Origin: Bacillota bacterium
GTDB taxonomy: Bacteria > Bacillota > Clostridia > Acetivibrionales > DUMC01
Assembly: GCA_013314855.1 (NCBI GenBank)
Contig: JABUEW010000013.1
Coordinates: 1-50,686 of the forward strand
Direction of reading: 5' to 3'
DNA: 50,686 nt
The position numbers were made by a program, and so were the translations under genes. How positions within the stretch are numbered: position 1 is the first letter of the stretch; every line of letters begins with the position of its first letter. The notes under the pieces are model-generated. The model saw only the letters and a list, made by a program, of their open reading frames with translations, searched no databases and had not been told where the DNA came from. Below are positions 1 through 50,686 of this stretch, piece by piece.

Positions 1-12
1 TATTAAAAAAAT

Positions 13-41
13 AAAATGCGCCCTCTCATTTTTTCGAGGGC
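13..41 (-). terminator. Intrinsic terminator of the 458-aa minus-strand gene
   Basis: A six-pair stem GCCCTC/GAGGGC (20-25 with 36-41) closes a ten-base loop. Read on the minus strand it is followed by a T-rich tail (GCATTTTATTTTTTT), as in a rho-independent terminator, and it lies 40 bases beyond the stop codon of the gene at 82-1458. Positions 13-23 (AAAATGCGCCC) also match the end of the repeat element described at 30210-30442, so the tail may come from another copy of that element. Confidence 0.75.
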
Positions 42-81
42 TTTTCGATTTTAATAAACTATTTAAACCATGGACATCAAC

Positions 82-1458
82 TTAATTTGCATACCTTTTT
101 ATCATAAATTGATGATGTTTACTTGTTTTTGTGTATTTTTCAAGAGCAGGCTCTATTTCCGACTTTTTAAGATATCTGAAACGTATGGTTGTGTGGTTCT
201 CGAAACCGTTTTCGTACACTATTTTCATTACTGTTTTATGGTCCACCCTGTATTTGTTCATTAATTCCTGGACTGTTATATAGTCCTCAATAGGCCTTGG
301 AATTAACGGATCTCCACCAAAATACTTTACACACATTTCCGTAATTGTTGTAGGATTACTACCAAGCTTCTGGGCTATTTGGACATAGGTAAGCCCCTGT
401 TTTCTTAAATTCCAAATGTCCTCTTTGTTAATCTTCTTAATATCTTTCTTTGCACTTTTATATATAAATCCATAGCTTGATATAAAATCGTTTATGGACA
501 TATTATGCTTTCTGGCGTGACGTTTTATATAATTATATAAAGTAGTGTTACTGTGAAGATTGTATATGTACCCTCCTACTGCAACTTTACTTAATTTTTT
601 CTTAATATTTTCATCATAAATTTTCTTCTTCAATTCTCTGATATCTTCTCTTAATTCTTTTTGATGTTCTTTATCGCCTAAAGTTTTATACAGATAATAT
701 TCCTTGGCCTTTAAAGTAGAAGAATTGAATACCGATACGAGCATGCCGGCAAGTCCAAGTTTACGGAAATCCGAGGTATTAAGAAGCAAAATATCTTCCA
801 GACTATATTTTTTCTTTCTAAATATTTTATGCATGAAATAGAATGCATTGTCCAATGAATCGGCTGCAGCCCACTTTATTTTATATTTGAAGTCGGTGGG
901 GTGGAATTTATTTGGGTATACAAAGTTAAAAAGAGAATAAATAGACCAATTGAAATATGATAATACATTGTATATCCCATGTTTTAGCAGCCTGTCTTTC
1001 CAATTAAGAGTAGGTATGTCCTCAATCCGTCTTATTCCTTCCTTTCTCACCATATCTTGTACAGCTTCAATTATTGCGTTATCGTCATGCCATATACCAT
1101 GCTTGCTCCACATCCATTCTTTTAGTTTTCTTGTTCTGAATTCCTCCGGGTAGGCATTTTTTAAAACAGCTAAAACATCATGATTAAAAACCCTTTGAAC
1201 CATACCAAATAGTTTGTATTTAATCAAAATGGATTTTAACTGTTTCAAATTGTAGTTGGGCAAGTTGGTAACTTCAAGCCCGGCAAGATTTTCAAAACAA
1301 TAACGGGTAAGGACGCGACACTTCACTTTTATACCTTTTACCTGTTCTTTTTCTTTTGTCCAAAAATCCTTTGGGAAGCTTTCTCCTTCTTCGAGAACTT
1401 CCTTATACTGCACTAATGCTTCAAGCTCTGTCGTGTTTAATTTAAATATATTTACCAT
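82..1458 (-). CDS. Unrecognised 458-aa protein with two C-terminal HTH-like segments
   Basis: I do not recognise a named family with certainty. The first 250 residues contain repeated units with a pattern like L-x-GM-x-x-VF followed by AYPEEF- or YPNKF-type sequence, resembling DUF4046-type repeats of Firmicutes. A lysine-rich helical stretch follows. The C-terminus has two helix-turn-helix-like segments: about residues 345-380 (LTYVQIAQKLGSNPTTITE) and 390-420 (VQELMNKYRVDHKTVMKIV). DNA binding is therefore inferred; the target is unknown. The start at 1458 is preferred because GGGG lies eight bases upstream, whereas the in-frame ATG at 1476 has no visible ribosome binding site. The gene is divergent from folP, and a terminator follows it. 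There is no signal peptide or membrane segment. Confidence 0.75.
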   Translation of the reverse strand: MVNIFKLNTTELEALVQYKEVLEEGESFPKDFWTKEKEQVKGIKVKCRVLTRYCFENLAGLEVTNLPNYNLKQLKSILIKYKLFGMVQRVFNHDVLAVLKNAYPEEFRTRKLKEWMWSKHGIWHDDNAIIEAVQDMVRKEGIRRIEDIPTLNWKDRLLKHGIYNVLSYFNWSIYSLFNFVYPNKFHPTDFKYKIKWAAADSLDNAFYFMHKIFRKKKYSLEDILLLNTSDFRKLGLAGMLVSVFNSSTLKAKEYYLYKTLGDKEHQKELREDIRELKKKIYDENIKKKLSKVAVGGYIYNLHSNTTLYNYIKRHARKHNMSINDFISSYGFIYKSAKKDIKKINKEDIWNLRKQGLTYVQIAQKLGSNPTTITEMCVKYFGGDPLIPRPIEDYITVQELMNKYRVDHKTVMKIVYENGFENHTTIRFRYLKKSEIEPALEKYTKTSKHHQFMIKRYAN

Positions 1459-1774
1459 GTCAACAACCCCATGCAAATTTGTAAAATTTATAATATGATT
1501 TGTCAGATTTGTTATTTTATTATACTATTATCTACATATAAATTCTATCTATGAGTAAATTTTTTTTCTACGTAAAATGAAAATAAATTTTTTACTGCTT
1601 TTTTAGCAAAATTAAACAAAGTTTTACCAATGCGCATAAAACAAGAAATCTATCGTTAATTTGGTTTTACAAGTATTGGCTTAAGTTAGCCACATATGGT
1701 ATTATAATAATATAAAATTTACCGCTGAACAATCATCTGTAACAACAGGTAGGTAGAAGGATGGTGACGATATC
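1459..1774. other. AT-rich divergent intergenic region
   Basis: This gap separates the minus-strand HTH protein from folP and must hold promoters for both. A TATAAT hexamer lies at 1703-1708, but its best upstream partner (TTAAGT at 1681-1686, 16-base spacing) is poor, so no promoter is assigned. No open frame or strong hairpin is visible. Confidence 0.5.
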
Positions 1775-2617
1775 ATGCAATACTTTGAATGTAGAGGTTA
1801 CAAATTGCCATTAGGTAGCAAAACTTATATTATGGGAATACTTAATGTTACTCCCGATTCTTTTTCTGATGGAGGTAAATATACTACAGTTGAGGCTGCC
1901 GTTAAAAAAGCGAGGGAAATGGTAGAAGAAGGGGCAGATATAATTGATATTGGCGGAGAATCTACAAGGCCGGGGTTTAAAGCCGTAGAGGCAGAGGAAG
2001 AATTAAAGAGAGTATTGCCTGTTCTAGAATTGCTTGTAAAAGAGCTGGGTGTGCCCATATCGGTTGACACAAGCAAAGCGGTTGTGGCGGAGAAGGCCCT
2101 TCAGGTAGGGACCCACATTATTAACGATATATGGGGACTGCAAGGAGATCCTTTAATGGCCGAAATTGCGGCTAAATACAATGCAGGGGTTATAGTAATG
2201 CACAATAAGGTTGATAAGGTATACGATGATTTACTGGGGGAAATTAAGCAGTTTTTGAAGAAAAGCATTGATATTGCCTTAAAGTCCGGAATAGGACGCA
2301 ATAGTATTATCATTGACCCCGGTATAGGATTTGGGAAGACTTTTCAACACAACCTAGAGGTTATGAAGAGGCTTGGTGAGTTAAAGGATTTAGGGTTTCC
2401 GGTACTCCTTGGAGCATCCAGGAAGTCCTTTATAGGCCAAATACTCAATTTACCTGTTAATGAAAGAGTAGAAGGTACTGCTGCCGCTACTGCTCTTGGG
2501 ATTGCCGGAGGAGTCGATATTGTACGGGTACATGACGTGAAGGAGATGGCAAGGGTTGCTAGAGTAGCTGATGCCATAGTTAGAGGTGAGGAGTGGGAGA
2601 TTAGAGGTGAGAAGTGA
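1775..2617 (+). CDS. folP: Dihydropteroate synthase
   Basis: FolP condenses 6-hydroxymethyl-dihydropterin pyrophosphate with p-aminobenzoate to dihydropteroate and is the target of sulfonamides. The 280-aa TIM barrel shows all family signatures: ILNVTPDSFSDGG near the N-terminus, DIIDIGGESTRPG, SVDTSK, IINDIWG, IIDPGIGFGK, LGASRKSFIG and the C-terminal VRVHDVKEM. Length is normal. The last residues and the stop codon lie inside a run of heptanucleotide repeats (2581-2692), so the final few amino acids (after about residue 269) are probably not conserved. folB and folK follow on the same strand, making a folate biosynthesis cluster as in B. subtilis (sul-folB-folK). The enzyme is cytoplasmic. 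Confidence 0.96.
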   Translation: MQYFECRGYKLPLGSKTYIMGILNVTPDSFSDGGKYTTVEAAVKKAREMVEEGADIIDIGGESTRPGFKAVEAEEELKRVLPVLELLVKELGVPISVDTSKAVVAEKALQVGTHIINDIWGLQGDPLMAEIAAKYNAGVIVMHNKVDKVYDDLLGEIKQFLKKSIDIALKSGIGRNSIIIDPGIGFGKTFQHNLEVMKRLGELKDLGFPVLLGASRKSFIGQILNLPVNERVEGTAAATALGIAGGVDIVRVHDVKEMARVARVADAIVRGEEWEIRGEK

Positions 2618-2692
2618 GAGGTGAGAGGTTAGAAGTGGGAGGTTGGAGGTAAAGAGTAAGAGGTGAGGAGTGAGAGGCGGGAAGTGAGAATG
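2581..2692 (+). repeat. Sixteen tandem heptanucleotide repeats (GAGAGGT-like)
   Basis: The sequence divides cleanly into sixteen 7-base units, mostly GAGAGGT, GAGAAGT, GAGGAGT, TAGAGGT or GGGAGGT. All are purine-rich with T at position seven in most units. The array begins inside the end of folP, contains its stop codon (2615-2617) and ends on the folB ATG (2690). Many units contain AGGTGA or GAGGTG, which match the anti-Shine-Dalgarno sequence. Because seven is not a multiple of three, a gain or loss of units would change the C-terminal reading frame of folP. Confidence 0.9.
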
Positions 2693-3058
2693 GATAAGAT
2701 AATTATTAAAAATATGAAAATCTATGGGTATCATGGAGTTTTGCCGCGGGAGCAGAAGGAAGGCCAGCTTTTCTGTATTGATGTAGAGATGTATACAGAT
2801 TTGGGAAAAGCGGGAGATTCAGATAGTCTTGAGGATACGGTAGATTACTCTGAAGTTTATAATTTGGTTAGAGATATTGTGCAAAGTAATAAGTTCCAAC
2901 TTATAGAGAAATTGGCTAAAACTATAGGTAAAGCCATATTGCAAAAATACAATAGGGTAGATAGTGTTAAAATATGTGCAAGAAAGCCTGAGGCACCCAT
3001 AGAAGGAGAATTTGGTTGGGTAGGTGTAGAGGTACACTTACACAGGGAAAGGGTTTAA
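2690..3058 (+). CDS. folB: Dihydroneopterin aldolase
   Basis: FolB cleaves 7,8-dihydroneopterin to 6-hydroxymethyl-7,8-dihydropterin and glycolaldehyde, the step before FolK. The 122-aa protein has the usual T-fold length and motifs: YGYHGVLPREQKEGQ near residues 12-26, DSLEDTVDYSEVY, FQLIEKLA and ARKPEAPIEGEFGWVGVEVH, with the catalytic lysine in the RKPEAP segment. The open frame extends upstream to a GTG at 2663, but that part is translated repeat array (RSERREVR), so the ATG at 2690 (MDKIIIKN) is taken as the start. The Shine-Dalgarno sequence comes from the last repeat units. Confidence 0.94.
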   Translation: MDKIIIKNMKIYGYHGVLPREQKEGQLFCIDVEMYTDLGKAGDSDSLEDTVDYSEVYNLVRDIVQSNKFQLIEKLAKTIGKAILQKYNRVDSVKICARKPEAPIEGEFGWVGVEVHLHRERV

Positions 3059-3148
3059 GATGCCGAAATACCAAAATAGTATAGTAAGATTTACAAGAAA
3101 CAGGGATGAAGAATAAAATTTGCACAAAATTGAAACGGGGAGGGAAAA

Positions 3149-3658
3149 ATGGATTCCAAAGCTCATATTGAATTAGCTAAAGCTTATATTGGATTGGGTT
3201 CGAATATGGGAAATCGTTATGAAAATCTTATGAAGGCAGTTAAAGCCGTTTCAGCTTTAAATAATACCAGGCTAATTAAATCTTCCGGAATATATGAAAC
3301 TGAACCTGTAGGATATTTGTTACAGGAAAAGTTTTTGAATATGGTTATTTTGATTGAAACCGGCTTAAGCCCCCTGGAACTTTTGAAAAAACTACAGGAA
3401 ATAGAGGGTATGCTTAAAAGAAAAAGAATAATACATTGGGGGCCGAGAACTATTGACCTGGATATTTTGCTTTATGATAAAATAACTCTTAACCTTCCGG
3501 AATTGAAAATACCTCATCCTGAATTGTTGAAACGTGCGTTTGTATTAATACCCTTAAAAGATATAGAACCGGATATGGAAATATACGGAATAAATATTGA
3601 CAGATATATAGATGCATGTAATGATAAAGATGGAGTAAGGCCTTATTATTCCTGTTAA
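3149..3658 (+). CDS. folK: 6-hydroxymethyl-7,8-dihydropterin pyrophosphokinase
   Basis: FolK transfers pyrophosphate from ATP to 6-hydroxymethyl-dihydropterin, giving the substrate of FolP. The 169-aa protein shows the HPPK signatures: AYIGLGSNMGNR near residue 12, YETEPVGY, FLNMVILIET, the RKRIIHWGPRTIDLDILLYD block with the catalytic aspartates, and IPHPELLKRAFVLIPL. The start has a GGGAGGG ribosome binding site. The stop codon falls within the first copy of a 16-base direct repeat that flanks a 256-bp inserted segment, so the distance to the next gene has probably been enlarged. Confidence 0.95.
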   Translation: MDSKAHIELAKAYIGLGSNMGNRYENLMKAVKAVSALNNTRLIKSSGIYETEPVGYLLQEKFLNMVILIETGLSPLELLKKLQEIEGMLKRKRIIHWGPRTIDLDILLYDKITLNLPELKIPHPELLKRAFVLIPLKDIEPDMEIYGINIDRYIDACNDKDGVRPYYSC

Positions 3659-3924
3659 TAAGATGAAAAGCGTGATAAGCGTCGCATTGCGTTGTCAGAC
3701 TTCGGGCGCAAAAATCCTCACATATACCCACATATGCTATTAAGGGACCCGTGAGGAGACCCGTGAAACCCTGCTACCAAAAAGGGGGGTGACAGGATGC
3801 GAAGCATCCGTCATGCAGGGGGGAATGCCCCCCTATGAGTGACCAAGGCTTCCTAGCACTGCTCGCTTCTGACGCTTTTCATTGATATTTGTGACTGGAG
3901 GTCATGAATGTTAATAAGATGAAA
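3653..3924. mobile_element. 256-bp intergenic insertion with 16-bp direct repeats and terminal inverted repeats
   Basis: The 16-mer TGTTAATAAGATGAAA occurs at 3653-3668 and again at 3909-3924. Between them lie perfect 11-bp inverted ends, ATGAAAAGCGT (3663-3673) and ACGCTTTTCAT (3872-3882). The interior is GC-richer than its neighbours and full of palindromes: GGATGC/GCATCC near 3797-3811, a six-G/six-C hairpin near 3821-3835, and a duplicated GACCCGTGA. There is no credible reading frame. Removing 256 bp would leave one repeat copy and put the folK stop directly before the ribosome binding site of the gene at 3936, as expected for an insertion. I cannot assign a family. Confidence 0.7.
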
Positions 3925-3935
3925 GGGGGGATTTT

Positions 3936-4571
3936 GTGGCGGAGGTTTATTATTATATACCGGCGGATAAAGCTGAATACGTGGTAGAGTGCGGTTTGAA
4001 GCTGTCAAGATGGTATGACAAGGAAGTGCTTATTAATGGAGTTAAAAAGAAGTGTATAGCTGCCCTTTTAAATCCAAAAGACGATATAGAAAAATTTAAT
4101 AATAATAATTTAAAGTGTATCAAACTGGAAGTGCCTTCTAATTATTGCTATGTAGCAGATAAATATCTGTATGACACAGGCATTAATATACCGGAGGTTA
4201 TGGACCTTTACACTGCCTCAATAGTACCTATTGAAAAATATTTGTTTGGCTTTCATAGATTGCCTGAATGTCTTGTTACCACTACCGTCATTGCAGGACA
4301 GGTAAGGATAATGAACAAAATTAAAGATTCTCCTGTGTTGATTAACAGTTCTGAAGAACTTTATATAGACAATCTTATTGAAATGAATAAAGAAAGATAT
4401 ATTGATTTTGAAGACACCGTTCTTTATTATTTCTATTCTAAGCTTGCAGAATTTCAAAAAATTGATAAAATTGAAGACAGGGAGAAAAAAATAGCAATAT
4501 TTATAGATAAAGTACAGGGAAGGGCTATTACAATTAAAATACCAGAAATGATAAGGGGTATAAGTTTATGA
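3936..4571 (+). CDS. Conserved-looking protein of unknown function, 211 aa
   Basis: No family was recognised. The protein starts at GTG behind AAAGGGGGGA and reads as a soluble mixed alpha/beta protein with no signal peptide or membrane segment. Visible features are an N-terminal VYYYIPADKAEYVVECGLKLS segment, a central VTTTVIAGQVRIMNKI segment and a charged C-terminal helix. It ends 20 bases before birA, so it is probably co-transcribed with it. Codon use resembles the neighbours, and the frame is real by spacing, ribosome binding site and length. A role in biotin metabolism is only a guess from position. Confidence 0.8.
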   Translation: MAEVYYYIPADKAEYVVECGLKLSRWYDKEVLINGVKKKCIAALLNPKDDIEKFNNNNLKCIKLEVPSNYCYVADKYLYDTGINIPEVMDLYTASIVPIEKYLFGFHRLPECLVTTTVIAGQVRIMNKIKDSPVLINSSEELYIDNLIEMNKERYIDFEDTVLYYFYSKLAEFQKIDKIEDREKKIAIFIDKVQGRAITIKIPEMIRGISL

Positions 4572-4591
4572 AGGGAAATAAGGAGTAGGGT

Positions 4592-5431
4592 ATGGATGTT
4601 CCGGATATACTTAACGAGTATGAAATAAGGCATAATTTGAATACCCGGATTCTGGGTAGAGAAGTTTATTATTTAAAGAGCGTAGATTCTACAAACAACT
4701 ATGCAAAACAAATTGCTTCCGGAGGTTGTCAAGACGGAACGGTGGTTGTTGCAGATATGCAGACGGCAGGGAAGGGTAGGTTAGGGAAATCGTGGGATTC
4801 TCCTGATAAAAAAGGCATATGGATGTCAATAGTTTTAAAGCCTTTAATTGAGCCGTCCAAGGTACAGATTATTACACTAGCAGCTTCTGTGGCGGTTGTA
4901 TCGGGTATAATGCATACTGTCGGAGTGCGTGGAGGGATAAAGTGGCCTAATGATATAATCCTGGAAGGGAAAAAAGTTTGCGGAATATTGACAGAAATGA
5001 ATTCTGAGCAGGATAAAGTAAACTATGTTATAGTTGGGATAGGGGTTAATGTAAATCAGGATGTTGGGGATTTTCAAGAAGGTTTAAGGGGAAAGGCAAT
5101 ATCCTTGAAAAGTTACAGGGAAATTGCCGGAATGCCTGATACACAGTTGAAAAGAAGAGATATAATAAAAGGCATATTGGTTGAGATGGAAAAAGTATAT
5201 AATCTTATTAAGAAAGGAGAAACAAGGGAGATTATAAACAAATGGAGGGAATTTTCCATAGTGCTGGGAAAGGAAATCAGGGTAATTTCCGGTAATAATG
5301 AATACACAGGCAGGGTGGAAGATATTACTGATGACGGAAAATTAGTTATTAAGGCTGCCGACGGAGCTATACACAAATTAGTGTCCGGAGAAGTCTCAAT
5401 TAGAGGTCTGGACGAATATTCAATGCAATAA
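4592..5431 (+). CDS. birA: Biotin--[acetyl-CoA-carboxylase] ligase lacking the N-terminal HTH
   Basis: The enzyme makes biotinyl-5'-AMP and transfers biotin to a lysine of carboxylase carrier domains. Motifs are VDSTNNYAK (near 30), the biotinyl-AMP loop GKGRLGKSWDS, KWPNDI, GILTEM and GIGVNVN, then a C-terminal SH3-like domain (about 228-275). At 279 aa it lacks the 60-residue winged helix of bifunctional BirA repressors. It does retain the linker-like segment (DVPDILNEYEIRHNLNTRIL) that normally joins that helix to the catalytic domain. It should therefore act as a ligase without DNA-binding control. The start ATG has GGAGTAGGG upstream. Confidence 0.93.
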   Translation: MDVPDILNEYEIRHNLNTRILGREVYYLKSVDSTNNYAKQIASGGCQDGTVVVADMQTAGKGRLGKSWDSPDKKGIWMSIVLKPLIEPSKVQIITLAASVAVVSGIMHTVGVRGGIKWPNDIILEGKKVCGILTEMNSEQDKVNYVIVGIGVNVNQDVGDFQEGLRGKAISLKSYREIAGMPDTQLKRRDIIKGILVEMEKVYNLIKKGETREIINKWREFSIVLGKEIRVISGNNEYTGRVEDITDDGKLVIKAADGAIHKLVSGEVSIRGLDEYSMQ

Positions 5432-5466
5432 TAATAAAAAATTTCAACAAGACAGGAGTAAAAATA

Positions 5467-6312
5467 ATGATAGTGGATTTTCATGTACATTGTTTCCCGG
5501 ATGACCTGGCGAAAAGAGCAATTCCTAAACTGGAAGAAAGGGCCGGAATTGCTGCCAGCTATGATGGTACCTTGAGTGGACTAAAATGTTCAATGAGTGA
5601 AGCACGCATAGATTGCGCGGTAATCCAATCTATTGCAACTAAACCCGCTCAGACTAAAGCAATTAATGACTGGTCGGCAGCTATACAGAATAATGCTGTA
5701 CAAAATGGAGAAGCGCAAAATGTAGAAATGCAAAACGCAAGGATTGTTGCGTTTGGAAGCATTCATCCTGACTACAGCGACTGGAAGGACGAACTTAAAA
5801 GAATAAAAGATTTAGGGTTAAGAGGTTTAAAGTACCACCCGGATTACCAGGAGTTTTTTGTTGATGAAAAAAGAATGCTCCCTATATATGAGGAGATATT
5901 CAAATTGGACCTTATTTTGCTATTTCATGCAGGGCTTGACATAGGCCTTCCAGAACCATACCATTGTACTCCGAAGAGATTATTGAATGTTTTAAGAGCT
6001 TGCCCCGGAGGTAAAATAATTGCAGCCCATATGGGTGGTTTCAAATGCTGGGATGATGTTGAAAAATATCTTATGGGAGAAGATATATATTTTGACACTT
6101 CGTATGGTATTGGGTGGATGAATGATATTCAGGCGAAAAAAATAATTGCCAACCATGGTTATGAAAAGATACTATTTGCAACTGATGCGCCGTGGGCCCT
6201 TCAAAAAGAGGAAGTTGACAGGTTTAGAAAATTAGGCCTTGAGGATAATATCAGGGATGCTATTCTGGGTGGAAATGCTTGCAGACTACTGGGTCATTCA
6301 GTGAATCATTAG
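5467..6312 (+). CDS. Amidohydrolase-family metal-dependent hydrolase
   Basis: A TIM-barrel hydrolase of the amidohydrolase_2 type. The metal ligands are visible: the N-terminal HxH (DFHVHCFP, residues 4-11), a histidine in LLFHAG, a histidine in AAHMGG and the C-terminal aspartate in FATDAPW. The substrate is unknown; relatives include decarboxylases and lactone or amide hydrolases. A short repetitive insertion (NNAVQNGEAQNVEMQNA, about residues 77-93) sits after the first strands and probably forms a surface loop. The ribosome binding site is AGGAG before the ATG. The protein is cytoplasmic and lies in a long same-strand run of biosynthetic genes. Confidence 0.88.
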   Translation: MIVDFHVHCFPDDLAKRAIPKLEERAGIAASYDGTLSGLKCSMSEARIDCAVIQSIATKPAQTKAINDWSAAIQNNAVQNGEAQNVEMQNARIVAFGSIHPDYSDWKDELKRIKDLGLRGLKYHPDYQEFFVDEKRMLPIYEEIFKLDLILLFHAGLDIGLPEPYHCTPKRLLNVLRACPGGKIIAAHMGGFKCWDDVEKYLMGEDIYFDTSYGIGWMNDIQAKKIIANHGYEKILFATDAPWALQKEEVDRFRKLGLEDNIRDAILGGNACRLLGHSVNH

Positions 6313-6376
6313 GAATTCAGTGAGTCGTTTGGATAACAACTTAAAAGAAGAAATAAAAGAAGAAAGGGTGAAATTA

Positions 6377-6682
6377 ATGACAAAAAAACAGGAGTACGGC
6401 CAAATACCTGCAAAAAAAAGAAGCGATTACGATAACAATAATAATGAAAATTATAATCAAAGACAAAATCGAGAGCAAAATCAGCGCAAAGGAAATAATT
6501 ATAATATTTATAGTAAGAATAAGGGGAGAAGTCGGTCTCTTGCAGACTGTGCCAATTCAAAGCATGAAAAAAAGTCAAAAGCTGATGAAACTATAAATGA
6601 TATAAAAGAGGATATTATCAGAATCGAAAAAGAAATAAGGCTTGAAATTAATGAGATAAGAAGTTTAAAATTAGGACTATAG
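6377..6682 (+). CDS. Small hydrophilic Asn/Lys-rich protein of unknown function
   Basis: This 101-residue product is rich in N, K, E, Q and R, with a disordered middle (YDNNNNENYNQRQNREQ) and a predicted C-terminal helix with heptad-like spacing (DIIRIEKEIRLEINEIRSL) that could form a short coiled coil. No family was recognised. The ATG at 6377 is chosen because GAAAGGGTGA lies just before it. An in-frame GTG at 6320 lacks a good binding site. It stands between the amidohydrolase and coaX on the same strand. Its composition is unlike the enzymes around it. Confidence 0.6.
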   Translation: MTKKQEYGQIPAKKRSDYDNNNNENYNQRQNREQNQRKGNNYNIYSKNKGRSRSLADCANSKHEKKSKADETINDIKEDIIRIEKEIRLEINEIRSLKLGL

Positions 6683-6727
6683 AAAAGCTGTACAAATAAA
6701 TGAGTCTGTCACGGAGGGAACTTAGAT

Positions 6728-7495
6728 ATGCTGTTTGTTATGGATATAGGTAATACGAATATTGTTATGGGAGTATATGGTAAGGAAGGCCTGTTATTTC
6801 ATTGGAGATTGGGTACGAACAGGGAAAAAACTTCCGACGAGTATGGTATATTGATTTTAGAACTTCTAAATTATGAAAAAATTGATGTTTATAAAATTAA
6901 GGCTGCTGTTGTAGCATCTGTGGTACCTCCTATTAATAATACTATTGAAAATGCAATTTTAAGATATTTAAAAGTAGAACCTTTATTTGTAGGCCCGGGT
7001 ATAAAAACAGGGATTAATATAAAACTGGATGACCCCCGTGAATTAGGAGCAGATAGAATAGTGAATGCTGTTGCCGCCTATGAAATATATGGGGGACCTG
7101 TTATCATTGTAGATTTTGGGACAGCTACTACTTTTTGCGTTGTAACATCAAAGGGCGAATATTTGGGCGGTGCTATATGCCCTGGGATTAAGATTTCTGC
7201 TGAAGCTTTATTCCATAGGACTTCTAAATTACCTAAAATTGATATAGTAAAGACACAGAGTATTATAGGTAAGAATACGGTTGCTGCAATGCAGTCGGGG
7301 ATTTTTTACGGCTATGTGGGGCAAGTGGATTATATTGTAAAGCGAATGAAAGATGAAATTAAGGAACCCGGTGTAAAGGTTATAGCAACAGGAGGCCTGG
7401 CCGGCCTTATAGCTACAGAATCCGAGACAATAAATCAGGTAAATGGGTTGCTTACTCTTGAAGGCTTAAGGATAATTTACGAAAAGAATAGATAG
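6728..7495 (+). CDS. coaX: Type III pantothenate kinase
   Basis: CoaX phosphorylates pantothenate in the first step of coenzyme A synthesis. The 255-aa protein has the ASKHA-fold signatures of the type III family: DIGNTN at residues 6-11, [58 protein letters not shown] and IATGGLA. Length is typical. Type III kinases use a monovalent cation and resist feedback by CoA (known for the family). The gene is preceded by CACGGAGGG and is followed nine bases later by the decarboxylase gene, so both are probably in one transcript. Confidence 0.96.
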
Positions 7496-7504
7496 AGGTG
7501 GAAT

Positions 7505-9040
7505 TTGAACAAAAACAATTTACGTCTTAACGCACCTATATATAAAGCAGTAAAAAACTATGCAGGAGAAAATATTATACCTTTTCATATGCCTGGACAT
7601 AAAATGGGAAAGGGTTTTCCTGATGAGTTTATAAAGAACCTTGCCAAGTTCGATATAACTGAGCTACCCAACACAGATAACCTGCATTTCCCGGAGGGGG
7701 TAATAAAGGAGGCGCAAATTTTAGCTGCAAAGGCTTTTGAAGCAGAAAAAACCTTTTTTTTAGTAAACGGTTCTTCTTGCGGAATACATGCTTCAATAAT
7801 GTCTGTTTGCAGGCCGGGAGACAGAATACTTGTAACAAGGGATTGCCACCGGTCGGTTATAGGGGGTATGATGCTTGCAGGGGCAGATCCTGTATACATT
7901 AATACAGAATTTGACAATTTTTTTGGAATACCTACTATATTGGACCCGGAGAAATTAGAAAAAGCGTTGGAAGATGACCCCGATGTGGCGGCAGTCCTGG
8001 TAACTAGGCCAAATTACTACGGCATTTGCTCTGATATAAGGCAAATAGCAGAGATAACCCATTCATATGGAAAAATCCTTATTGTAGATGAAGCTCACGG
8101 CGCCCATCTTAAGTTTAACAAGACTCTTCCTCCAAGTGCTGTTCAAGCAGGGGCGGATATTTGTATACAAAGTGCCCATAAAACCCTGCCTGCCCTTACA
8201 CAAGGTGCATATCTTCATGTAAAATCCAGTATGGTGGATATTGAAAGGCTCGAATTTAACTTAAGATTACTCCAGACTACAAGTCCCTCATATATTATTA
8301 TGGCGTCTTTAGATATTGCCAGGGAGATTATGGAATGTTTTGGAGAACAACTATTGGAAGAAGTGATAAAAAATTCAGAATGGTTAAGGCATTCTGCTAA
8401 TAATTTGGGTAGTTTTGTACCTCTTGCAGAGAATCATATTGGTCATGGTAATAAAGTCCGGAATAATAATGTTTGCGGAATGAAGAACAGGGTAAAAGAA
8501 AATGAAGAAAAGATAATTGGGAAAAAATTTCTGGATAAAACAAGGTTGGTATTAAATTCGAGAAATTTAGAAATGGCAGGTTATACAGTATCACATATAC
8601 TTAGGAAAAAATTCCGAATACAGGTTGAGATGGCCGACATATTTAATATTGTGTGTATATCTACTATATCTGACAGAAGAGAAGATTTTGAGACACTATA
8701 CCGCGCTTTGAGTGAATTGCCTTCAGTCTTAAAAGGATTAAAAGATTTTAAAAATTTTATAGATTTCAAAAACTTTGAAGATTTTAAAGGACTTCCCATA
8801 CCTAAACAGGGGATTCGGCTTTGTGATATTGGTAAAACCCGAGGAAGAACTGCAGTACTCAAAGATTCAATAGGAAAGGCAAGTAGAGATTTTATTGTGC
8901 CGTATCCTCCTGGAGTGCCGGTTATTTGTCCTGGAGAGATTATTACGGAAGAAGTTGTTGAATATATTTACAATGTGATTGAATGGGGCGGTACTGTTAA
9001 TGGTGTAGATAAAAATTTTTTTGTAGATATAATTGAATAA
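7505..9040 (+). CDS. PLP-dependent Orn/Lys/Arg decarboxylase (YaaO-like)
   Basis: A fold-type I PLP decarboxylase of the family that makes cadaverine, putrescine or agmatine; substrate specificity cannot be read from the sequence. Motifs are PFHMPGHK near residue 28, FLVNGSSCG, DEAHGAH and the Schiff-base lysine in SAHKTLPAL (K226). The C-terminal domain has YPPGVPVICPGE. The start is TTG at 7505 behind AGAGGTGG. At 511 aa it is slightly longer than B. subtilis YaaO, partly because of a phenylalanine/lysine repeat (KDFKNF-IDFKNF-EDFKG, about residues 415-430). yaaO also precedes tmk in B. subtilis, so position supports the call. Confidence 0.9.
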   Translation: MNKNNLRLNAPIYKAVKNYAGENIIPFHMPGHKMGKGFPDEFIKNLAKFDITELPNTDNLHFPEGVIKEAQILAAKAFEAEKTFFLVNGSSCGIHASIMSVCRPGDRILVTRDCHRSVIGGMMLAGADPVYINTEFDNFFGIPTILDPEKLEKALEDDPDVAAVLVTRPNYYGICSDIRQIAEITHSYGKILIVDEAHGAHLKFNKTLPPSAVQAGADICIQSAHKTLPALTQGAYLHVKSSMVDIERLEFNLRLLQTTSPSYIIMASLDIAREIMECFGEQLLEEVIKNSEWLRHSANNLGSFVPLAENHIGHGNKVRNNNVCGMKNRVKENEEKIIGKKFLDKTRLVLNSRNLEMAGYTVSHILRKKFRIQVEMADIFNIVCISTISDRREDFETLYRALSELPSVLKGLKDFKNFIDFKNFEDFKGLPIPKQGIRLCDIGKTRGRTAVLKDSIGKASRDFIVPYPPGVPVICPGEIITEEVVEYIYNVIEWGGTVNGVDKNFFVDIIE

Positions 9041-9071
9041 TATGGTATAATTTATTTAAGGGGATTTAGTT

Positions 9072-9692
9072 ATGAGAAAGGGAATATTTATTAGTGTGGA
9101 GGGTACCGATGGTTCAGGGAAGTCTACACAGATTAACCTTATAAGGGATTACCTGGAAGAGAAGGGATATAATGTAATAGTTACAAGAGAGCCTGGAGGA
9201 ACGGAAATTAGCGAAAAAATACGTTCAATAATTCTTGACCCGCAAAATACAGGAATGGGAGAAATAACTGAAATGTTGTTGTATGCTTCTTCCAGAGCAC
9301 AGCTTGTATATGAGGTAATTAAGCCTGCGTTAAAATCGGGGAAAATAGTTATATGTGACAGGTTTATTGATTCAAGTTTTGCCTACCAGGGATATGGACG
9401 AGGGATAAATTTAGATTATATAGCTAAAGTTAATAATATAGCATTACATGGAATAATGCCGGATTTGACCTTTTTCTTTGACCTTTCTCCGGAAGCTGCC
9501 CTAAAGAGAAGATTCGCATCTTCAGGACCTGACAGGATTGAACAAGAAAATATAGGATTTCATATGAAGGTTTATGAGGGGTATAAGATTCTTGCCGCAT
9601 CATACCCTGAGAGGATAAAAACAATAAATGCAGAAAGAGGTAAGGACGAGATATTCAAAGATGTAAAGGAATGGCTTGATAAACTATTATAA
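9072..9692 (+). CDS. tmk: Thymidylate kinase
   Basis: Tmk phosphorylates dTMP to dTDP. The 206-aa protein has the P-loop GTDGSGKST (residues 11-19), REPGGTEISE, the DR pair (D96-R97 in CDRFIDSSFAYQGYGRG) and a short LID segment (KRRFASSGPDRIE). Length and domain content are normal. AAGGGG precedes the ATG. It begins the conserved block tmk-yaaQ-yaaR-holB-yaaT known from B. subtilis. A TATAAT sequence lies just upstream (around 9045), but no good -35 partner was found. Confidence 0.97.
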   Translation: MRKGIFISVEGTDGSGKSTQINLIRDYLEEKGYNVIVTREPGGTEISEKIRSIILDPQNTGMGEITEMLLYASSRAQLVYEVIKPALKSGKIVICDRFIDSSFAYQGYGRGINLDYIAKVNNIALHGIMPDLTFFFDLSPEAALKRRFASSGPDRIEQENIGFHMKVYEGYKILAASYPERIKTINAERGKDEIFKDVKEWLDKLL

Positions 9693-9749
9693 TATTTCTA
9701 CAATAAAATATTGTAACAATAAAAATAGTGAAAAAGGGGAGGTTGTCAA

Positions 9750-10079
9750 ATGAAACTTGTATTTGCTATTGTCCATGATGAGGACGGCCCAAAAGTTATG
9801 GATGAATTGAACAGGAATGGTTTTAGTGTTACCAAGCTTTGTTCATCAGGAGGTTTTTTAAGGGCCGGCAACACCACGCTCTTAGTAGGAGTAACTGAAG
9901 AAAAGCTGGATAGTGTTATCAAGATAATAAAACAAAAATCAAAGAGCAGGAAACAGGCAATCAATTCAACAATGATACCCAACAATATGGGAGGGATGTT
10001 TATGCCTTACCCCGTTGAAGTTATTGTAGGAGGAGCTACAATTTTTGTCCTTAACGTTGAAAGGTTTGAAAAGGCGTAA
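9750..10079 (+). CDS. darA: Cyclic di-AMP receptor of the PII-like DUF970 family
   Basis: A 109-aa PII-like signal protein (YaaQ, also called DarA or PstA) that binds c-di-AMP as a trimer (known for the family). Seen here are the N-terminal strand KLVFAIVHDEDG, the ligand-loop signature VTKLCSSGGFLRAGNTT and the C-terminal VEVIVGGATIFVLNVERF. Its downstream partner is not firmly known in any organism. The position between tmk and yaaR matches B. subtilis. AAAGGGGAGG precedes the ATG. Confidence 0.95.
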   Translation: MKLVFAIVHDEDGPKVMDELNRNGFSVTKLCSSGGFLRAGNTTLLVGVTEEKLDSVIKIIKQKSKSRKQAINSTMIPNNMGGMFMPYPVEVIVGGATIFVLNVERFEKA

Positions 10080-10105
10080 GTTACAGCTTGTCGGGGGTGA
10101 GTGCC

Positions 10106-10558
10106 TTGAAAATTCAAGAATCTTTGGGTAATCGGCCAAAGATAATCGGAATTAACCAAAGTGAAGATAGGAAAAGTATGGAAACTAAAGATTTAGGTTT
10201 CCAAGGCCAGTTGCACCAAGCGGAATATGGAAATTATAAAGGAAGGTTAGACCAATTGGCCTGCCAAATATTTGAACAGGGTAAAAAAATTGAGAAAAGG
10301 ATGGATATTAAAGAATTAATAGTCTATAAAAAACTTGTTTCAGAATTCCTAAATGAGTTTCTCGGCAACTCTCATAAGTTTTCAAAACAAAGTATACTTG
10401 ACAGAAGGGGTAGATACCGGGTTTATTCTATTATTAAAAAGATTAACCGACAGCTTGATAGTTTGGCAGAAGATGTTTTGGACAACCAAAAAGGTAATTT
10501 AAAAGTGTTACAGCGACTTGATGATATTAAGGGGCTTATATTGGATTTGTTGATGTAA
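10106..10558 (+). CDS. yaaR: YaaR family protein (DUF327)
   Basis: A helical protein of unknown function, conserved next to darA and holB in Firmicutes. The recognisable part is the C-terminal two thirds: LIVYKKLVSEFLNEFL, the highly charged LDRRGRYRVYSIIKKINRQLDSL and the terminal LKVLQRLDDIKGLILDLL. The start is taken as TTG at 10106, five bases after GGGGGTGA; an upstream in-frame TTG at 10088 has no binding site. There is no signal peptide or membrane segment. The call rests on motif pattern and strong synteny. Confidence 0.87.
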   Translation: MKIQESLGNRPKIIGINQSEDRKSMETKDLGFQGQLHQAEYGNYKGRLDQLACQIFEQGKKIEKRMDIKELIVYKKLVSEFLNEFLGNSHKFSKQSILDRRGRYRVYSIIKKINRQLDSLAEDVLDNQKGNLKVLQRLDDIKGLILDLLM

Positions 10559-10600
10559 TAAAAGGGAAAAAACAAATTTATTAGGAGAAAGCCAATTTTT

Positions 10601-11602
10601 ATGAATTTCAACAGCATTATAGATTTTAGTAGTATTACGGGACAAAAGGAAATTGTTGGCAGACTTAAAAGCTCAATAAAACAAAATGAAGTTAGACATG
10701 CATATATATTCAGCGGTCCTAAAGGTATAGGCAAAAAGACTGTTGCAAAGGCTTTTGCTTATATGCTTTTGTGTAGCCGCCCAGGAGAGGACGGAGGTTG
10801 TGGGAAGTGCTTATCCTGTAGATTATTTACAGGAAATACCAACCCTGATTTTTATATAATAGAGAGTAGAGGTACAAGTATAGCGGTTGATGATATCCGG
10901 AATATGCAAAATGACATTGCTGTAAAACCCTTATATTCAAACAGGAAGGTATATTTAATTGTTGATGGAGAGAAAATGACAGTACAGGCCCAAAACTGCC
11001 TGCTTAAAACATTGGAAGAACCTCCGGCGTATGGGGTTATTATTCTCACTACTTCAAATTATAATGCATTGTTGGACACGGTTTGTTCCAGGTGTACAAA
11101 GTACGCTTTTGTAAAAAATACAAATGAAGAAGTACGGCAAGTGCTCGAGTCTAAAATTTGTAAAAGTGGAGATGAGCTGGATTTTATAATACAATATGCT
11201 GACGGGATTATTGGTACAGCATTGGATCTCGCCTTATCAGACGAATTTATACCTTTGAGGGAAAAAACTGTTGATATCCTTTTAAGGTTGGCTACCGAAG
11301 GCCAGGAAAAATTCTTTGAGATATGCGGGTTTTATATGGAGAATAAAGACAGTATAGATAAGGTGTTGGATATAATGCTTTTGACTTATAGGGATTTAGT
11401 TGTATCTTTAGCAGGTGGAAAAGAAAACATGTTGATTAATTCAGATAAAAAAAATAAAATTATAAGTATGGCCGAAAAGTTTACTTTGGAGAAACTGCTT
11501 AAAAACATTGAAATAGTTGAATTTACGCGTCGTAGTATAAAGCAGAATGCCAATTTTCAACTGGCTATTGAAACAATGATTATTAGGCTTCAGGAGGATT
11601 AG
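10601..11602 (+). CDS. holB: DNA polymerase III delta prime subunit
   Basis: HolB is part of the clamp loader that places the beta clamp on DNA. The 333-aa protein has a Walker A motif (GPKGIGKKT, residues 39-47), a zinc module with cysteines at 58, 67, 70 and 73, a Walker B-like segment (VYLIVDGEKM), CLLKTLEEPP, and the SRC motif of delta prime subunits (VCSRCTKYAF). A C-terminal helical collar domain follows. Residues T and K in Walker A look intact. The stop codon is seven bases before the ricT start, and the ricT ribosome binding site lies inside the end of holB. Confidence 0.95.
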   Translation: MNFNSIIDFSSITGQKEIVGRLKSSIKQNEVRHAYIFSGPKGIGKKTVAKAFAYMLLCSRPGEDGGCGKCLSCRLFTGNTNPDFYIIESRGTSIAVDDIRNMQNDIAVKPLYSNRKVYLIVDGEKMTVQAQNCLLKTLEEPPAYGVIILTTSNYNALLDTVCSRCTKYAFVKNTNEEVRQVLESKICKSGDELDFIIQYADGIIGTALDLALSDEFIPLREKTVDILLRLATEGQEKFFEICGFYMENKDSIDKVLDIMLLTYRDLVVSLAGGKENMLINSDKKNKIISMAEKFTLEKLLKNIEIVEFTRRSIKQNANFQLAIETMIIRLQED

Positions 11603-11608
11603 ATATAC

Positions 11609-12481
11609 GTGGTAAAAGTTGTTGGAGTAAGATTTAAAAAAGCAGGAAAGATATACTATTTTGATCCGGATAACATGGATATTGATGAAGGTACCTGCGT
11701 AATAGTTGAGACTGCAAGAGGAATTGAAATGGGAAAGGTGGTACTGCCGAACAGGGAAGTAAATGAGGAAGAAATTGTGGCACCTTTAAAGAAGGTTATA
11801 AGAATAGCCACAGAAGAAGATGTTAAACATCATGAAGAAAATGTGGAAAAGGAAAAAGAGGCATTTGATATATGCCTCAAGAAAATTAAAGAGCATAACC
11901 TTGAAATGAAACTTATAGATGTAGAATATACGTTTGATAATAATAAGATACTATTCTATTTTACTGCTGACGGTAGAATTGACTTTAGGGAACTGGTAAA
12001 GGATTTGGCGGCAATTTTCAGGACCAGGATAGAATTAAGGCAGATAGGAGTAAGAGATGAAACCAAGATGATGGGAGGCGTTGGTATATGTGGACGGGTA
12101 CTGTGCTGTAAAGGTTTTTTATGTGAATTCCAACCTGTATCAATAAAAATGGCTAAAGAACAGGGGCTATCCTTAAATCCTGCAAAAATATCGGGTTGTT
12201 GCGGAAGACTCATGTGTTGTTTAAAATATGAGCATGAAGCTTATGAGGAAGTTTTGAAGAAAATGCCTAAAGTTGGTGCCGTAGTAAGTACACCCGAAGG
12301 CCAGGGGGTGGTCATGGAAACAAATATCCTCAAAGAGACAGTAAAGGTCAAACTGGATAATGAAAATGAACCTGACCTTAAAATATTTAATGTAGATAAA
12401 ATTAAAGTAATAAAGGATGTTGCCGGTCAGCAGGAAGATTTGGATATAGACTTGGAAGCATTAAAAGAGTTGGAGGATTAA
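11609..12481 (+). CDS. ricT: PSP1-domain protein YaaT/RicT
   Basis: RicT is one of the three Ric proteins which, in B. subtilis, form an Fe-S complex that stimulates RNase Y processing of mRNA and influences sporulation and competence. The 290-aa product has the PSP1 signature with conserved cysteines: GVGICGRVLCCKGFLC (about 154-169) and ISGCCGRLMCCLKYEHE (about 194-210), followed by a small beta domain (PKVGAVVSTPEGQGVV). The start is GTG at 11609 with AGGAGG eleven bases upstream, inside holB. Partners ricA and ricF are not in this window. In B. subtilis yabA comes next; here a ferredoxin gene is in that position. Confidence 0.95.
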   Translation: MVKVVGVRFKKAGKIYYFDPDNMDIDEGTCVIVETARGIEMGKVVLPNREVNEEEIVAPLKKVIRIATEEDVKHHEENVEKEKEAFDICLKKIKEHNLEMKLIDVEYTFDNNKILFYFTADGRIDFRELVKDLAAIFRTRIELRQIGVRDETKMMGGVGICGRVLCCKGFLCEFQPVSIKMAKEQGLSLNPAKISGCCGRLMCCLKYEHEAYEEVLKKMPKVGAVVSTPEGQGVVMETNILKETVKVKLDNENEPDLKIFNVDKIKVIKDVAGQQEDLDIDLEALKELED

Positions 12482-12487
12482 AATATG

Positions 12488-12516
12488 TTGCAACACTCCC
12501 TTGTATATATTATAAT
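12488..12516 (+). promoter_or_regulatory. Sigma-A type promoter of the ferredoxin gene
   Basis: TTGCAA (12488-12493) and a perfect TATAAT (12511-12516) are separated by exactly 17 bases. The predicted transcription start, about seven bases after the -10 box, falls at about 12523, which is the first base of the inverted repeat that follows. The promoter lies just after the ricT stop codon, so the ferredoxin gene can be transcribed independently of the upstream block. Confidence 0.75.
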
Positions 12517-12522
12517 TAGTTC

Positions 12523-12575
12523 GGTAAATTTATTAATTTAATATGTAAAATTATTAAATTTACCCTGTTTTTATA
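12523..12575 (+). promoter_or_regulatory. 5'-end hairpin or AT-rich terminator/attenuator before the ferredoxin gene
   Basis: The 17-base arms 12523-12539 and 12548-12564 (beginning GGTAAATTTA, ending TAAATTTACC) pair with a single T-T mismatch around an eight-base loop. CTGTTTTTATAT follows. For transcripts coming from ricT this would act as an AT-rich terminator. For transcripts from the promoter at 12488 it would be the very 5' end of the mRNA and could stabilise it or attenuate it. Confidence 0.7.
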
Positions 12576-12598
12576 TAAAATTAGGGGGTGTTTTTTGA

Positions 12599-12769
<171 letters not shown>

Positions 12770-12858
12770 AAATAAGTATTGAATGTAATATTTGAAATCA
12801 AGCGGGGTCGGAAATGATATACACCTTGCTTGATTTTTTTACGGAATGGGGAGTTAAT

Positions 12859-13599
12859 ATGTCTGTAGACTTAAAAGAAAATGAAACCATAGATGATTTG
12901 CAATATAAAGGCCTTATGTTGATACAAAAAAAAGAGGGATTCCGTTTTGGTATGGATGCGGTATTACTGGCGAATTTTGCCGATGTTAAAAAGGGTGATA
13001 TTGTATTGGATATTGGAGCGGGTACGGGAATAATAAGTATACTGATTGCAGGAAAAACAGAGGCTAAAACCATATTTGGACTGGAAATTCAAAAAGAAAT
13101 GGCAGAAATGGCAGAAAGAAGTGTCGTATTAAATAATCTCCAAGATAGGGTAAAAATAATTCAGGGTGATATCAAAAATGGCCTGGAATATTTTGGTCCT
13201 TCCGGATTCAACGTGATTGTCACCAATCCCCCGTATATGGCACGCGGTGATGGACTGACAAATCCTGCAGATTCAAAGGCTATATCAAGGCATGAAATAA
13301 CCTGCACCCTTGAAGATATAATTTCAGTGAGTAGCAAACTTCTTGTTCCCGGAGGACAACTAGCCATGGTCCATAGGACCGAGAGATTGGTGGATGTTCT
13401 TTTTTTAATGAGGACATACTCTATTGAACCAAAATACATAAGATTTATACACCCATCGGTTTACAAAAAAGCAAATATTTTTTTAGTTAAAGGGACAAGA
13501 GGAGGAAATCCCCAGTTAAAAATGATAGAACCTTTATATATATATGATTCCCCTGGAGTGTATTCTGAAGAGATTAATAAAATATATGGACGTAAGTGA
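12859..13599 (+). CDS. trmN6: tRNA1(Val) (adenine(37)-N6)-methyltransferase-like protein (YabB)
   Basis: A class I SAM-dependent methyltransferase of the YabB/TrmN6 group. Visible are the FRFGMDAVLLANFA segment typical of the group, motif I VLDIGAGTGIISI (about 47-59), the acidic end of strand 2 (GLEIQKEMAEMA) and the NPPY catalytic motif of N6-adenine methyltransferases (VTNPPYM). The open frame extends to an ATG at 12814, but the ATG at 12859 has GGGGAG upstream and agrees with the family start. In B. subtilis yabB also lies before yazA and rsmI; yazA (GIY-YIG) is missing here. Substrate identity is inferred from the family. Confidence 0.9.
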   Translation: MSVDLKENETIDDLQYKGLMLIQKKEGFRFGMDAVLLANFADVKKGDIVLDIGAGTGIISILIAGKTEAKTIFGLEIQKEMAEMAERSVVLNNLQDRVKIIQGDIKNGLEYFGPSGFNVIVTNPPYMARGDGLTNPADSKAISRHEITCTLEDIISVSSKLLVPGGQLAMVHRTERLVDVLFLMRTYSIEPKYIRFIHPSVYKKANIFLVKGTRGGNPQLKMIEPLYIYDSPGVYSEEINKIYGRK

Positions 13600-13635
13600 G
13601 AAAATACAAAGACGTAAGTAAGAGGTGAAAAAACT

Positions 13636-14520
13636 TTGGAGAAATGCTGCCCGGATAAAAAGGATTTGGATAAAAAAGGGACACTATATCTTGTAGCAAC
13701 GCCTATAGGGAATTTGGAAGATATAACTTTAAGAGCATTGAGAGTTCTTAAGGAAGTGGACTTGATTGCTGCAGAAGATACAAGACAGACATTGAAGTTG
13801 CTTAATCATTATGAAATAAAAAAACCAATAACAAGTTATTATGAGTATAATAAGGCCGATAAAGGAATCTTTATTATAAATGAGCTTCTTCAAGGCAAGG
13901 ATGTAGCTTTGGTATCTGATGCAGGTTCACCTGGCATATCCGATCCCGGGGAGGATCTTGTAAAGCTTGCTGTTGACAATGGGATTAATGTAACCATGGT
14001 ACCCGGACCTATTGCTGCGATTACAGGCCTGGTATTATCGGGACTTTCTACAGGCAGGTTTATTTTTGAGGGTTTTCTGCCTATTAACAAAAGAGCCCGT
14101 AAAGAAAGAATACTATCTTTAAAAAATGAGACAAGGACCATAATATTCTATGAAGCACCCCATAAACTTATATATACACTAAGAGATCTTTATAACTTCC
14201 TCGGCGAAAGAAAAATTGTATTAGCAAGAGAGCTGACTAAGAAATTTGAAGAAATTATTAGGTGCAACCTGTCGGAAGCAATAGAAAAATTTGAAACGGA
14301 AGTGCCTAAAGGAGAATTTGTCCTGGTATTGGAAGGTGCATCAGAAAAAGACATTCTAACGAAAAAAAGAGAAAAATGGAATGAAATAAGCATTGGAGAA
14401 CATGTTGATATTTATATAAAGCAGGGTCTGGATAAAAAGGAGGCAATGAGAAAAGTTGCGGAAGACAGGGGCGTAACAAGGAGAGATGTTTATAAAAGTT
14501 TAACTAAAGAATTTAACTAA
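13636..14520 (+). CDS. rsmI: 16S rRNA (cytidine(1402)-2'-O)-methyltransferase
   Basis: RsmI (YabC/YraL) 2'-O-methylates C1402 at the ribosomal decoding centre. The 294-aa protein shows TLYLVATPIGNLEDITLRAL near residue 15, AAEDTRQTLKLLNHY, VSDAGSPGISDPG, MVPGPIAAITGLVLSGL and the C-terminal IIFYEAPHKL block of the tetrapyrrole-methylase fold. The start is TTG at 13636 behind AGAGGTGA. GACGTAAGT occurs twice in the short gap from trmN6 (around 13588 and 13611), a small local duplication. A perfect bidirectional terminator follows. Confidence 0.95.
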   Translation: MEKCCPDKKDLDKKGTLYLVATPIGNLEDITLRALRVLKEVDLIAAEDTRQTLKLLNHYEIKKPITSYYEYNKADKGIFIINELLQGKDVALVSDAGSPGISDPGEDLVKLAVDNGINVTMVPGPIAAITGLVLSGLSTGRFIFEGFLPINKRARKERILSLKNETRTIIFYEAPHKLIYTLRDLYNFLGERKIVLARELTKKFEEIIRCNLSEAIEKFETEVPKGEFVLVLEGASEKDILTKKREKWNEISIGEHVDIYIKQGLDKKEAMRKVAEDRGVTRRDVYKSLTKEFN

Positions 14521-14541
14521 ACAAAAAGAAAAAAGCAAACA

Positions 14542-14583
14542 AAAGATAAAGGGTTAGTGTGTTAACACTAAACCTTTATCTTT
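14542..14583. terminator. Bidirectional terminator between rsmI and abrB
   Basis: An 18-base arm (14542-14559, AAAGATAAAGG then TTAGTG) pairs with 14566-14583 with one G-A mismatch and a six-base loop (TGTTAA). The arm ends are A-rich on the left and T-rich on the right, so the structure can terminate both the rightward rsmI transcript and the leftward abrB transcript. Confidence 0.85.
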
Positions 14584-14604
14584 ACAAAAAACTTGAGGGC
14601 AAAC

Positions 14605-14844
14605 TTAACCCTTTAATTCTTTCATACAAACCTGGCAAATGTTTTTGCCTTTGTAAGAAATAACGTCTTTCGCATCGCCGCAGAATATACATGCCGGTTC
14701 ATACTTTTTAAGTATAATTGTTGCCCCGTCAACGTATATTTCCAGTGCATCCTTTTCTGCGATGTCGAGAGTTCTCCTTAACTCAATTGGAAGTACAACT
14801 CTTCCCAATTCGTCAACTTTTCTTACAATACCTGTTGATTTCAT
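14605..14844 (-). CDS. abrB: AbrB-family transition-state regulator
   Basis: AbrB is a DNA-binding repressor of stationary-phase and sporulation genes. The N-terminal swapped-hairpin DNA-binding domain is almost identical in pattern to B. subtilis AbrB: MKSTGIVRKVDELGRVVLPI, then LRRTLDIAEKDALEIYVDG and ILKKYEPA. The C-terminus differs: it carries CIFCGD and CQVC pairs, a possible small zinc-binding knuckle seen in clostridial relatives. The protein has 79 aa. GAGGAGG precedes the ATG. The gene faces rsmI across a shared terminator, matching yabC-abrB in B. subtilis. Confidence 0.95.
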   Translation of the reverse strand: MKSTGIVRKVDELGRVVLPIELRRTLDIAEKDALEIYVDGATIILKKYEPACIFCGDAKDVISYKGKNICQVCMKELKG

Positions 14845-15236
14845 AGTTCACTTCCTCCTCTAAAATTACAGTATTCGACAAACTTCTGTAACTTAATAGT
14901 ACCATATATACCAATAATCGTCAAGAATAAAATTAAAAAAATTCAAAAATTTGTTATAAAATATTTTGGGTGCTGCAAACTATACGGCGTGAAATACTGT
15001 AATTAATTATATTACAGGAGATTTAATAATTTTATTACTAATATATTAAAATTTGTTTAAAAATATTTTTCTTCCAAAATACTCAATTTATGGTCATATT
15101 ATTATAATAGTACAAAATTGCTAATAGCAACGATATGTGACGTAGTAATAAATTATCATAGGATATAAAATTCTCGGGTAATAGATTCATGCAAACTGAC
15201 ATATAAATTATTGTAAAACATGGGGAAGGGTTCTTT
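14845..15236. other. Divergent AT-rich region between abrB and spmA
   Basis: A 392-base gap that must contain the promoters of abrB (leftward) and spmA (rightward). It is very AT-rich. TATAAT-like and GTCATATT sequences are present around 15093-15110 but with unsuitable spacing, so no promoter is claimed. No reading frame or strong hairpin was found. Confidence 0.5.
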
Positions 15237-15821
15237 ATGTTGAATTATATATGGTTTGGAATGATTACATTTGGTTTTATTGTTGGAATAATGAATGGAA
15301 GAATAAATGAAGTTACAAATGCAGTAATAGAATCTGCAGGAGATGCTATTAAACTTAGCATTAATTTACTTGGAATTATGTGCCTGTGGTCAGGTTTAAT
15401 GGAAATAGCTGAAAAAAGCGGACTTGTAAAAAATATTGCTTCAATTGTAAAGCCACTCCTTAAGTTCTTATTTCCCAAAATTCCCAGGAATCATCCTGCT
15501 ATGGGAGCAATAGTGATGAACCTTGCAGCTAACATATTAGGGCTTGGAAATGCAGCCACACCTCTAGGATTAAAGGCAATGACGGAACTCCAAAAATTGA
15601 ACCCTTTAAAACAAACGGCATCTAATGAAATTGCCATGTTCTTGGTTTTAAATACTGCGTCTTTACAATTAATACCTACATCAGTAATTGCTATACGTTC
15701 TCAGGCAGGCTCCACAAATCCTGTGGAAATAATAAGCACAATTTGGGTAGCTTCTGCTTTTGCTGCAATTGCAGGCATAATATCATTGAAAGTGTTTTCT
15801 TATGTCGGAAGAAAGAGATAA
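15237..15821 (+). CDS. spmA: Spore maturation protein A
   Basis: SpmA is a membrane protein which, together with SpmB, is needed for full dehydration of the spore core in B. subtilis. The 194-aa product has about four hydrophobic segments and the nucleoside-recognition (Gate) domain pattern: AIKLSINLLGIMCLWSGLM, then HPAMGAIVMNLAANILGLGNAATPLGLKAM and VLNTASLQLIPTSVIAIR. GGGGAAGGG precedes the ATG. spmB follows after 54 bases, so the two form an operon. Expression in the mother cell is expected from the family; no sigma-E promoter could be confirmed. Confidence 0.94.
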   Translation: MLNYIWFGMITFGFIVGIMNGRINEVTNAVIESAGDAIKLSINLLGIMCLWSGLMEIAEKSGLVKNIASIVKPLLKFLFPKIPRNHPAMGAIVMNLAANILGLGNAATPLGLKAMTELQKLNPLKQTASNEIAMFLVLNTASLQLIPTSVIAIRSQAGSTNPVEIISTIWVASAFAAIAGIISLKVFSYVGRKR

Positions 15822-15875
15822 TTAATAATAAAGGTAATATCAAGAGGTATTATAAAGAAAGAGGTAACATAAGAA

Positions 15876-16415
15876 GTGAAGATTATTATATTGCTAGCCG
15901 ATTATGCCATACCAATTACATTTCTGGTTATATTGTGCATAGGACTATATAGGGATGTTAAGGTTTTTGATATCTTTATTGAAGGTGCAAAGGAAGGAAT
16001 TGCAACTATGTTGAGGATAATTCCTTCATTGGTAGGCCTTTTTACAGCTGTTGGAGTATTTAGGGCATCCGGAGCTATGGAGCTTATAGTTTACATTGCA
16101 AAGCCAATAACATCCCTTTTTAATATACCGCCGGAGGTATTACCTTTAATATTATTAAGGCCCATATCAGGAAGTGCTTCCCTTGCATTGGTGTCGGATA
16201 TTATAAATGTTTATGGGCCTGATTCTTTTATAGGAAGGCTTGTATCTACCATAATGGGATCTACCGAGACTATATTTTATACGTTGACAATTTACTGTGG
16301 ATCTGTTGGAATCAAGAATATCAGATATACACTTGCAGCGGCATTAATCGCTGATATAGCAGGAGTTCTTACATCAGTATGGATATGTACATTGATTTTT
16401 CATAATTCTACTTGA
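15876..16415 (+). CDS. spmB: Spore maturation protein B
   Basis: SpmB is the partner of SpmA in spore core dehydration and has the same Gate-domain fold. The 179-aa protein has an N-terminal transmembrane segment (about residues 4-24), then FIEGAKEGIATMLRIIPSLVGLFTAV-type sequence, LILLRPISGSASLALV, and the conserved DSFIGRLVSTIMGSTETIFYT stretch near residue 120, typical of SpmB. The start is GTG at 15876 behind GAGGTAAC. The stop is ten bases from the stop of the convergent YtpB-like gene. Confidence 0.94.
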   Translation: MKIIILLADYAIPITFLVILCIGLYRDVKVFDIFIEGAKEGIATMLRIIPSLVGLFTAVGVFRASGAMELIVYIAKPITSLFNIPPEVLPLILLRPISGSASLALVSDIINVYGPDSFIGRLVSTIMGSTETIFYTLTIYCGSVGIKNIRYTLAAALIADIAGVLTSVWICTLIFHNST

Positions 16416-16424
16416 ACTCTTTGC

Positions 16425-17492
16425 TTACAAAATAATACCTAACAGCTTGCATAATCTGTAACAAGACTTGTCCCTGTTTTTCAACAGGTTACGGCTTGCT
16501 ATCTTGTTAAGGCCAAGCTGGGCCCTGGGATCAGATAAACACATTGCGAACATCCATTTTATAATGGATTGATGGAAGTTGGGAAAATTTAATTGTAAGC
16601 AGGTTTCAAAGGAATAGTCTAAGAAAAACTTAAGTCTTTCCTCGCATTGCTTGAGATTACTATAATTATGGGTAAAATTAAAATTTTCTGTCCCTATATC
16701 TTCAAGTATTTTCCGATGGTAATATAAGCAATCCCTTAACAGGATATTAAGCCCGCATATCCATGGGAAATATACCGAATCAATATCTTTGACCGTATTT
16801 ATGTCAAGAGAGGGGTCAAAGGCAGAAGAAAATAATGCAAGGATGCATAAAATTGAATTTGCCGATGCAGAAAATTCCCATGGTGATATTAGCGGATATT
16901 GGTTGATATAATAACCTGCCCAGGTTAACAGGTAATTATCCCGGGTTTTTTCATCGGAGACAAATTTATATATATTAAGATCTGAATATAAATAAATATA
17001 TTTTTTCACATGTTCCAGAACAATTTTGTAAGACGGAAGTTTAATAAGTTGGTTTCTGCAGGTTTCAACAAAGAGTTTGAGAGTATTTTCCATACTTTTA
17101 TACTGTAAATATTTGCAGTAGTTATTGATTTCCTTGTCGGGATTTACTGCATCAAGCATTGAAAGATACAATTGACGTAATGCGGCTTCATCTTTTATCC
17201 TGCCTTGAATACATAATCTCTCCAAATAGTTTGCCAGCATGCAGAAGGATGAAATAAAGCTTACGGCGATTTTGATATTTGCTTTCGGATAGAGTGGGTA
17301 TAAATAGTATATGAAACTATTGCGTATATTAAAGCAGACTGATAAAAGATAGGACAAATCTTCTTCATTCATGGATTCCTTCAATATGTCCCGCCAGTAC
17401 CTTTTTTGCTTTTTTGCTTCAGGAAGAACTTTAAAAACATAATTTAATAATAGATAGAAAGCATAAAAAGAATTAGTAGTAATTTTGATCAT
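16425..17492 (-). CDS. YtpB-like (DUF2600) protein, divergent large-terpene synthase relative
   Basis: The 355-aa all-helical protein matches the B. subtilis YtpB family, whose founder makes tetraprenyl-beta-curcumene from a C35 prenyl diphosphate. Shared segments are LPSYKIVLEHVKKYIYLYSDLNIYK (152-176), WEFSASANSILCI (205-217) and YFPWICGLNILL (241-252). The acidic motifs I recall for YtpB (DYLDN and D-x-x-x-D after GLHILL) read here as NYLERL (88-93) and RDCLYYHRK (253-261), so normal metal-diphosphate binding is doubtful. AGGGG touches the ATG, an unusually close ribosome binding site. It is convergent with spmB and divergent from metG. Family assignment is good; catalytic activity is uncertain. 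Confidence 0.75.
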   Translation of the reverse strand: MIKITTNSFYAFYLLLNYVFKVLPEAKKQKRYWRDILKESMNEEDLSYLLSVCFNIRNSFIYYLYPLYPKANIKIAVSFISSFCMLANYLERLCIQGRIKDEAALRQLYLSMLDAVNPDKEINNYCKYLQYKSMENTLKLFVETCRNQLIKLPSYKIVLEHVKKYIYLYSDLNIYKFVSDEKTRDNYLLTWAGYYINQYPLISPWEFSASANSILCILALFSSAFDPSLDINTVKDIDSVYFPWICGLNILLRDCLYYHRKILEDIGTENFNFTHNYSNLKQCEERLKFFLDYSFETCLQLNFPNFHQSIIKWMFAMCLSDPRAQLGLNKIASRNLLKNRDKSCYRLCKLLGIIL

Positions 17493-17675
17493 CCCCTTTA
17501 GATCTTCTTACAATTCTAAAAAATATTACCATTATATGTTATAATAATCAATATATTTCCAGACAGTAGGAAATATGTCTTTCTAGGAAGATGTTAATTT
17601 GAATATTTTCCTTGAAAAATTTCTTTTCCGAAGGTATAGTAATTAATAAGTAATACTAAGAGGAGGCTTTATTGT

Positions 17676-19274
17676 ATGGAAAAAAAGACATATTATATTA
17701 CTACGCCAATATACTATCCCAGCGACAGGCTTCATATAGGACACTCCTATACAACAGTGGCTGCAGATACTATTGCGAGGTATAAAAGATTGAAAGGTTA
17801 TGATGTAATGTTTCTTACCGGCACTGATGAACATGGACAAAAAATACAAAGAAAGGCCGAGGAAAAAGGAGTTTCACCAAAAGAATATGTTGATAATATA
17901 GTGGCAGGAATTAAAGAGTTATGGAAAGTAATGAAGATAACCAATGACCGTTTTATCCGGACTACGGATAAGTACCATGAAGAAGCTGTACAAAAAATAT
18001 TTAAAAAGCTTTATGACCAGGGAGATATTTATAAAAGCGAGTACGAAGGCTGGTATTGTACTCCCTGCGAATCATTTTGGACTGAAACCCAGTTAGTAGA
18101 CGGGAAATGCCCTGATTGTAGAAGAGAAGTAGAACTTACAAAAGAGGAAAGCTATTTCTTTAGATTATCAAAGTATCAAGACAGGTTAATAAAACATATT
18201 GAGGAAAATCCTGAGTTTATACAGCCTGTTTCAAGGCAGAATGAAATGCTCAACAACTTTTTGCGGCCGGGCCTTGAAGACCTTTGTGTTTCCAGGACTA
18301 CTTTTAATTGGGGTATTCCTGTAACATTTGATGAAAAGCATATAATATATGTATGGATTGATGCCCTTTCAAATTATATAACTGCTCTTGGCTACATGTC
18401 GGAAGACGATTCAGACTACAGGAAATACTGGCCTGCGGATGTGCACTTGGTAGGCAAGGAAATAGTACGTTTTCATACAATAATATGGCCAGCGATGTTA
18501 ATGGCCCTGGGAGAACCCTTGCCCAAGCAGGTTTTCGGCCATGGATGGCTACTTCTTGAGGGAGGCAAAATGTCAAAATCCAAAGGCAATGTAGTGGATC
18601 CTGTAATCTTGGTGAAAAAATACGGAATTGATGCAGTAAGATATTTTCTATTGAGGGAAGTGCCTTTCGGCTCAGATGGAGTGTTTTCCAATGAGGCGTT
18701 AATTAACAGGATAAATTCGGATTTGGCTAATGACCTGGGCAACCTGGTGAGCAGGACTGTAGCCATGATAGATAAATATTTCGCTGGGACTATCTCCACA
18801 GAAAGGACAGTAGGAGAATTTGATGAAGATTTGAAAGCTGTTTTATTTGAAACTCCCGGAAGAGTTGAAGAGCTATTGGATAAATTGCAGTTTAGTTCTG
18901 CCCTTGCTGAAATATGGAAGGCTATATCCAGGACAAACAAATATATTGATGAAACCATGCCCTGGACTCTGGCAAAAGATGATTCAAAAAGAGGAAGATT
19001 GGCGGCAGTTTTATATAACCTGGCGGAAAGCATAAGGATTATTTCGATATTAATTCAGCCTTTTATGCCAGAAACGCCTAAAAAGATATGGAACCAGCTT
19101 GGCCTGGAAGAAAACTCTCCTTTAATTTCATGGGAGAGCGCAGGCAGGTGGGGCATGTATCCTGAAGATGCAAGGGTTAAGAAAGGCGAATTAATATTCC
19201 CTAGAATTGACATTAAAAAGGAATTGGAAGAACTGGAGAATATTGCTTCGGGAAAATTTGAAAATGCGCCCTGA
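17676..19274 (+). CDS. metG: Methionyl-tRNA synthetase
   Basis: Charges tRNA-Met with methionine. Class I signature HIGH is at residues 20-23 and KMSKS at 298-302. A zinc knuckle is formed by C128, C131, C145 and C148. The anticodon-binding helical domain follows. At 532 aa the protein lacks the C-terminal tRNA-binding (EMAP/Trbp111-like) domain found in the roughly 650-aa form of many Firmicutes. The end ([12 protein letters not shown]) shows no truncation scar, so this is probably a natural short form. TAAGAGGAGG precedes the ATG. The order metG-tatD-yabE-rsmA follows B. subtilis. Confidence 0.96.
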
Positions 19275-19352
19275 AACCGTGAACCGATGCATTGCCTAAC
19301 GAATAAAAATAATGTATAATATATATATGATTTCTTAACTTTAGGAGAAAAA

Positions 19353-20138
19353 ATGCTTTTTGATACACATGCGCACTATGATGATGAAAGATTTGATAAA
19401 GACAGGTATGAAGTTATAGAAAAGGTACATCAAGAGGGTGTATCATACATCATAAATGCATCTTCCGATGTGAAATCGGTAAGGGTGAGCGTGGAATTGG
19501 CCCAAAAATACCCATATGTATATGCTGCTATAGGTATACATCCCCATAATGCAGAAGAAGTATGCAGTAACATAATACCTTCTCTGTATGAGTGGGCAGC
19601 TTGTGATAAGGTTGTGGCAATAGGAGAAATCGGTTTGGACTATTATTATGATTTTACACCAAGGGAAGTTCAAATAAGATGTTTTGCAGAACAGATTAGT
19701 GTGGCAAAAGAGCTCTCTTTGCCGATAATAGTCCATAATAGGGATTCTCATGAAGATATATTGAGAATAATAAAGGGAGAAAATGCAAAGGAAGTGGGCG
19801 GAGTATTCCATTGTTTTTCAGGTAGCGTTGAAATGGCACGGGAAGTATTAAATAATAATTTTTATATTTCTGTTGGCGGACCGGTTACTTTTAAAAATGC
19901 AAGGAGAGTGTTAGAGGTACTTAAATATGTTCCTGATGACAGGCTCCTGGTTGAGACTGATTGCCCTTATTTAACTCCTGAGCCTTATAGGGGGAAAAGA
20001 AATGATTCCGGTTATTTAAAATATATTGTTGAAAAAGTTGCCGAAATCAAAGGCATGACTTTTGAAGAAACAGCTGAAATAACAATGGGGAATGCAAGGA
20101 GATTATTCGGGGTAGGCCCCCCGGAGGTGAATAAATGA
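19353..20138 (+). CDS. tatD: TatD-family metal-dependent DNase
   Basis: A TIM-barrel hydrolase (YabD/YcfH type) with 3'-5' exonuclease activity in characterised members. Metal ligands are visible: H6 and H8 in DTHAHYDD, the glutamate in GEIGLDYYYD, histidines in IVHNRDSHED and VFHCFSG, and the aspartate in LLVETDCPYLTPEP. Length (261 aa) is standard. TTAGGAG precedes the ATG. The stop codon overlaps the next start by four bases (ATGA), implying translational coupling to the membrane protein that follows. Confidence 0.95.
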   Translation: MLFDTHAHYDDERFDKDRYEVIEKVHQEGVSYIINASSDVKSVRVSVELAQKYPYVYAAIGIHPHNAEEVCSNIIPSLYEWAACDKVVAIGEIGLDYYYDFTPREVQIRCFAEQISVAKELSLPIIVHNRDSHEDILRIIKGENAKEVGGVFHCFSGSVEMAREVLNNNFYISVGGPVTFKNARRVLEVLKYVPDDRLLVETDCPYLTPEPYRGKRNDSGYLKYIVEKVAEIKGMTFEETAEITMGNARRLFGVGPPEVNK

Positions 20139-20857
20139 AAAAATTTGTATTAATTATGTTTTTCTCTCTGGTTATTGTGGTGTTTGTTGGGTTCAACTAC
20201 TTATTATGGGAGAGAGAAAACAGGGAGAAGGATATCAAAAATCTTCAGGATATAAATGCCAGTAATTCAATAACTATTAATGCCCTTAACAGGCAATTGG
20301 AAAACATGGAAAACACTCTGAAATTGAGAAACGATAATATTAATAAACTGGATGAAGAAAATTCCCTTTTAAAGAAAGATTTGGAGCAACTAAACCAAGA
20401 TTATCTCAAGGCTAATAAGACAATTACACATAAAAATGAAGTTATAAACTATCTTTACAAAAACGTCCAACCCGGTCTTGTTGAAACTCCTATAAAAAAA
20501 TGGGCGGAATATATTAATGCCGGTGATTACGAGTCGGCATACCGTACCTGGTATATAGGGAAAGAAGATGAAAAGGAAAGTCTTACTGATTTTACGAACA
20601 AGTACAAGGATAAAATTAAAAGCGTAAAAATTAAGTCAATTGATCTTTATACCCAGGGTATTGAAAAACAACCGGAAGGAGACATATTGCAGGAAGGAGA
20701 TATATTTTTCGTTGTTGAATTGGATGTAAAGTTGGCCGAAGGTGACGGTAAAAGCAATATGCTGTTTGTAGAAGGGGTTAATAAGAAAATATTTGCATTG
20801 CAGTATAACACTAAAGAAAAAAAATGGCACATATCAAGTATTATGGAAGTTAAGTAG
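20135..20857 (+). CDS. Membrane-anchored coiled-coil protein of unknown function
   Basis: The 240-aa product starts with a transmembrane anchor (about residues 4-26), then a long coiled coil (about 38-105, rich in N, L, E and K heptads). A globular domain begins with KKWAEYINAGDYESAYRTWYI and ends in a beta-rich region resembling NTF2-like/DUF4878 folds. The body is expected outside the membrane. The ATG overlaps the tatD stop and has GGAGGTGA just upstream. A terminator follows. No specific function is known; the position before the yabE-like gene might hint at an envelope role. Confidence 0.8.
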   Translation: MKKFVLIMFFSLVIVVFVGFNYLLWERENREKDIKNLQDINASNSITINALNRQLENMENTLKLRNDNINKLDEENSLLKKDLEQLNQDYLKANKTITHKNEVINYLYKNVQPGLVETPIKKWAEYINAGDYESAYRTWYIGKEDEKESLTDFTNKYKDKIKSVKIKSIDLYTQGIEKQPEGDILQEGDIFFVVELDVKLAEGDGKSNMLFVEGVNKKIFALQYNTKEKKWHISSIMEVK

Positions 20858-20868
20858 AGATTAAAAAG

Positions 20869-20905
20869 AGGCAGATTTCACAAACAATCTGCCTTTAATT
20901 TTGTT
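20869..20905 (+). terminator. Intrinsic terminator after the tatD-membrane protein pair
   Basis: A nine-pair stem AGGCAGATT/AATCTGCCT (20869-20877 with 20886-20894) with an eight-base loop is followed by TTAATTTTGTTTT. It ends the transcript of the gene at 20135-20857. Confidence 0.88.
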
Positions 20906-21025
20906 TTGTTAAAGGATGAATGCACCTGAATTTAACATGATTTGATGTCATTTAAGTATTCATTTGAATAAAGAAACAGTTTATGGTATATAATTTATAT
21001 AAACTGGTGTATACTGTAAAAAAAT

Positions 21026-21054
21026 TTGACAAAAAATGATATTTTGAATAGAAT
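21026..21054 (+). promoter_or_regulatory. Sigma-A type promoter of the yabE-like gene
   Basis: A perfect TTGACA (21026-21031) and TAGAAT (21049-21054) are separated by 17 bases. The expected start point, near 21061, is about 25 bases before the coding sequence. It follows the terminator at 20869, so the yabE-like gene begins a new transcription unit. Confidence 0.8.
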
Positions 21055-21087
21055 AACTACAGCTACAAGAAAGGAGGGCTGTTGAAA

Positions 21088-22149
21088 ATGGAGTATTTTG
21101 GTAATGGCAATATAAACAAATACTTTTTTATAAAAGTTGCAATGATTATTTTGTTTACAGTAATTGTTACAATGCTGGGAGGAATGGAAGCATTAACTTT
21201 GCCTTTAAGGGAAGTAGTTATTAACGACAATGGAAGCATAATTACCCTTAAAACCAAAAAACTGACTGTTGGGGATGCCTTGGAACAGAATGGTATAAAC
21301 ATAAGATGTGAGGATTATATTTATCCCTCTCCTGAAGAAAAACTACTTACAGAGAAAACAAATACAGTATTTATTAAGAGAGCTATACCCATATGTGTTA
21401 ATGTAGATGGTGCAAAGTTGGAGATATTAACCCATAATACCACTTTAAGAGAAGTTTTGGAAGAAAATCAGATCGAGGTCAATGAGAGTGACAGGATAGA
21501 AGGCGCAGGAATTGACCAACCGGTTTTCCCGGGTATGAATGTAAAAATTGTAAGAATTAAAGAAGACCTTATTATTGAAAAAGAACCTATTTCTTACATA
21601 GTTGAAAGAAGACCCAACCAAAGATTGGACCAGGGTGTTGAGAAGACAGTAAGAGAGGGAAAAGAGGGAATACGTGAATTACTCTACAGGGTTGTATATG
21701 AAGATGGAGTATTAAAAACCAAAGAATTAGTTAAAGAAACCATAGCCTCTGCACCTGTTAACAAATTAGTTGAATATGGCACTATTGCTAAATACACAAC
21801 CGCAAGAGGCGAAACTTTCCGTTATAGCAAAGTCCTTGATATGCGTGCAACCGCATATACTTCTTCATACAAGGATACCGGAAAAAATCCCGACCATCCG
21901 CATTTTGGAATAACTTATACGGGAATAAAGGCAAAAAGAGGGATTATAGCTGTAGATCCCAAGGTAATTCCATTAGGGTCAAGGGTTTATGTTGAAGGTG
22001 TGGGTAAAACTCCGGACTATGGATTTGCATTGGCGGCAGATATTGGCGGCGCCATTAAAGGAAATTTAATTGATTTGTATTTTGAAACACAGGAAGAAGC
22101 CGATGGATGGGGCATAAAGAAAGTCAGAGTGTATATATTATCGGAGTAG
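21088..22149 (+). CDS. YabE-like cell-wall protein with DUF348, G5 and 3D domains
   Basis: A secreted or membrane-anchored wall-active protein related to resuscitation-promoting factors. An N-terminal hydrophobic segment (about 14-36) is a signal or anchor. Two DUF348 repeats follow (LTVGDALEQNGI and TTLREVLEENQI). A G5 domain spans about 160-235 (RLDQGVEKTVREGKEGIRELLY). The C-terminal 3D domain has its three aspartates (IAVDPKVIPLGS, ALAADIGGAIKG, IDLYF), the fold of lytic transglycosylase-like enzymes. AAGGAGG lies at 21071-21077; either TTG 21082 or ATG 21088 could start. Location between tatD and rsmA matches yabE, but rnmV, usual in between, is absent. Confidence 0.93.
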   Translation: MEYFGNGNINKYFFIKVAMIILFTVIVTMLGGMEALTLPLREVVINDNGSIITLKTKKLTVGDALEQNGINIRCEDYIYPSPEEKLLTEKTNTVFIKRAIPICVNVDGAKLEILTHNTTLREVLEENQIEVNESDRIEGAGIDQPVFPGMNVKIVRIKEDLIIEKEPISYIVERRPNQRLDQGVEKTVREGKEGIRELLYRVVYEDGVLKTKELVKETIASAPVNKLVEYGTIAKYTTARGETFRYSKVLDMRATAYTSSYKDTGKNPDHPHFGITYTGIKAKRGIIAVDPKVIPLGSRVYVEGVGKTPDYGFALAADIGGAIKGNLIDLYFETQEEADGWGIKKVRVYILSE

Positions 22150-22192
22150 GTCCTTAAGGTAAGGGGACATTTAACTGAATGAGCATCTGGTT

Positions 22193-23119
22193 ATGAGGAA
22201 TGAAATGGAAAAGGACATCAGGAGACTTATGGAAAAATATAATATCAGGCCTTCTAAGTCATGGGGCCAGAATTTTCTTGTTAGCAAAGAGGTCAAAGCT
22301 AAAATAACCGAGGCTTCCGCTGTGCAAAAGGATGACCTTGTAATTGAAATCGGCGCCGGCCTTGGAGTTTTATCAAAAGAGCTTGCAGCCAAGGCTGGAA
22401 GGCTGGTAGCTATAGAGATAGATAAACACTTGGTTTCAGCACTTGAGGGAATTTTAAAGGATTATAAAAATGTAGTAATTATCAATAAAGATGTATTAAA
22501 ACTTGATATTAAGAATGATATAATTCGCAAGGTATGTGGGACAGCCCACGAAGCAAATGGAATTACTAAAGGGGACGTGTTTATTCCTGCTTGTATTAAA
22601 GTAGTGGGAAATCTTCCCTACTATATAACTACTCCTATTATAATGAAACTATTGGAAGAAGAACCTGGAATTGATGAAATTATTTTTATGGTTCAGAAGG
22701 AAGTGGCGGACAGGATTCTTGCTAAACCCGGGACAAAGGATTACGGCTCTTTGTCTATAGCAGTACAGTATTATTCACAGCCTGAAATACTATTTGACGT
22801 CCCGCCTTTTTGTTTCCTGCCCAGGCCAAAAGTTTATTCATCAGTTATAAGATTAATCATAAATAAAATACCTCCTGTACACGTTGTTGACAAAGATTTG
22901 TTTTTTAAAATTGTAAGGGCATCCTTTGGTCAAAGAAGGAAAACTTTGCTAAATGCTTTATTTAATGCAAATATATTTTCTCTTAGTAAAGAAGAAATCA
23001 AATCTATACTGAAAAGTCTGGAAATAAATGAAAACATGAGAGGAGAGAACTTATCACTAATTCAATTCGCGCAAATGTCAAATGTAATTTCTCGAAAATT
23101 AAATACTTTAAATATTTAA
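22193..23119 (+). CDS. rsmA: 16S rRNA (adenine(1518/1519)-N6)-dimethyltransferase
   Basis: RsmA (KsgA) dimethylates two adenosines in helix 45 of 16S rRNA, a late step of small-subunit assembly. Motifs are SWGQNFLVSKEV, VIEIGAGLGVLSKELA, AIEIDKHLV, the catalytic NLPYYITTPI and FFKIVRASFGQRRKTLLNAL in the C-terminal domain. At 308 aa it is slightly long because of an insertion (GTAHEANGITKGDVFIPAC, about residues 118-136) just before the NLPYY strand. The ATG at 22193 or the in-frame ATG at 22205 (with GAGGAA before it) may be the start. The stop codon abuts a repeat arm at 23119. Confidence 0.95.
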   Translation: MRNEMEKDIRRLMEKYNIRPSKSWGQNFLVSKEVKAKITEASAVQKDDLVIEIGAGLGVLSKELAAKAGRLVAIEIDKHLVSALEGILKDYKNVVIINKDVLKLDIKNDIIRKVCGTAHEANGITKGDVFIPACIKVVGNLPYYITTPIIMKLLEEEPGIDEIIFMVQKEVADRILAKPGTKDYGSLSIAVQYYSQPEILFDVPPFCFLPRPKVYSSVIRLIINKIPPVHVVDKDLFFKIVRASFGQRRKTLLNALFNANIFSLSKEEIKSILKSLEINENMRGENLSLIQFAQMSNVISRKLNTLNI

Positions 23120-23162
23120 TGTTTCTGTCATTATAATGGGTCATACATAGAAAATGCGCCCC
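23119..23162 (+). repeat. Solitary right arm of the MITE-like repeat
   Basis: These 44 bases (starting AATGTTTCTGTCATTATAAT and ending GAAAATGCGCCC) match the right arm of the 30210-30442 element with few changes. No left arm or core is visible nearby. The arm starts at the rsmA stop codon. It also creates an ATG (23154) that lengthens the next open frame artificially. Confidence 0.8.
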
Positions 23163-23288
23163 CAGTTAAAATGGCGGTTTATTTTTTCTCCCGTATTCAT
23201 ATATATAGTACTAGGAAGTAGAAAACTTAAAGGCTTGGCCAAAGGCTTGGCCTGTGCAAGCCTTAACTGGATATGGGAGGAAGAGCAA

Positions 23289-24401
23289 GTGGTTAATAGC
23301 TTGAGGTTTAATAGTGTAATTCTAATGCTTAATGAAGAAGACAGGGGGTTTGGAAAGGATAAACCCCCTGCAGGGTATGTAAGGCTGGAAGTCAGAGAAG
23401 GAAAAGGAAGGCTTTCGGCTATGGTACAGGATTTAAAAGATAGCGATGAATATAATAATTACAAATTATATTTAATAAGGTACCATGAAGGAGAAATATG
23501 TCCTGCCTGTATGGGTACAATACCTGTTAAAAATGGAAGAGGAGAAATTACAGGGGAGTTTGATCCTCTTAATGTAGAGGATACAAAATTGCAAATTAAT
23601 GATTTTAACATAGCAGCAGTTATATTGGAGCGTAAGGATGCGGAAAGAATAGTTATAAAATGTCCCTTGGTTGTGTATAAAGGTAAAAAAATAAAATGGA
23701 CTGAAGCTTTTAGTAATTATACTCAGAACCTTACGGAGATTTTGAAAACAGAAAGAAAAATAAAAATTGGAGAAGAAATAAAAACCGGAGAAGTAAAAGA
23801 GAAGGAACAAGAAAACCTTGAAGGAAAAATTGAAGAAAAAACCGGAGAAAAACCTGAAATGAAGCGAGAAGAAGTAATTGAAACCGAAACCGAAGAAAAA
23901 ACCAGGCAAGAAACTGAAAGCAAATACTCATATAATGAAAATATACCGGGAGTAGTTTCTGATGCAAATTGCCGGTATTGTACCCGTCAATCCCCGGATA
24001 TAGAGCTGTTGGTAAATTGCCTTGACAAAGTATTTAAAAGGTGTGACCCCTTCAACACCAAAAGACAGGACTATAAATGGTGGAAAGTCAGCAGCCCGGT
24101 TCATTTAAGCAATGTGTTGTACTACTGCAATATTCAGATACCTAAAATATTTAACCCCTTAATAATTATGGCATATTATAAATACAGGTATTTAATTGCA
24201 GGAATATACACCAGCAGGAAAAAAGGCAAAGAGTATATTGTATATGGTATACCCGGCACTTATAATGTAGATGAAAGCCCTTTGGGAGATTTGTGCAGAT
24301 GGATACAGGTTGAGGGGAATACACCCAAATACGGTGCGTTTGGTTATTGGATTGCTTATATTGACCCTGCTACAGGCGAATTTTTAAAGGTGAATCATTA
24401 A
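23289..24401 (+). CDS. Two-domain protein with a charged EK-rich linker, unknown function
   Basis: The 370-aa protein has an N-terminal beta-rich domain (about 1-140: NSVILMLNEEDRGF, then GYVRLEVREGKGRLSAMVQDL). A strongly charged linker full of E, K and T follows (about 150-215). The C-terminal domain is aromatic and cysteine-bearing (CRYCTRQSPDIELLVNCLDK, then KWWKVSSPVHLSNVLYYCN and YGIPGTYNVDESPLGDLCRW). The pattern is familiar from hypothetical proteins of spore-forming clostridia, but I know no function. The start is taken as GTG 23289, seven bases after GGGAGGA; an upstream ATG at 23154 is inside a repeat arm. There is no signal peptide. Confidence 0.75.
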   Translation: MVNSLRFNSVILMLNEEDRGFGKDKPPAGYVRLEVREGKGRLSAMVQDLKDSDEYNNYKLYLIRYHEGEICPACMGTIPVKNGRGEITGEFDPLNVEDTKLQINDFNIAAVILERKDAERIVIKCPLVVYKGKKIKWTEAFSNYTQNLTEILKTERKIKIGEEIKTGEVKEKEQENLEGKIEEKTGEKPEMKREEVIETETEEKTRQETESKYSYNENIPGVVSDANCRYCTRQSPDIELLVNCLDKVFKRCDPFNTKRQDYKWWKVSSPVHLSNVLYYCNIQIPKIFNPLIIMAYYKYRYLIAGIYTSRKKGKEYIVYGIPGTYNVDESPLGDLCRWIQVEGNTPKYGAFGYWIAYIDPATGEFLKVNH

Positions 24402-24537
24402 AATAACAAAAAAAAATAATAAAAATGCATTTTATGAAGAATTATAGTATAATATCTATATAAAAATATCGTTTGTACAGAAATAATAACTAACAAATAA
24501 ATTAACAAGTATTAATATAGTATGGAGGTTGATTTCA

Positions 24538-24945
24538 GTGACGGCTAAAAACAGGGTAGTATTAAGGATTGCGGGTATGGATTATGCTATTCGCGGAGCA
24601 GAATCCGAAGAATATATGCATAAATTGGGGTTGTATGTAGATAAAAAAATGAGCGAAATTATGAAGAATAACAGCAAATTAAGTACTAATATGGCGGCCG
24701 TCCTGACAGCCTTAAATGTTGCTGATGATTATATAAAGGCCCAGGAAAACGGGGCAAAACTTATAAATGAAATAAATAAGCTCAGGGAAGAACTACAGCT
24801 TATGAAAGCTGAAAATGAACGCCTAAAAAAAGAAAATTTGGACCTTGTTAATTTGAATAATAACCTGCAGCTTAAGTTAGTTAAAACAGAAACAGAGTTG
24901 AGGGAAGTAAGAAATTCTCTTGAGAAATTGACCCGGAATAAATGA
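24538..24945 (+). CDS. zapA: Cell division protein ZapA
   Basis: ZapA binds FtsZ and promotes bundling of the Z ring. The 135-aa product has the short N-terminal globular domain (NRVVLRIAGMDYAIRGAESEEY, HKLGLYVDKKMSEIM) and a long coiled-coil tail (about 80-133: NEINKLREELQLMKAENERL). GTG at 24538 follows GGAGG by nine bases and is preferred over TTG 24529. The stop codon overlaps an ATG at 24942, but dut probably starts a little further on. Confidence 0.88.
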   Translation: MTAKNRVVLRIAGMDYAIRGAESEEYMHKLGLYVDKKMSEIMKNNSKLSTNMAAVLTALNVADDYIKAQENGAKLINEINKLREELQLMKAENERLKKENLDLVNLNNNLQLKLVKTETELREVRNSLEKLTRNK

Positions 24946-24965
24946 AAAAAGGGGGATATATAATA

Positions 24966-25457
24966 ATGGATGTTGAAGTATTTGTCGAAATATGCAGGGA
25001 GGGAGCTGTATTACCGGAATATGCAAAACCTGGTGATGCAGGAATGGATGTTTTTGCAGCTGAAGATATTATAATCAAGCCTGGAGAAACAGTAATCGTA
25101 CCTACAGGAATAAAAATGGCAATACCCGAAGGTTATGAAATACAGGTAAGGCCAAGGAGCGGAATTTCTTTTAGAACTCCTTTGAGAATTGTTAATTCTC
25201 CCGGAACAATCGATAGTGGTTACAGGGATGAGCTTGGTATTATTATGAATAATTCTTCCGATATTAACTGCAGTAATAATGAAATTTTTACCCTTGAAAG
25301 TGAAGGCAATAAAATGGGTGCTTATAAAATAAAAAAGGGTGACAGGATAGCACAAATAGTGTTACAGAGAGTACCTAAAATAAAGTTTACCGTTGTTGAT
25401 TCTGTAAAATATATAGGTAGCGATAGGGGCGGAGGTTTTGGTTCTACGGGAATTTGA
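24966..25457 (+). CDS. dut: dUTP diphosphatase
   Basis: Dut hydrolyses dUTP to dUMP, keeping uracil out of DNA. All five motifs of the trimeric family are visible: YAKPGDAGMDVFA (1), VRPRSGIS (2), SPGTIDSGYRDELGIIMNN (3), GDRIAQIVLQRV (4) and DRGGGFGSTG (5). Between motifs 3 and 4 there is a moderate insertion (SSDINCSNNEIFTLESEG). The start at 24966 (MDVEVFVEI) is preferred, with GGGGG upstream; an in-frame ATG at 24942 overlaps the zapA stop but has no clear binding site. The family usually has 140-165 residues, and this gene gives 163. Confidence 0.96.
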   Translation: MDVEVFVEICREGAVLPEYAKPGDAGMDVFAAEDIIIKPGETVIVPTGIKMAIPEGYEIQVRPRSGISFRTPLRIVNSPGTIDSGYRDELGIIMNNSSDINCSNNEIFTLESEGNKMGAYKIKKGDRIAQIVLQRVPKIKFTVVDSVKYIGSDRGGGFGSTGI

Positions 25458-25551
25458 AAGGCGCAGGACATATTACTGATTTTCTCGTTAAGTTAACTGA
25501 TAAAATGGGTATAACTACAGAAGCAGTTTGATTTTTACAAGGGTGGGGTAA

Positions 25552-26451
25552 ATGACGGATTTTAAAAAGCTGGAACTTGATGACAGGGATATTTTTCAAA
25601 GATACCTTGGAGATTACAGATTCAATACTTATGAGTATTCTTTTTTGACACTTTATATATGGCGGAAAATGCTTAATGTAGAATTCGGTATAATTGACGA
25701 TGCCTTAATAATTAAAAAGTCCACTAAAAAAACCGGTACTTACTTTATGCAGCCTGTTGGTTATAGAAAAGAAAGTTTGAAGAGCATTGTATTAAAGCTT
25801 AATAGCATCAGAAAGAATGACGAAAATTTTAAAAATTTGTTCAGGGACATTGAAATACCATTTTTATATGAGCTTTTAGATATTTTTGAAGGGAAAATAT
25901 GTTTTTGCGAGGATATCAACAACTTTGATTATATATGTAACAGTGAAGACCTGATTTTATTATCAGGCAAAAAATTCCACCGCAAGAAGAACCAGTACAA
26001 CCAGTTTATAAATAATTACAAATATGAGATTAAAGATTTTAACGACTCTAAAGTAATAGAAGATTGTATTAAGTTTTCCGGAACATGGTTTCATGAAAGA
26101 GGGAATAATGATTGCCTTCTTAGATATGAACTGGAAAGCATAGAAGAAGTTTTGCCAAAATCAGGTCTGTTGGGTATAAAGGGAATGGCTGTCTATGTTG
26201 ATGGGCATCTTGCAGGTTTTACTGCCGGTGAAAAGGTAAATAGCAATATGGGTGTTATTCATTTTGAAAAGGGAGACCTATCCTATAACGGTATATATTC
26301 TTTTATAAATAAAACCTTTGTAGAGAAATATTTCAGCGATGTGAAGTTTGTAAACATGCAGGAAGATATGGGCATAAAAGGTTTGAGAAAAGCCAAGAAG
26401 GCATATAATCCTGTAAAATTGGAAAAGAAATTTATTGTGAATTTATTGTAA
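25552..26451 (+). CDS. DUF2156 (phosphatidylglycerol lysyltransferase C-domain-like) protein
   Basis: A 299-aa soluble protein made of two GNAT-like halves. The N-terminal segment DRDIFQRYLGDYRFNTYEYSF is a hallmark of DUF2156 proteins. Also visible are GKKFHRKKNQYNQFI, DCIKFSGTWFHERGN, GLLGIKGMAVYVDGHLAGFTAGE and NMQEDMGIKGLRKAKKAYNP near the end. It lacks the transmembrane flippase half of MprF, so membrane-lipid lysinylation is unlikely to be complete; an aminoacyl transfer role remains possible. GGGTGGGG precedes the ATG. Confidence 0.88.
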   Translation: MTDFKKLELDDRDIFQRYLGDYRFNTYEYSFLTLYIWRKMLNVEFGIIDDALIIKKSTKKTGTYFMQPVGYRKESLKSIVLKLNSIRKNDENFKNLFRDIEIPFLYELLDIFEGKICFCEDINNFDYICNSEDLILLSGKKFHRKKNQYNQFINNYKYEIKDFNDSKVIEDCIKFSGTWFHERGNNDCLLRYELESIEEVLPKSGLLGIKGMAVYVDGHLAGFTAGEKVNSNMGVIHFEKGDLSYNGIYSFINKTFVEKYFSDVKFVNMQEDMGIKGLRKAKKAYNPVKLEKKFIVNLL

Positions 26452-26493
26452 TATTATAATTAATATCTTCAAAGGAAGAAAGGAATCTATATT

Positions 26494-27057
26494 ATGAGAA
26501 ACTTGCTTGATGGTTCTAATATCCGGCTCACAGCTGTACAAGAAGATGATATGCATGTAATTGAAGATTGGTTTAACAATGTAGAATTCCTTAGATATTA
26601 TGATATGATACCTGCCATGCCTAAATCTCGCAAACAGGTGGAAAATATGATTAAATACTATGAAGATTCACCGGAAAGATGTATATATGCAATAAGAGAA
26701 AAGAAAACGGGAAGGATAATAGGTGTTGCGGGTTTTGACGAAATAATCTGGAGTAATGGTGTGGCAACGGTTTTTGTTGGAATAGGTGATGAGAATTTTA
26801 CCGGCAAGGGCCTGGGGAAAGAAGCCATGACACTTTTACTGGATTATGGCTTTAACGAGCTTAATTTTTACAGGATCCAATTAAATGTAATTTCCTACAA
26901 TAAAACTGCTATAGGGTTGTATGAAGACCTTGGCTTCATAAGGGAAGGCACATACAGGCAGTTTATAAACAGGGATGGGAAGAGGTATGATATGTATTTG
27001 TATGGATTGCTAAGGGCGGAATGGGAAATCACGTTCTCAAGGCAGGAAAACAAATGA
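26494..27057 (+). CDS. GNAT-family N-acetyltransferase (RimJ/RimL type)
   Basis: A 187-aa acetyl-CoA-dependent transferase. The protein begins IRLTAVQEDDMHVIEDWF and contains the acetyl-CoA binding pattern FTGKGLGKEAMTLLLDYGFN and the following LNVISYNKTAIGLYEDLGF typical of RimJ/RimL and spermidine-type acetyltransferases. The substrate cannot be predicted. The start ATG has GGAAGAAAGG upstream. The Nudix leader hairpin follows 34 bases after the stop. Confidence 0.9.
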   Translation: MRNLLDGSNIRLTAVQEDDMHVIEDWFNNVEFLRYYDMIPAMPKSRKQVENMIKYYEDSPERCIYAIREKKTGRIIGVAGFDEIIWSNGVATVFVGIGDENFTGKGLGKEAMTLLLDYGFNELNFYRIQLNVISYNKTAIGLYEDLGFIREGTYRQFINRDGKRYDMYLYGLLRAEWEITFSRQENK

Positions 27058-27090
27058 TATAATTATGTCGGAGTATATTGATTAAAAATT

Positions 27091-27157
27091 CCTTTTCGGT
27101 TATTATAATAGTAGAGGCATTACATTATTAGTGCCTTATTATAATAAACCGGAAAGG
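27091..27157 (+). promoter_or_regulatory. Long leader hairpin covering the Nudix ribosome binding site
   Basis: Arms 27091-27110 and 27137-27157 form 20 pairs with a single bulged A. Inside them GGCATTA (27116-27122) pairs with TAGTGCC (27129-27135). The 3' arm contains GGAAAGG, the start of the Shine-Dalgarno sequence GGAAAGGGG of the gene at 27168. GGTTTTTT follows immediately, so the structure can act as a terminator or hide the ribosome binding site. Each arm also contains TTATAATA, a -10-like sequence, on both strands. Confidence 0.8.
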
Positions 27158-27167
27158 GGTTTTTTAT

Positions 27168-27662
27168 ATGCTTGTTAAAAACTGTGCAGGTGGTTTAGTC
27201 TTTTGGGAAGACAAGGTATTTCTCCTAAAGGATGAAAGAGGAGAATGGATCTTTCCTAAAGGGGTGATACAAAAAGATGAGCTACCTGCCGAAGCTGCTT
27301 TAAGAGTTGCAAAGGAAACGGCGGGAATAACGGCAGAAATTGTTTCAACAGAAGGTCGTGCAAGTTACGAAATCTCTTCAAAAACACATCAAAACCCAAT
27401 CTACAATAAAATTATCTGGTATGTTATGATTTCTCAAAATAATGAATATCAAGTTAAAAAAGATAAAGGTTACAAAAGCGGCGGTTATTATAGTATAGGT
27501 GAAGCTATGGAACTTTTAACACACAATAATAACAAAGCTATCCTTAATTTCTTATCAAAAAAGCTTTCCGAAATGGTTACATTGTGTAATAACAAAATTG
27601 ACGATATAAATAATAATAATGTACAAACATATAGGAATATAGAATTATGGGGATGCCAGTAG
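27168..27662 (+). CDS. Nudix hydrolase-like protein with an altered Nudix box
   Basis: The N-terminal 120 residues have the Nudix fold pattern: NCAGGLVFWEDKVFLLKDERGEWIFPKG, followed by the box at 32-54. In the box (G-x5-E-x7-REUxEExGU) the first glutamate of REU is valine (V47) and the second of the EE pair is threonine (T51), while E38, R46 and E50 remain. Metal binding and hydrolysis may be weak or lost. The C-terminal tail (NNKIDDINNNNVQTYRN) is polar. The reading frame overlaps the next gene by 16 bases. A large hairpin precedes the gene and contains part of its ribosome binding site. Confidence 0.88.
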   Translation: MLVKNCAGGLVFWEDKVFLLKDERGEWIFPKGVIQKDELPAEAALRVAKETAGITAEIVSTEGRASYEISSKTHQNPIYNKIIWYVMISQNNEYQVKKDKGYKSGGYYSIGEAMELLTHNNNKAILNFLSKKLSEMVTLCNNKIDDINNNNVQTYRNIELWGCQ

Positions 27663-28279
27663 AATATAAAACAGTGCTGAATTACGCTACGGCAGAATAT
27701 GAAGAAAAAAAGTCCAGGTTTATAGCAAGCATTAAGCCTGTTGCTACCGAAGAGGAAGCAGTTGAATTTATAAACCAGTTAAAAGCAAAATACTGGGATG
27801 CTTCTCATAATGTTTATGCCTATTGCATAGGCGGAGATAACATTGTCCGGCGTTTCAGCGATGATGGTGAACCATCGGGAACAGCAGGGCTTCCTGTTCT
27901 TGAAGTTATAAAGAGAATGGAACTTCAGGATTTGGTAGTAGTGGTAACAAGATACTTTGGCGGTACTTTGCTTGGAGCTGCAGGACTTGTCAGGGCATAT
28001 GGGAAAAGTGCCTTATTAGGTATTGAAGCTGCCGGTATAGTAAAAAAGAAATTATGTGAGGAAATCCGTGTGATATTGGAATATCCGGTTTTGGGAAAAG
28101 TTCAAAATAGGGTGGCTACTTGCGGGTATAAGATAAAAGATATAAAATATACCCAGGATGTAGAAATGGTTATGCTAGTTCCTATTGATGAAAGAGATAG
28201 ATTTATTGAATATATAAACGAAGCTACTAACGGCGAAGCATTGGTGGAAATTGGAAAAAAGGAATATATTGTGATGTAA
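27647..28279 (+). CDS. YigZ/IMPACT family protein
   Basis: A 210-aa two-domain protein (UPF0029 N-terminal domain plus a ferredoxin-like C-terminal domain). Signatures are YEEKKSRFIASIKPV, ASHNVYAYCIGGDNIVRRFSDDGEPSGTAG, VVVTRYFGGTLLGAAGLVRAYG and a C-terminal EYPVLGKVQN domain. Relatives include E. coli YigZ and B. subtilis YvyE. In eukaryotes, IMPACT regulates Gcn2; the bacterial role is not settled. The start overlaps the Nudix gene by 16 bases, so the two are translationally linked; an ATG six bases later is an alternative. Confidence 0.93.
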   Translation: MGMPVEYKTVLNYATAEYEEKKSRFIASIKPVATEEEAVEFINQLKAKYWDASHNVYAYCIGGDNIVRRFSDDGEPSGTAGLPVLEVIKRMELQDLVVVVTRYFGGTLLGAAGLVRAYGKSALLGIEAAGIVKKKLCEEIRVILEYPVLGKVQNRVATCGYKIKDIKYTQDVEMVMLVPIDERDRFIEYINEATNGEALVEIGKKEYIVM

Positions 28280-28313
28280 ATAATATAGTAAAGATGAGGA
28301 GTTGATTATTTAT

Positions 28314-29387
28314 ATGCTTTATAAAGCTGACTGGGAGTTAATTGAAAAGAGATATATTGAATACTGGGAAAAGGAGAACCATGACAGGCCATTGATATCG
28401 GTCTGTGCACCAAAGGAAGGATACATCCCGAAAGAAATAAAAGCACCTGAGAAACTGGTTGATAGGTGGATGGATATTGAATATTTAATTCAAAATGCCC
28501 GGGAGAGGTTTAGTGCGACGTACTTTGGTGGAGAAGCTTTTCCCAATTTTTGCCCTAACCTGGGGCCGGATATTCTAGGCGCCATATTGGGTTGGTGTGA
28601 TCTGGAATTTGGTGATAACACCAGTTGGGCTGTTCATAAATTACATAATTGGGAACAAATAGAAAAGTTTGAATTTGACCCTATGAACAAGTGGTGGAAA
28701 AAAATTGTGGAAATAACCGAAGAGGCTGTCAAAGATTCAAGAGGTGACTATTTTGTGTCATTAACAGACCTGCACAGCGGTGTAGACGCATTAGTATCTC
28801 TCAGAGGTCCGGAAAACCTATGCCTTGACCTTATGGATTATCCTGGACGGGTAAAAAAAGCTACCTTTGAAGTTTTCGAAGTTTTCAAGCAGGTTTATAA
28901 CCGCTTATATAACATTACTTTAAAAAATTTGCCCGGAAGTTCAAACTGGATGGGTGTATGGCATCCGGAGAAATGGTATCCAACGTCCTGTGATTTTATA
29001 TGCCTTATTTCTAAGGGAATGTTTGACGAATTTGTATTACCGGAGTTACTGGAAGAAATATATTGGCTGGATGCCTCTATTTTTCATCTTGATGGGCCTG
29101 GAGCACTTAAACACCTTGATGCACTTCTTGATATACCTGAATTAAAAGGAATACAATGGGTATATGGTGCCGGTCAACCCAGTGCCTCACACTGGATACC
29201 TGTATTGAAAAAAATCCAAGATGCGGGAAAACTGGTACATGTATCTATTGAACCCCACGAATTGGATATTCTTATAACAGAATTAAGACCGGAAGGTGTC
29301 ATGTATACTACCTGGTGCAAAAGTGAACAGGATGCCGAGGATTTGTTGAAAAAGGCAGAAAGGTCTTATAAAAAAAGAATATATTAG
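28314..29387 (+). CDS. Uroporphyrinogen decarboxylase-like (UroD/MtaA superfamily) protein
   Basis: A roughly 357-aa TIM-barrel protein of the UroD-like superfamily, which includes heme decarboxylases and corrinoid-dependent methyltransferases. Visible features are an N-terminal DWELIEKRYIEYWEKENHDRPL, YFVSLTDLHSGVDALVSLRGPENLC, a FHLDGPGALKHLDALLD segment and a C-terminal PEGVMYTTWC. It lacks the standard UroD residues for heme synthesis as far as I can see, and the H-x-C zinc motif of MtaA is not obvious. Related proteins often accompany carbohydrate genes; here an AraD-like epimerase follows after 42 bases. ATG 28314 is chosen because GAGGAG lies 12 bases upstream. The substrate is unknown. 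Confidence 0.8.
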   Translation: MLYKADWELIEKRYIEYWEKENHDRPLISVCAPKEGYIPKEIKAPEKLVDRWMDIEYLIQNARERFSATYFGGEAFPNFCPNLGPDILGAILGWCDLEFGDNTSWAVHKLHNWEQIEKFEFDPMNKWWKKIVEITEEAVKDSRGDYFVSLTDLHSGVDALVSLRGPENLCLDLMDYPGRVKKATFEVFEVFKQVYNRLYNITLKNLPGSSNWMGVWHPEKWYPTSCDFICLISKGMFDEFVLPELLEEIYWLDASIFHLDGPGALKHLDALLDIPELKGIQWVYGAGQPSASHWIPVLKKIQDAGKLVHVSIEPHELDILITELRPEGVMYTTWCKSEQDAEDLLKKAERSYKKRIY

Positions 29388-29429
29388 AAGTATTAGTTCT
29401 GAAAATGATGACAAGGGGAAGGAGTTAAA

Positions 29430-30188
29430 ATGCTCGAAAAGCTTAAAGAAATTGTATTTAAAGCAAACCTTGAACTTGTAAATAAGGGACTTGTAATCTA
29501 CACATGGGGTAATGCCAGCGGTATATGCAGGGAGAAAGGACTTGTAGTAATAAAACCAAGTGGGGTTGATTATGATAAGCTCAAACCGGAAGACCTTGTT
29601 GTACTTGACCTTGAAGGCAATGTTGTTGAAGGAAAGCTTAAACCTTCATCAGATACAGCAACTCATCTTATTCTATATAAAGCATTTCCGGAAATAGGAG
29701 GAATTGTGCATACCCATTCCCGCTGGGCAACAATATTCGCCCAGGCGGGATTATCAATACCGCCTCTTGGAACTACTCATGCCGACTACTTTTATGGAGA
29801 AATTCCCTGTACCAGAAAGATGACTGTAACAGAAATCAAAGGAGATTACGAAAAAGAAACAGGAAATGTTATTGTTGAGACTTTCAAAAATAAGAATCCT
29901 GTTTACATTCCCGGAGTTCTGGTAAATGAACACGGCCCGTTTTGCTGGGGGAGGGATGCCGATGAAGCCGTATACCATGCCGTGGTAATGGAGGAAGTTG
30001 CAATGATGGCTTTTAATACGCTGGCGCTAAGGAATTTTGCAGCAGGATTGGCTTCCGAACATGTGAAAACAGACTATAAAATATCAACCCATATGTCAGC
30101 CAATGTATCAATAACAATGTCGCCTGCACTCCTTGATAAGCATTTTCTTAGAAAACATGGGAAAAACTCCTACTATGGACAAGGGTAA
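29430..30188 (+). CDS. AraD-like L-ribulose-5-phosphate 4-epimerase / class II aldolase
   Basis: A 252-aa zinc-dependent enzyme of the AraD/FucA family. Motifs include [59 protein letters not shown] with the zinc histidines, [26 protein letters not shown] and the terminal [18 protein letters not shown] typical of AraD. It most likely interconverts L-ribulose 5-phosphate and D-xylulose 5-phosphate. No araA or araB is nearby; its neighbour is a UroD-like protein. About 35 residues ([13 protein letters not shown] region) before the end differ from E. coli, so a related sugar is possible. AAGGAGTT precedes the ATG. Confidence 0.88.
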
Positions 30189-30200
30189 GGAAGAAAAATG

Positions 30201-30451
30201 GGATTTTTTGGGTGCATTTTCTTTCCATGACCCATTATATTCCAGAAACGGTGCTCCAGGCCTCTAGAGCCTGTAAATTCACTTCGGGGCAAATCAAACT
30301 CGCAAAATAATTTGAATAAAGATCTAATGTGATTATTTTGCTCAAACAGTTGATTTGCTTATCCCTCGTCGGATTAACAGGCTCTACGAGACCTTTCGCA
30401 ATGTTTCTGTCATTATATGGGTCATATATGGAAAATGCACCCGGATTTTTT
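30201..30451. mobile_element. MITE-like element, 233 bp, with TIRs and 9-bp direct repeats
   Basis: The element at 30210-30442 begins GGGTGCATTTTC and ends GAAAATGCACCC, perfect 12-bp inverted ends. It is flanked by GGATTTTTT at 30201-30209 and 30443-30451, a 9-bp target-site duplication. The arms are imperfect inverted repeats over 40 bases. Inside is a second nested palindrome: AGAGCCTGT (30266-30274) with ACAGGCTCT (30377-30385), CAAATCA (30290-30296) with TGATTTG (30351-30357), and GCAAAATAAT (30302-30311) with ATTATTTTGC (30332-30341). There is no reading frame. A 53-base segment (30266-30318) recurs identically at 50600-50652. Confidence 0.85.
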
Positions 30452-30458
30452 ATCCTAA

Positions 30459-30488
30459 TTGCAGTTGGGTGTTATTATATGGTATAAT
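30459..30488 (+). promoter_or_regulatory. Putative promoter of yebC
   Basis: TTGCAG (30459-30464) and TATAAT (30483-30488) with 18-base spacing lie just beyond the right end of the MITE-like element and 57 bases before yebC. The insertion therefore stops eight bases short of the -35 box and may affect yebC transcription. Confidence 0.55.
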
Positions 30489-30544
30489 AAAGCTTGCGAA
30501 AGCTTAAGAGTTTTACCTGGTGATTTCCAACTGGAGGTGTAAAA

Positions 30545-31273
30545 ATGTCCGGACATTCTAAATGGGCTAATATTAAACATAGAAAAGAAAAGAGTGATGC
30601 GCAAAAAGGCAAATTATTTACAAAGATTGGAAGAGAATTGGCTGTTGCTGTTAAACAGGGAGGTCCCGATCCTGAAACTAACAGTAAGCTAAAGGATGCC
30701 ATTGCAAAGGCGAAAGCTGCCAATATGCCCAACGATAATATTATAAGGAGCATAAAAAAGGCAGCAGGAGATATGAATTCGGATAATTACGAAGAGATAT
30801 CCTATGAAGGTTATGGTCCAGGCGGAGTTGCTATTATAGTACGGACAATGACCGATAACCGCAACAGGACAGCGGGAGATATAAGGCATTATTTTGATAA
30901 ATTTGGAGGAAACCTCGGTCAAACAGGATGTGTATCCTTTATGTTTGATAAAAAAGGAGTTATATTAATTGAGAGGACAGAAGATATTGATGAAGACACT
31001 CTTATGATGGAGGCCATTAATGCTGGAGCTGAAGACTTCGATGCCCAGGATGAGTACTTTGAGATATTAACTGATCCCGCCGATTTTTCTGCTGTAAGGG
31101 AAACCCTGGAGAAGCAGGGTTATACATTTATATCTGCAGGAGTAGAAATGGTTTCCAAGACCACAACAAAACTCACAGAGCCAAAGCATATTGAACAGAT
31201 GAACAAACTCATAGATAATCTGGAAGACTTGGATGATGTACAGAATGTTTATCATAACTGGGAACAGGATTAA
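30545..31273 (+). CDS. yebC: YebC/PmpR-family protein
   Basis: A 242-aa, three-domain protein found in nearly all bacteria. Signatures are SGHSKWANIKHRKEKSDAQ at the N-terminus, FTKIGRELAVAVKQGG, AKAANMPNDNIIRSIKKA, YEGYGPGGVAIIV, TDNRNRTAGDIRHYFDKFGG and the C-terminal AGAEDFDAQDEY. Members act as DNA-binding regulators or, for some YebC proteins, help ribosomes with difficult peptide sequences (reported for the family). GGAGGT precedes the ATG. A strong hairpin follows the gene. Confidence 0.96.
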   Translation: MSGHSKWANIKHRKEKSDAQKGKLFTKIGRELAVAVKQGGPDPETNSKLKDAIAKAKAANMPNDNIIRSIKKAAGDMNSDNYEEISYEGYGPGGVAIIVRTMTDNRNRTAGDIRHYFDKFGGNLGQTGCVSFMFDKKGVILIERTEDIDEDTLMMEAINAGAEDFDAQDEYFEILTDPADFSAVRETLEKQGYTFISAGVEMVSKTTTKLTEPKHIEQMNKLIDNLEDLDDVQNVYHNWEQD

Positions 31274-31277
31274 AGTG

Positions 31278-31319
31278 CCAAGCAGCCGGATTAATTTTTA
31301 AAGCTTTCCGGCCGCTTGG
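31278..31319 (+). terminator. Strong hairpin after yebC (no T-tract)
   Basis: CCAAGC-A-GCCGG (31278-31289) pairs with CCGGC-C-GCTTGG (31308-31319), interrupted by one mismatch, around an AT-rich loop. It starts five bases after the yebC stop. No T-tract follows (ACCGGGG), so it may be a weak terminator or an mRNA-stabilising stem. Confidence 0.6.
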
Positions 31320-31435
31320 ACCGGGGACTACCAATTTACATAAACAACCTCTATTAAATTAACTTAAAAGGGTTTTACGAAGAATATTCCGAATTAGTCT
31401 GACGATGCCCCTTTTAAAAAGTCGCCGGTATTTCA

Positions 31436-31621
31436 TTACTGCCTGTTGATGTTGTAATTGTTCCCGGTATAAGCCTCAAACACTTTCTTTACAATATTTC
31501 CACCAATTTTACCAGCATCTCTTGCTGCCAGGTCACCATTATAACCTTGTTTTAAGTTTACACCAACCTGGTTTGCTATTTCATACTTCATGTTTTCAAA
31601 ATAAGTTTTGCTCTTTGCCAT
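31436..31621 (-). CDS. Alpha/beta-type small acid-soluble spore protein
   Basis: SASPs coat spore DNA and protect it from UV and heat. The 61-aa product has the pattern of the family: YEIANQVGVNLKQGYNGDLAARDAGKIGG, with the germination-protease-like region near LAARDAGKIGG, and ends in a helix IVKKVFEAY. AAGGAGGT precedes the ATG. Transcription by sigma-G in the forespore is expected but no clear sigma-G box could be confirmed. It is followed on the same strand by nothing before yebC. Confidence 0.9.
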   Translation of the reverse strand: MAKSKTYFENMKYEIANQVGVNLKQGYNGDLAARDAGKIGGNIVKKVFEAYTGNNYNINRQ

Positions 31622-31765
31622 AATGCAACCTCCTTAAAATTTATTCCGCTATTATCATAGCGTATTCTTATGATTTGTAGATTTTTTAAATTTTATTACG
31701 GGAATTATTGTCAACTCTTTAATTTTAATTGTGGTCAATAGCAATACTGGTAAACGACAGAAAAG

Positions 31766-31981
31766 TTATTCTCTTGCTGGTTCAGCTTCTCTAAATAACA
31801 GGCTTATGCTGTATAAACCTGCTATTCCTACAAGAGTATAAACGATCCTACTTACAGATGCAGTATTGCCACCAAAAATTGCCGCTACGAGGTCATAACT
31901 GAAAAGACCGATAAGTAGCCAATTTAAAGCCCCTATTATTACAAGTATAAGAGCGAGTCTATCTAATGGTGTCCTACGCAT
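31766..31981 (-). CDS. DUF378 small membrane protein
   Basis: A 71-aa protein with two transmembrane segments, starting MRRTPLDRLALILVIIGALN and containing NWLLIGLFSYDLVAAIFGG followed by SRIVYTLVGIAGLYSI. This is the standard DUF378 architecture (YuzA-like). Function is unknown. AGGAGAT precedes the ATG. It sits upstream of the SASP gene on the same strand with a 144-base gap. Confidence 0.92.
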   Translation of the reverse strand: MRRTPLDRLALILVIIGALNWLLIGLFSYDLVAAIFGGNTASVSRIVYTLVGIAGLYSISLLFREAEPARE

Positions 31982-32509
31982 ATTAACATCTCCTTTACTA
32001 TTTTTATCTACAGTATTTCCATGATAAGTTTTAAAAATGCATAAAAATTTATGTATAATTGTATAAAAATTAAAATTAACGTAAAAGTTTTAAAAAATTA
32101 AAGATTAAAAAACTGCCGCGCCTCTAATTTAATAAAGGCGCGGTTTATTTAAACAACCACCGGACAACCGCGGCAGCCGGTAGTTAGTCTTACACTATAT
32201 TATTTCACTAGTATATTATGAATAGTTTCATCAAATTGTGAATAGTATTACCGATAATATAATTGGAGGAAATATTATATAAAAATGGAAGTAAATTAAA
32301 ATGTGAAAATGAGAAATAGTAAAAGTAGGAATTAAAATGAGGGCAATATAGTAACTTACCGATTTTGGAATCATATAATATTATGAGATTGATAGTGAAA
32401 TTAATAGAATTGCAATACTATCGGAAATCATGGAAAAAATTGCATGGACGGCTTACTGCATACAACAAATTATGAAGACATATACTACACTTGAAGGGAA
32501 GTGAAGTTG
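31982..32509. other. Long intergenic region with competing hairpins
   Basis: There is no gene in these 528 bases. CCGCGCCT (32116-32123) pairs with AGGCGCGG (32136-32143), followed by TTTATTTAAA, a terminator-like structure in both directions. Its left arm (CTGCCGCG, 32113-32120) is also a perfect complement of CGCGGCAG (32169-32176), so two structures exclude each other. A third stem pairs ACCACCGG (near 32157) with CCGGTAGT (near 32177). The rest, 32200-32490, is AT-rich with no recognised signal. Confidence 0.55.
32116..32153. terminator. Terminator-like hairpin with no obvious upstream gene
   Basis: An eight-pair GC stem (32116-32123 with 32136-32143) with a 12-base loop is followed by TTTATTTAAA on the plus strand and preceded by A-rich sequence that gives a T-run on the minus strand. 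No gene directly upstream on either strand explains it, which suggests an unannotated small RNA or a leader. Confidence 0.65.
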
Positions 32510-33433
32510 ATGCAGTTTCTCAGCATTGGAGCAAATAATAAGTGTGCTGATGACATATTGGAATTTATAACAAATGAACTTCAACAATTCAAAAATGATA
32601 ATATGGATTACTCTATAGACAAGGTAAATATAAACGGGACTGAATCAATAATATGTAAAATAAATGATGATAAAGACCAGACACAAGGAAAGAAGTTATC
32701 AAGGCAAGCATACAGAGCATTGATGCTAAATGTTTCAAATGCCCTTGCAGATTATATAATGAGGAGTTATGAAGAAAAAATAACAAAGAGGATAGTAAAC
32801 TCCAATTATTTTTATTTTAGTCAATCCGAGAGAAAAGATATTTTAAAAGCAGCATTTAAGGTCATTAGAAATGAAGATAAAAGTTTTTTGAATACTTTGC
32901 TGCAAATACGCAGAAGGAATATTATAGTTAAAAAGCTCATGGATTATTTTGATAGCTCAAACAGCATTATTTTAGACGGATTTGTAAATTTCAGGCTTAA
33001 GGATTATATTAAAGACTTGGAAGAGATTGTGGAAAAGGCAGTTGACAATTTCCTTATGGAAAAAGAGTATAAGGAGTTTATAAAGCTCTTAAAGTATTTT
33101 GTTGATATCCAGGAGCCCAAATTTTACAATGTTCATATTGTTGTGGACGAGAACAGTCAATACACATTACTGGATGAAAAGAAGCAGGAAATTACAAATG
33201 AATGTATAAAGGAATATATGAATGAGATTTCCGGAGGGGAAATAAACCATGATGATTTGCTTGTAAGCTCTCTTATAACATTAGCTCCTAAAAAGGTGAC
33301 AATTCACAACATTGAGAATTTTAAAAATAAGGAATTATTAGAGACTATAAAAAGTATTTTTCATGGTAATATAACTATATGCAAAGGTTGTGGGCTTTGT
33401 AAACTCGATACCGCCATAAAAAAGGAAAATTAA
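32510..33433 (+). CDS. ytxC: Sporulation protein YtxC
   Basis: A 307-aa member of the YtxC family, found in endospore formers with an unclear role. The identifiable part is the C-terminal half: ISGGEINHDDLLVSSLITLAPKKVTIHN, then LLETIKSIFHGNITICKGCGLC, ending in a cysteine motif typical of the family. Most of the protein is helical and charged. ATG 32510 is preferred, with AAGGGA about ten bases upstream; GTG 32501 lies too close. No signal peptide is seen. Confidence 0.85.
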   Translation: MQFLSIGANNKCADDILEFITNELQQFKNDNMDYSIDKVNINGTESIICKINDDKDQTQGKKLSRQAYRALMLNVSNALADYIMRSYEEKITKRIVNSNYFYFSQSERKDILKAAFKVIRNEDKSFLNTLLQIRRRNIIVKKLMDYFDSSNSIILDGFVNFRLKDYIKDLEEIVEKAVDNFLMEKEYKEFIKLLKYFVDIQEPKFYNVHIVVDENSQYTLLDEKKQEITNECIKEYMNEISGGEINHDDLLVSSLITLAPKKVTIHNIENFKNKELLETIKSIFHGNITICKGCGLCKLDTAIKKEN

Positions 33434-33599
33434 TAATTTGGCCGACATAATTAAACATAATTAAAACAAAAAATATCTATATTTTTTTTTATATATATGC
33501 TAAAATCATTGTTATAGAAATTGATAATGGTGCATAATTGAAATGTTGATGCACAATTGAAAAAATAATTGGAAAATGAACTGCTTCGGAGGTATTTAT

Positions 33600-34436
33600 T
33601 TGAGAATAGTAGGATTTATCGGGCCAAGCGGTACCGGGAAAAGCCATAGGGCATTGTGGGTGGCAAAAAGTAAAGGAATTGAGTACATAATTGATGATGG
33701 CCTTCTAATAAAAGGAAATAGAATAATTACAGGTATTTCTGCAAAAAAGGAAAGTACAAAAATTGGTTCTATAAAAAGAGCATTATTTGTTTATGATGAG
33801 CATGCAGAGGAAGTAAAAAAGGCAATAGAACTTCATAAACCTGAAGCTTTATTGATACTTGGAACTTCAGACGGAATGGTGGAAAGTATTGCTAAACGTC
33901 TTAGCCTACCAGGTATTACTGAAAAGGTATATATCCACGAAATTGCAGAAGATTCGGAAATTAACCGGGCCCTTTCAATAAGGAAGGAGCAGGGTAAACA
34001 TGTTATTCCGGTCCCTACATTTGAAATAAAAAAAGATTTTTCAGGATATTTCCTTGACCCGTTACAAATATTCAGGAGGAAAGGTAAAGGGCGCCTGCAG
34101 CTTGTTGCTGAAAAGTCGGTAGTAAGGCCAACTTTCAGTTATATGGGTAAATATACAATATCTGATTATACAGTATACCAAATAGCAGAGTATGTTGTGT
34201 CAGGAATTAAAGGGATAAGCAGGATTTCCAGGTTCAAAGTGGAAAATGGTCAGGAAGGAATTACTATTGATATGGACTTGACCCTTATATATGGCTATCC
34301 CATAAAGCCTTTATTGGAAAATGTACAAAAGAAGGTTAGGTACGAAATAGAAAAACTTACCGGACTAAATATCAAGGCACTTAACATTTATGCTAAAAAC
34401 CTCATCCTTGAGCAAAAGAAGCCGAGCTTTACTTAA
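33600..34436 (+). CDS. P-loop NTPase fused to an Asp23/Gls24-like domain
   Basis: The 278-aa protein starts with a Walker A motif (GPSGTGKS, residues 8-15) in an NTPase-like domain (about 1-150: IDDGLLIKGNRIITG, LLILGTSDGM). The C-terminal part (about 180-272) reads as an Asp23/Gls24 (DUF322) domain: TISDYTVYQIAEYVVSGIKGISRI, GITIDMDLTLIYGYPI, VRYEIEKLTGLNIKALNIYAKNL. Asp23 proteins are linked to the cell envelope or stress; an ATPase attached to such a domain is unusual. The start is TTG at 33600 after GGAGG; an upstream ATG (33576) would include the binding site itself. Function is not known. Confidence 0.82.
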   Translation: MRIVGFIGPSGTGKSHRALWVAKSKGIEYIIDDGLLIKGNRIITGISAKKESTKIGSIKRALFVYDEHAEEVKKAIELHKPEALLILGTSDGMVESIAKRLSLPGITEKVYIHEIAEDSEINRALSIRKEQGKHVIPVPTFEIKKDFSGYFLDPLQIFRRKGKGRLQLVAEKSVVRPTFSYMGKYTISDYTVYQIAEYVVSGIKGISRISRFKVENGQEGITIDMDLTLIYGYPIKPLLENVQKKVRYEIEKLTGLNIKALNIYAKNLILEQKKPSFT

Positions 34437-34460
34437 GATTACTTAAGATTACTTAAGATT
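34431..34460. repeat. Three perfect 10-bp repeats across convergent stop codons
   Basis: ACTTAAGATT occurs three times in a row. The first copy contains the stop codon of the P-loop/Asp23 gene (TAA, 34434-34436) and the second contains the stop of the minus-strand gene (34449-34451 on the plus strand). Each unit holds the palindrome CTTAAG, which gives a stop codon on each strand, so copy-number changes leave termination intact. Confidence 0.9.
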
Positions 34461-35225
34461 GCAATAGCCCACAAGCTTTTGTATACTCCTTTGTACCGCG
34501 TCTTTTGAATTCCCCCATGGTGCGTCGGCATTACGGTAGTCGAATTTTTCAGTAAACCAATTAACTTCCTTTTGTACTCTTTCGAGGTTTTCCAGTTGCA
34601 ACTTAAGCAGGTTCTCTATAAAAGTAGGAGTTTGCCTGGGATCCAGGTACTTTTTTGTCCCTTCCAAAAGCTGTCGAAAATGCTTAAGGCAAAATCCTTT
34701 ATTATTGTTGAATAATTTTCGGAATTCTTCCTCTTTACCCCACAAATACATTATCACGTCCAAATATCTCTCCATTGTGTAGTCCATTTTATCACATATC
34801 ATACACTTATTTTCCAGGACGGCAAGTTCTTCTATAAGTTCATCCACAAAAGCCTCTGTCGGTGTTTTCCTTGATCCAAACCTGCCGAATATGCTTTTGA
34901 CCATAAAAGTTCCGCCATCTCTTTTAATTGATGCCGGCTTTTTACTATGTTTTTTCTTAAGCTTTTTATTCTGCTCACATAAATGGGTATCTATAATCAA
35001 CCCAAGGCCAAGCCTGTTTTCCTGTTTATTGTAAAGAAGTTCAAAATGCCTTCTGCAGAAACCTTTTTCATTTGTTTCTATCCTGCAGTCAGGCTCCATA
35101 AGGGAAGGACCAAGTACATAATCAATGTAATGGTCTTCTAAATTTTTCTCCAGTATACACATCGGACATTCGCTTTCTTCCTTAAAAGCGTCCATAACAG
35201 GTATTGTATAAATTTGCTCTTTCAT
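34449..35225 (-). CDS. Cysteine-rich DUF6062-like protein
   Basis: A 258-aa soluble protein with two similar cysteine modules: CPMC followed by FCRRHF, and CMICDKMD followed by FCLKHF. The repeat suggests two zinc-binding units. The N-terminus IYTIPVMDAFKEESECPMC and the pattern of FCxxHF match the DUF6062 proteins of clostridia as I recall. The middle (residues about 90-130) is lysine-rich and probably disordered. AAGGGTAG is upstream of the ATG. Convergent with the P-loop gene. No function is known. Confidence 0.8.
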   Translation of the reverse strand: MKEQIYTIPVMDAFKEESECPMCILEKNLEDHYIDYVLGPSLMEPDCRIETNEKGFCRRHFELLYNKQENRLGLGLIIDTHLCEQNKKLKKKHSKKPASIKRDGGTFMVKSIFGRFGSRKTPTEAFVDELIEELAVLENKCMICDKMDYTMERYLDVIMYLWGKEEEFRKLFNNNKGFCLKHFRQLLEGTKKYLDPRQTPTFIENLLKLQLENLERVQKEVNWFTEKFDYRNADAPWGNSKDAVQRSIQKLVGYCNLK

Positions 35226-35444
35226 AACATATTCTACCCTTTCTATAATTTTCTATCCCTTCTGCTGATTCATTTCCCCCCTGTAAAGGCAGGAGAACTT
35301 ATGATGCTTAAGTCAAATTATAGCAGAAAAGCAGAACATAATCTACCAAGTAAGAATTGTGAAATTGCTTGAAAAAATCCAATTATTTTGGTAAACTTTA
35401 GTATAATAACCTCTACGCTATTCATCATTGGAACAGGGGCTGAT

Positions 35445-36356
35445 TTGTTGGAATACCAAGGATATGATATTTATGAGGATGGCAGCAAAACTATTGTTAA
35501 GAATATAAAGGATTTTAACCCGGTCCATATATTTGAATGTGGACAGTGTTTTCGTTGGATAAAGGAAGACAACGGCAGTTATACGGGAGTAGTAAGGGAT
35601 AAGGCGGTTAATGTAAATTATGATGGGAAAAAGCTTATAATAGAAAACTGCTCAGTTAGAGATTTTATAGACTTGTGGTACCATTATTTTGACCTGGGCA
35701 GAGATTATTCACTAATAAAAGACATACTTTCCAAAAAAGACAGCATAATGAAGAGAGCTATTGAATTCGGCTACGGTATCAGGCTTCTACGCCAGGATTT
35801 GTGGGAAACCTTAATATCTTTTATTATTTCAGCTAATAACAGAATACCAATGATTATGAAAGTTGTTGCATCCTTATCTGAAAATTTTGGTAAAAAGATA
35901 ATGCTCGGTGATAAAGTTTATTATACTTTTCCTGATATTGACAGGCTTGCAACTGAATGCATTGATGCACTTCAAATATGCCAAGGGGGTTTTAGATGCA
36001 AATATATTGCAGAGACATCAAAGATGATAAAAAACGGAGAAATTGATCTCTATAACCTTTACAGGGTTAGTACGTATGAAGCGGGAGAAATACTTAAACG
36101 ACTTCCTGGTGTAGGGCCTAAAGTAGCCGACTGTACATTGCTTTATAGTGGTATAAAATATGATGTATTTCCTACCGATGTATGGGTAAAGAGAGTAATG
36201 GAAGAATTATACTTTCATCGTATGGCTTCATTTAACGAAATACAGGAATTTGCGAGAAACTATTTCGGTCCCCTTGCAGGTTTTGCACAGCAATATCTTT
36301 TCTACTATGCCAGGGAGAATAAAATAGGTGTAGGTAAATTTAAAGGTCAAAAGTAA
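35445..36356 (+). CDS. ogg: OGG1-type 8-oxoguanine DNA glycosylase/AP lyase
   Basis: Removes 8-oxoguanine from DNA and nicks the abasic site. An N-terminal TBP-like domain carries FECGQCFRWIKEDNGSYTGV. The HhH-GPD domain has LKRLPGVGPKVADCTLLYSG with the catalytic lysine at K226 and PTDVWVKRV with the aspartate D245; the 19-residue spacing equals human OGG1 K249-D268. The open frame extends upstream to 35388, but TTG 35445 (or 35448) follows AGGGG by a suitable distance and the extra residues look non-coding. The same-strand DUF3343 gene follows after 62 bases. Confidence 0.92.
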   Translation: MLEYQGYDIYEDGSKTIVKNIKDFNPVHIFECGQCFRWIKEDNGSYTGVVRDKAVNVNYDGKKLIIENCSVRDFIDLWYHYFDLGRDYSLIKDILSKKDSIMKRAIEFGYGIRLLRQDLWETLISFIISANNRIPMIMKVVASLSENFGKKIMLGDKVYYTFPDIDRLATECIDALQICQGGFRCKYIAETSKMIKNGEIDLYNLYRVSTYEAGEILKRLPGVGPKVADCTLLYSGIKYDVFPTDVWVKRVMEELYFHRMASFNEIQEFARNYFGPLAGFAQQYLFYYARENKIGVGKFKGQK

Positions 36357-36418
36357 CCCATGTACTTATAAAGTAAATATTATAATACATAATAAAATAT
36401 ATAAAGGGGAAGGTAGAC

Positions 36419-36676
36419 ATGTACTGCCTGGCAATAGTAGATTCCGGCAATTATGCATACAGGCTTTACAGTATAATGCGCAATAAGGGTTATGATGTTG
36501 AAGTGGTATCAACACCCTGTAAACTTGCAAAAAGCGGTTGTAGTTATTGTATAAAATTGCCTTTTGAATATAAAGATTTAATTGTTAAAGAAGGTCTGGA
36601 GAATAACATATATGTCAGGGAAATATATAAGGTTACAACATTGGATTGCAAAAATGTTTATGAGAGGATTAAGTGA
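36419..36676 (+). CDS. DUF3343 protein (putative Se/S carrier-like)
   Basis: An 85-aa member of DUF3343, small proteins suggested to carry selenium or sulfur. The start MYCLAIVDSGNYAYRLYSIMRNKGYDVEVVS is typical, and the CKLAKSGCSYCIKLP segment carries three closely spaced cysteines. GGGGAAGG precedes the ATG. The stop codon overlaps the start of a very small possible gene. Confidence 0.88.
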   Translation: MYCLAIVDSGNYAYRLYSIMRNKGYDVEVVSTPCKLAKSGCSYCIKLPFEYKDLIVKEGLENNIYVREIYKVTTLDCKNVYERIK

Positions 36677-36807
36677 ATACTATGGTAATAAATGGAATGA
36701 ACTATCTTAGACAAGCAATATTAAAGGGTTTTGCAAATTTAATTGATGATATTTTTGATTTTTGGAGTATTCTTGAGAATTATTGCAAAATACAGTGTCT
36801 GCAGTAA
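36673..36807 (+). CDS. Possible small coupled ORF, 44 aa
   Basis: A GTG at 36673 overlaps the stop of the DUF3343 gene (GTGA) and has GAGAGG five bases upstream. The 44-residue product begins MNTMVINGMNYLRQAILKGF, continues with an aromatic/acidic stretch and ends in CKIQCLQ. It could form an amphipathic helix. No homolog is known to me. The overlap and ribosome binding site speak for it, its size and isolation against it. Confidence 0.4.
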   Translation: MNTMVINGMNYLRQAILKGFANLIDDIFDFWSILENYCKIQCLQ

Positions 36808-36827
36808 ATAAACGGCTCTGAAATTTG

Positions 36828-36856
36828 TTGTTAAGCACACCGCGCGGTGATATAAT
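36828..36856 (+). promoter_or_regulatory. Promoter of the 6S RNA gene
   Basis: TTGTTA (36828-36833) and a perfect TATAAT (36851-36856) are separated by 17 bases, giving a start point near 36863, just before the 6S RNA. The strength fits a highly expressed small RNA. Confidence 0.78.
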
Positions 36857-36862
36857 TAACTT

Positions 36863-37100
36863 GCAGCGAAGAGAGATGTTAAACTTAAGTCCTGAAATGA
36901 GCGGATAAACCTATAATTTTGAACCTACAGCGTTAATACGGGAGTCCGGGTTTATAGGTGGATGCCAGGCCCCAACATAATTCCGTCATCTGGTGTTAGC
37001 CGGGTGCAACGGCTGGGGAAGGTTGAAGCCTATAACAGGACACCCACCTAGCAGAGGCTAGGTGTCAAAATATAGGGGAACGCCATTTTGGGGTTTATTA
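36863..37100 (+). ncRNA. ssrS: 6S RNA (SsrS-type)
   Basis: 6S RNA mimics an open promoter and sequesters sigma-A RNA polymerase in stationary phase. The RNA has the long closing helix: CCTGAAATGAGCG (36891-36903) with CGCCATTTTGGGG (37081-37093), and CCTATAATTTTG (36910-36921) with CAAAATATAGG (37066-37076). The 5' region AAGTCCTGA resembles B. subtilis 6S-1. The 3' half GAAGCCTATAACAGGACACC follows the arrangement of known 6S RNAs, including the GAAGCC and GACACCCACCT blocks. AGCCG/CGGCT (36998-37014) is an inner stem. Exact ends are inferred; the mature 5' end may lie near 36887. Confidence 0.8.
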
Positions 37101-37103
37101 TAA

Positions 37104-37140
37104 CAAGAGAAGCCTGCTTTTTGAAGGTGGGCTTTTCTTG
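37104..37140. terminator. Hairpin terminator shared by 6S RNA and the convergent gene
   Basis: CAAGAGAAGCC (37104-37114) pairs with GGGCTTTTCTTG (37129-37140) with G-T pairs; the loop contains CTTTTTGAAGG. T-rich sequence is inside the 3' arm instead of after it. It lies between the 6S gene and the stop of the minus-strand gene at 37175, so it may serve both. Confidence 0.65.
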
Positions 37141-37174
37141 TAACCCAAATATTAATAGAATTTTCAGGAAATAT

Positions 37175-38593
37175 TTATTTCTTCCTAAACCTTTTAATTT
37201 TTTCAAACTTTTTTAGCCGCATTGTTTTTTTTATTTTACATTCATCATTATTGCTATTGTTATTTTTATTATCTACAATTTCAGTATATGAACTATGGTG
37301 TTTTTCTGATGCATGTTGTCTTATATATTCCTTAAATTTTTCCGGTTTGCCTGTAATTTGTTTGAGTTGCTTTAATTCATTTTCTAACAAATTTAATTTT
37401 ATCGAATATCTTTCCTTTTCCCTTATTAAATTTTTTTGAATAAGTTCTAGTTCTCTAATTTGGTTTTTCAAAGTTTTATTTCCTTCGGTAAGATTATCAA
37501 TACCTTCTTTCAAATATTTAAAAGAATCTACAATCATGTTTTTCAGACTTTCCTGGGTTGAACTAACATTATTGTTACCTAAAAAGTCCTGGTAAAACGC
37601 AAGTTTAAGTCCATTGGCAAAACTTCCGGGAATATCTCGTATTGCAATTCTACTGAGTTCATAAGGGATATTTGTATTATATGAGATGCATAAAAGTTGC
37701 CGCCCTGCAGGAAAATTATATTTTGCAGGTTTACTCCAGGAATTTCCTTTATTATTTGAAAAACAATAATATATTATATCATTTCTGACCCAATAAATTA
37801 TAACTTTTTCATCAAGACAAAGAATTGAAGAATTTTCAAAGGGATATACAGAAGAATGTATTACTGTTTCATCGGACCATATGCTTTTATCCGGGATTTT
37901 TTGCTTATATACCAGTTCATAATACCTGGGACTACGTTTTTGAAAACAAATATGTATTATATTTGAATTGTCGACTATAGCTGATGGAAAATCACAATTG
38001 ATACCCGGACCGGTTACAGGTATGAATTTACTCCAAATATCTTGTTCTTCAGAAAAAAGTCTATATCCCAGCTGCATATTCGTAGTATCGGTAGATTGGT
38101 AAAAAACATATATGTTACCTGATTTGTCCCGTATGGCTGAGTACGGCAAGTTGTTATTGTAAACATAATCTATTACCTTTGGGCTTCCAACTGTCCCATT
38201 TATAAGCATTTGGTGAGTAAGCAGCACATTATTGTTATAAAGTAAAATATATAGGAAATGAATATTGTCGTTTGCAGGGATAAGATAAAAATGCTTATTA
38301 TATAATGATGGGGATTTGCTGTTTAGTATTGGTAACGTCATTATTGACATTTCGTCAAATTTTGAATAAATTATATTTCCGTGCAAATCCTGATAAATTA
38401 AATGAAAACGCTCATCATCCATGGCAGCATAGAAATGTTGATATGCTTTTTTTTCTATGGAAATCGGTTCTGTCCATGTGTTCCTTTTTGTCAAATTGCT
38501 ATAACATATACCAAGTTTTACATCATGGGAAAAATTCCATATTTTGCCTGAAAACTGTTTGAACACGTACTGCTTATTACTAAAATTATACAA
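37175..38593 (-). CDS. Beta-propeller-like protein with coiled coil and basic tail
   Basis: The first 340 residues of this 472-aa protein show repeated aromatic, S-x-W-S-type blades (NTWTEPISI, QDIWSKFIPV, KSIWSDETVI, GNSWSKPAKY), as in sialidase/BNR-like propellers. A coiled coil follows (about 350-415: KYLKEGIDNLTEGNKTLKNQ, LNLLENELKQLKQI) and then a lysine/arginine-rich tail (KKTMRLKKFEKIKRFRKK). There is no signal peptide. The start is TTG at 38593 after AGGGTGAT. I recognise no named family; a spore-surface or nucleic-acid-associated role is only speculation from the basic tail. Confidence 0.75.
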   Translation of the reverse strand: MYNFSNKQYVFKQFSGKIWNFSHDVKLGICYSNLTKRNTWTEPISIEKKAYQHFYAAMDDERFHLIYQDLHGNIIYSKFDEMSIMTLPILNSKSPSLYNKHFYLIPANDNIHFLYILLYNNNVLLTHQMLINGTVGSPKVIDYVYNNNLPYSAIRDKSGNIYVFYQSTDTTNMQLGYRLFSEEQDIWSKFIPVTGPGINCDFPSAIVDNSNIIHICFQKRSPRYYELVYKQKIPDKSIWSDETVIHSSVYPFENSSILCLDEKVIIYWVRNDIIYYCFSNNKGNSWSKPAKYNFPAGRQLLCISYNTNIPYELSRIAIRDIPGSFANGLKLAFYQDFLGNNNVSSTQESLKNMIVDSFKYLKEGIDNLTEGNKTLKNQIRELELIQKNLIREKERYSIKLNLLENELKQLKQITGKPEKFKEYIRQHASEKHHSSYTEIVDNKNNNSNNDECKIKKTMRLKKFEKIKRFRKK

Positions 38594-38802
38594 TCTGCAT
38601 CACCCTTTTAATACCTCGGTCAAATAATATCTCAAGTCTTCCTAATTTATATATATGCTGTACATATATAAAAAAATGTACCTGGTTATAAGCAATTTAA
38701 AACTTGTTAACAAAAAAAAATAATCACCAAAAAACAATATAAACATATTATGAAAATGAGAGAAGTGATTATAACATATTCCAAATAAAGGAGGATGTGT
38801 CC

Positions 38803-39732
38803 ATGAGTTATAATAATGACGAAGTAGTTGCCGGTGCATTATGTGAAAGGGACATTGCAAAAGTTAAGGAAGCTGTTTGCGTACAAGTGGAAAAAGTGTA
38901 CGATTCCTGCAAGGAAAAAGACTGCATTGAAGATGCTAAAGTAATGTTTTGTCACCAAGACTGTATACAAAAGATAATTAATAGGGCAATAAATGTAAAG
39001 TGTAGAAGGGCAGAAGTAATTGATGTATATACAGATGTAGAGCCTGTACCATTTAAACGCGGTTTTTACAGTGTTGATGTAAAGTATTTCATTAAGGTTA
39101 CTCTCGACTTCTTTGTGCCTAAAAAGAGATGCGGAACAAAAATTGTTACTATACCTGGAATTGTAATATTTGATAAAAAAGTTATACTTTTTGGTTCGGA
39201 AGGCAATGTAAAAATATTTAAATCCCGTTTTGTAGAGCATGGTATTGATACACCTATTAAATCGGCATTACAACAAGACAATTTGCCGGTAGCCAAAGTG
39301 GAGGTTGCTGAACCCATTTGTCTTAGCGCAAAAATACAGGATTTAATGGATAAGTGTTTTGAAGAATGTTGCTGCATTGAGCAATTTCCGAGAGGAATCG
39401 TAGAATACCTTGAGATGGAAAGCATAAATGATAATGATATCTTTGAAGAAGAGGAGGAAGAAGATAGGCACTTATCAACACGTAGGGTGGTAGTGACTAT
39501 AGGGTTGTTTTCCATTATAAAGCTTGTGAGGAATGTACAGTTGCTTATACCTGCATTTAACTTCTGCGTGCCGAAGAAAAAATGTGTTGCAGCAACAGAA
39601 GAAAATCCTTGTGAACTGTTTGAGACCATAGAATTTCCTGTTGACGAATTCTTTCCGCCGCAGAAATTTGACTTTCCTCGGGCATTGGAGGAAGAAATGG
39701 CCATGCAGGGAAAGCAAGAAAAAGAGGATTAG
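38803..39732 (+). CDS. Cysteine-rich protein with internal repeat, possible spore coat component
   Basis: The 309-aa product has many cysteines and two similar segments: YSVDVKYFIKVTLDFFVPKKRCG (about 95-117) and VTIGLFSIIKLVRNVQLL followed by CVPKKKC (about 228-263). Between them is a strongly acidic stretch with six consecutive E residues. The pattern resembles clostridial spore coat or SPOCS-like proteins but is not a confident match. ATG 38803 follows AAGGAGG by eight bases; GTG 38797 is too close. There is no signal peptide. A terminator follows. Confidence 0.75.
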   Translation: MSYNNDEVVAGALCERDIAKVKEAVCVQVEKVYDSCKEKDCIEDAKVMFCHQDCIQKIINRAINVKCRRAEVIDVYTDVEPVPFKRGFYSVDVKYFIKVTLDFFVPKKRCGTKIVTIPGIVIFDKKVILFGSEGNVKIFKSRFVEHGIDTPIKSALQQDNLPVAKVEVAEPICLSAKIQDLMDKCFEECCCIEQFPRGIVEYLEMESINDNDIFEEEEEEDRHLSTRRVVVTIGLFSIIKLVRNVQLLIPAFNFCVPKKKCVAATEENPCELFETIEFPVDEFFPPQKFDFPRALEEEMAMQGKQEKED

Positions 39733-39753
39733 GAAACCGAAGACAACGAAAAA

Positions 39754-39786
39754 GCCGCCCAATATTTCCGGGCGGCCCGTTTTATT
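39754..39786 (+). terminator. Intrinsic terminator after the cysteine-rich gene
   Basis: A seven-pair GC stem GCCGCCC/GGGCGGC (39754-39760 with 39770-39776) with a nine-base loop is followed by CCGTTTTATT. Read in reverse, the A-rich left flank gives a T-run, so it may also end the minus-strand gene at 39799-40167. Confidence 0.85.
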
Positions 39787-39798
39787 GATAATATAATA

Positions 39799-40167
39799 TT
39801 ACATTGCTCTCCCGGGTATTACCAGGTCTACTAATCCATATACAAGCGCTCCTATTATTGCACCCCACCAGGTGACATTAAATCCTGCTACAAAAAATTG
39901 AGTTACATATATAATTACTGCAGCAAGAATAAATCCTGTTATTCCTCTTCCAAAAGGTGTCGCGTTTACACCCAGTAGTTTTAGTGCAACATAATCAAGG
40001 GCTGCCAGGACAACAGCACCCAGCAAAAGAGGCCATATACCGGCTATGGTAAAACCTGGAGTAAGTGCTGCCGTAATGGCTAGTACTATAGCTCCTACAA
40101 CCAATCTTATTATGAAATGAGTTATGTTGAAGGTTTCTGTCCCTGGATTTTCATATTGGTTATCCAT
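39799..40167 (-). CDS. YvlD/phage-holin-4_2-like membrane protein
   Basis: A 122-aa protein with four hydrophobic segments, including ITHFIIRLVVGAIVLAITAA, IWPLLLGAVVLAALDYVAL, GFILAAVIIYVTQFFVAGF and WWGAIIGALVYGLVDLVIPG. This is the PF04020-type pattern of YvlD and phage-holin-like proteins, which are chromosomal membrane proteins and not lysis proteins. GAAAGGACGTGG precedes the ATG. Adjacent to the spore or envelope genes; function not established. Confidence 0.88.
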   Translation of the reverse strand: MDNQYENPGTETFNITHFIIRLVVGAIVLAITAALTPGFTIAGIWPLLLGAVVLAALDYVALKLLGVNATPFGRGITGFILAAVIIYVTQFFVAGFNVTWWGAIIGALVYGLVDLVIPGRAM

Positions 40168-40385
40168 TTAACCACGTCCTTTCTGTTTTGGCTTAGTACT
40201 AGTATTTATAAATATTTAAATATTTATTCATTTAACTCACTATTAACTTACTGTATTTACTTTATCGGTGGCTTTTGATAAAATTAATCAAAAAATTATA
40301 TAATTTAATTAATTTTTTATGGCTTAAGTGGTGGTATAATAAGGTCGTAGATTATAATTATATACAACTTAAGAAGGGAGTTTTT

Positions 40386-41042
40386 ATGTTCCTTAAGGAT
40401 TTGTTAGAAGATGCAAAGTCAATTGCAAAAAGGGATCCGGCTGCAAAAAGTGTAGTTGAGGTAATATTATTATACTCCGGGTTTCATTCAATAGTTTTTC
40501 ACCGGATTGCTCATTGGTTTTATAAAAAGAAGCTATTTTTTGTAGCAAGGGCAATATCACAACTTAACAGATTTATTACGGGTATAGAAATACACCCTGG
40601 AGCAAAGATTGGTAAAGGTTTGTTCATAGACCATGGTATGGGTGTTGTAATTGGGGAAACTGCAGAAATAGGAGATAACTGTACCATATACCATGGTGTT
40701 ACTCTTGGAGGTACAGGCAAGGAGAAGGGAAAAAGGCACCCAACCATCGGAAATAATGTATTGATAAGTGCAGGGGCGAAAGTATTAGGACCTTTTAAAG
40801 TTGGAGATAATTCTAAAATTGGTGCAAATGCTGTTGTGTTATGTGAAGTGGAGCCCAATACTACTGTTGTTGGAGTCCCGGGAAGGACAGTAAGAAGGGG
40901 TGAAACAAAAATTGCACCTTCAATAGAGTTAGACCAGATACATATACCTGACCCTGTTGCGCAAGAATTATGTAAACTTAAAGCGAGACTTGACCGTCTA
41001 GAACAGGCTATGGCAAAATTAGAGGACAATGATGAAGTATAA
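40386..41042 (+). CDS. cysE: Serine O-acetyltransferase
   Basis: CysE makes O-acetylserine for cysteine synthesis. The 218-aa protein has the N-terminal helical domain (FLKDLLEDAKSIAKRDPAAKS, HRIAHWFYKK) and a left-handed beta helix with hexapeptide repeats: GIEIHPGAKIGKGLFIDHGMGVVIGETAEIG, GVTLGGTGKEKGKRHPTIG. The open frame extends upstream to 40275, but AAGAAGGGAG directly precedes ATG 40386. A TATAAT lies at 40335-40340 without a good -35 partner. The order cysE-cysS-mrnC-rlmB-rae1 matches B. subtilis. Confidence 0.95.
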   Translation: MFLKDLLEDAKSIAKRDPAAKSVVEVILLYSGFHSIVFHRIAHWFYKKKLFFVARAISQLNRFITGIEIHPGAKIGKGLFIDHGMGVVIGETAEIGDNCTIYHGVTLGGTGKEKGKRHPTIGNNVLISAGAKVLGPFKVGDNSKIGANAVVLCEVEPNTTVVGVPGRTVRRGETKIAPSIELDQIHIPDPVAQELCKLKARLDRLEQAMAKLEDNDEV

Positions 41043-41077
41043 AAATTAGAATTACCCACCATTAAAATGACGTAATC

Positions 41078-41120
41078 CCTGCACTTTAGTGCAGGCATTG
41101 TTAAGTATAAATGTTATAAT
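41078..41120 (+). promoter_or_regulatory. Palindrome and extended -10 promoter before cysS
   Basis: CCTGCACTTTAGTGCAGG (41078-41095) is a perfect 18-bp palindrome. It lies just upstream of TGTTATAAT (41112-41120), an extended -10 element, so it overlaps the -35 position (41092-41097). It could be an operator or a short hairpin ending cysE transcripts (no T-tract follows). cysS starts 51 bases later. Confidence 0.55.
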
Positions 41121-41170
41121 GATTTTCAAATGATAATATTAAAATAATAATTATGATAGAGGAGATAGAA

Positions 41171-42610
41171 ATGAAAATTTATAATACTTTGACCAGAAGA
41201 AAAGAAGAGTTTTGTCCAATTAACGATAAAGAGGTACGGATTTATTCATGCGGACCTACAGTATATAATTATGCCCATATAGGGAATCTCAGGACCTATA
41301 TATTTATGGATATTTTAAGGAGAGTACTCCAATATGAGGGTTACAAACTCAAGCATGTTATGAATATAACCGATGTGGGGCACTTGGTATCCGATGCTGA
41401 TGAGGGTGAAGATAAGATGCTTAAGACAGCAAGGGAACAGCAAAAATCACCTTGGGAAATTGCCGATTATTACACCAAAGTATTTTTTCAGGATATTGAG
41501 GCCTTAAATATACAGAAACCTGAAATAATACCTAAAGCAACGGAACATATAAAGGAAATGATCGAATTTGTTGAAGGCCTGGTTGAAAAAGGCTATGGAT
41601 ACGAAACCAGTGATGGAATATATTTTGATATAGGGAAGTTTGAAGGATATGGAAAACTTTCTCGGATAAACCTTGATGAACAGATGGCAGGTGCAAGGGT
41701 TGAGGTTAATGAAGAAAAGAAGCATCCGGCAGATTTTGCTTTGTGGAAGAAAGCCCCGAAGGAGCATATAATGCAGTGGCCAAGTCCCTGGGGCATGGGT
41801 TATCCCGGGTGGCATATTGAATGTTCGGCCATGGGAAGAAAATACCTAGGGGACTTTTTTGATATCCATACGGGTGGGGTGGACCATATTCCTATTCATC
41901 ACGAAAATGAGATAGCGCAATCCGAAGCCCTTTTAGGTAGACCTGCAGTTAAATATTGGATGCATGGCGAGTTTCTTTTAGTGAACAATGGCAAAATGTC
42001 AAAGAGCCTGGGCAATACTTATACAATATCCGATTTAAGGTCGAAGGGATTTAACCCTCTCACCTTCAGATATTTTTGCCTGAATGCCCACTACAGGAAC
42101 AAGTTGAATTTTACATGGGATGCTATAAAGGCGGCCCAGATAGCCTATGATAGACTGCTTGGCGGAGCTTTGACTCATAAAAAAGCAGGTTATGAGGAAA
42201 ATGAAGTGAATTCGGCGGACCCGGAAATAATTGATACCTTTAAAAATGAGTTTGAAGAAGCTATCACTGATGATTTAAATATACCCAAGGCAATGGGAGT
42301 TGTCTGGAATGTTATTAGATATGAAAAGAAATCCAGGGACTTATTTGACTTATTAGTAGATTTTGACAGGGTATTAGGGTTAGATATAGCAAAGGCCGAA
42401 GAAAAAAAGGAAGAAAAAGGGGAAGATGCGGAAGGATTAGAATTAGATGAAGAAATAAAAGAACTTATTGAACAAAGACAACAGGCCAGGAAAGAAAAGA
42501 ACTGGAAGGTGGCTGACGAAATAAGGGATAAGTTGAAGGATATGGGCATATTACTTGAAGACACCCCCCAGGGGGTTAGAGTAATACGGAAAGATAAGGA
42601 TATGAATTAA
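41171..42610 (+). CDS. cysS: Cysteinyl-tRNA synthetase
   Basis: Charges tRNA-Cys. Class I motifs: CGPTVYNYAHIGNLRTY (HIGH-like) near the N-terminus and KMSKSLGNTY. Zinc ligands are found in CGPTVY, GWHIECSAM and HHENE. The C-terminal anticodon-binding domain follows a glutamate-rich linker (KAEEKKEEKGEDAEGLELDEE). ATG 41171 follows GAGGAG; the upstream ATG 41153 has the binding site inside its own frame. The 479-aa length is normal. No T-box leader was seen upstream. Confidence 0.96.
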   Translation: MKIYNTLTRRKEEFCPINDKEVRIYSCGPTVYNYAHIGNLRTYIFMDILRRVLQYEGYKLKHVMNITDVGHLVSDADEGEDKMLKTAREQQKSPWEIADYYTKVFFQDIEALNIQKPEIIPKATEHIKEMIEFVEGLVEKGYGYETSDGIYFDIGKFEGYGKLSRINLDEQMAGARVEVNEEKKHPADFALWKKAPKEHIMQWPSPWGMGYPGWHIECSAMGRKYLGDFFDIHTGGVDHIPIHHENEIAQSEALLGRPAVKYWMHGEFLLVNNGKMSKSLGNTYTISDLRSKGFNPLTFRYFCLNAHYRNKLNFTWDAIKAAQIAYDRLLGGALTHKKAGYEENEVNSADPEIIDTFKNEFEEAITDDLNIPKAMGVVWNVIRYEKKSRDLFDLLVDFDRVLGLDIAKAEEKKEEKGEDAEGLELDEEIKELIEQRQQARKEKNWKVADEIRDKLKDMGILLEDTPQGVRVIRKDKDMN

Positions 42611-42662
42611 TGGTGTAGGGCAATGTATACGTGATTAATAATGAAAATAGAGAAGTGAAAAT

Positions 42663-43076
42663 ATGATTGAGGATTTTTTTAAAAATATGTTTGCAGAAAT
42701 TGATTTAAAGAAACAGGATATAAGGGAGTATTCCCCTCTTGTGCTTGCTTACTTGGGAGATGCCATATATGAACTTTTTATACGTACTTTAGTGTTATCT
42801 GAGGGGAACAGGTCTGTTTACAAGCTGCACAAGCGCTCAACAGAATATGTAAAAGCAAAGGCTCAGTCCGGTACAATCCATAGGATTTTGGAGTTTTTGA
42901 CTCCCGAGGAGCAGGAAATTGTTAGAAGAGGCAGAAATGCAAAGCCGGGTACAGTACCGAAGAATGCTGATATTGTAGAATATAAATATGCTACGGGACT
43001 TGAAGCGCTGCTGGGGTATCTTTATTTGAAGCAGGACTATACCCGCTTGATGCAGGTTTTGAAAATGTGTATATAG
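42663..43076 (+). CDS. mrnC: Mini-ribonuclease III
   Basis: MrnC matures the ends of 23S rRNA in B. subtilis. The 137-aa protein is an RNase III catalytic domain without a dsRNA-binding domain: SPLVLAYLGDAIYELFIRTLVL with the catalytic acidic residues, HKRSTEYVKAKAQ, and RRGRNAKPGTVPKNADIVEYKYATGLEALLGYLYL. The position after cysS agrees with yazC. The start ATG (42663) has GAAGTG upstream. Confidence 0.96.
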   Translation: MIEDFFKNMFAEIDLKKQDIREYSPLVLAYLGDAIYELFIRTLVLSEGNRSVYKLHKRSTEYVKAKAQSGTIHRILEFLTPEEQEIVRRGRNAKPGTVPKNADIVEYKYATGLEALLGYLYLKQDYTRLMQVLKMCI

Positions 43077-43131
43077 TATGTTGTAAGATTAAACTTTAGG
43101 AATATTATGAAGGGAAATGGAATGTAATAAT

Positions 43132-43905
43132 ATGGAAAGAGAAAACATTAGAAAGCAGAATGGCAACGGCAACCTTGACATTCTGGAGGGAAGAAATCCG
43201 GTTATAGAAGCGATTAAAGCTGGTAGAAGCATTAACAAAATACTTATCGCGAAAGGAGAAAGAGAGGGTTCGATTAATTACCTGGCAGCTCTTGCTTCAG
43301 AAAAGAGGATTGTGGTACAGGAAGTAGATAGGGCAAAGCTTGATAAAATATCTGTTACAGGATCACACCAGGGTGTTATTGCATATGTTTCTGTAAAGGA
43401 GTATGTTGAAGTTGATGATATATTGGAAATTGCCGGTTCAAAGGACGAAGAGCCTTTTATTCTAATTCTTGATGGAATAACCGATGCCCAAAACTTAGGG
43501 GCAATATTGAGGACAGCAGATGCTTGTGGGGTACATGGAGTAATAATTCCAAAACGCAGGGCAATAGGACTTACTGCTGCAGTTGCCAGAGCTTCGGCAG
43601 GAGCTGTTGAATATGTTCCTGTAGCGAGGGTTACTAATATTGCACAAACAATAGAATATTTGAAAAAAGAAAATATTTGGGTAGTCGGTACAGATTCTTC
43701 AGGAGATAAGTCTTTCCAGGAAAGTGATTTAAGGGGACCTGTTGCAATTGTTATTGGCAGTGAGGGAGAAGGAATGAGCAGATTGGTGGCTGAAAAGTGT
43801 GATTTTATTGTAAATATCCCCATGAGAGGATATATTAATTCCTTGAATTCATCTGTAGCTGCGGCATTAGTAATGTATGAAGTATTAAGACAAAGAAACG
43901 GATGA
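43132..43905 (+). CDS. rlmB: TrmH/SpoU-family rRNA methyltransferase (RlmB-like)
   Basis: A SPOUT-class 2'-O-ribose methyltransferase, probably acting on 23S rRNA. The N-terminal L30e-like substrate domain (LDILEGRNPVIEAIKAGRSINK) and the catalytic knot are visible: DGITDAQNLGAILRTADACGVHGVIIP, VVGTDSSG, IVIGSEGEGMSRLV and MRGYINSLNSSVAAALVMYEVLR. The start could be ATG 43132 or ATG 43117; neither has an ideal ribosome binding site. It lies between mrnC and rae1, as in B. subtilis (yacO). Confidence 0.93.
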   Translation: MERENIRKQNGNGNLDILEGRNPVIEAIKAGRSINKILIAKGEREGSINYLAALASEKRIVVQEVDRAKLDKISVTGSHQGVIAYVSVKEYVEVDDILEIAGSKDEEPFILILDGITDAQNLGAILRTADACGVHGVIIPKRRAIGLTAAVARASAGAVEYVPVARVTNIAQTIEYLKKENIWVVGTDSSGDKSFQESDLRGPVAIVIGSEGEGMSRLVAEKCDFIVNIPMRGYINSLNSSVAAALVMYEVLRQRNG

Positions 43906-43918
43906 GGATTGGGAGCAA

Positions 43919-44431
43919 ATGGAGTACCTGCTTGTGGACGGATATAATATTATTAATGCCTGGAAAGATGTTTTCGACCTCAATAGGGAGTCCCTTGAAG
44001 AATGCAGGGAAAAGCTCCTTTATATGCTGTCTAATTATGAAGGATATAAGAGAATAAAGATCATTGTAGTATTTGATGCTCATTTGGTAAGTGGAAGCAA
44101 GAAGAAAGTTGAAAAGTATGATAATATTATTGTAGTATTTACAGGAGAAAACCAGACTGCGGACAATTATATTGAAAGGTTTGTCTATAAATTGGGGAAT
44201 GAGCATACCATAAGAGTTGCAACTTCAGACTACCTGGAACAGACTATAGTCTTGAGAAACGGTGGGGCCAGGATGACGCCCAGGGAATTGAGGAAAGAGA
44301 TTGAAGACGCCCATAGAAGTATGATAAAAGATTTTAGTAAAAATCAGTATAGTGAAAAAAATACCATAATGTCCAACATAAAGCCGGAATTGGCGGATTT
44401 GCTGGAAAAAATAAGGAGAAGCAAGTTGTAG
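43919..44431 (+). CDS. rae1: NYN-domain endoribonuclease Rae1 (YacP)
   Basis: Rae1 cleaves mRNA in the ribosomal A site in B. subtilis. The 170-aa protein has the PIN/NYN acidic pattern: EYLLVDGYNIINAWKD, KIIVVFDAHLVSGS, VVFTGENQTADNYIERFVYKL and VATSDYLEQTIVLRNG, ending in the conserved RELRKEIEDAHRSM. GGATTGGGAG precedes the ATG. In B. subtilis sigH follows; here a heparinase-like gene starts 23 bases later. Confidence 0.94.
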   Translation: MEYLLVDGYNIINAWKDVFDLNRESLEECREKLLYMLSNYEGYKRIKIIVVFDAHLVSGSKKKVEKYDNIIVVFTGENQTADNYIERFVYKLGNEHTIRVATSDYLEQTIVLRNGGARMTPRELRKEIEDAHRSMIKDFSKNQYSEKNTIMSNIKPELADLLEKIRRSKL

Positions 44432-44454
44432 AATATGCAAAGGAGAGTTTCTAA

Positions 44455-47400
44455 ATGACCGAACCACGCTTGTATACAAGTAATAAGGAGATAGATAATA
44501 TCAAAAAGTTTTTGAAACAATATGACTGGTATGCGGATGCTTACCAAAACATAAAATCCAGTGTTGATTCAATGTTGAAGAAAGGTTTCGAAGTTCCTAA
44601 AGAAAGCGGCTTTGTATTTTTTGATTCATGCTCACGGGATAATGCCCGCTTAATATTTGATCCGTACCGTCCAAATGACCATATTTGTCCTGTTTGCGGT
44701 ATGAATTACAAGGATAAACCTTTTCAGAGAGCATGGGTTTTGAGTTATCACTCGTGGCTTTCACAAATGAGCATTCTTTTAGGAATTGTTTACCTGATTG
44801 ATGGAGACGAAGCTTATGCAAAGGCGTTGAGAACTATTCTGCTTGATTATGCAAAGTATTACCATGAATACCCAAATAACGACAATGAACTTGGACCAAC
44901 CAGGGTATTTCAGTCAACGTACATGGAGTCGGTGTGGGATACATATCTTGCAGGTGCTTATGATATGGTAAGGAGCAGTCTCTGCTTTACAAAAGATGAC
45001 TGCATTGTAATAGAAAATGATTTATTCCGCGCTTCGGCAGAGATTATTATGGATTATGATGAAAAAATGAACAACCGGCAGGCATTTAACAATGCTGCTA
45101 TCTGCTCCATCGGATTTTTGCTGGAGGATCGGAAATTGATTGATTATGCCCTCTATGGTACACACGGGTTTATACCACATATGAATAAATCCGTGCTTGA
45201 GGACGGTTTGTGGTATGAGGGGGATAACTACCATTTTGCCACATTACCGTCTATAGTAAATATCGCCGAAGTCTGCAGGCATAATGGATTGGATTTTTAT
45301 TTACAGGAATTTAACGGGCACAGCATTAAGATGATGTTTGAAGCGCCATTGATGTCTCTGCAGCCGGATTTGACATTTCCTTCGAGGAAGGATTCCAGAT
45401 ATGCAAACCATATAGCCCAGAGGTGGTATGCCGGGTTATATGAACTCGCTTATACCCGTTATAGGGACCCATTATTTGCTAAAATACTGAAGATAGCTTA
45501 TTCCTATAATCCGCCGAAAGGTTTTGACCCACCAAGCGCGGCAGGAATAATGGATGTCTTCAGGGCAGAAGTGGCAAGACGGAACAGGCTGGATTGGAGA
45601 GGATTCCTAAATGCAACACCTGAGCTTGGTGAAGATAATGGACTGCCTGTAACCCGTAGCATAAATATGACGGGAACAGGACTTGCCGTATTAAGGAAGA
45701 ACAACAGCCAAACTTATGTAAGCCTTGATTATGGAAGATACGGAGGGGGGCACGGACATCCTGACAGGCTTAATCTGAATTTCTTTGCCGGTGGACACAG
45801 GTGGTTGTCAGATTGGGGTACAGGAAACTACTATTTTGATCATCTCCATTGGTACCGCTCGACAATAGCCCACAATACCGTTGGAGTTGACGGACATCCT
45901 CATATGCAGGTTGATGGGAGGTGTAACCTGTTTCAAGAGACTTCGATGGTTTCCATAGCTTCTGCTGAAGTTGTAGGGATTGCACCGGGTGTTGACATGA
46001 GCAGGACTGTCATACTGCTGGATAATGACTTGCTGTTTGACTTCGTAAGCGTAAATTCCAATGAGCCGCACCAATACCATTATGCACTTCACAGTTTTGG
46101 TGAACTGGTGTTAGAGGAAGAAAACCTGGAACCTGCCCAACTGCATGGCGATAATTATTCATTTATAAAGGAAATATACAGGTACACTACCGGAGACAAC
46201 TGGAGTTCAAAATTTCAGAATAAAGATGCATCGTTAGTCATTAGAATGATCGGGCAACCGGATACTGTTATTTACAAAGGAAAGGCTTATGGACCACCGG
46301 ATCAGATCCCTACCTTATTTCCAGTACTTGTTGTAGAAAGGAATAAAACGGCAACAGATTTTGTTACTTTAATGGAATCGGTAGAATCTAAAAATGATGC
46401 ATTGGTTTTGAATTTTTCCAAGTTAAACGAAAGTACTTTTTGTATAGAGTGCAGGGATAACATCCGGTATGTCATTATAAAAGCCGAGGAAGGGTGGGCA
46501 GTTTTAATATATAACAAGAAAAATCTTGTAAGTCTTCACAGCTTTGGACTTAAGGAAGTTCAGGAGTATATGAAATTTATGATTCCTTTAAGTCATTTTG
46601 AGTGCATATTTGAAGAAAACGAATGTCGGGTGGTGGTACCTGAACTATTTGGAAACATTACATTTTCAGCTGAATTGATACAGTCCTACTTGATGAGCAA
46701 GAACAAGGTATTGGTAAACGGTAAAAATGTTGCGTTGGTAAGAGTAGGAAATGCGTATGTGGTTAAACAGGATGGTAAGAGATATGCAAAGGTAGGAAAA
46801 AATAAGCTTTTTGTCGGTATAGAAAACTTGATCGATATAGAACTGTATAACTTTACTAATGATGTATGGAAAGAAAAAGTACAGCTTGATTTGCCAGCGG
46901 GTTGGGAACTGTTAAAAACTCCTCATATTAATGTTGCGCCTTTCTCGACAGAATTAATCAAAGTTGCTGTTATTTGTAATAACACTGAATTGTTATCAAC
47001 AGGAAATGAAACATGTAATATAAGATTCAATCCTACAGGGGATATTTGGAATTTTGAAGTTGGCAGCCCGGTTGAGATTGATGAGTGGATACCGAGGGGC
47101 CAAGGAAGATTATTTAAAATTTTTATTAAAAATGTCACTGATCTACCTGTAAAAGTTGAATGCTCACTAGAGAAAGAGTCCTTTGTAATTGATGCTTCAA
47201 AAGCAAAGGAATTGGTTATACCTTTTGAGATGCTCGATATTGATCCGGACCAGGAAAGCATATCAATCCCATATACACTCAAGGTCGGGTCATATATAAT
47301 CAACAGGATTTATTCAAAAGCGTTGACAAAAGCGGTATGGATAAAGAGGAATATACCCATTGATTCCTTTGCTTGGAAACCTAACATTCATTTACAAAAC

Positions 47401-47955
47401 GAGTCACAGGTAAGAAGAGGGGAAAAACACTGGGAAGGTCTAAATGATCTTTCGGCAGAAGCTATGGTTTGTGCAGATGACAAAGGTCTTATATTAAAAG
47501 TCAAAGTAAAAGATAACTGCGTACTATTTAGTGGAGGGAAATTCTTCTTTGATAATGATAGTATACAGGTTTATTTTGACCGAAGGACTGAAAAATACAG
47601 GAATGTAGACAGCATTACACCGGGCGTCTACGGCTTTGTTGTGATTCCTGGGGTGTTCGATAATTCTTCATCAATAAAAGCAGTCGGTACTGACATAGGC
47701 AATTTGGACAGCATAGGTGTATCTACCTACCTGACCGCAGACGGGTATGAAATGCTGTTGGACATACCGTGGGAGTGCATAGGAGGTAGGCCCGAAAGTG
47801 GTGATCTGTGGGGATTCGACTTAATTGTCAACGATCGTGATTCGGGAGTGCGCAGAGATCTGCAGATGGTTTGGTCAGGCTGCATGCCTGGGGAACGGAC
47901 CTACCTAATGCAGCAGTATCATAATCCTAAAAGATTCGGGTTGCTGCTTTTTTAG
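44455..47955 (+). CDS. Heparinase II/III-type lyase with C-terminal CBM9-like domain
   Basis: A 1166-aa protein without a signal peptide, hence probably cytoplasmic. An (alpha/alpha) toroid occupies about 1-390: NNRQAFNNAAICSIGFLLED, then GFIPHMNKSVLEDGLWYEGD and NYHFATLPSIV. The heparinase beta-sandwich begins near 430 with GGGHGHPDRLNLNFFAGGH and WYRSTIAHNTVGVDGHPHMQ, the conserved histidine region. A beta domain of unclear type follows (about 750-980). The last 180 residues resemble CBM9 (DLSAEAMVCADDKGLILKV, YEMLLDIPWECIGGRP, GFDLIVNDRDSGVRR). An N-terminal C78-P-V-C81 pair is unusual. It likely cleaves uronate-containing oligosaccharides; the substrate is unknown. Its ribosome binding site (AAAGGAGAG) follows rae1 directly. 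Confidence 0.85.
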   Translation: MTEPRLYTSNKEIDNIKKFLKQYDWYADAYQNIKSSVDSMLKKGFEVPKESGFVFFDSCSRDNARLIFDPYRPNDHICPVCGMNYKDKPFQRAWVLSYHSWLSQMSILLGIVYLIDGDEAYAKALRTILLDYAKYYHEYPNNDNELGPTRVFQSTYMESVWDTYLAGAYDMVRSSLCFTKDDCIVIENDLFRASAEIIMDYDEKMNNRQAFNNAAICSIGFLLEDRKLIDYALYGTHGFIPHMNKSVLEDGLWYEGDNYHFATLPSIVNIAEVCRHNGLDFYLQEFNGHSIKMMFEAPLMSLQPDLTFPSRKDSRYANHIAQRWYAGLYELAYTRYRDPLFAKILKIAYSYNPPKGFDPPSAAGIMDVFRAEVARRNRLDWRGFLNATPELGEDNGLPVTRSINMTGTGLAVLRKNNSQTYVSLDYGRYGGGHGHPDRLNLNFFAGGHRWLSDWGTGNYYFDHLHWYRSTIAHNTVGVDGHPHMQVDGRCNLFQETSMVSIASAEVVGIAPGVDMSRTVILLDNDLLFDFVSVNSNEPHQYHYALHSFGELVLEEENLEPAQLHGDNYSFIKEIYRYTTGDNWSSKFQNKDASLVIRMIGQPDTVIYKGKAYGPPDQIPTLFPVLVVERNKTATDFVTLMESVESKNDALVLNFSKLNESTFCIECRDNIRYVIIKAEEGWAVLIYNKKNLVSLHSFGLKEVQEYMKFMIPLSHFECIFEENECRVVVPELFGNITFSAELIQSYLMSKNKVLVNGKNVALVRVGNAYVVKQDGKRYAKVGKNKLFVGIENLIDIELYNFTNDVWKEKVQLDLPAGWELLKTPHINVAPFSTELIKVAVICNNTELLSTGNETCNIRFNPTGDIWNFEVGSPVEIDEWIPRGQGRLFKIFIKNVTDLPVKVECSLEKESFVIDASKAKELVIPFEMLDIDPDQESISIPYTLKVGSYIINRIYSKALTKAVWIKRNIPIDSFAWKPNIHLQNESQVRRGEKHWEGLNDLSAEAMVCADDKGLILKVKVKDNCVLFSGGKFFFDNDSIQVYFDRRTEKYRNVDSITPGVYGFVVIPGVFDNSSSIKAVGTDIGNLDSIGVSTYLTADGYEMLLDIPWECIGGRPESGDLWGFDLIVNDRDSGVRRDLQMVWSGCMPGERTYLMQQYHNPKRFGLLLF

Positions 47956-48020
47956 CGTATATATATATAATTTATAAAAACCCTAATATCTGGGAATTAA
48001 ATTACTATACGCTGGGGTTT

Positions 48021-48176
48021 GGAAAGGGGATTCCCCTTTCCCGTTTTAAGGAGGGTGCTTAAGGATTCTGCAATAAATATGATAAGGCAGAATCCGTCGA
48101 AGGGAACCATAGGGTTCCCTAGCGAACAAGAAAATTTGCTTCGATGTTCAAGTCATGAGCGAAGCAAATTTTCTTG
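48021..48176. repeat. Four consecutive perfect hairpins between convergent lyase-like genes
   Basis: Hairpin 1: GGAAAGGGG (48021-48029) with CCCCTTTCC (48033-48041), followed by GTTTT, likely the terminator of the heparinase gene. Hairpin 2: GGATTCTGC (48063-48071) with GCAGAATCC (48087-48095). Hairpin 3: AGGGAACC (48101-48108) with GGTTCCCT (48113-48120). Hairpin 4: 17-base perfect arms 48127-48143 and 48160-48176. The right arm of hairpin 4 encodes the last residues of the minus-strand gene, whose stop codon lies in its loop region. Confidence 0.85.
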
Positions 48177-50051
48177 GAGGAAGGGTAATACACGGCTGTC
48201 CAGTCCTGTAGCTTCGAAAATGGACTTAGGACGGGGGCATCCATTTATTGTTGCTATCATAATGCCTTCACTTATGGGGCTGTATGCAAAATGCAAATCC
48301 AAGTCTTTTCTTGTATATCTGACCCAGCGGGTGTATGCTCCCATTTGGGAAGTAATTTTATCTTTTAAAGTACTATCTTCAACAAAACTTACAAACCTGT
48401 TTATATCTTTAAATTCCGAACTTGATTTAATATGAGCAATAAAGCCTGCAGAAGTCAGTATAATGTCTTTCGGATCGAAAGATTTTGCAGGACCTTCATA
48501 GTTATAAAAGGAAATCATTATAAAGTTTTTAACTTTTTCAACTTTAACAGTAGCTCTCCGTCCATGGTTTGTAAGTTCCAGAGGTTTGAATGCCATATAC
48601 ACAGGTCCGTCCTTAACAAATATTGTACAGGGTTTAATGCTTTCTCCTTCAAGACTGGACAATTTATCAGTACCCAGCCATATTTCCTCTATGGTATTGA
48701 AATGGCATGGCATGATAATTGATAATTTCATACTGGAAATATTGTTGGCTTCAAAATGTTTGGGTTTATAAACAACCATAGCACAATCCTTATACTGCAG
48801 ACCAAACTTTCTTCCTTCATCTCTAAATGATTCAACACCATGCACGCGGCCGTTATAAACGTTTTCTACGCCTGGTATTTTTTCATTTATAATATATCGA
48901 CTGAAAACCACGCCTATATCTTCTAAATGTGAAGCCGGAACCTTTTTTCTATATACTGTATAAAAGGATTCACTGGCTGCGCCATCATGGAACTGGGAAT
49001 AAGCTGTGCCAATTGCAAAATCCTCTGTCATATAAGTTGTATTAGGTCCGGAATAAGCTGGGTATTCAATTTTACAATCTTCATATATATATTCGGGGGA
49101 TGGCAAGCACTCGGAAGTGGTTATGACATTATATGGAAAAGCTTTATTGAGCAATATGTCGGCTAAATAATCCGGACAATGGCAATCTCCACTGCACAAC
49201 CATGCAAGATTAGGCCACATTAGCGTTTCCAAACCGCAGTGAATTACCTGCTGTTTGTGAGGCGGAAACATGTTGGTTACCGGGTTGATAAATATTTTTT
49301 CACCAAATACCAGGTACAGTAAAGCCGTTAGATTATGCGGATGTCCCACAGAATCTACCATGTAAGCTCTTGAGTATGGTCCGGCAAGATGAGCAGTAGG
49401 TGCATGATAATGGGTGGCTATTTCAGCCCACATCCGTTCTTCACACTGCCTGGCCAGATTCTTTGCTTCATGATCCTCAATATAGTTAACTATTTCGGCT
49501 AAGGCGTGGGTAGATATAGGTGTATAAGTAGGACTGCCGTATTCCATTATTGTCCCGCAACGCATAAGTACTTCTTTTAACTGGTTTAGTTTTTGCATAC
49601 CGGTTTTGAATGCTTCCTCGTCTCCAAACATTTCGCCTGCCGCCAACAGTGTAAACGTATTCATAGAAGCAAAATTATCATTGTACATAGTGAAATGGAT
49701 TTTGTCACTTGCTGCACCGGGCAGGCTGTTCTTTACATAACCTTCCAGTTTTTCTACAGCCTTTTTTGTAAGCCTGTCTTTGTACTTCAAAAGGATCTGG
49801 AGAGATGTCATGGGTGTAAAATGGCAAACCTGAAGGGGGACTGCTTCTATTATCCTGTTTGCCCGGGTTATTGCATGTTCATCACCATCCAGTAGAGGCA
49901 GACAGTGCCACATTATCTCACGGAAGCCTGGTTCTCTTTCCTTGCCATGCCAATTTAGTTCATCGTCTATCTTGTCAAACATATATTTCCTGTATAATTC
50001 ATAGATTTGTTTCCTTCGACTTTTCTGCAATTGGATATCCCATTCATGCAT
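48153..50051 (-). CDS. Toroid-type protein, possible polysaccharide lyase, 632 aa
   Basis: The N-terminal half (about 20-330) reads as an (alpha/alpha) toroid: MTSLQILLKYKDRLTKKAVEKL, NDNFASMNTFTLLAAGEMFGD, YGSPTYTPISTHALAEIVNY and GPYSRAYMVDSVGHPHNLTA, which carries possible catalytic Tyr and His residues. The C-terminal half is beta-rich (FAIGTAYSQFHDG, VYRKKVPASHLEDIGVVFSRY), as in chondroitin/heparinase-type lyases, but I cannot assign a family. No signal peptide is visible. GAAAGGAG precedes the ATG. The final seven or so residues (QENLLRS) are encoded by a hairpin arm, so the true end may have been replaced. It faces the heparinase gene. Confidence 0.75.
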   Translation of the reverse strand: MHEWDIQLQKSRRKQIYELYRKYMFDKIDDELNWHGKEREPGFREIMWHCLPLLDGDEHAITRANRIIEAVPLQVCHFTPMTSLQILLKYKDRLTKKAVEKLEGYVKNSLPGAASDKIHFTMYNDNFASMNTFTLLAAGEMFGDEEAFKTGMQKLNQLKEVLMRCGTIMEYGSPTYTPISTHALAEIVNYIEDHEAKNLARQCEERMWAEIATHYHAPTAHLAGPYSRAYMVDSVGHPHNLTALLYLVFGEKIFINPVTNMFPPHKQQVIHCGLETLMWPNLAWLCSGDCHCPDYLADILLNKAFPYNVITTSECLPSPEYIYEDCKIEYPAYSGPNTTYMTEDFAIGTAYSQFHDGAASESFYTVYRKKVPASHLEDIGVVFSRYIINEKIPGVENVYNGRVHGVESFRDEGRKFGLQYKDCAMVVYKPKHFEANNISSMKLSIIMPCHFNTIEEIWLGTDKLSSLEGESIKPCTIFVKDGPVYMAFKPLELTNHGRRATVKVEKVKNFIMISFYNYEGPAKSFDPKDIILTSAGFIAHIKSSSEFKDINRFVSFVEDSTLKDKITSQMGAYTRWVRYTRKDLDLHFAYSPISEGIMIATINGCPRPKSIFEATGLDSRVLPFLQENLLRS

Positions 50052-50112
50052 ACTTATTAACTCCTTTCTTGACCATACAATATTATTTTAGGTGAATAAG
50101 ATAGACACGAGT

Positions 50113-50337
50113 CTATACTGCTTTATGTAAAAAACCTTTAGTTTCACATGTAAGATTAATACGGTTTTTATCGGCAGTATGTGAATTTACCGTGAATGGC
50201 CTGATAAAAACTACATTTTCTCCTTCCTTAAAAAAAGCCGGACTTTTTAAATTGGATGAGAATGTTTGGTGATTGGGTATAGTGCTGCTTTGCTTGTCTA
50301 CTTTTTGGGGAAAGTCCCTGGAATTTACATCAACCAT
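50113..50337 (-). CDS. Small protein of unknown function before the toroid gene
   Basis: A 74-aa product starting MVDVNSRDFPQKVDKQSS and containing FFKEGENVVFIRPFTVNSH and a C-terminal NLTCETKGFLHKAV. It appears soluble. GAGGAGG lies seven bases before the ATG at 50337, stronger evidence than for the in-frame ATG at 50400. The toroid gene follows 61 bases later on the same strand, so the two are probably co-transcribed. No homolog was recognised; a fragment of a larger gene is possible. Confidence 0.6.
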   Translation of the reverse strand: MVDVNSRDFPQKVDKQSSTIPNHQTFSSNLKSPAFFKEGENVVFIRPFTVNSHTADKNRINLTCETKGFLHKAV

Positions 50338-50400
50338 ATGTACAACCTCCTCTGAAGTTATTCCAAAGCATCCTTGTATACCTTTCAAAAGAAATAGCAT

Positions 50401-50686
50401 TTTTATAAAAATTATATCATAGGCTTTACATAAAAAAATAGGAATAAATTAATATATTACATTGTTAATTTAACTCTTTATACCGGCACCATATGTCAGT
50501 AGGAATTTAACCAAAATTTGCAGTTCTACATGGTTTTGCAGGGGCGCATTTTATTTTTATGAAGAAAATGCTTCCGGTAACTAAATGCTCCAAGTCTTAA
50601 GAGCCTGTAAATTCACTTCGGGGCAAATCAAACTCGCAAAATAATTTGAATAGAATTTAATAATATTTCAATGTAATTATTTTGCT
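50401..50686. other. Intergenic region running into a truncated copy of the MITE-like element
   Basis: The first 140 bases are AT-rich and should hold the promoter of the minus-strand pair (a TATAAT on the minus strand near 50412-50417, without a clear -35 partner). From about 50542 the sequence is the repeat described separately. No gene is seen. Confidence 0.5.
50542..50686 (+). mobile_element. Partial second copy of the MITE-like element, cut by the window end
   Basis: It starts with GGGCGCATTTT (50542-50552), matching the terminal repeat of the 30.2-kb copy with one C/T change. The left arm is diverged, but the core from AGAGCCTGT is identical over 53 bases (50600-50652 against 30266-30318). 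The last 17 bases of the window (AATGTAATTATTTTGCT) match the next conserved block with one change. The right half lies outside the window. Confidence 0.85.

Follow-up and report, generated by a model that had tools for sequence, protein, structure and literature searches.

Directly upstream of yebC in the window (the whole stretch of DNA analysed, 50,686 nucleotides) lies a 233-bp element that is very probably a MITE, moved by an ISKra4-type transposase in trans with promoter targeting, later deletions having left 34-bp remnants of the family. This reading draws on the ends of the element, on its copy number, on the duplicated target sequences that flank some of the copies, on a single site found empty in a congener, on a recurrent spacing from promoters and on an autonomous element in Acetivibrio alkalicellulosi. 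A transposase of the ISKra4 family (prokaryotic Mutator-like, DDE) would recognise the GGGYGCAT ends in trans and insert the element with a 9-bp target duplication, preferably ~16 nt upstream of a sigma-A −35 box; either end may face the promoter, probably since the two ends are nearly identical. In the window, the insertion point would have been 16 nt in front of the yebC promoter, leaving that promoter intact, and the long palindrome may then lose the DNA between short repeats, with tips-only remnants of 34 bp as the presumed product.

Structure and copies of the element

All of the parts that the first-pass annotation had described at 30201-30451 are present, namely the 12-bp terminal inverted repeats (12/12, perfect), the exact 9-bp duplication (9/9) and the nested palindrome (Table 1). 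Independent detection recovered the arms as an inverted pair with 73% complementarity (30210-30264/30388-30442) and the nested pair with 93% (30265-30278/30373-30386). The element starts 21 bases past the stop codon of the class II aldolase-domain gene, with yebC downstream of its other end, and no ORF of at least 60 aa was found within its 233 bp, in keeping with its description as non-coding. Folding of the − strand as RNA gave z −10.8 and folding of the + strand as DNA gave z −9.5, with 0/200 shuffles as good in each case. Elsewhere in the window, the identity of a 53-base core at 50600-50652 was correctly reported and belongs to a B-type copy that runs from 50542 to the contig end, and AAAATGCGCCC at 13-23 does match the tip; the solo right arm exists (91% over 44) but its coordinates had been given one base off (23118-23161, not 23119-23162). 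A B-type right tip (AAAATTTGAAAATGCGCCC) also stands alone at 19253-19271, by reading of the letters at the end of an apparent coding frame, which would take its last codons before TGA from the tip (...GKFENAP).

Table 1 Positions of the MITE copies, their parts and the neighbouring genes in the window
Feature	Position	Strand	Basis or remark
Complete A-type MITE copy, 233 bp	30210..30442	+	repeats, inverted-arm detection, alignment
9-bp target duplication GGATTTTTT	left copy 30201..30209, right copy 30443..30451	.	9/9 identical
Left terminal inverted repeat GGGTGCATTTTC	30210..30221	+	
Right terminal inverted repeat GAAAATGCACCC	30431..30442	+	
Left outer arm, A-type	30222..30264	+	consensus A end resembles the end adjoining the ISKra4 fragment in G011, 21/27
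Right outer arm, A-type	30388..30430	+	
Anchor stem, left strand TAGAGCCTGTAAAT	30265..30278	+	
Anchor stem, right strand ATTAACAGGCTCTA	30373..30386	+	
Left core 30-mer	30271..30300	+	39/39 own-genome places identical, up to 3 mismatches permitted
Predicted sigma-A promoter of yebC	30459..30488	+	TTGCAG 30459-30464, 18-bp spacer, TATAAT 30483-30488; −35 start after 16 nt from the element
yebC (TACO1/YebC family), downstream target gene	30545..31273	+	
Class II aldolase/adducin-domain gene, upstream neighbour	29430..30188	+	
B-type copy, truncated by contig end	50542..50686	+	
Solo A-type right arm	23118..23161	+	
B-like end, contig start	1..23	-	reading of letters

A search of the whole genome, as proposed at first pass, revealed a dispersed, multi-copy family with shared ends. 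In the host assembly (4.43 Mb, 252 contigs), the left-core 30-mer occurred 39 times with up to 3 mismatches permitted (17 forward and 22 reverse; control 0), every copy being identical, and right-core anchors numbered 33, including one in the window that matched by chance. The tip GGGTGCATTTTC with at most one mismatch was found 110 times in the genome versus 10 times for a reversed control pattern, an abundance that exceeds chance. The search for whole elements scored 40 of 93 candidates and is thus not a copy count. Within the first 40 listed candidates, 25 lay no more than 50 nt from a contig end and both ends of the window fall inside MITE copies, indicating that the element breaks the assembly, many of whose contig breaks are attributable to this repeat.

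Alignment of 13 copies separated two arm subfamilies that share the inside and have unrelated pairs of outer arms, subfamily A, to which the window copy belongs (...CCATGACCCATTATATTCC), and subfamily B (...TTTTTATGAAGAAAATGCTTCC). Neither this division nor the multi-copy spread is visible from the single window. In two copies (L004 and L005), a B-like centre loop sits between A arms, suggesting that the subfamilies have exchanged parts. Variable sites made up 11/50 of the arm and 0/30 of the core in the 14 copies of subfamily A (Fisher p = 0.005) and 6/50 and 0/30, respectively, in the 16 copies of subfamily B, where the test was weaker (p = 0.079). The constancy of the core together with the A/B chimeras is compatible with both selection on the core and gene conversion.

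Target duplications, an empty site and short remnants

Several other copies have matching ends and a 9-bp duplication of their own, so that the transposon-like features of the window copy recur across the family. Flanking 9-mers agreed at 8 or more positions at the exact junction in 5/13 full copies of the host genome compared with 1/930 control pairs, and in 3/18 of the 34-bp forms; when a junction slip of up to 2 bases was permitted, the proportions were 6/13, 6/18 and 2/930 for full copies, 34-bp forms and controls, respectively. Agreement at the exact junction was below 8/9 in the remaining 8/13 full copies and 15/18 short forms, which suggests that many insertions are old or have altered ends. 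Among relatives with GGGTGCAT-like ends, a duplication of at least 8/9 was found in 14/24 elements versus 1/552 control pairs, with 22 of the 24 elements, and all 14 positive ones, coming from A. alkalicellulosi. One 33-bp form (L109) has a 9/9 duplication and falls outside the pattern of the 34-bp forms.

An empty site, which the first-pass annotation had suggested looking for in related strains, was found in the sole genome of the same genus in our relatives sample (G001, 89% complete). On its contig C182 the aldolase-domain gene is directly adjacent to yebC, with the element absent (one site in one relative), and the promoter-like GTAAAATAA aligns with GTATAATAA of the window; the region is accordingly not conserved at yebC in this congener. 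With some other copies also having duplications and matching ends, neither of the outcomes named at first pass as refuting its reading was obtained. The element had zero matches anywhere in G001 or in the same-family genome G002.

A 34-bp palindrome, in which 12 bases separate the two tips, occurs at 18 places in the host genome with at most 1 mismatch. By reading, the B left end runs into the right tip at the repeat GAAAATGC in 14 of the 18, the left tip runs into the B right end at GCATTTT in 3, and 1 is A-derived. The 18 short forms in the duplication test above comprise 17 of these and one on C11 with 2 mismatches, C147 being left out. Short forms of 21, 37 and 40 bp are present in A. alkalicellulosi. 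The 34-bp forms probably arise by post-insertion deletion between short repeats, an origin that we favour over mobility of these forms by themselves.

Short palindromes of 34 bp located between genes could also indicate a REP/BIME-like repeat or a family of bidirectional terminators rather than a transposon. REP/BIME sequences are palindromes without target duplication and are associated with a RAYT (TnpA-REP) gene. The family in the host genome differs in that duplications flank part of the full copies and part of the 34-bp forms, the terminal inverted repeats are shared with an IS, and copies lie at a fixed distance upstream of −35 boxes (see below). For full-length copies this interpretation is already unlikely given the duplications and the empty site, and for the family as a whole we find it barely credible.

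Promoter spacing and the candidate mobiliser

The element had been placed just upstream of the yebC promoter, and the spacing bears this out, with TTGCAG-N18-TATAAT starting 16 nt beyond its end. We attribute this position to target choice, as an outward-facing sigma-A −35 box started 15-17 nt from the junction in 27/99 junctions of the host genome (~1.4 expected). The best outward promoter had this spacing in 10/51 left flanks (0.80 expected) and 17/48 right flanks (0.62 expected), while the same flanks read inward as a control gave 4/99 (1.56 expected); over a wider range of 12-18 nt, the inward left control was raised (6/51 vs. 2.5 expected). These counts vary with the background composition assumed, and they depend on the position weights of the sigma-A matrix and on mononucleotide shuffle controls. 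A matrix-free count, which is independent of the weights, showed TTG at 15-19 nt in 38 cases in the host genome compared with 10 and 12 in the adjacent bins and 8 when the flanks were read inward. Promoters at 12-18 nt were also present beside the 34-bp forms, in 4/18 left and 7/18 right flanks (~0.7 expected each).

The same spacing was apparent outside the host genome. Among relatives whose ends resemble GGGTGCAT, mainly A. alkalicellulosi, 9/44 flanks had it (0.86 expected; inward 0), and with strict anchors 6/22 left and 3/21 right flanks did, all species being pooled. At ISKra4 elements, the end downstream of the transposase gene had the spacing in 3/4 flanks, and the other end in 0/4. 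Flanks with a promoter at 14-18 nt led to an outward gene in 18/18 cases versus 19/39 of the other flanks (Fisher p = 7 × 10−5), 42 flanks being too short for this judgement, and only 16 of the 31 insertions with both flanks available had such a promoter on one side or both at the cut-off applied. TnGBS and related ISs have been described as inserting 15-17 bases upstream of sigma-A −35 boxes (Guerillot et al., PMC3942029). According to that article, some ISKra4 members obey the −35 rule, those with 83-100% complementary repeats are flanked by promoters on both sides, duplications are 8 or 9 bp long, and a transposase sequence signature is described for promoter targeting.

Mobility conferred by a transposase in trans, as had been proposed for the window copy, is supported by copies with the same ends, by the 9-bp duplications, by the empty site and by an autonomous element with matching ends in a relative. 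This is an ISKra4-family element of 1.64 kb in A. alkalicellulosi (L260, 684-2324; 300.7 bits to NF033572, cut-off 205), with the ends GGGTGCATAAATTATATTTG and GGGTGCATTTAATTTATGTG and the 9-bp duplication AAAAACATC; two internally deleted relatives (L261 and L262) each have their own duplication. The second of these (L262, G042 C2:1297000-1299500), an ISKra4 copy, has a stretch of undefined residues in its frame (N in the record). A full transposase gene with matching ends, which the first-pass annotation had listed as something to look for, is thus present in A. alkalicellulosi, but the host genome yielded fragments only. No intact ISKra4 transposase was found in the host genome, where clear fragments lie on C179 and C200; the readable end of the C179 fragment is GGGTGCGATTTTTATTTGTG, not GGGCGCATTTT, and there are weaker matches, such as that on C210, which has 27% identity, is cut by a contig end and has no GGGYGCAT tip. 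The assembly contains nothing below ~2 kb (last numbered contig 2029 bp), so a collapsed contig of a 1.6-kb IS would be missing from it, which is not evidence for one.

We compared 36 pairs of MITE and ISKra4 ends over 27 nt, with shuffles over positions 9-27. The left and right ends of the A. alkalicellulosi MITE matched the IS end upstream of the transposase gene at 22/27 and 23/27 positions (p = 0.0002 each), and the B-left end of the host genome matched this same A. alkalicellulosi end at 22/27 (0/5000 shuffles). The host A-left and A-right ends each matched the end beside the ISKra4 fragment of G011 at 21/27 (p = 0.001 and 0.0002, respectively), and the best ISKra4-end match of B-right was 18/27 (p = 0.038, with 36 pairs compared). 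The terminal repeats are perfect over 12 bp in the window copy and the similarity to IS ends extends over 27 nt with mismatches; the ISKra4 criterion is 18-39 bp. Most probably, the family has been mobilised by ISKra4-type transposases in both the host genome and A. alkalicellulosi, and it is from the ends, duplications and spacing that we infer mobilisation in trans, and an ISKra4 transposase as the agent, in the host genome.

ISKra4 protein matches and the MITE core only partly coincide. Of 11 core-bearing genomes, the host (G000) and A. alkalicellulosi (G042) have such a match and G009, G016, G022, G025, G031, G037, G045, G052 and G056 do not; G011, G030, G048 and G054 have an ISKra4 match and no MITE match, and comparison of six ISKra4-bearing stretches did not reveal the core. 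ISKra4 in core-bearing relatives is not a strict requirement, as a mobiliser can be lost, and its absence from nine core-bearing genomes implies that the mobiliser has been lost in most of them or that another one operated.

Other transposases were considered as mobilisers. IS256-type (PF00872, 12 matches in 2/3 genomes) and DDE_Tnp_1 transposases (PF01609, 27 matches in 3/3 genomes) had no plausible pairs of GGGYGCAT-like ends at the 39 loci inspected, where the sole pair with plausible spacing (L211) showed no inverted repeat beyond the 11-mers. The GGGTGCATTTTT tip on C26 was rejected as an element end since it lies inside a reading frame resembling another transposase, and at this locus (L203, G000 C26:2200-5300) two overlapping frames resemble parts of that kind of protein. 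L189 and L190, which are long tip pairs of A. alkalicellulosi, enclose ordinary-looking genes and were rejected as transposons.

The same kind of MITE could instead have been moved by an ISLre2 transposase (UPF0236, p-MULT 3), which would also account for 8-9-bp duplications and sigma-A targeting. The host genome encodes one UPF0236 transposase whose frame is intact (C17, 252.8 bits), and ISLre2 shares the promoter target rule (PMC3942029). Against this, the 4.1-kb C17 locus (L118) contains no exact GGGCGCAT or GGGTGCAT, a single mismatched 8-mer (GGGTCCAT) lies ~130 bp beyond one end of the gene with its partner absent on the other side, and the MITE ends in A. alkalicellulosi match the resident ISKra4. 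We therefore regard an ISLre2 mobiliser as quite improbable and retain an ISKra4-type transposase as the favoured agent.

The conserved core, its distribution and related systems

Besides the host, 10 of the 59 genomes in the relatives sample had a match to the element, distributed among four further families of the order, with short matches in G009 and G022. The exact core pattern retrieved 55 stretches from six assemblies in a collection of 84,980 species, which may lack close relatives of the window: A. alkalicellulosi, A. straminisolvens, A. mesophilus and the MAGs SKW182, DTU079 and AS24abBPME_43. The genome of A. alkalicellulosi contains 84 GGGTGCATNTNA tips versus 0 controls, and it carries related elements that share the core and have GGGTGCAT ends as well as 9-bp duplications. 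In SKW182 (G037), the core lies in quite different outer arms (TTGTGCTAGGTTNATTAGG...), and neither recognisable GGGTGCAT ends nor target duplications were found by eye in its eight sequences (L073, L083, L094, L097, L128, L130, L137 and L148). Two elements of A. alkalicellulosi (L191, G042 C2:959900-960500; L192, C3:354400-354950) measure 264 and 265 bp compared with a typical ~199, the extra ~65 bp being inside the core and partly palindromic, as in a nested insertion or a variant subfamily. In G031, a TPP riboswitch (L074 1663-1769, 71.8 bits) adjoins a core copy.

We assessed covariation in 48 of 49 diverse representatives drawn from 81 copies (L036 was left out). All 11 pairs of the outer helix had two-sided changes, 92.7% of cells were paired (shuffles 80.2%, slid versions no more than 56.3%), and the covariation score was 0.353 (shuffles 0.137, slid versions no more than 0.140), with the structure derived from the same alignment and related sequences able to score above shuffles even when unstructured. 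There is almost no variation in the anchor stem (TAGAGCCTGTTAAT/ATTTACAGGCTCT), and the adjoining purine-rich stretches are largely conserved. The palindrome seems to be maintained, whether by the needs of transposition, by palindrome renewal, by gene conversion or by a role in the host.

A functional structured RNA or regulatory hairpin kept by hosts, with mobility secondary, would fit the identity of the core over 30 nt in 39/39 copies, its occurrence in five families of the order and the covariation of the paired arms above that of shuffles. Copies showed no orientation bias towards neighbouring genes, however: of 81, 5 lie at edges and 2 inside called ORFs, and the 74 that could be classified comprise 21 opposed to both neighbours, 18 in line with both, 19 divergent and 16 convergent. 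Rfam gave no match at the gathering threshold for the element in 11 loci and none that was credible for the window copy. The congener lacks the element at this site, and covariation is equally expected for a palindrome kept or renewed as DNA. A host-maintained RNA or hairpin is thus an unlikely primary explanation. Also unlikely, and speculative, is the view that the core is the true unit of selection, a structured nucleic-acid module that would gain the ends of different resident transposons in different clostridial lineages and so be delivered upstream of sigma-A promoters genome-wide, where it could act on the transcription machinery or be read by it, for example as an upstream insulator or a binding platform.

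As a MITE, the element is of a known kind; its promoter targeting, exchangeable arms and conserved core were not found described. The accessible literature, with most subscription papers outside it, held no description of the element, of MITEs with GGGYGCAT-type ends or of an ISKra4-derived or promoter-spaced MITE. It resembles the ISKra4 group (p-MULT 4) in its 8-9-bp duplications, its −35 box at ~16 nt and its two-sided promoters with near-perfect repeats (PMC3942029), and in the matching ends in A. alkalicellulosi; unlike ISKra4, it has no gene, and its core is absent from the ISKra4-bearing stretches compared. The phyla listed for p-MULT 4 in PMC3942029 do not include Firmicutes. With TnGBS/ISLre2 (p-MULT 3) it shares insertion 15-17 bases upstream of −35 boxes, but the resident ISLre2 has no GGGYGCAT ends, and that family generally inserts in one orientation, whereas here either end faces the promoter.

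Among prokaryotic MITEs of type II, Chunjie (178-235 bp) and QMITE1/QMITE2 are similar in size, in their intergenic copies, in having IS similarity confined to the ends and in their size variants, which reach down to 39 bp in QMITE1 (PMC10969869). They differ in that here the inner core is the most constant region, the arms and ends vary across subfamilies and genera, and insertion is promoter-spaced.

The promoter-seeking of Mutator-like transposases thus appears to extend to gene-free elements of a few hundred bases, which can swap the upstream DNA of dozens of genes with their promoters undamaged. The family also poses a testable puzzle, namely why conservation is higher inside the MITE than in its arms. 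With its natural insertions at a constant spacing from −35 boxes, it provides a test bed for how these transposases locate promoters.
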